A program made the position numbers and the translations under genes. Of a stretch of 18,023 bases of DNA, positions 1 through 18,023 are shown one piece after another. This DNA comes from a bacterium (GTDB taxonomy: Bacteria > UBA9089 > CG2-30-40-21 > SBAY01): NCBI GenBank assembly GCA_040757115.1, contig JBFLYA010000069.1:1-18023 (forward strand), in the 5' to 3' direction. Positions within the stretch are counted from its first letter, which is position 1. Every line of letters starts with the position of its first letter. The notes under the pieces were generated by a model. That model did no database searches and had not been told where the DNA came from. It saw nothing but the letters and a program-made list of their open reading frames with translations.

Positions 1-890
1 TATTAGCAATATTTATTTATCTAATTTGCTCATTCCTTAGCAAAAGATTACCACCGGGCATTATTATTCCCATAGATTATCCTGGAGAGCGGAAGATACA
101 TAAAACTCCGACACCCTGCTCGGGAGGAATGTTCATTTTTTTCTCAATCTATATCTCTCTAATAATAACTTTTTCCCTTTATCCGAACATTTTCTTTAAA
201 GATTGGCCAGGCTACACTTATACCTCCTTTATCTTTTGTGGTATGGGAATATTAATTCTTGGTCTCTGGGATGACCATAAGGACATTAAATCATTTGTTA
301 AATTGGTATTCCAAATATGTATTTGTTCAATAGCGGTAATGGCGGGTATAAAGTTTAAAATCGTTGATCTGGAAATCCTTAATATTATCCTGAAGTTTAT
401 TCTGGTTTCTCATTTTTATAAATGGGATGAATCTGATTGATGGAATTGATGGTCTTGCGTCTGGAATTACATTTATCGTGACTATATTTTTGCTCTTTAA
501 TGAAGGATTTGAATTTACACCTTTAGCCTCCATTCTTTCTGGAGCAGTATTAATATTCTTTATCTTCAACCTATCAAAAAAGATATTTTTAGGCAATTCC
601 GGCAGTATGTTATTAGGATTTTTACTTGCCGCCATTTCTATCTTTATATCAAATAAGGGAGAAAAAACAGATGTTTTATCGATTACTATTTTATGTTTTG
701 GAGTTCCTGTATTCGATATTATAGCCGCTATTATAAGAAGGACAAAAGAAGGTAGGTCTATATTTATGGGGGATGGAAGACATATTCACATTATTTACTC
801 AAAAAGGGCTTTCCCAATACAATGGTACTCTTATTCCTTCTTGGAGGCACTTTTATCTTAGGGTGTATATCTTTATTTATCTTCAAGTAG
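1..890 (+). pseudogene. Decayed polyprenyl-phosphate sugar-1-phosphate transferase (MraY/WecA family), 5' end outside window
   Basis: Intact members are membrane enzymes that transfer a sugar-1-phosphate from a UDP-sugar to undecaprenyl phosphate, starting cell-wall or O-antigen synthesis. Reading from base 3, the frame gives RKIHKTPTPCSGG, the family's cytoplasmic loop, then GLWDDHKD, the Asp pair. Near 385-400 the frame must shift for the next motif, NLIDGIDGLASG, to follow directly. Near 790-800 it shifts back inside the His motif (GDGRHIH), and the restored tail KKGFPNTMVLLFLLGGT ends at the stop at 888-890. The conserved LGDSGS box reads LGNSGS, replacing the Asp that is catalytic in MraY. 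Several hydrophobic segments remain. Two frameshifts plus an active-site change argue for real decay, although the frameshifts alone could be assembly errors. The start lies upstream of the window. Confidence 0.85.
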
Positions 891-937
891 AGAGATATAG
901 CACTTATTAATCAAAATTTGACCCCGATATGGTTATG

Positions 938-975
938 AAATTCCAAATCACAAATTCCAAATTCCAAACAAATTC
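938..975. repeat. Short degenerate tandem repeat (AAATTCCAAATC-like)
   Basis: Three to four degenerate copies of a CAAATTCCAA-like unit lie directly left of the large palindrome. No coding sense is seen. The same kind of word-like repetition recurs in other gaps of the window. Confidence 0.6.
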
Positions 976-1325
976 GGTAACCGTTCAGCCACAGAGGCAC
1001 AGAGTTCACAGAGAATTAGAGAAATTAGCCACAAATGGACACGAATTAACCTGTAACATTCGATAAATGGTAATTGTTCAGGTAACAGGAATAATATTGA
1101 ATATCGAATGTAGAATGATGAAGTTTCTGGATTTTTCTGTTTGGCCATTTTTATACTTTGAACATTCTACATTCGATATTCTACATTCTACATTCAATAT
1201 TTTGTAAGCCAGAAGTGAGGCTAAAACCTCGCACTACAAATCTTTTTATTATTCGTGTTCATTCGTGGTTATATATTCCCTCTGTGTTCTGTGTGACTCT
1301 GTGGCTATATCCCTGAACGGTTACC
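976..1325. repeat. Element A: 350-bp imperfect palindrome with GGTAACCGTTCAG termini
   Basis: This fills the gene-free stretch 891-1351. The left end GGTAACCGTTCAG (976-988) is matched exactly by CTGAACGGTTACC (1313-1325). Inside, arms rich in 'cacagag' (989-1015) pair imperfectly with 'ctctgtg' words (1280-1303). A second nested pair is at 1093-1117 and about 1163-1201 (gaatgtagaatg against cattctacattc). A GTAGTGCGAGG-type small hairpin lies near 1209-1240. No plausible protein is seen; the short reverse-strand reading frame across 948-1148 is made of the repeats. No clear flanking duplication is visible. Confidence 0.8.
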
Positions 1326-1351
1326 CATTTTCCGCTGTCACATCCTGTTCA

Positions 1352-2200
1352 TCATACTAATTTCAATCTACACTCATTAACAACCTTTTGCCAGGGAAAG
1401 CCGGGATGAAGGTCAGATTTATCCCTTCGCAGATGGTGGTGCCCAAGAATACCGCTAAATTGTCGATAGCTATCATCTGCATCAAAATGATTAGCTGGTG
1501 TCTGCCTGGGAATCTTAAATTGTTCGCAGAGTCCATTAATTAACCCAATCACAGATGAAATCTGGGCATCAGAGTATGCATCAAAAAATCGGTATCCTCT
1601 CCAGGGTACTCCATTATCATAATAGGGTTGTGTAAATAATGTCCGTTCTGAGACCTTGCCAAAGCAATAGAGTTTGCCCTCTCTTTGAATTAAACCACCT
1701 TCACTGGCAATCTCAATTCCAATGCTTCGTTTATCCACAGCACCACCACTCCCTTTAAGTCCCAGATGGAATGCCCAGTATTTAGGGGCAAAAACTTCAT
1801 AGACGACACCATCTCTTTCTACAACATAAGCAGTAGCAATTCGACCACGGTCGCTCCTCCAGTAATTGATGGTGCTCAATGCTGTTCCCCCAACTGTGTG
1901 ATGCAAAACAATTAAATCTTTTGCTATTTCGTTGGCACAATAATCCTTAGATTCAAGAAGAACTGTCCGGTTAATATTTAGTTTGTAGTCTGGTGAAGGA
2001 GCAAATAGTATCTTCCAGGTTGTTGGTCCAACAATACCATCAATAGTAAGATTTTTTTCCTTTTGAAATGATTTAACTGCAGATGCTGTCCCTTCTCCGA
2101 AATCTCCATCTATTGCTCCCTGATAATACCCTAACGCCTTAAGTCTTTTCTGAATCTCCTTTACCTCTTTCCCTTTTGAACCAGGTTTGTAAACTGCCAT
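1352..2200 (-). CDS. Peptidoglycan-binding N-acetylmuramoyl-L-alanine amidase
   Basis: Predicted to cleave the bond between N-acetylmuramic acid and the L-Ala stem peptide, in wall turnover, spore- or phage-type lysis, or recycling. Residues about 8-65 form a PG_binding_1 domain (GSKGKEVKEIQKRLKALGYY, then DGDFGEGTASAVKSFQ). The rest is an Amidase_2 (N-acetylmuramoyl-L-alanine amidase) fold with the LHHT zinc-ligand motif and a C-terminal HHHLRRDKSDLHPG block, where the last His and following acidic residue fit the family's third ligand and catalytic site. I chose the start at 2200, giving 282 residues, because AAGGAGGTT (2207-2215, complement) precedes it at good spacing; an ATG eight codons earlier lacks this. 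No signal peptide is visible, so export would need another route or phage-like release. It lies downstream of the DUF2149 gene. Confidence 0.9.
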   Translation of the reverse strand: MAVYKPGSKGKEVKEIQKRLKALGYYQGAIDGDFGEGTASAVKSFQKEKNLTIDGIVGPTTWKILFAPSPDYKLNINRTVLLESKDYCANEIAKDLIVLHHTVGGTALSTINYWRSDRGRIATAYVVERDGVVYEVFAPKYWAFHLGLKGSGGAVDKRSIGIEIASEGGLIQREGKLYCFGKVSERTLFTQPYYDNGVPWRGYRFFDAYSDAQISSVIGLINGLCEQFKIPRQTPANHFDADDSYRQFSGILGHHHLRRDKSDLHPGFPWQKVVNECRLKLV

Positions 2201-2324
2201 TGTTTTAACCTCCTTGAATTTCATTAAAATTAACCTTATCCTATAATGCCCACGATAATCCCTCCCTGTCCAATGCTAACAAGAGGGCAGTTTTGTGGTG
2301 TCCTTAAATGCCTCTACTACCCCT

Positions 2325-2663
2325 CTACTCCGGCACATAAACCACTCTCCCATCCTTTAACTGATAGGCGGTTCCCAGCCTGATGCCTTCCCCGGTTAAT
2401 TTCTTATCTGTTACCTTCTTAGCCTTAATTTCCTTGCCTTTTTTGGTGATAATTTCCACCCTGCCATCCGCGGTCTTTTTGGTAATAGTTATTTCTGACT
2501 TTGGGTCAAGTAAATCCAGCATATTATAAGCCATAAACAGGGCAATCATCATACTGACGATAAAGACCACGCTGGCATCAAATAGGTTTGCTACCCCAGA
2601 AATAGGGTCTTCGAGTGGCTCTTCGTATTTCTCAAATCGTTTGTGTCTCTTCAAAAATCTCAT
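2325..2663 (-). CDS. DUF2149 family single-pass membrane protein
   Basis: A 112-residue protein with a charged N-terminus (MRFLKRHKRFEKYEEPLED), then the DPISGVANLFDASVVF block that I associate with DUF2149, then one membrane helix (about residues 34-50) and a Lys-rich soluble tail. From memory, DUF2149 proteins often sit beside MotA/TolQ/ExbB-type proton-channel genes and resemble a small ExbD/TolR-like partner; no such channel gene is present here. The start at 2663 is set by AGGAGGA just upstream on the reverse strand. A longer reading frame to 2729 only adds residues from the 'agtagaaagtagagag' repeat and is rejected. Function unknown. Confidence 0.75.
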   Translation of the reverse strand: MRFLKRHKRFEKYEEPLEDPISGVANLFDASVVFIVSMMIALFMAYNMLDLLDPKSEITITKKTADGRVEIITKKGKEIKAKKVTDKKLTGEGIRLGTAYQLKDGRVVYVPE

Positions 2664-2673
2664 TGTTCCTCCT

Positions 2674-2712
2674 GAAAAATAGGAAGTAGAAAGTAGAGAG
2701 TAGAAAGTAAAG
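2674..2712. repeat. AGTAGAAAGTAGAGAG-type short repeat
   Basis: A run of AGTAGA/GAGAGT units directly upstream of the DUF2149 ribosome-binding site. The same units recur near 4352-4380, 6848-6865 and, reversed, 6880-6912. Confidence 0.65.
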
Positions 2713-2740
2713 AAGACATCATTCCTCACGCCTATCTCCT

Positions 2741-2916
2741 ACCACTATTTGTAAGCGTTCAGCCATCAGGTATCAGCAATCAGTTAACATCCAGGAAATC
2801 AGGATAGTAACAAATCCTACAATTTTGCGTAAAGGGTGTCTATGTGTCTGGTAGTCTATGTAACCCAGACACTTAGACACCCAGATACCAGACTACCTGA
2901 GCGGTTACCACTATTT
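2741..2916. mobile_element. Element B: MITE-like palindromic insertion with 10-bp direct repeats
   Basis: The direct repeat ACCACTATTT occurs at 2741-2750 and 2907-2916. Just inside are GTAAGCGTTCAG (2751-2762) and CTGAGCGGTTAC, inverted copies with one mismatch, closely related to the ends of element A. The inside has no gene; it holds 'atcag' repeats (2764-2782) and an imperfect palindrome of GTGTCT/AGACAC words (2836-2896). The complement of 2866-2892 matches 17901-17927, just before the four-helix-bundle gene, at 25 of 27 bases. Fits a non-autonomous insertion with a target duplication. Confidence 0.65.
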
Positions 2917-3011
2917 TCATCCTCATTCCTCTATCTTCTATTTTGTATCCGCGAATATCCGCATTATCAGCGTCATCAGCGTGCTATTATTTTTCATCGT
3001 CTTATTTACTT

Positions 3012-3791
3012 TTAGATATTAAACAATCTGCCTGCATTTGAAGTAGTAATATCGGCTATTTTCTGGATATTCATCCCTAAAATCTGACTAATCTTTGCGG
3101 CAGTATGTTTCAGATATACTGGTTCATTTCTTTTACCGCGATAAGGCACTGGCGTGAGATAAGGGCAATCTGTTTCGAGCAATAACCGCTCTAACGGAAT
3201 AACTTTTATGATTTTAACTAATGAATCTGCATAAGTAACCGCCCCACTTATGGAGATGTAAAATCCTGCATTAATTACCTCTTTAAGCATATCCACATCT
3301 CCAGAAAAGGAATGGAGGACTCCACTAACGACATTCGCCTTCTCTTCTTTTAATATCTTTAAAATATCTGAATGTGCCTCGCGGTCATGAACGATAACAG
3401 GTAAATTTGTCATTCTGGCTAATCTAATAAATTGACGAAATACCTCTTGTTGAACAGGTTGAGGAGATAGGTTTCGATAGTAGTCTAATCCAATTTCTCC
3501 AATTCCAACTACCTTTTTATTTTTGGTTAATTCTAAGAATGAGGAATAGTGATTATCATTAAATTGGACAGCATCATGGGGATGGACACCGACGGTAGCG
3601 TAAATGAAATCATACCTTTGGGCTAATTCAATGGAGCATCTACTTGTGATTAAATCCGAACCAACATTTATAATAGTCTGTATTCCCTCTTGTTTTGCTC
3701 GGAGGATGACTTCATGGCGGTCATCTGCAAATTTTTCATCCTCAAGATGGGCATGGGTGTCAATTAGGGCTACGGAAGATTTTATGGTCAT
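3012..3791 (-). CDS. tatD: TatD family metal-dependent DNase
   Basis: A TIM-barrel metallohydrolase of the TatD family, acting as a 3'-5' exonuclease or deoxyribonuclease in DNA repair or quality control. Metal ligands are visible in order: DTHAHL (residues 11-16), GEIGLDYY with E99, VHDREAHSD with H135, LHSFSG with H160 and ETDCPYL with D208. The C-terminus TTSNAGRLFNI is the usual family ending. Length of 259 residues is typical. I start it at 3791 because GAGGATTCTT precedes that ATG at good spacing, whereas the ATG four codons upstream has no Shine-Dalgarno sequence. It follows the coiled-coil gene on the same strand. Orthology to a particular E. coli TatD/YcfH paralogue is not resolved. 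Confidence 0.93.
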   Translation of the reverse strand: MTIKSSVALIDTHAHLEDEKFADDRHEVILRAKQEGIQTIINVGSDLITSRCSIELAQRYDFIYATVGVHPHDAVQFNDNHYSSFLELTKNKKVVGIGEIGLDYYRNLSPQPVQQEVFRQFIRLARMTNLPVIVHDREAHSDILKILKEEKANVVSGVLHSFSGDVDMLKEVINAGFYISISGAVTYADSLVKIIKVIPLERLLLETDCPYLTPVPYRGKRNEPVYLKHTAAKISQILGMNIQKIADITTSNAGRLFNI

Positions 3792-3865
3792 AAGAATCCT
3801 CATTCAACGATAAAGCCACAGCGGTAGTGGAGTATTTTCAACACTCCATCATAGTGCGTGGATAG

Positions 3866-4246
3866 TTACTTCTTTTTAAAGAGAACCTGCCAGATGGTTT
3901 TATTTCTTTCTTCTTCCAGCAATACTTCTTTATGGTGCAATTCCCTTTTTAAAGACTCAATCAATTGGTCTCTTTTTTTCAGTGTCTCGGCCTTTTCTTT
4001 TTGAAAAGCCTGATTTTGCTCTTCCAATTCTTTTTTAAGGATTGCAATGGTATCATCTCGCTCGGCTAAAGCCTTTTCTAAATGTTCTACCTTCTTTTCT
4101 CTATCCATCAAAACTTTATGGGTATCGTTAAGTTCTCGCGTCAATCTTTGTCTTTCTTCTTCCTCTTCCCATGCCTTAGCGGCTATTTTTGAAAAATCAC
4201 TACTTGATGATTTTTTTTGTCCTGAATTTGATGATTTTTTTTCCAT
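3866..4246 (-). CDS. Small coiled-coil hypothetical protein
   Basis: A 126-residue, very charged protein with no family I recognise. The first 20 residues are Ser/Lys rich and probably disordered. Residues about 25-115 form one continuous predicted coiled coil (heptad-like stretches such as HLEKALAERDDTIAILKKEL), and the tail NKTIWQVLFKKK is a short amphipathic basic segment. No membrane segment or signal peptide is seen. AAGGAGGAG lies at good spacing upstream of the ATG on the reverse strand, so translation is likely. It sits between pilT and tatD on the same strand; a link to pilus function is possible by position but unsupported by sequence. Confidence 0.7.
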   Translation of the reverse strand: MEKKSSNSGQKKSSSSDFSKIAAKAWEEEEERQRLTRELNDTHKVLMDREKKVEHLEKALAERDDTIAILKKELEEQNQAFQKEKAETLKKRDQLIESLKRELHHKEVLLEEERNKTIWQVLFKKK

Positions 4247-4271
4247 CGTATTTACTCCTCCTTTTAAGAAA

Positions 4272-4442
4272 CGAACGCTCTCGGATAAAATTAAGCGGTA
4301 ATTTTATTAGCCTTCGCACACCGCAAATTTTTCCTTCACCCCCACTTTTTAAGTAGAGAGTAGAGAGTAGAAAGTAGGAATTTTGTTTTATTTACTTCCT
4401 ATTTCCCATTTCTTACTTCCTATTTTTATCCGAGAGGCTTCG
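4272..4442. mobile_element. Element C: palindromic element with 19-bp terminal inverted repeats
   Basis: CGAACGCTCTCGGATAAAA (4272-4290) and its inverse at 4424-4442 agree at 17 of 19 positions. Between them are an AGAGAGTAGAAAGTAGG repeat (about 4352-4380) and its imperfect complement (acttcctatttc..., 4394-4422), so the centre can fold too. It fills the gap between pilT and the coiled-coil gene. I see no convincing flanking duplication. Confidence 0.7.
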
Positions 4443-4448
4443 AAACCA

Positions 4449-4471
4449 AACGCTATTGGAAATTTAGCGTT
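4449..4471. repeat. Small hairpin at the 3' end of pilT
   Basis: AACGCTA (4449-4455) and TAGCGTT (4465-4471) form a 7-bp stem that overlaps the pilT stop codon. There is no T-run after it on the reverse strand, so it is not a standard intrinsic terminator. Confidence 0.45.
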
Positions 4472-5610
4472 GATTTTATTGGTCTTGTGTAACTATTTTC
4501 AATCTCTGTGGTGATTTCTTTTTCCCCCTCAAACATATGTTCATCTATATTTATACTTCTAAGTGCTCTTTTCAGGTCATCTACCTTATTACAAGAAGAA
4601 ATAGCCTCTTTATAACTAATCACATCATTTTTAAGTAATGCGGCTAATGATTGCTCCAGGGTTTGCATTCGATATTGACTTACTGATGTAAAAATAGTGT
4701 CATAGATTTTAGACAGGTTATGTTCTTCGATTAACTTTCTTATGGTTGGGGATGAGATTAGAATTTCAAAGGTTGCTACCCTACTTTTCCCATCTAACTT
4801 ACGAATTAACTTTTGGGAAATTATCCCTTGCAAACTAAGGGATAATTGAACACGCACCTGCTGTTGTTGTTCTGTCGGGAAGATACTTATTATTCGGTCT
4901 AAAGTCTGGTCAGCACTGGCGGTATGTAAAGTACTCAAGACTAAGTGTCCAGTTTCTGCGGCACGCATTGCCACCTTAAAGGTATCCATATCTCGCATCT
5001 CACCGATACAGATTACATTTGGGTCCTGTCTAAAAATACTTATTAAGGCATCATTCATAGAAAGTGTATCTGCACCTAATTCTTTCTGAGTTATGGTTGC
5101 TTTTTTATCCCTAAATAGGAATTCGATTGGGTCTTCCACCGTGATAATATGGCAAGCACGGTTTTCATTAATATAGTCAATCATCGCGGCTAATGTTGTT
5201 GATTTGCCACTTCCCGCCGGGCCGGTTATCAGAACTAATCCGTGAGGGGATGCGGCTAAATCCTTTAATACCTCTGGGAGTTCCAATGAATCAATCGTTG
5301 GGACTTCAAATGGAATCGCCCGAAATACTGCGGCAGCCGTTCCTCGTTGAGAAAAGATACTTGCTCTAAATCGTGAGACACCAGGAATACTATAACTAAT
5401 ATCTACCCAGTGCCGCTCATCAAATCTTTTCTTATGTTCATCATCCATAATAGATTCTAACATCTTTTTTGTATCATTAGCATTTAACTTCCCTGTTTGC
5501 TCCGGAACAATCTCGCCGGCAATACGTAAGATAGGTGGTCTGCCTACCTTTACCTGTAAATCAGAGGCACCTTTTTCTATCATCATTTTAAGCAGATTAT
5601 TAATTTCCAT
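4453..5610 (-). CDS. pilT: Type IV pilus retraction ATPase PilT
   Basis: A hexameric cytoplasmic ATPase that depolymerises type IV pili and drives twitching. N-terminal PAS-like domain (about 1-100, with [15 protein letters not shown]), then a RecA-like core: Walker [10 protein letters not shown] (130-138; PilT usually has GPTGSGKST), Asp box TVEDPIEF (157-164), Walker B block VICIGEMRD (199-207) and His box HLVLSTLHT (222-230). [11 protein letters not shown] (287-297) corresponds to the AIRNLI-type retraction motif of PilT, which favours PilT over PilB. Length of 385 residues is slightly above average owing to a non-conserved 30-residue tail. Its start overlaps the end of purQ by 11 bases, so the two are probably translationally coupled. 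No other pilus gene lies in the window. Confidence 0.95.
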
Positions 5611-6298
5611 TTTTTAACCACCTCAATATAGACTCAAATATTACCCTGCCATCTTCGGTCCCGAGTCGCTTTTCACAACATCGCTCCGGGTGTGGCATCA
5701 TCCCTAAAATATTCCCTTCACGATTGCATATCCCGGCAATATTGTCTATTGAACCATTCGGATTAGCCTCATCCGCACATCGACCCTCTGGAGTTGAATA
5801 TCGAAATACTACCTGATTATTTTTCTTTAACTCTTCGATTGTTGTTTTGTCCGCATAGTAATTACCTTCTATATGGGCAATCGGGATATTTAAAACACGG
5901 TCTTGAGAAGTAACATTCGTAAACGGGGTTTTGTCATTTTCAACTCTAATGGTAACATATTTACATATAAAATTCAAGTTTTTATTGCGTAACATTGCCC
6001 CTGGCAAAAATCCGGCTTCAAGTAAGATCTGGAAACCATTACAAATTCCTAAAATTATCCCGCCTCGACTCACAAACTTTTCAATTCCAAACATTACCTT
6101 TGAAAATCGGGCAATTGCTCCGGTGCGTAAATAATCCCCATACGAGAATCCCCCTGGTAAAACGATGCAATCATATCCTTCCACATAACTTTGTTTATGC
6201 CAGATATATTCTACCTCTTGATTAAATATATGTTTTAGCACCCAATAACAATCATGGTCACAATTTGACCCCGGGAAAACGACAACACCCCATTTCAT
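5600..6298 (-). CDS. purQ: Phosphoribosylformylglycinamidine synthase subunit PurQ
   Basis: Glutaminase subunit of FGAM synthase; it releases ammonia from glutamine for PurL in step four of purine synthesis. Class I glutamine amidotransferase: N-terminus [26 protein letters not shown] (49-58), nucleophile loop GICNGFQ with C86, and MPHPER (201-206) with catalytic His and Glu. The length of 232 residues is normal. The start is fixed by the conserved N-terminus, yet no Shine-Dalgarno sequence precedes it: the 25 bases upstream on the coding strand are a TACTTACTACTTACT repeat. It follows purS and overlaps pilT. PurL is not in the window. Confidence 0.96.
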
Positions 6299-6325
6299 AG
6301 AGTAGTAAGTAGTAAGTAGTGAGTA
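6299..6325. repeat. AGTAGTAAGTAGTAAGT tandem repeat at the purQ start
   Basis: Tandem TAGTAAG units lie immediately upstream of the purQ ATG, where a ribosome-binding site should be. They belong to the same low-complexity word family as the other gaps. Confidence 0.65.
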
Positions 6326-6361
6326 ATTATTACATCCTCTATCCCTCTACATTCCTACCTT

Positions 6362-6601
6362 TTATTTCACCTCCTCTATTTCAAACCTATAATCTTCAAT
6401 CACCGGATTAGCCAGGAGTCGGTCGCACATTTGCTCAATCGTCTGTGTATTTAATCCAGTGGCTTTTATCTCTAAATATTTTCCCACTCGAACATCTTCT
6501 ATTCCTTGATAACCAAGTGATTCAAGGGCTTTTTTTACCGTAACACCTTGCGGGTCTAAAACAGTTTTTTTTAAAGTAATATAAATTTTGGCTAATGACA
6601 T
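6362..6601 (-). CDS. purS: Phosphoribosylformylglycinamidine synthase subunit PurS
   Basis: Small structural subunit that bridges PurQ and PurL in the three-part FGAM synthase of most Gram-positive and many other bacteria. The 79 residues MSLAKIYITLKKTVLDPQG onward match the family: VTVKKALESLGY, then DVRVGKYLEI, then ANPVIEDYRFEIEEV. The start at 6601 is chosen because AAGGGG precedes it and the family begins here; a reading frame extending to 6670 adds 23 residues made from the palindromic repeat. It is 63 bases upstream of purQ, consistent with one transcript. A three-subunit enzyme with small PurL is implied. Confidence 0.93.
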   Translation of the reverse strand: MSLAKIYITLKKTVLDPQGVTVKKALESLGYQGIEDVRVGKYLEIKATGLNTQTIEQMCDRLLANPVIEDYRFEIEEVK

Positions 6602-6633
6602 AAAATACCCCTTCTCTTTGGTAAATGGTAACT

Positions 6634-6676
6634 GGTGAAACGGACATGAGCCAGGGCTCACAAAGGGCAATGAAAA
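6634..6676. repeat. GGTGAAACGGACATG hairpin module, copy 1
   Basis: GGTGAAACGGACATG (6634-6648) runs into a hairpin TGAGCC-AG-GGCTCA (6647-6660), then an ATGAAAAT-like end (about 6670-6677). Copy 2 at 6801 has the same leading 15 bases and ending but a different hairpin. The gap 6602-6939 contains no gene. Confidence 0.65.
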
Positions 6677-6698
6677 TGGGAGAAGGACAACCCCCTAA

Positions 6699-6716
6699 CC
6701 CCCTTTATTAAGGGGG
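6699..6716. repeat. CCCCCTT-TATT-AAGGGGG hairpin
   Basis: A 7-bp GC-rich stem with a four-base loop, preceded by another CCCCCTAA. No T-run follows on either strand, so it is not called a terminator; it lies in the gap between ecfT and purS. Confidence 0.6.
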
Positions 6717-6792
6717 AATATCTGTTCTACACCATAGGATACAAGTCTGTGGATACTATACTAATTCACTAATCTCTAATTCACTAATTCGC

Positions 6793-6925
6793 TATTTTCA
6801 GGTGAAACGGACATGCCGACAAGTCGGCACATAGGAGGATGAAAATACTAGAGGGTAGAAAGAGAAAGAAAAGGCTTGTCTTTCCTTACTTTCTACTCTC
6901 TACTTTCTACTTCCTTATTTTCAGG
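6793..6925. mobile_element. Element D: short palindromic insertion with TATTTTCAGG direct repeats
   Basis: TATTTTCAGG occurs at 6793-6802 and 6916-6925, and the match extends to TATTTTCAGG(T/A)GAA. Between them are the second GGTGAAACGGACATG module (6801-6815) with hairpin GCCGAC-AA-GTCGGC (6815-6828) and an imperfect inverted repeat of AGAGGGTAGAAAGAG (6849-6863) with CTTTCTACTCTCTAC (about 6889-6903). Fits an insertion with a 10-bp duplication, but the first direct repeat overlaps the module, so the limits are uncertain. Confidence 0.5.
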
Positions 6926-6939
6926 AGAACCCTATTTCT

Positions 6940-7722
6940 TTAAAGTCTATCAATTACTCCTCCAAATCCACCTACCCTGAGTAAAACAGAGAAAATAAGC
7001 AAACAAAACAATAACGCCATAACACAATAATCTATACTCGAGATTTTAAATTCAAGATACTGTGAGCGTGGTTCTTTACTACCAAATCCTTTTGATTCTA
7101 ATGCTTGAGCCAATAGGTCTGCTTTTTTAATCGCATAAGCAAGAGTAGGAATAATCAAAGGGATATATTTTTTACTCCTTGTAATCATTCCACCTTTGTC
7201 TAACTCTAATCCACGGGCTAATTGAGCCTGCACAATTGTCTCCAATACTTGAGCAAAAGTTGGCACTAATCTAAAAGCAAGTGATAACGCAAAACTAACC
7301 CGAAACGGCAATCCAAATCTGTTTAATCCCCAGGTAAACTCCTCTACCGTGATACAAGAAATGAATATCATCCCTGAAATAGCCATCATTATCAATCTAA
7401 AACTCATCCCCAGGCCATAAAGAAGGGATTCTTTAGATACAGATAAAAAACCAAACTCCCAGAGAACAGTTTCTCCTTTTATAAAAAAAGACCACATCAC
7501 CGGACACATAATCCCCAGCCACATAAGAAGTGTCTTTATTCGCCAGATGTTTTCTAAACATTGGCTTTTGTATCCAATCAAAAGAGTAAATCCCAACACC
7601 ACTAATAAATAACCAGGATGGTTAAAAACTAAGCTTAAGGCAAAAAGAAGGATTAGACTTATAATTTTAGTAATAGGATTTAAGTTATGTATTGGGGTTT
7701 GTTTATCTAAATAAAGATATAT
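6940..7722 (-). CDS. Energy-coupling factor transporter membrane protein EcfT (CbiQ family), non-AUG start
   Basis: The T subunit of ECF vitamin or metal transporters; it couples the EcfA ATPases to substrate-binding S subunits. Several membrane helices are evident, and both coupling motifs are present: AQLARGLEL and ALESKGFGS (Ala-Arg-Gly boxes, the second with Lys). The first in-frame GTG is at 7602, but the frame stays open to a stop at 7735-7737. The added segment YLYLDKQTPIHNLNPITKI is the conserved EcfT N-terminus, so the true start is upstream. GGAGGG (7729-7734, complement) sits six bases before an in-frame ATA at 7722, with ATT at 7728 as an alternative; no ATG, GTG or TTG fits. That makes about 260 residues, the normal size. 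No EcfA or S gene is nearby; the upstream side is an inserted element. Confidence 0.85.
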   Translation of the reverse strand: MYLYLDKQTPIHNLNPITKIISLILLFALSLVFNHPGYLLVVLGFTLLIGYKSQCLENIWRIKTLLMWLGIMCPVMWSFFIKGETVLWEFGFLSVSKESLLYGLGMSFRLIMMAISGMIFISCITVEEFTWGLNRFGLPFRVSFALSLAFRLVPTFAQVLETIVQAQLARGLELDKGGMITRSKKYIPLIIPTLAYAIKKADLLAQALESKGFGSKEPRSQYLEFKISSIDYCVMALLFCLLIFSVLLRVGGFGGVIDRL

Positions 7723-7878
7723 GGCAATCCCTCCTCACTTTACCTAATTATATAGAGTTCCGCAAAACTAAGAAACTGTAGTTTTTAAGCGGGTATTTAA
7801 AACCTCTATTTTTATCAATTTCCTCCAAAAATCAAAATGCAAAAAGCAAATATAAAAATTACATATCAAAATGTAAAA

Positions 7879-8053
7879 TTATCTCTTCCCTTTCAGCATT
7901 AAAATACTTGAAGCAAAGATATTACCAAATTCCTCCAACTCTTTGAGAAACACTATCCTTTGGCAACTTATCGATGAATTCTATAAGTCGCAGAGTAAAG
8001 TTATACAATCTTTTCTTGAAGTCCTTTTTGAAATTTGATTTGTAATTTTGCAT
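7879..8053 (-). pseudogene. Internally deleted four-helix-bundle (S23/IVP-type) protein gene
   Basis: From the ATG at 8053 the reverse strand reads 43 codons, including LYNFTLRLIEFIDKLPKDSV, which is the first-helix block of the four-helix-bundle family (the 23S rRNA intervening-sequence protein group). It stops at 7922. In another frame, 7938-7879 reads LEEFGNIFASSILMLKGKR, which I recognise as the usual C-terminus of these proteins. The middle, roughly 60 residues, is missing and the join is out of frame. This is therefore a gene with an internal deletion rather than a simple truncation. It lies inside element E. The family's biochemical role is not established. Confidence 0.75.
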
Positions 8054-8055
8054 TT

Positions 8056-8111
8056 TGATATTTATATTTGATATTTAATATTTGATATTTGATATTTGAT
8101 ATTTGATATTT
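8056..8111. repeat. TTTGATA heptamer tandem repeat
   Basis: Seven-base TGATATT units, exact over several copies near 8083-8110 and degenerate to the left. There are no spacers, so it is not a CRISPR array. Confidence 0.75.
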
Positions 8112-8196
8112 ATTTGTTGTCTCCCCCAAATCCTATTTTGCAGAACCTTATACCTAATTATACACTAAAAATTAATTTTGGTCAAGAAAAAAATTG

Positions 8197-8225
8197 TTGC
8201 ATTCTTTTTAAAATGATGATATAAT
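8197..8225 (+). promoter_or_regulatory. Promoter of the DUF167-ileS-dksA-like-lspA operon
   Basis: A perfect -10 box TATAAT (8220-8225) has a weak -35 TTGCAT (8197-8202) 17 bases upstream, in an AT-rich tract. The next gene's ATG is only 12 bases after the -10 box, with no Shine-Dalgarno sequence, which predicts an almost leaderless transcript. Confidence 0.6.
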
Positions 8226-8237
8226 TATTTAAATTTA

Positions 8238-8516
8238 ATGAGTGTGAATTTTAAAATCAAGGTAATCCCTAAAGCCTCGAAAAATGAGATATTGGAACTG
8301 ACAGACGGGTTATTAAAAATAAAAGTTACTGCTCCACCAGTTGAGGGAGCGGCAAATGAAGCGGTTATAAAACTATTAGCCAGAAAATTAGGCTTAAAAA
8401 AGTCACAAATTGCTATTGTTCAGGGGCAAAAATCAAAGATTAAAACGATTGAACTAAATGGAGTAAATGAAGATGAACTATCAAGATACATTGAACTTGC
8501 CAAAAACAGAGTTTAA
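8238..8516 (+). CDS. DUF167 / YggU family protein
   Basis: A 92-residue protein of the DUF167 (YggU) family, whose function is unknown. The family core is clear: KIKVIPKASKNEI at the N-terminus and LLKIKVTAPPVEGAANEAVI, then LLARKLGLKKSQIAIVQGQKS, where the APPVEGAAN and GxKSxxK parts are the usual hallmarks. It is the first gene after the promoter and starts 12 bases from the -10 box with no ribosome-binding site. Its last 44 bases overlap ileS in another frame, so the two are probably translationally coupled. Members usually neighbour cell-division or YggT/DivIVA genes; IleS as the neighbour also occurs. Confidence 0.93.
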   Translation: MSVNFKIKVIPKASKNEILELTDGLLKIKVTAPPVEGAANEAVIKLLARKLGLKKSQIAIVQGQKSKIKTIELNGVNEDELSRYIELAKNRV

Positions 8517-11253
8517 AATGAAGGCAGACTTGCCTAAAAGAGAGCCGGATATTTTAAAATCCTGGCAAGAATTAGATATCTATAATACCCTACGCCAGGA
8601 GAGAAAAGACAATCCCAAATATGTCTTACATGATGGTCCTCCTTATGCCAATGGTGACATCCACATGGGTCATGCCTTAAATAAAATATTAAAGGATATT
8701 ATCGTTAAGTATAAATCAATGAAAGGATTTAATGCCCCGTATGTGCCGGGCTGGGATTGCCACGGATTGCCGATTGAGTATAAAGTCGTTGCTGAAACAA
8801 AAGATAGTGATAAATTAACGAAAATGGAGATTCGCAAGATTTGTCGAGATTATGCCATTTATTTTGCTGGTGTGCAAAAAGAGGAATTTAAAAGACTGGG
8901 AATATTAGGGGACTGGGAAAGACCTTATTTGACATTAACCAATGACTATTCCGCCGCGGTCATTGAGGTGTTTAAAGAATTAGTCGAAAAAGGGTATATC
9001 TACAAAAGTAAGAAACCTGTCTATTGGTGTGCGACCTGTGGCACGGCTTTAGCTGAGGCTGAGGTGGAATATAAAGAGGTTTCCTCCCCTTCTATCTTTG
9101 TCAAATTCCCCATAAAACCAACGGCTAAATGGGAAGAATTTCAATCCAAAATTTTGCTTCGCAACATTCTTCGAATTCAAAATCCCTCCATACTCATCTG
9201 GACGACTACCCCCTGGACACTTCTGGCGAATGTTGCCATTGCTCTCAATCCACAATTTGAGTATTCACTTATTAAAGTAGAGGGTGAAAACTTAATTATG
9301 GCTCGGGAACTAATTGAATCAACATTAACCGCCGCAGGGAAAAAGGACTATGAAGAATTAGCCACATTCAGAGGAGATGAATTAGAGGGAATTGTTTGCC
9401 AACACCCATTTATTGAGCGTGATTCGCTGGTTATTTTAGGTTCTCATGTCACCAGGGAACAGGGCACAGGATGTGTTCATACTGCTCCAGGACATGGGTT
9501 AGACGATTATGAGGTCGGATTCAAATATAACCTGCCTGTTATTGCCCCGGTAGATAGTAATGGTAAATTTACGAATGAAGGAGATGAATTTGCTGGCTTA
9601 AATGTCTTTTCTGCTAATAAACATATCATTGAAAAAATACACTCACTTGGAAAACTCTTTCATCAAGAGACAATTACGCATTCTTATCCTCATTGTTGGA
9701 GATGTAAGCATAAAATTATTTTTCGTGCCACAGACCAATGGTTTATCCGATTAGAAAATGATGAATTACGACAAAAAACACTTAAGGCAATTGAGGATGT
9801 TACCTGGGTTCCTGCCTGGGGTGAAGAACGATTTTATAATACAGTGAATTTGCGGGCTGATTGGTGTATCTCAAGACAGCGGGCATGGGGTGTGCCAATT
9901 CCTGCTTTTTATTGCACAAATTGCCAGCAAACCCTTCTGGATTCAAATATAATTGAGATGATTAAAAATCAAATCCGAGAGCAAGGGATTGACATTTGGT
10001 TTGAGAAAGATGCAGATTCCTTTTTGCCTGAAGGAATAAAGTGTAAAGAATGTGGAGGTAACAAATTCAGAAAGGAAGAGGACATTATTGATGTCTGGTT
10101 TGAATCCGGGGTAAGCCATCGGGCGGTGCTTAAAAAGAGCCAAGAACTTACCTTCCCGGCTGACCTTTATTTAGAAGGCTCTGACCAACACCGTGGCTGG
10201 TTTCAATCCTCAATACTTACCTCAATGGCAACGGAAAAAATACCACCATACAAAGCCGTCTTAACTCACGGATTTATGTTGGATGAGGAAGGAAAGGCAA
10301 TGAGCAAATCTATGGGAAATGTTATCTCCCCATTGAATATTATTGACAAATATGGGGCGGATATTTTAAGGTTATGGGTAATCTCAGAAGATTATCGCGG
10401 GGATGTCCGATTAGGACAGGAAATACTTACCCGAATGGGTGAATCTTATCGAAAAATACGCAATACATTTAGATTTATGCTGGGAAACCTTTATGATTTT
10501 AATCCATCAAAAGATAAGATTGCATATCCAGACCTGATGCGGATTGATAAATGGGTATGCCATCAATTGACATTGCTAATTCAGAAGGTAACAGATGCCT
10601 ATGAGAAATTTGAATTTCATCTCATCTATCATTTGATACTTAATTTCTGCTCAAGTTTCCTGAGTGCGTTATATTTGGATATACTTAAAGATAGGCTTTA
10701 TACCCTTGCCGCAGACTCAAAAAAAAGAAGATCAGCCCAAACCGTGATGTATGAAATTACTACTTCGTTGACTAAACTGTTGGCGCCTGTTTTAAGTTTT
10801 ACCTCAGAAGAAATATGGCAAAATTTGATTATTGAAGATAAAAAAACAAGTGTGCATTTAACCCTGTTTCCAACACCAAATTTAAAATATTTAGATGAAA
10901 CTACCGCAGAACAATGGGAGGAAATTCTGGATGTCCGAGAGAAGGTCAGTAAGGCATTGGAAGAGGCAAGAGCCAGTGGCTTAATTGGCTCATCATTAGA
11001 GGCACAGGTAATTTTGACTTATCCCCCTGAAAAGGAAAATCTACTTAGAGAATACGAAGATGAATTAAGATTTGTCTTTATTGTCTCTTATGTCGAGTTG
11101 ATAAAAGGGGAGGAACTAAAAGTCGAGGTAAAAAGGGCTAAAGGGAGTAAATGCAGTCGTTGTTGGAATTACAGCGAGGCAGTTGGAAGTTTTACCCCAC
11201 ATCCAACTCTTTGTGAACGATGTATTAAAGTGGTCTCGCATGGTAACTGGTAA
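8473..11253 (+). CDS. ileS: Isoleucyl-tRNA synthetase
   Basis: Class I aminoacyl-tRNA synthetase that charges tRNA-Ile and edits valine. N-terminus MNYQDTLNLPKTEFKMKADL is typical of bacterial IleS. HIGH motif is HMGH (64-67, within PPYANGDIHMGHAL), the editing domain follows (WTTTPWTL and GTGCVHTAPGHG), and the KMSKS motif is GKAMSKS (about 607-613). A C-terminal zinc finger CSRCW...LCERC (C894, C897, C914, C917) is present. The length of 926 residues is normal and nothing is broken. I choose the ATG at 8473; the one at 8467 is too close to GGAG (8460-8463). The final residues HGNW and the stop codon are encoded by the start of a palindromic repeat (11241-11334), so the C-terminal tail has been reshaped by it. 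Confidence 0.98.
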   Translation: MNYQDTLNLPKTEFKMKADLPKREPDILKSWQELDIYNTLRQERKDNPKYVLHDGPPYANGDIHMGHALNKILKDIIVKYKSMKGFNAPYVPGWDCHGLPIEYKVVAETKDSDKLTKMEIRKICRDYAIYFAGVQKEEFKRLGILGDWERPYLTLTNDYSAAVIEVFKELVEKGYIYKSKKPVYWCATCGTALAEAEVEYKEVSSPSIFVKFPIKPTAKWEEFQSKILLRNILRIQNPSILIWTTTPWTLLANVAIALNPQFEYSLIKVEGENLIMARELIESTLTAAGKKDYEELATFRGDELEGIVCQHPFIERDSLVILGSHVTREQGTGCVHTAPGHGLDDYEVGFKYNLPVIAPVDSNGKFTNEGDEFAGLNVFSANKHIIEKIHSLGKLFHQETITHSYPHCWRCKHKIIFRATDQWFIRLENDELRQKTLKAIEDVTWVPAWGEERFYNTVNLRADWCISRQRAWGVPIPAFYCTNCQQTLLDSNIIEMIKNQIREQGIDIWFEKDADSFLPEGIKCKECGGNKFRKEEDIIDVWFESGVSHRAVLKKSQELTFPADLYLEGSDQHRGWFQSSILTSMATEKIPPYKAVLTHGFMLDEEGKAMSKSMGNVISPLNIIDKYGADILRLWVISEDYRGDVRLGQEILTRMGESYRKIRNTFRFMLGNLYDFNPSKDKIAYPDLMRIDKWVCHQLTLLIQKVTDAYEKFEFHLIYHLILNFCSSFLSALYLDILKDRLYTLAADSKKRRSAQTVMYEITTSLTKLLAPVLSFTSEEIWQNLIIEDKKTSVHLTLFPTPNLKYLDETTAEQWEEILDVREKVSKALEEARASGLIGSSLEAQVILTYPPEKENLLREYEDELRFVFIVSYVELIKGEELKVEVKRAKGSKCSRCWNYSEAVGSFTPHPTLCERCIKVVSHGNW

Positions 11254-11334
11254 TTGGTAATTGGTGAATGGTAATTAGTTACCAATTAACCGATTACCAG
11301 TTACCAATTACCATTTACCATTTACCAGTTACCA
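11241..11334. repeat. Element F: palindrome of TGGTAACTGGTAA words at the ileS 3' end
   Basis: TGGTAACTGGTAA (11241-11253) is matched exactly by TTACCAGTTACCA (11322-11334), with repeated GGTAATTGG/CCAATTACC words between, so the whole 94 bases can fold. It includes the last ileS codons and stop, and ends about 24 bases before the next start codon. A similar GGTAAATGGTAACTGG run lies at 6619-6636. Confidence 0.8.
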
Positions 11335-11358
11335 AAAGTAAGGAGGAAGATTAGCACA

Positions 11359-11736
11359 ATGGAAAAAGAAAAATTAGAACAATACAAAACCAAATTATTC
11401 GAATTACGAGAGATTCATCAAAAAGAAAAAGAATTTGTGGAGGAGGGATATTTACGGAATTCCCAACGCGATGCCTCTGGAGATTTATCTGCTTACTCAA
11501 TTCATATGGCAGATGTTGCCGCTGATAGCTATGAACGCGATAAAGATGCCGGATTAGCCAATAATCTGAACAACATCTTATATGAAATTAATGAGGCACT
11601 TTACCGGGTAGAAAAAGGCGAATATGGAATATGTGAATCTTGCCATCGCCCAATTAATGAAGAACGTCTCCAGGCTATGCCCTATGCCCGATTGTGCATT
11701 GAGTGTAAAAAGAGGGGAGAGAAGAAAGAAGATTAA
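11359..11736 (+). CDS. TraR/DksA family C4 zinc-finger protein
   Basis: A 125-residue protein with a long N-terminal helical region (about 1-85) and a C-terminal zinc finger, CESC (92-95) and CIEC (113-116), with HRPINEERLQAMPYARL between. This is the DksA/TraR zinc-finger signature, with all four Cys present. DksA binds RNA polymerase in the secondary channel and works with ppGpp. The DxxDxA tip motif of E. coli DksA is not obvious, although acidic residues near 60 (YERDKDAG) sit in a similar place, so I do not assign dksA itself; some relatives are general stress or YteA-type proteins. AAGGAGGAAG lies upstream of the ATG. It is placed between ileS and lspA, a common arrangement in diverse bacteria. 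Confidence 0.9.
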   Translation: MEKEKLEQYKTKLFELREIHQKEKEFVEEGYLRNSQRDASGDLSAYSIHMADVAADSYERDKDAGLANNLNNILYEINEALYRVEKGEYGICESCHRPINEERLQAMPYARLCIECKKRGEKKED

Positions 11737-11737
11737 A

Positions 11738-11767
11738 AGACAGGGGTCAGAAATCTGACCTCTGTCT
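11738..11767. repeat. AGACAGGGGTCAG hairpin between dksA-like and lspA genes
   Basis: AGACAGGGGTCAGA (11738-11751) and TCTGACCTCTGTCT (11754-11767) pair over 13-14 bases, with one G-T pair. It directly follows the zinc-finger gene's stop. No T-run follows, so it may act as an RNA processing or attenuation hairpin rather than a terminator; the GGAGG of lspA lies nine bases further on. Confidence 0.65.
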
Positions 11768-11784
11768 TCTGTAATGGAGGTAAA

Positions 11785-12249
11785 ATATTAAAAAGATTGA
11801 AAAAGAACTGTGCCACTATTCTAATTGCCACTATTGTTTTAATATTAGATAGGATAACTAAATTCATCGTTCAACAAACTATGTCTGAAGGAGAAACTAT
11901 CCCTATCTGGCAGGATATATTTTCTTTATCTTATATACAAAATGAAGGCATAGCCTTTGGCTTTCTGGCTGATTATGGACAATTGTTGGTCGTTACAACC
12001 ACGCTGATTATCGGGATAATTGTATTCTTACTATTCAGGCTTAAATCTATAAATTATTGGACAGCAGATGCCTTTGGATTGGTTTTAGGTGGTGCTATGG
12101 GGAATTTATGGGATAGGCTCTCAGTCGGCGGTGTAATTGACTTCATAGATATTGGATATAAAGATTATCGCTGGCCAGCATTTAATTTAGCCGATGCAAG
12201 TATTTGTATTGGGGTTTTTATGTTATTATTAACCAAGAAAGAGAAATAG
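11785..12249 (+). CDS. lspA: Lipoprotein signal peptidase (signal peptidase II)
   Basis: Membrane aspartyl protease that removes signal peptides from lipoproteins after Lgt has lipidated them. Four hydrophobic helices are visible. Family motifs are all there: LDRITK, NEGIAFGF (N-x-G-x-A-F), GGAMGNLWDRL with the first catalytic Asp, GGVIDFIDI with the second, and FNLADASI. The start is unusual: GGAGG is at 11776-11780, while the first standard start codon, TTG at 11797, is 16 bases away. In-frame ATA (11785) or TTA (11788) lies four or seven bases from GGAGG. I use ATA 11785 (residues ILKRLKKN...); TTG 11797 gives 150 residues. In many bacteria lspA is next to lgt; here the defence island lies between them. 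Confidence 0.9.
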   Translation: MLKRLKKNCATILIATIVLILDRITKFIVQQTMSEGETIPIWQDIFSLSYIQNEGIAFGFLADYGQLLVVTTTLIIGIIVFLLFRLKSINYWTADAFGLVLGGAMGNLWDRLSVGGVIDFIDIGYKDYRWPAFNLADASICIGVFMLLLTKKEK

Positions 12250-12255
12250 AAATAA

Positions 12256-12415
12256 TTCCACCTGTGCGATTAGACTAATTCATCGCAGAGACGCAAAGGA
12301 AAAATAAATGTAAAATGTAAAATAGGAAATGAAAAATGGGAAATTTTAGTCCTTCGCAAGACTCATTACCTTTCAGTTATACATTTTCATTTTACATTTA
12401 ACCGCACAGGTGGAA
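12256..12415. mobile_element. Element G: palindromic element with TTCCACCTGTGCG termini
   Basis: TTCCACCTGTGCGATT (12256-12271) and AACCGCACAGGTGGAA (12400-12415) are inverted repeats with one mismatch. Nested inside, 'aaatgtaaaatgtaaaat' (12305-12323) pairs imperfectly with 'attttcattttacattta' (12383-12400). No protein is seen. It separates lspA from the island. I see no flanking duplication. Confidence 0.7.
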
Positions 12416-12429
12416 ACACTTCGTCTATC

Positions 12430-12500
12430 ATGCCAAATTGGGAGTATAGAGGAACAAGTTCGTTTATAAACAAGTTAGATGAAATTGCTGCCCTGAAATA
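12430..12500 (+). other. Possible C-terminal remnant of a lost protein just upstream of the island
   Basis: An open frame reads MPNWEYRGTSSFINKLDEIAALK and stops at 12498-12500, directly before the ribosome-binding site of the TIR-like gene; it stays open leftward into element G. The residues look protein-like, but 23-27 codons can be chance. If real, it would be the tail of an earlier gene in the operon cut by element G. Confidence 0.25.
12474..12483. repeat. Left boundary inverted repeat of the defence island (GTTAGATGAA)
   Basis: GTTAGATGAA is an exact inverse of TTCATCTAAC at 16433-16442, about 20 bases after the last island gene. GTTAGAT fits the integron core-site consensus GTTRRRY. 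The left copy is 33 bases before the first island gene. Confidence 0.5.
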
Positions 12501-12515
12501 AGGAGAAATTAAAAA

Positions 12516-12923
12516 ATGGCTAAAAGAAGAATATTTATTAGTTTTGATCATGATGATACTTCACAAGTCTTGGGTTTTATGGGGTTGCGAAATATAATTG
12601 ACAATTTTGATTTTTATAATCACAAACTTGATAGAAGAATAAATAGTCGCGATAAGGACTATGTCTGTAGAGTTATTAGAGATGAGTATATTAAGCCAGC
12701 ATCAGTAACAGTTGTTCTTATTGGTAACAATACTGCTAATAGTCCATGGGTGAAATGGGAAATCGAAGAAAGTAAACGACAGGACAAAGGTATCTTAGGA
12801 ATTTATTTAAAGGATAGCCGAGGCAATGTCCCGGTTGGTATTCCTTCAAATGCTGTTGGTAGCTGGCAACCTGATAAATTTGCAGATTGGATTGAATGGG
12901 CATATCAACAATCAAGGAAATAG
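12516..12923 (+). CDS. TIR-like domain protein (DUF1863/ThsB type), candidate immune sensor
   Basis: A 135-residue, single-domain protein. The N-terminal strand RRIFISFDHDD with GF close after it, then a VTVVLIGNNTANSPWVKWEIEES core, is the MTH538/DUF1863 TIR-like fold, the type seen in Thoeris ThsB. W78-V79-x-x-E82-I83 lines up by eye with the WVHKEI of SARM1, whose Glu is the NAD-cleaving residue, so E82 is the likely catalytic residue. In Thoeris, ThsB senses phage and makes a cyclic ADP-ribose isomer that activates the ThsA effector. No ThsA (SIR2-SLOG or macro-domain) gene is present; the next gene, two bases on, is a membrane protein that could be the effector. GGAG lies ahead of the ATG at suitable spacing. 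The role in defence is inferred from family and neighbours. Confidence 0.8.
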   Translation: MAKRRIFISFDHDDTSQVLGFMGLRNIIDNFDFYNHKLDRRINSRDKDYVCRVIRDEYIKPASVTVVLIGNNTANSPWVKWEIEESKRQDKGILGIYLKDSRGNVPVGIPSNAVGSWQPDKFADWIEWAYQQSRK

Positions 12924-12925
12924 AG

Positions 12926-13648
12926 ATGATTGAAGAATATTCATTCCTCCTGAGTTTTATCTTAAAAATTATCAAAAAGCTCGTGGAATATACCACATTA
13001 TTTACATTTTGGGACGGCATTTTACTCACTGCTATAATAGTTGTGATAATATATTTAGTTACACAGCATAAAAAATATAGAGTTAAATCAGCAACTATAA
13101 ATATACCCTTTTCACTTGGCAATATCACCTACGAACTAACAGAAGAAGATAGAATTGTTGCGTGGAAATTATATATTCAACTAAAGACACGCAAAGCAGC
13201 TCTTATCTTTGATGAAGATTATGATGTTGTTGCGGATGTATATGATTCCCTTTATGAGATTTTCCCGATTGCAAGAGATCTTCTTATGGGTCTTCCTTTA
13301 GATGAGATTCAGAGAAAGCCTAATATAGCAGATTTGGTTCTTCGAGTTCAAAATGATGGCATCCGACCTCATCTGACAAAATGGCAATCTGATTTTCGTA
13401 GATGGTGGGCCAAGGCAATAGAATACCCCGGTAACAAAGATAGTAGACCCCAGGATATTCAAAAGAATTATCCAAAATACGAAGAACTAATCAAAGAATT
13501 AAAGGAAATGAATTTGGAACTTAACAAATACGCTGAAAAGTTACTATTCATTGCTCAAACATCCGCACAGGCAAGACGAAAAATGAAAAAGCCTATACCA
13601 ATACAACCATCTGGTGGCAAAGAGAGACGAAACAATTATGAAGAATAG
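12926..13648 (+). CDS. Membrane protein of unknown family paired with the TIR-like gene, candidate effector
   Basis: A 240-residue protein I cannot assign to a named family. Residues about 5-28 are amphipathic or hydrophobic (FLLSFILKIIKKLVEYTTLF), followed by one clear membrane helix (about 33-49, ILLTAIIVVIIYLV). The rest is soluble and mostly helical, including IQLKTRKAALIFDEDYDVVA, VYDSLYEIFPIARDLLMGLP and RPHLTKWQSDFRRWW blocks. The last 30 residues are basic and rich in Lys, Arg and Pro. I recall similar membrane-anchored proteins beside TIR-like genes, but not a name. The start at 12926 has AAGGAA upstream and lies two bases after the TIR gene's stop, so the pair is translationally coupled; an ATG at 12896 overlaps the TIR gene and is less likely. 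Neither a macro domain nor SIR2 is visible. Membrane disruption is a guess. Confidence 0.75.
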   Translation: MIEEYSFLLSFILKIIKKLVEYTTLFTFWDGILLTAIIVVIIYLVTQHKKYRVKSATINIPFSLGNITYELTEEDRIVAWKLYIQLKTRKAALIFDEDYDVVADVYDSLYEIFPIARDLLMGLPLDEIQRKPNIADLVLRVQNDGIRPHLTKWQSDFRRWWAKAIEYPGNKDSRPQDIQKNYPKYEELIKELKEMNLELNKYAEKLLFIAQTSAQARRKMKKPIPIQPSGGKERRNNYEE

Positions 13649-13699
13649 AAAGTATGAACAAAACGAATATGCTCATCTAAGTAATAAAGGAATAGAGTA

Positions 13700-14569
13700 A
13701 TGTATAAAGCATCTGATGTTTTCAGTGATACAGATAGAATCTTTTGTGCTGAACAACCTGCAAAATATGAAACAAGAAAACTTATACCTTTTTATTACAA
13801 TTCTGAGAAGAAGATTAAACTTTTTAATGGGGATGCATTACATCTTCTCAAGAAAATACCTGATAGTTGCATTGATATGATTTTTGCTGACCCACCTTAT
13901 TTTGGAAATCAATCAGGATTGATTATTAAGCGTACTGACGGACATGCAGAAACCTTTGATACTCAAAAGGCGAAATTTGCTTACTCAAAATCGCTTCAAT
14001 ATCAGTTTGAGTTTCATTACACCTGGTTGAAAGAGGCTCAAAGAGTCTTAAAAGATGGTTCTACCATCTGGATAACAGGTACATATCATAGCATTGGAGT
14101 AGTAAATGTTGTCCTTCAGGATTTGGGGTTCAAGATTCTCAATGATATAATCATTCATAAAATAAATGCTCCCCCTAATTTTAAGGGGTCATGTTTCAGA
14201 GCAGTTACTGAAACTATGCTTTGGGCTAAAAAAAATTTTAAAGGTAAAACTAAATTTAACTACTGGACAATGAAACAATTGAATGGCGGGGTTCAGATGA
14301 AAAATCTTTGGGAATATTGGGCAGAGAAGAATCCATTTAGACACCCCGCTACTAAACAACCAATTATTTTAGAATATGCAATATTGGCAGGTTCTCACGA
14401 AGGAGATTTGATTCTTGACCCATTTGCTGGTTCAGGAACTACTGGTTTTGTGGCTCAAGGACTAAACCGAAAATGTGTTATGATAGAGATAGACCGTAAT
14501 TATTGTCAGCTTATCAAAAGCAGGATAGAGGGAAAATATGGACAATTCAAAAGAAAAACAAAAAATTAA
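13700..14569 (+). CDS. Beta-class DNA methyltransferase (DpnA-like) of the EcoRV-like system
   Basis: Transfers a methyl group from S-adenosylmethionine to a base in DNA, probably adenine N6. Motif IV ADPPYFGN (D64-P-P-Y67) comes before motif I, LDPFAGSGTTG (240-250); this order defines the beta class. The layout recalls DpnA (M2.DpnII): SCIDMIFADPPY, then WLKEAQRVLKDGSTIWITGTYH, then NAPPNFKGSCFRAVTETMLWAKK. DpnA can methylate single-stranded DNA, which helps incoming plasmids survive; whether this enzyme does is unknown. The 30-residue N-terminal extension is not typical and may be specificity-related. It has 289 residues and starts 51 bases after the membrane-protein gene. Its 3' end overlaps the endonuclease gene by 32 bases. 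Confidence 0.9.
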   Translation: MYKASDVFSDTDRIFCAEQPAKYETRKLIPFYYNSEKKIKLFNGDALHLLKKIPDSCIDMIFADPPYFGNQSGLIIKRTDGHAETFDTQKAKFAYSKSLQYQFEFHYTWLKEAQRVLKDGSTIWITGTYHSIGVVNVVLQDLGFKILNDIIIHKINAPPNFKGSCFRAVTETMLWAKKNFKGKTKFNYWTMKQLNGGVQMKNLWEYWAEKNPFRHPATKQPIILEYAILAGSHEGDLILDPFAGSGTTGFVAQGLNRKCVMIEIDRNYCQLIKSRIEGKYGQFKRKTKN

Positions 14570-15344
14570 GGAAGAATTCCGTAACAAACTTCTAAAATAT
14601 GTTGATCAGTTTAATTTGGCTGTATCAACTGATAAAGGAGACTGGATTGTAAAAGGATTTATAGATATTGCAAAGAATATCTATACTATCTCTGTGGATA
14701 CCAAAGTTGTCTCAAAAATCATGGAGCTTCTTCTTTTCCCTAAAATATGTCAATTTGCTCAAGAAAATTACTATAAGATGGTTCTATGTAAAGAACAAAA
14801 CTTTTATCCGGATATGAGTTTTATTGATCTTGCTAACAATAAGTATGCATTAGATATTAAAAGCACTTATCGAAAAGATGGAAAGAGGGTAAATGGAATG
14901 ACATTGGGAGCATTCACAGGTTATTTTCGTGACCGCAAGAGTAAGAAAAATATTACTTTCCCTTATGATGAATATGTTGGTCACTTCGTTTTAGGAATAA
15001 TCTACTCCCGTGCAGATGAAAATGTGGATGAAAGAAAAATTTATCATCTTGATAATCTTCAGAATATAACTTCAGTCGTTAAGGATTTTACCTTCTTTGT
15101 ACAAGAAAAATATCTGATTGCAGAAGATAGACCAGGAAGTGGCAATACAAAAAATATAGGCTCGGTGGTCAATATTGATGAGTTGATAAATGGAAGCGGG
15201 CCTTTTGCAAAATTTGGAGAAGAGGTATTTGATGATTATTGGATGTATTATCTGACGAAGGATATGGCAAGAGCTGTAGATCTCAAAGGTTCTCCTTATA
15301 AAAATCTCAAAGAATATTTACAATATAAAAAATTAGAGGTATGA
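14538..15344 (+). CDS. EcoRV-like type II restriction endonuclease
   Basis: Predicted to cut double-stranded DNA at GATATC or a close relative. The protein (268 residues, EcoRV 245) follows EcoRV along most of its length. Catalytic PD...DIK is QNFYPD (87-92) with D92, then ALDIKS with D106 and K108, matching EcoRV D74, D90 and K92. VVSKIMELLLFPKI matches the EcoRV segment with E45. TLGAFTGYFRDRKSKKNITF and the PYDEYVGHFVLGIIYSR block also match. The recognition loop GSGNTKN (200-206) matches EcoRV GSGNTTN, with Lys in place of EcoRV Thr187. GAGGG is at good spacing before the ATG. The overlap with the preceding methylase gene suggests that methylase is made first. From memory of the EcoRV sequence, not a search. 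Confidence 0.92.
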   Translation: MDNSKEKQKIKEEFRNKLLKYVDQFNLAVSTDKGDWIVKGFIDIAKNIYTISVDTKVVSKIMELLLFPKICQFAQENYYKMVLCKEQNFYPDMSFIDLANNKYALDIKSTYRKDGKRVNGMTLGAFTGYFRDRKSKKNITFPYDEYVGHFVLGIIYSRADENVDERKIYHLDNLQNITSVVKDFTFFVQEKYLIAEDRPGSGNTKNIGSVVNIDELINGSGPFAKFGEEVFDDYWMYYLTKDMARAVDLKGSPYKNLKEYLQYKKLEV

Positions 15345-15347
15345 AAG

Positions 15348-16415
15348 ATGAATAGAGCCAATCCCCAACAGATGACATTGATTAAGGAAATTCCTGTTTT
15401 TCCTTCTACCCGCTATCAAGGGAGCAAACTAAAGATAGTAGATTGGATATGGGAAAATATTAAAGATTTAAAGTTCCATACCGCTCTTGATGCATTTGGA
15501 GGCACGGGGTGTGTTGCCTACCTCTTTAAACAGAAAGGGAAACAGGTTACTTACAATGATATATTGAAATTCAATTGGTTTATAGCACTTGCCTTGATTG
15601 AAAATGACTCTGTAACCCTGACCTCAAATGATATAACCTTTTTAGTTACTAATCATAAAGAGATTAAATATCCTTCTTTTGTTTATGATACATTCAAGGA
15701 CATCTATTTTACCGATGAAGAAAATCAATGGATAGATGTTGTTATTACTAATATAGATCAATTAGACAATCTATATAAAAGGGCTCTTGCTTATTATGCC
15801 CTTTTTCAGTCTTGTATAATTAAAAGACCATTTAATCTCTTTCATAGAAAGAATCTTTACTTAAGGTTTTCTGATGTTGAAAGGAACTTTGGGAATAAAA
15901 CCACATGGGATACACCTTTTTCCACACATTTTAGAAAGTTTATTGGTGAAGTCAATCAAGCAGTGTTCTCTAATGGTTTGCAGAATAAAGCAGTTAATTT
16001 AGATGTTTTTGATGTTGAAGGAAACTTTGATCTGGTTTATATTGATACGCCATATATTTCAAAAAAGGGTGTAGGGGTTGATTATTTTAGTTTCTATCAT
16101 TTTTTAGAGGGTTTGGTGAGGTATTCTGAATGGGAAAAGATGATTAATTATCGCACAAAACATAAAAAATTGAGAAGTGATAAAAATCCGTGGATTGATA
16201 AAAATCAAATTTGTTCAGCTTTTGAAAGATTAATTAAGAAGTTTGCAGATAGTATTCTGGTTATTTCATACAGGTCAGATGGTATCCCTACAATTTCCGA
16301 ATTGGTAAATCTGTTAAAGAAATACAAATCAGATGTAGAAGAATTAACGCGCAAAAATTACAAATATGTTTTGAGCAACAACGATTCGGAAGAGGTCTTA
16401 CTTATTGGAAAATAG
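15348..16415 (+). CDS. D12-class adenine-specific DNA methyltransferase
   Basis: Alpha-type (D12/MTase_2-like) N6-adenine methyltransferase, expected to protect the host at the endonuclease's site. RYQGSKLKIVDWI (22-34) and motif I ALDAFGGTGCVAYLF (46-60) are at the N-terminus, and motif IV YIDTPY (231-236) lies near the middle with Thr in place of the more usual Pro, as seen in some D12 enzymes. It has 355 residues. M.EcoRV is also of this class, but is smaller and has DPPY. AGAGG is upstream of the ATG; the gene starts three bases after the endonuclease stop, so the two are one transcript. Which of the two methylases guards GATATC cannot be told from sequence; this one is the natural candidate. 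Confidence 0.9.
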   Translation: MNRANPQQMTLIKEIPVFPSTRYQGSKLKIVDWIWENIKDLKFHTALDAFGGTGCVAYLFKQKGKQVTYNDILKFNWFIALALIENDSVTLTSNDITFLVTNHKEIKYPSFVYDTFKDIYFTDEENQWIDVVITNIDQLDNLYKRALAYYALFQSCIIKRPFNLFHRKNLYLRFSDVERNFGNKTTWDTPFSTHFRKFIGEVNQAVFSNGLQNKAVNLDVFDVEGNFDLVYIDTPYISKKGVGVDYFSFYHFLEGLVRYSEWEKMINYRTKHKKLRSDKNPWIDKNQICSAFERLIKKFADSILVISYRSDGIPTISELVNLLKKYKSDVEELTRKNYKYVLSNNDSEEVLLIGK

Positions 16416-16435
16416 AAAAGTAGGGAAGCAACTTC

Positions 16436-16524
16436 ATCTAACACAGCATAAAAGGTTCGTGCCGTGCGGCACTCACCCAAATTTTTGCTTCGCAAAAACT
16501 TCTTTTATGCTGACACCGTTATAC
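16436..16524 (+). other. attC-like folded recombination site closing the island
   Basis: ATCTAAC (16436-16442) fits the R'' consensus RYYYAAC, and GTTATAC (16518-16524) fits R' GTTRRRY at six of seven bases. Between them CAGCATAAAAG (16444-16454) pairs exactly with CTTTTATGCTG (16502-16512); inside are hairpins GTGCCG-TG-CGGCAC (16459-16472) and TTTTTGC-TTC-GCAAAAA (16482-16498). ATCTAAC complements GTTAGAT at the island's left end, as expected for the 5' end of an integron cassette. The spacers are uneven (1 and 5 bases), unlike a classical attC, so this is a candidate only. Confidence 0.45.
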
Positions 16525-16560
16525 GCAATTCTGCCGTATGGCGTTTGAAGATAGATAATT

Positions 16561-16819
16561 ATGAGAAAGAAAAATAGTAGGAGAAATAGATACATATTAA
16601 ACAGAATTACCGTTAATCCTAAAGTAATGGTTGGTAAGCCGACTATTAGAGGATTAAGAATTACTGTTGAGCAAGTTTTAAAGGCTCTTGCTAATGGAAT
16701 TCCAACTGAGGAAGTACTCAAAGAGTATCCAGAACTTGAGCCAGAAGATATTCATGCTGTTTTTGTATTATGCAACTGAATTAGTAAGCGAAGAACAAGT
16801 TTTTCCAGTTGCAGTATAA
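16561..16819 (+). pseudogene. DUF433 antitoxin gene with a frameshift
   Basis: DUF433 proteins are small helix-turn-helix antitoxins found beside DUF5615 PIN-like toxins. The frame from 16561 reads NRITVNPKVMVGKPTIRG and VEQVLKALANGIPTEEVL, the family core, then ends early at 16777-16779. The other frame continues with YYATELVSEEQVFPVAV to a stop at 16817-16819, the expected C-terminal part. One missing T in the T-run 16760-16764 explains it. The next gene is the cut-off toxin fragment, so the pair is dead unless the frameshift is an assembly error. Ribosome-binding sequence is weak. Confidence 0.8.
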
Positions 16820-16829
16820 GGTATAAAAA

Positions 16830-16946
16830 ATGAATCAAAAAGAACTAAGATTTTTAGTCGATGTTGGTGTTGGAAAGAAAGTAGAAAATTGGCTTTTAAG
16901 AAGTGGTTATAACATAAAAGATGTAAGAGATATAAATCCAGGGTAA
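16830..16946 (+). pseudogene. DUF5615 PIN-like toxin gene, truncated
   Basis: 38 codons: MNQKELRFLVDVGVGKKVEN, then WLLRSGYNIKDVRDINPG, then stop. FLVDVGVGKKVENWL...VRDINP is the N-terminus of DUF5615/PIN-like toxins, which usually have about 110-120 residues and a second acidic cluster (TxDxDFG) later. Everything after INP is lost: the Gly codon and the stop codon GGGTAA come from the boundary of the palindromic element at 16943, and no further toxin sequence appears between that element and lgt. The gene follows the DUF433 antitoxin by ten bases. Confidence 0.75.
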
Positions 16947-17031
16947 CTATTCACCACGAAGAACACGAAGGACACGAAGAAAATTAGATGGTCTCTGATG
17001 CGTCTCTGTGTCTGTGCGGTGAAATAGTTAC
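16943..17031. mobile_element. Element H: palindromic element interrupting the toxin gene
   Basis: GTAACTATTCACC (16943-16955) and GGTGAAATAGTTAC (17018-17031) are inverted repeats with one indel. The inside is CACGAAGAACACGAAGGA-type repeat (16955-16980) and TCTCTGTGTCTGTG words. It ends 21 bases before the lgt start. The toxin reading frame stops in its left end. Confidence 0.7.
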
Positions 17032-17052
17032 GATTAAAATGAGGATAACAAA

Positions 17053-17826
17053 ATGCATCCAGTATTTTTAAAGATAGGGCCAATTACCATTTATTCCTAT
17101 GGTGTTATGCTGGCTATGGCATTTGCCACAGGAATATATTTAGCCCAAAAAAGGGCAAAAAACATTGGATTGAATTCAAAAATAATTATTGACTTAGGTA
17201 TTTATATCCTGATAGGTTCAATTATTGGCGCAAGGCTTCTTTATGTCCTGACTAATTTAGACGAATATAAATCTCAACCATTACAAATAATCTTCTCAAG
17301 GTATGGATTTATATTTTATGGTGGATTAATAGGGGCAACGATTGTCAGTATCTGGTATTTAAAGAAACAGAAATTACCTGTCTGGGAAATAGCAGATGTC
17401 GTGGCACCGTCTATCGCCATAGGTCAGGCAATAGGTAGGATTGGGTGCTTTTTAAATGGATGTTGTTATGGGAAACCCACAACATTACCCTGGGGAGTGA
17501 TGATGCCAGGGAGTAATCCGCTGGATTTAACCCCACTTCACCCAACTCAACTCTACTCCAGTCTGGCTAATTTACTTACATTTCTTATACTTAGTTACTT
17601 GTGGCAAAAACGCAAATTTACTGGCCAGATATTTTTGAGCTATCTTATATTGTATTCTATCGCCAGATTTATGATTGAAATATATCGTGGGGATAACCCC
17701 GAAATGCTATTTCATCTTACGCTATCTCAAATAATAAGTATCTTTATTGGCTTAGTCGCAATGACCATTTATGGTCGTAAGGAAATAGGGAATAGACAAA
17801 TAAGTATTGAGAAGGAATCTATGTAA
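17053..17826 (+). CDS. lgt: Prolipoprotein diacylglyceryl transferase
   Basis: Inner-membrane enzyme that attaches diacylglycerol from phosphatidylglycerol to the lipobox Cys of prolipoproteins, the step before LspA. It has 257 residues and about seven membrane helices. MHPVFLKIGPITIYSYGVML is the standard N-terminus, FYGGLIGA (88-95) follows, and the signature is GRIGCFLNGCCYG (128-140), the Cys-rich variant of GRxGNFxNxE that some bacteria have. HPTQLYSSLANL and RFMIEIYRGDN match the C-terminal conserved region. GAGGATAAC precedes the ATG. It lies downstream of the disrupted toxin-antitoxin pair and of element H rather than next to lspA. Confidence 0.96.
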   Translation: MHPVFLKIGPITIYSYGVMLAMAFATGIYLAQKRAKNIGLNSKIIIDLGIYILIGSIIGARLLYVLTNLDEYKSQPLQIIFSRYGFIFYGGLIGATIVSIWYLKKQKLPVWEIADVVAPSIAIGQAIGRIGCFLNGCCYGKPTTLPWGVMMPGSNPLDLTPLHPTQLYSSLANLLTFLILSYLWQKRKFTGQIFLSYLILYSIARFMIEIYRGDNPEMLFHLTLSQIISIFIGLVAMTIYGRKEIGNRQISIEKESM

Positions 17827-17900
17827 TCTCCAAAATCTACAGATAACATAGATTGCTTATCCCTACAACGACATCTATGATTGATCCACAAATCAAGTGG

Positions 17901-17927
17901 TCTGGTGTCTGGGTGTCTAAGTGCCTG
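17901..17927. repeat. GTGTCTGGGTGTCTAAGTG leader repeat, matches element B
   Basis: These 27 bases match the complement of 2866-2892 in element B at 25 positions. They sit 10 bases before the four-helix-bundle start codon. Confidence 0.75.
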
Positions 17928-17937
17928 TGAGGTGGGT

Positions 17938-18023
17938 ATGAGTGACGATAAGTATCGGCTGGATGATTTTGAGCTTTATCAACTGGCACGTAAGTTTCGA
18001 CAAAATGTTTACAAGCTCATTAA
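17938..18023 (+). CDS. Four-helix-bundle (S23/IVP-type) protein, 3' end outside window
   Basis: The visible 28 residues, MSDDKYRLDDFELYQLARKF then RQNVYKLI, match the first helix of the four-helix-bundle family (TIGR02436 / 23S rRNA intervening-sequence protein type; FELYQLARKFRQxVYKL is characteristic). GAGGTGG lies just before the ATG. The family's function is not established; relatives occur in 23S rRNA intervening sequences, and Avd of diversity-generating retroelements has a related fold. The rest of the gene is beyond the window, and no reverse transcriptase is seen here. A shrunken relative lies at 7879-8053. Confidence 0.75.
   Translation, partial: MSDDKYRLDDFELYQLARKFRQNVYKLI

Follow-up and report, generated by a model that had tools for sequence, protein, structure and literature searches.

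A transposon-like element with the remains of a four-helix-bundle gene module, and short inverted word arrays around four-helix-bundle genes in many bacterial phyla

Introduction

The described systems close to the locus analysed here include the intervening sequences (IVS) of 23S rRNA. That of Coxiella burnetii is a 428-nt stem-loop which contains an S23 (four-helix-bundle, 4HB) reading frame with tandem GACAGAT heptamers upstream; RNase III cuts in its stem, and its origin has been called unclear (PMC4990558). A homologous four-helix-bundle fold is found in Avd of diversity-generating retroelements (PMC10053308), and the 23S rRNA IVP domain is listed among the CRISPR-linked proteins of a published screen. 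In the literature searched, subscription journals aside, no paper connects orphan 4HB genes with inverted heptamer arms. Degenerate tandem 7-bp words that are intergenic and form complementary stems are familiar from the cyanobacterial STRR sequences and from the heptamer stems of the Nostoc tRNA-Leu intron; the literature searched does not link either of them to 4HB genes or to target duplications.

Here, we analysed a stretch of 18,023 nucleotides (called the window) from a bacterial genome assembled into 462 contigs (host genome, G000). A first-pass annotation of its sequence had pointed to an exact 12-bp direct repeat around a 398-bp segment with inverted ends, and had read this segment as a non-autonomous transposon whose only gene is a 4HB gene with a deleted middle. 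Carriage by such transposons was offered as the explanation for the scattered distribution of 4HB genes.

Results

A multi-copy transposon-like element with an empty site in a sister species

The element occupies positions 7753-8150 of the window, between an EcfT-like and a DUF167-like gene (names from translations). It begins with TAGAGTTCCGCAAAACT and finishes with TTTTGCAGAACCTTA; an end-sequence search delimited a left terminal inverted repeat (TIR) TAGAGTTCCGCAAAA at 7753-7767 on the plus strand (family consensus TAGRGTTCTGCAAAA) and a right one, TTTTGCAGAACCTTA (reverse complement TAAGGTTCTGCAAAA), at 8136-8150 on the minus strand. Exact copies of the 12-bp target-site duplication TACCTAATTATA lie at 7741-7752 and 8151-8162. 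The repeat, the 398-bp segment and the inverted ends were all found where the first-pass annotation had placed them, and the empty site that it had predicted exists: the orthologous region of the sister species G001, 96-99% identical, lacks the element and contains TACCTAATTATA once. The element thereby withstood the refuting test that the annotation had set for it. The element is not located within a 23S rRNA gene; a 23S motif scan of part of the loci gave no hit, no Rfam family matched in the window, and no relatives were found in the phage records searched.

Ends of this type (family A) are abundant in the host genome, where TAGRGTTCTGCAAAA with at most one mismatch occurs at 155 sites as compared to none for a reversed-pattern control. 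A whole-genome search with the element returned 140 matching pieces and about 40 scored places; these genome-wide counts rest on sequence searches in an assembly whose contigs frequently end in repeats. Two-ended copies measure about 260-584 bp, and 23 of the 27 TIR-bounded copies are flanked by target duplications of 8-13 bp (most commonly 9, some with one mismatch). With its multi-site copies, duplications and empty site, the segment 7753-8150 is a non-autonomous DNA transposon-like element from a multi-copy family, as had been proposed.

The enzyme is the part of the proposal that did not materialize: homologous units and an empty site with a single TACCTAATTATA were found, and a transposase with matching ends was not. 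None lies inside the family A copies, none with matching ends was present at the 13 PF01609 loci of the genus (the sole transposase family searched), and none was seen between facing end pairs 0.7-3 kb apart, about 100 of the 155 end sites being readable. A duplication length of 8-13 bp would presumably suit an IS4-like or IS1-like enzyme; none was found for family A ends. A transposase supplied in trans would have mobilized the window element through its outer ends.

Several other repeats were encountered. Many family A target duplications in the host genome fall within GGTAATT-type heptamer arrays, and family A therefore often inserts into or beside solo hairpins. Part of family A is found inside a composite element that has ends GGTGGTGTCTGAAAATAA and is flanked by 8-bp duplications (contigs C36, C106 and C31; loci L053, L044 and L056); the ends of this composite occur at 96 sites in the genome with at most two mismatches. 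MITE-like insertions with ends GTAACCGTTCACCGCAGAG.../...CTGAACGGTTAC and apparent 8-bp duplications are present in just one of two sister genomes (L331/L324, L338/L339 and L330/L322). Window positions 6700-6930 match some 30 places in G001 with 77-97% identity and belong to a separate dispersed repeat family.

The 4HB gene of the element and its deletion

Two larger family A copies, on contigs C211 and C50, carry intact 4HB genes that run against the window orientation. Both proteins match PF05635 (23S rRNA-intervening sequence protein family), and this sole gene of the intact copies matches no other Pfam family. The intact parent protein scores 67.2 bits against PF05635 (curated cut-off 33.8) and 81.2 bits against TIGR02436 (cut-off 24), which has 27 matches in the host genome; the C211 protein, the sole one searched, matches PDB chain 2RLD (E 3e-11).

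Aligned to the 584-bp C211 copy, the window copy lacks 197 bp between two 12-bp TCTTTGAGAAAC repeats and shows small word-array differences. One repeat copy remains as the deletion junction (7940-7951). Alignment with the intact copy L034 places the N-terminal part of the gene at 7940-8053 on the minus strand (start codon 8053-8051) and, on the same strand, the C-terminal part at 7879-7939; the deletion has put the two parts out of frame, and the middle of the gene is indeed missing. The identical junction was found at four other places (C346, C6, C89 and C138; five sites including the window), and the deleted form must therefore have moved after it arose.

Both arms of the 4HB module are still recognizable. 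The upstream arm (8043-8120, minus strand) is a word array (TATTTGA)n, with clear period 7 at 8059-8120, and the downstream arm (7831-7881, minus strand) is its imperfect inverted repeat, identified by complementarity and by matches to module copies in G010, a genome from another family of the phylum. Over 56 nt (7826-7881 and 8043-8098) the arms are 79% complementary. Arrays of period 5, 6, 8, 9 or 10 were not present in the window.

The G010 relatives separate the module from its transposon shell. Their arm-gene-arm part is 84-89% identical to that of family A, the outer 80 and 60 bp of family A are unmatched, and the G010 modules sit inside other terminal sequences (ACTCAACTTTGGCAAA...) at sites with differing flanks. 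As G010 carries the module with other ends, the two are separable. In the host genome, 4HB genes are further found in elements with ends GTAACTATTCA (8-bp duplications in four of six copies) and in elements with ends CTAGTGCTCTGTCGC or ACCCTACAACG, at neither of which a convincing duplication was seen. Many others have no transposon shell: they lie between co-directional operon genes, bounded by their own inverted arrays of 7-bp words. The window element looks like a 4HB module with word arms, now decayed, that a conventional non-autonomous transposon has captured.

Word arms accompany 4HB genes and follow the protein lineage

Most 4HB genes of the host genome, within a shell or not, have a short-word array upstream and its reverse complement downstream, and the words differ by 4HB lineage (GGGACTC, AGTAGGA, TAGTTGA, GGGCAGA and so on). 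For 84 genes of the phylum set the median arm complementarity was 24.5, whereas mispaired arms gave 10.6; 75% of the genes scored above the 95th percentile obtained by mispairing their own arms. Seven bp is the predominant period, seen in 68 of 83 strongly periodic stretches, and some words have 8 or 9 bp. As the loci had partly been picked for holding repeats, array counts are not genome-wide rates.

4HB genes of other phyla show the same arm pattern. A sample of 80 loci was picked by protein similarity only; they span more than ten phyla and include Acidobacteria, Bacteroidetes, Cyanobacteria, Planctomycetes, Verrucomicrobia, Desulfobacterota, Chloroflexi, Clostridia, Calditrichaeota, Nitrospirae, Elusimicrobia and others. 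An arm score of at least 20 was reached by 24% of 78 4HB genes and by 2% of 185 ordinary genes of the same records (14 ordinary genes served as controls in the phylum set). A single word family keeps returning in this sample, CAGRAG with T or A as the next letter: a tandem pair stands upstream of 49% and downstream of 28% of the genes at a background of 0.4%. By the score used, about a quarter of the 4HB genes of the phylum lack convincing arms, as do over half of the 80 closest genes from other phyla. The percentages of genes with arms vary with the alignment score and with the start codon chosen, and are lower bounds, since the automatic score missed real arms that were short or overlapped the reading frame (L355-L357).

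The word was then compared with the protein. Across 160 genes, own arms scored 19.7 as compared to 10.0 when shuffled; between genes, the arm match stays at background below about 45% protein identity and is clearly higher from 50%. Proteins of cyanobacterial plasmids that are 35-47% identical have the words GGGAACA, GGTGACA, GGGAAAA or CAGRAGT, whereas 4HB proteins of about 60-70% identity in other phyla have CAGRAGT in common. One word is shared by proteins about 60% identical in Acidobacteria, Planctomycetota, Bacteroidota, Bacillota and Cyanobacteria. An exception is a Picosynechococcus protein, 58-65% identical, with a word nearer to AGGAGAT. Short inverted word arrays, usually of 7 bp, commonly flank 4HB genes, and the word tracks the protein lineage. 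Such linkage is what binding of the word by the protein predicts; whole modules inherited together, their words drifting slowly, would account for part of the pattern, and some of the arm likeness among relatives could come from plain descent.

Selection on RNA pairing of the arms was considered as well and set aside: G-U-compatible differences were not in excess (202 versus 193, p 0.69), which argues against strong selection on RNA pairing. Two further observations concern single genomes. At L129 (G014, contig C19) the word array enters the reading frame and yields a C-terminal tail of repeated DSQTP, and contigs C2, C3, C7, C12 and C13 of G026 contain 19 weak TIGR02436 matches, several of them paired on opposite strands at a spacing of about 300 bp.

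Operon junctions and solo hairpins

Many stand-alone modules are found between close co-directional genes, among them fabD-fabG, yceD-rpmF, nuoA-nuoB, pstB-phoU, flgF-flgG, gspE-gspF, a cas2-like/Cas4-like pair and tRNA-Leu/gyrA (names read from the flanks). Same-strand upstream neighbours outnumber opposite-strand ones by 51:1 in the phylum set and by 18:7 and 56:10 in other phyla. In related genomes an equivalent junction may be unoccupied, or it may contain either an unrelated 4HB gene with a different word or a hairpin devoid of an ORF. At tRNA-Leu/gyrA, for example, G000 and G001 carry different 4HB genes, G002 an AATTATG hairpin and G003 nothing comparable; at gspE-gspF, G000 holds what appears to be the G001 module minus its gene. 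The nuoA-nuoB site is empty in G000 as compared to G001, with a divergence too great to read a duplication.

The window itself contains an ORF-less hairpin of this kind at 11240-11337, between ileS and the next gene, made up of GGTAACT arrays at 11240-11276 and 11287-11337. Its predicted RNA fold has -47.5 kcal/mol (z -8.4), 4HB genes with the word GGTAACT exist in G001, and we read it as the solo relic of another word-arm element. Two solo hairpins fold far better than shuffled sequences (z -8.4 and -9.4), unlike a third stretch, which was taken from within a family A copy (z -0.6). The hairpin abuts the end of ileS, whose stop codon comes from the word TGGTAA. Further period-7 arrays of the window are CATTCTA/GAATGTA at 1161-1197, the same word being found at 4HB genes in G001, G002 and G003, and AGTAGAA/AGTAGAG at 2677-2711, which is the word of a 4HB gene on host contig C16. 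At L059 and L064 (host contigs C42 and C7), 4HB modules lie within or beside a CRISPR-like repeat array GACCTGATGAATAAGGGATTGCGAC.

Modules as insertions in cyanobacterial plasmids

In plasmids of Trichormus variabilis a 4HB module interrupts a row of genes whose counterparts in Nostoc linckia and Aulosira, about 98% identical, are empty. The junctions read AAAAAGTAAT/AAATCAG...TTCTTCTTT/GTAATTAACAAAT as compared to AAAAAGTAATTAACAAAT at the empty site, i.e. a duplication of the 5 bp GTAAT, within which the stop codon lies. Scytonema has the module at the same place, pC052_E of Nostoc C052 has a truncated one, and Brasilonema has a gene-less hairpin with the same word. Comparison of the junctions of Nostoc C052_D and N6 gave a second 5-bp duplication, TTCTA, with flanks 91-95% identical. 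In these two plasmid cases, 4HB modules are insertions with a 5-bp duplication. On pNsp_c of ATCC 53789 a module is inserted at an overlapping stop/start TAATG with about 3 bp repeated, and in PCC 7003 a module that PCC 7002 lacks separates cas10 from cmr3; at this Picosynechococcus site and at the Aulosira site presence and absence are seen, the duplication being unreadable.

Discussion

We put at roughly 0.8 the probability that the window contains a transposon-like element with the remains of a 4HB module, that such modules were formerly mobile by themselves with a protein that binds their word, and that the 23S rRNA intervening sequences are of the same kind. Before its capture the module would have moved on its own. 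We infer that the 4HB protein would bind its own arm word and take part in movement, bringing the ends together or protecting them, with a separate nuclease likely doing the cutting; the IVS would be elements of this kind with rRNA as their insertion site. The idea that transposon carriage accounts for the scatter of 4HB genes found no support as a general account, unlike the transposon-like unit itself: many 4HB genes have no shell and two modules insert with a 5-bp duplication, and a self-mobile module therefore explains the scatter better. Capture by ordinary transposons is better explained as a secondary route of spread. We lean slightly towards a broader statement, namely that PF05635/TIGR02436 proteins serve a pan-bacterial class of small mobile elements in sequence-specific mobility or end binding, the ends of these elements being inverted arrays of a 7-bp word matched to the protein, with IVS as their rRNA-inserted members and dispersed heptamers as their gene-less relics.

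The 4HB gene might alternatively be a pure passenger, with arms that are slippage-prone short tandem repeats, accumulated between genes through mutation alone, made inverse by hairpin-templated copying and unrelated to the protein. Arm lengths vary, the arms are degenerate and differ without G-U bias, and gene-less period-7 arrays are common in the host genome, all of which would fit; but such flanks are rare among ordinary genes of the same records, proteins of about 60% identity use one word across phyla while the 35-47% identical plasmid proteins use others, and gene and arms insert jointly with a target duplication, which makes this explanation unlikely. Somewhat more credible, but still doubtful, is an action as RNA after the manner of the 23S rRNA intervening sequences, in which RNase III would excise the arm stem, insertion into operons would hence be tolerated and an RNA intermediate may serve mobility. 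The orientation of 4HB genes with operon transcription in the phylum set, the very stable solo hairpins and the RNase III cleavage of the Coxiella stem speak for it. Against it stand the missing wobble asymmetry between the arms, the weaker neighbour-strand bias in other phyla, the presence of the window family inside DNA transposon ends, and target duplications, which point to DNA breaks.

It is quite improbable that the operon 4HB genes are functional host genes (CRISPR accessory genes, for instance) retained for a role linked to their neighbours. Some do lie in cas operons (cas10-cmr3, cas6-cas4, and next to cas2-like and Cas4-like genes) and the family appears among the CRISPR-linked domains of the published screen, yet the junction is empty in close relatives (PCC 7002 versus PCC 7003), related species have unrelated 4HB genes or gene-less hairpins at equal junctions, and the neighbours are as diverse as nuo, flg, gsp, pst, fab, gyrA and rpmF. 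As for an origin of the window repeats and of the deletion by chance, with no movement at all, the window is AT-rich and repeat-rich, and short repeats in two copies are frequently accidental; the empty G001 site refutes this reading, and its precision, the 155 end sites against none in the control and the duplications in 23 of 27 copies leave it a negligible probability.

The preferred reading, self-mobile modules with word-binding proteins, joins three puzzles that have been handled separately, the orphan 4HB genes, the 23S rRNA intervening sequences and the dispersed heptamer repeats, under one shared testable prediction: each 4HB protein recognizes its own word. It would place 4HB genes, which are widespread and of no known function, often in small mobile elements of many bacterial phyla. 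It also calls for caution, as 4HB genes within cas and other operons may be insertions instead of functional partners; since the plasmid and cas-operon modules are presence/absence insertions, some of the CRISPR-linked IVP-domain proteins may be insertions, too.

Comparison with known systems

Family A resembles MITEs in being short and present in many copies, with terminal inverted repeats, target duplications and internal deletions and without a transposase. It differs from MITEs that derive from insertion sequences by internal deletion in that its cargo is a conserved 4HB module with inverted word arms and not the relic of a transposase. As with Avd, a 4HB fold is involved, but neither a reverse transcriptase nor a template/variable repeat was noticed beside the modules examined. 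REP/RAYT systems offer an analogy only: they, too, combine dispersed gene-less short palindromes with copies that flank a dedicated protein gene, whereas the 4HB protein is unrelated to Y1 (HUH) transposases and the module arms are multi-copy heptamer arrays. The 23S rRNA intervening sequences of Coxiella, Leptospira and others share with the modules a length of about 430 nt, a complementary terminal stem and a PF05635 frame in sense orientation and, in Coxiella, heptamers; the Coxiella word GACAGAT resembles the CAGRAG family when compared by eye. In contrast to the IVS, the modules lie in operons or transposons and not in rRNA, their words vary with the protein lineage, and a 5-bp target duplication was seen for two of them. 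IVS-type arms around a 4HB frame, together with heptamers, characterize the modules generally, and the window copy retains the arms together with its deleted gene.

Follow-up and report, generated by a model that had tools for sequence, protein, structure and literature searches.

The TIR-partner locus

The window, that is, the whole stretch of 18,023 nucleotides that was analysed, carries a pair of adjacent genes encoding a ThsB-type TIR protein and a partner predicted to be anchored in the membrane, the main domain of which is designated DOM throughout. The pair and its surroundings comprise the following features:

12486–16516: variable island cargo between lspA and lgt, consisting of the TIR-DOM pair and an EcoRV-type restriction-modification set
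12516–12923, forward strand: ThsB-type TIR gene, 135 aa, matching PF08937
12926–13648, forward strand: TIR-partner gene with an N-terminal membrane helix and a predicted cytosolic DOM; the family has no name
13004–13060, forward strand: transmembrane helix of the partner, residues about 27–45 of the 240-aa form, from hydropathy and DSSP on the model
13088–13558, forward strand: DOM, a beta-hairpin followed by a helical bundle, residues about 55–211
13700–14569, forward strand: N6/N4 methyltransferase (PF01555, 3e-46), island context outside the pair
14538–15344, forward strand: EcoRV-family restriction endonuclease (PF09233, 2e-107), island context outside the pair
15348–16415, forward strand: D12 methyltransferase (PF02086, 5e-17), island context outside the pair

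According to Pfam, a dksA-like gene and lspA lie upstream, and the two methyltransferases and the endonuclease lie downstream, followed by lgt. The restriction-modification set (13700–16415) places one EcoRV-family endonuclease between methyltransferases of two classes, N6/N4 and D12. An earlier note on this DNA had located the pair in a restriction island, and comparison with a genome of the same genus (G005, locus L136) bears this out: its lspA and lgt flanks are 98.7% and 97.7% identical to those of the window, yet other cargo lies between them, and the interval equivalent to window positions 12486–16516 contains no TIR, partner or restriction genes. The cargo has thus been swapped, and in the window restriction-modification genes directly adjoin the pair. 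At L136:4736–7490 the interval is filled by unrelated genes, those for a histidine kinase/response regulator protein, a response regulator and an AAA ATPase, possibly another island cargo. A scan for promoters and terminators returned counts near the shuffle expectation.

The genome of the window harbours a further cluster (L108:3791–5090, G000:C45), apparently within a type I restriction-modification operon, in which a 145-aa protein predicted to have membrane helices accompanies two ThsB-type TIR genes.

The TIR protein and its membrane-anchored partner

The reading of the first gene as ThsB-type and TIR-like is upheld by profile searches: ThsB_TIR (PF08937) matches at 72.4 bits against a curated cut-off of 21.2 (E 4.3e-20), several PADLOC ThsB models match (E 3.8e-15), with PDC-M50B as the top PADLOC model (E 1.5e-15), and solved TIR/ThsB chains in the PDB (8wcf, 8fz9, 9b7d, 6lhy) match as well. 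The predicted catalytic glutamate is E82, within SPWVKWEIEES, and together with G70 and T73 it does not vary across 28 aligned homologues. Among TIR proteins that accompany DOM, the catalytic glutamate is retained in 40 of 41 of the ThsB type and in all 34 of the TIR_2 type. A Pfam scan of the window TIR revealed no further domain able to execute a response.

The partner gene can be read from ATG 12926, giving 240 aa, or from ATG 12896, which adds 10 residues (250 aa) and overlaps the TIR gene. The former lies 2 bp past the TIR stop and is preceded by AAGGA; it is the more probable start, since L008, the closest relative of the partner, begins at the equivalent methionine (MIENISFFLS versus MIEEYSFLLS). 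Both open reading frames thus occupy the positions originally given, and the tight coupling proposed for them holds. Comparison of the window pair with L008 indicates purifying selection (dN/dS 0.20 and 0.18) and an excess of changes at third codon positions; because of this excess and the conservation of the pair between phyla, the two reading frames are not products of chance.

In the model an amphipathic helix (residues 2–25) precedes the single hydrophobic helix of the partner, which is followed on its C-terminal side by positive charge. The same asymmetry is found in 52 of the 59 family members that possess a membrane helix (TM members), where positive charge is higher in the 15 residues that follow the helix than in those ahead of it (mean +2.1 versus −0.9), and DOM is therefore predicted to be cytosolic. 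Membrane anchoring, likewise claimed at the outset, agrees with this arrangement of one predicted transmembrane helix and a cytosolic C-terminus.

DOM has no convincing match among known families and structures

AlphaFold2 confidently models the full-length partner with a pLDDT of 88 and DOM alone (~150 residues) with a pLDDT of 93.7 and a pTM of 0.86, in either case with DOM as a beta-hairpin followed by a helical bundle. The earlier statement that the partner has no visible SIR2, SLOG or macro domain is confirmed: searches with Pfam, NCBIfam and PADLOC placed it in no family, and Pfam detected no SIR2, SLOG, macro, caspase-like or peptidase domain in it, and neither SIR2 nor SLOG in those neighbouring genes that were scanned. 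The macro domain is also absent (Pfam) from 57 aligned relatives, and the model, with its one beta-hairpin plus helices, is unlike the alpha/beta macro fold. These 57 relatives gave no PADLOC match, and their Pfam and NCBIfam matches were few, scattered and weak. Occludin_ELL, which matched 2 members only (E 0.007), was set aside as noise.

Searches of PDB sequences with the single partner sequence and with a profile yielded noise only, in the form of coiled-coil and designed bundles. Foldseek found nothing at E 0.001 or better, either for the full model against the PDB and viral structures or for DOM alone against the PDB. Likenesses to bundles reported by VIA-align (FAT, designed proteins and a helical ubiquinol oxidase subunit) do not exceed Z 8.4, a level that is meaningless for bundles, and were discarded. 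A missing structural match proves neither a new fold nor a lack of nucleotide binding.

Conservation within the family is concentrated in ten positions. Scored over 56–60 sequences, T88, R89, S108, F113, R117, N143, G145, R147, P148 and L150 (240-aa numbering) are invariant; most are polar or glycine/proline, and they are common to soluble and TM forms from many phyla.

Distribution of the DOM family

Relatives of the partner were first met on two plasmids and on viral contigs, after which a genome scan yielded 80 loci. These are spread over Aminicenantes, Zixibacteria, Bacillota, Thermotogota, Spirochaetota, WOR-3, Acidobacteriota, Pseudomonadota, Bacteroidota, Verrucomicrobiota, Cyanobacteriota and Actinomycetota, and include a Methanosarcinaceae archaeon. 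Searches of phage records for partner relatives and of plasmids for close DNA relatives found none. Profile searches of whole genomes, chosen regardless of TIR content and with every sample containing its centre genome, detected the family in 7/395 Bacteroidota, 13/244 Cyanobacteriota, 5/398 Pseudomonadota and 2/398 Bacillota; outside the phylum of the window it thus occurs in 0.5–5% of genomes. Within that phylum the partner is present in one genome of 19, that of the window itself.

The 109 non-redundant members divide into 59 with a membrane helix and 50 that are soluble, and a tree separates a TM group coupled to ThsB-type TIRs from a soluble group coupled mostly to TIR_2 proteins. Two ThsB-coupled members, L012 and L014, fall within the TM clade and have no membrane helix; on this tree the helix was lost within the clade. 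At two Opitutia loci of the TM clade (L059:1063–2055 and L061:6785–7459) the helix is replaced by an HTH-like N-terminal region, a regulator-like design. The DOM proteins of a WOR-3 bacterium (L019) and of a member of the Leptospiraceae (L062) are near-identical, which shows that transfer between phyla has occurred. The TIR gene beside DOM in the latter is split into two frames of 114 and 82 aa (L062:6312–6860) and may be broken or mis-sequenced.

DOM is genetically linked to TIR proteins

A TIR gene on the same strand within 2.5 kb accompanies 54 of the 59 TM members and 36 of the 50 soluble ones, so that the survey of genomes shows the pair to be conserved elsewhere. For 41 TM members (often with an overlap of a few bases) and 30 soluble members the TIR gene lies within 100 bp; the members unlinked to TIR include some at contig ends and some distant ones. 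This linkage goes far beyond chance because genomes hold few TIR genes, with 0–14 TIR_2 genes per genome in ten sampled and four of the ThsB type in that of the window. TM forms partner ThsB-type TIRs, and soluble forms partner mostly TIR_2 proteins bearing GUN4, TPR, WD40, FGE-sulfatase or methyltransferase domains. The possibility that soluble DOM is unlinked to TIR was ruled out, since a ThsB-only profile had overlooked the TIR_2-type neighbours, which Pfam and a second profile detected.

Two or more TIR genes share a single DOM at 25 of 59 TM loci as against 1 of 50 soluble loci. Distances among TIR proteins and among their DOM partners correlate weakly (Mantel r 0.29, 0/5000 permutations), which implies that TIR partners are also exchanged around DOM. 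Judged from gene neighbourhoods and distribution, the TIR-DOM pairing is real, ancient and mobile.

Its distribution suggests that the pair is probably a widespread two-gene anti-phage module. TIR proteins are found outside defence too, and the HTH-like fusions of L059 and L061 would suit a TIR-based housekeeping or regulatory unit; we nevertheless consider such a non-defence role very improbable, given that the family is patchy and mobile, that the window pair sits with a restriction system in swapped island cargo, and that one relative (L006) resides on a prophage-like contig and another on a plasmid beside CRISPR genes.

Other genes recur near DOM. A gene of the Nmad2 family (PF18753) is present at 21 TM-type loci, in many cases lying between the TIR and DOM genes, for instance at L042:2995–3624 (E 7e-68) and L022:5080–5712; L022 also contains MazG_C, and L051 contains HMUDK_hel, the helical domain of a 5-hmdU DNA kinase. 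Nmad2, MazG_C and HMUDK_hel connect modified nucleotides with the TIR operon. A Nuc_deoxyri_tr2-like gene occurs near DOM at nine loci, mainly of cyanobacteria (L003:388–777, which matches PF15891, L065:7510–8025, L086:988–1425 and six others). At L129:1462–3446 a soluble DOM gene stands directly 3' of a TIR-like fragment and of a gene for a 337-aa protein that, by eye, looks similar to SLOG cluster 2, an arrangement that echoes the TIR-SLOG gene adjoining DOM in Aureispira (L003, LD_cluster2, E 8e-55). A distant soluble DOM gene overlaps a gene for a caspase-like CHAT protein (L087:6992–9231), hinting that DOM may pair with proteases as well.

How the pair may work

A TIR signal controlling a new kind of membrane effector had been proposed for this locus. 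The Thoeris-like TIR, the unfamiliar partner and the conserved pairing stand; an effector role at the membrane as the general function of the family was dropped, with half of the members soluble, the helix gone from L012 and L014, and an HTH-like region in its place in L059 and L061. Since soluble, helix-less and HTH-fused forms exist, the common task of DOM, whether sensing of a TIR signal or binding of TIR, must be one that works without a membrane. DOM accordingly looks like a receptor for a TIR signal or a regulator of TIR, with the membrane as its place of action in the clade of the window.

We tentatively favour, at somewhat less than even confidence, a two-gene immune module in which the product of the TIR protein is bound by DOM and the membrane helices perturb the inner membrane. 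Following what is known of the family, the TIR protein would sense infection and its conserved glutamate would turn NAD+ into an ADP-ribose-type product. This product would then be bound by the cytosolic DOM, plausibly via R89, R117, R147, N143, S108 and T88. In the third and weakest step, binding would cause the single membrane helices to cluster and thereby perturb the inner membrane. This last step is modelled on the TM-macro ThsA of type II Thoeris, the receptor domain of which is unrelated. There, macro domains bind nucleotide, oligomerise and cluster the transmembrane parts, and both EcThsB1 and EcThsB2 work with one TM-macro ThsA (PMC11204291). Relatives without a helix would have the receptor step in common and a different output.

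Several observations are consistent with this receptor model. TM-type DOM genes are closely linked to TIR genes in genomes that hold few of them, and the many multi-TIR loci recall the several ThsB proteins per ThsA in Thoeris. The window TIR has no other response domain at its disposal, DOM is predicted to face the cytosol, and the TM-macro ThsA sets a precedent for nucleotide-induced oligomerisation with clustering of transmembrane parts. A diffusible signal is favoured because one DOM serves many TIRs and its invariant residues are polar; the exchange of TIRs around DOM, apparent from the weak distance correlation, would suit such a signal as well. To judge by their composition, the ten invariant columns appear more like a ligand site than an interface with varied TIRs. 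Against the model, 50 of 109 members have no membrane helix and no separate effector is evident beside soluble DOM, the ThsB-coupled L012 and L014 do without the helix, and the bundle matches no known nucleotide-binding fold.

Alternatively, DOM would bind TIR directly as a regulator or scaffold, silencing a TIR protein that is itself the NAD+-depleting effector or nucleating its active assembly, in the TM clade at the membrane. A soluble protein of 165 aa that has no effector part is more in keeping with a regulator than with an executor, the TIR partners of soluble forms look self-sufficient (TIR-GUN4, TIR-TPR, WD40-TIR, TIR-FGE-sulfatase), the membrane helix is dispensable, and the TIRs paired with DOM belong to two widely differing classes; the Foldseek and VIA neighbours, at noise level, are generic adaptor-like bundles (FAT, vinculin). 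Direct binding is harder to reconcile with a single DOM serving several dissimilar TIRs in many operons, with the weak co-divergence of TIR and DOM and with a strongest conservation that is site-like and not interface-like. We regard it as only slightly less probable than the receptor model.

The polar residues that are invariant in all forms of DOM could also belong to an enzyme acting on the TIR product, either to convert it as a maturation step or to destroy it as an off-switch, with the TIR protein or a further gene as the effector, and the recurrence of nucleotide-metabolism genes (Nmad2 at 21 TM loci, Nuc_deoxyri_tr2 at nine, MazG_C in L022, HMUDK_hel in L051) agrees with such a role. 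Foldseek and VIA matched no known enzyme fold, however, and the window operon offers no other candidate effector, which makes an enzymatic function improbable.

To our knowledge, the relay of signals from bacterial TIR enzymes is understood for few receptors only, namely SLOG, macro and caspase-like domains. The receptor model in its widest form would make DOM an undescribed cross-phylum receptor domain for NAD-derived signals made by TIRs, a third class beside SLOG and macro, membrane-anchored with ThsB-type TIRs and soluble or HTH-fused elsewhere; as a whole, this generalisation strikes us as rather unlikely. DOM is in any case a compact partner of wide distribution that can be tested directly, common to ThsB-type and multi-domain TIRs and to bacteria and a Methanosarcinaceae archaeon. 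If it binds the TIR product, a large set of orphan TIR operons would be explained at once and a new sensor for such molecules would be gained; if it binds TIRs directly, it would represent a general TIR regulator.

Comparison with known TIR systems

A preprint of December 2025 by Yirmiya et al. is said to survey TIR systems systematically. The literature searched, the coverage of which does not extend to that survey, contains no description of the TIR-DOM pair, and the partner family may already be described there. As in Thoeris in the broad sense, a TIR gene and a candidate effector share one conserved operon (54 of 59 TM members), and the pair is classed with TIR (Thoeris-like) signalling, its partner being none of the known ThsA proteins. 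Types I, II and IV are ruled out as exact matches because of the domain content of the partner.

Type I Thoeris has a TIR of the same family (PF08937); its ThsA is of the SIR2-SLOG kind, whereas the window partner and the neighbouring genes contain neither domain, and SLOG does occur beside a DOM relative in the TIR-SLOG gene of Aureispira. Type IV likewise joins a TIR with one operon partner, there a caspase-like protease, whereas the window partner contains no caspase-like domain and it is the distant soluble DOM of L087 that adjoins a CHAT gene. The PADLOC candidate PDC-M50 resembles the pair in that, among PADLOC models, the window TIR scores best with PDC-M50B; its second component is not the window partner, because no PADLOC model matches the partner or its 57 relatives. 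Type VI shares TIR-based signalling and employs 2'cADPR, according to PMC13232231 (citing Yirmiya et al. 2025), in which the effector is not named and the comparison is thus one of signal only. Type II is alike in placing ThsB-type TIRs beside a protein that combines a membrane part at its N-terminus with a putative receptor domain in the cytosol, and several TIRs per partner are common in it as at the TM-type DOM loci; its ThsA carries a macro domain, in contrast to the beta-hairpin and helical bundle of the window partner.
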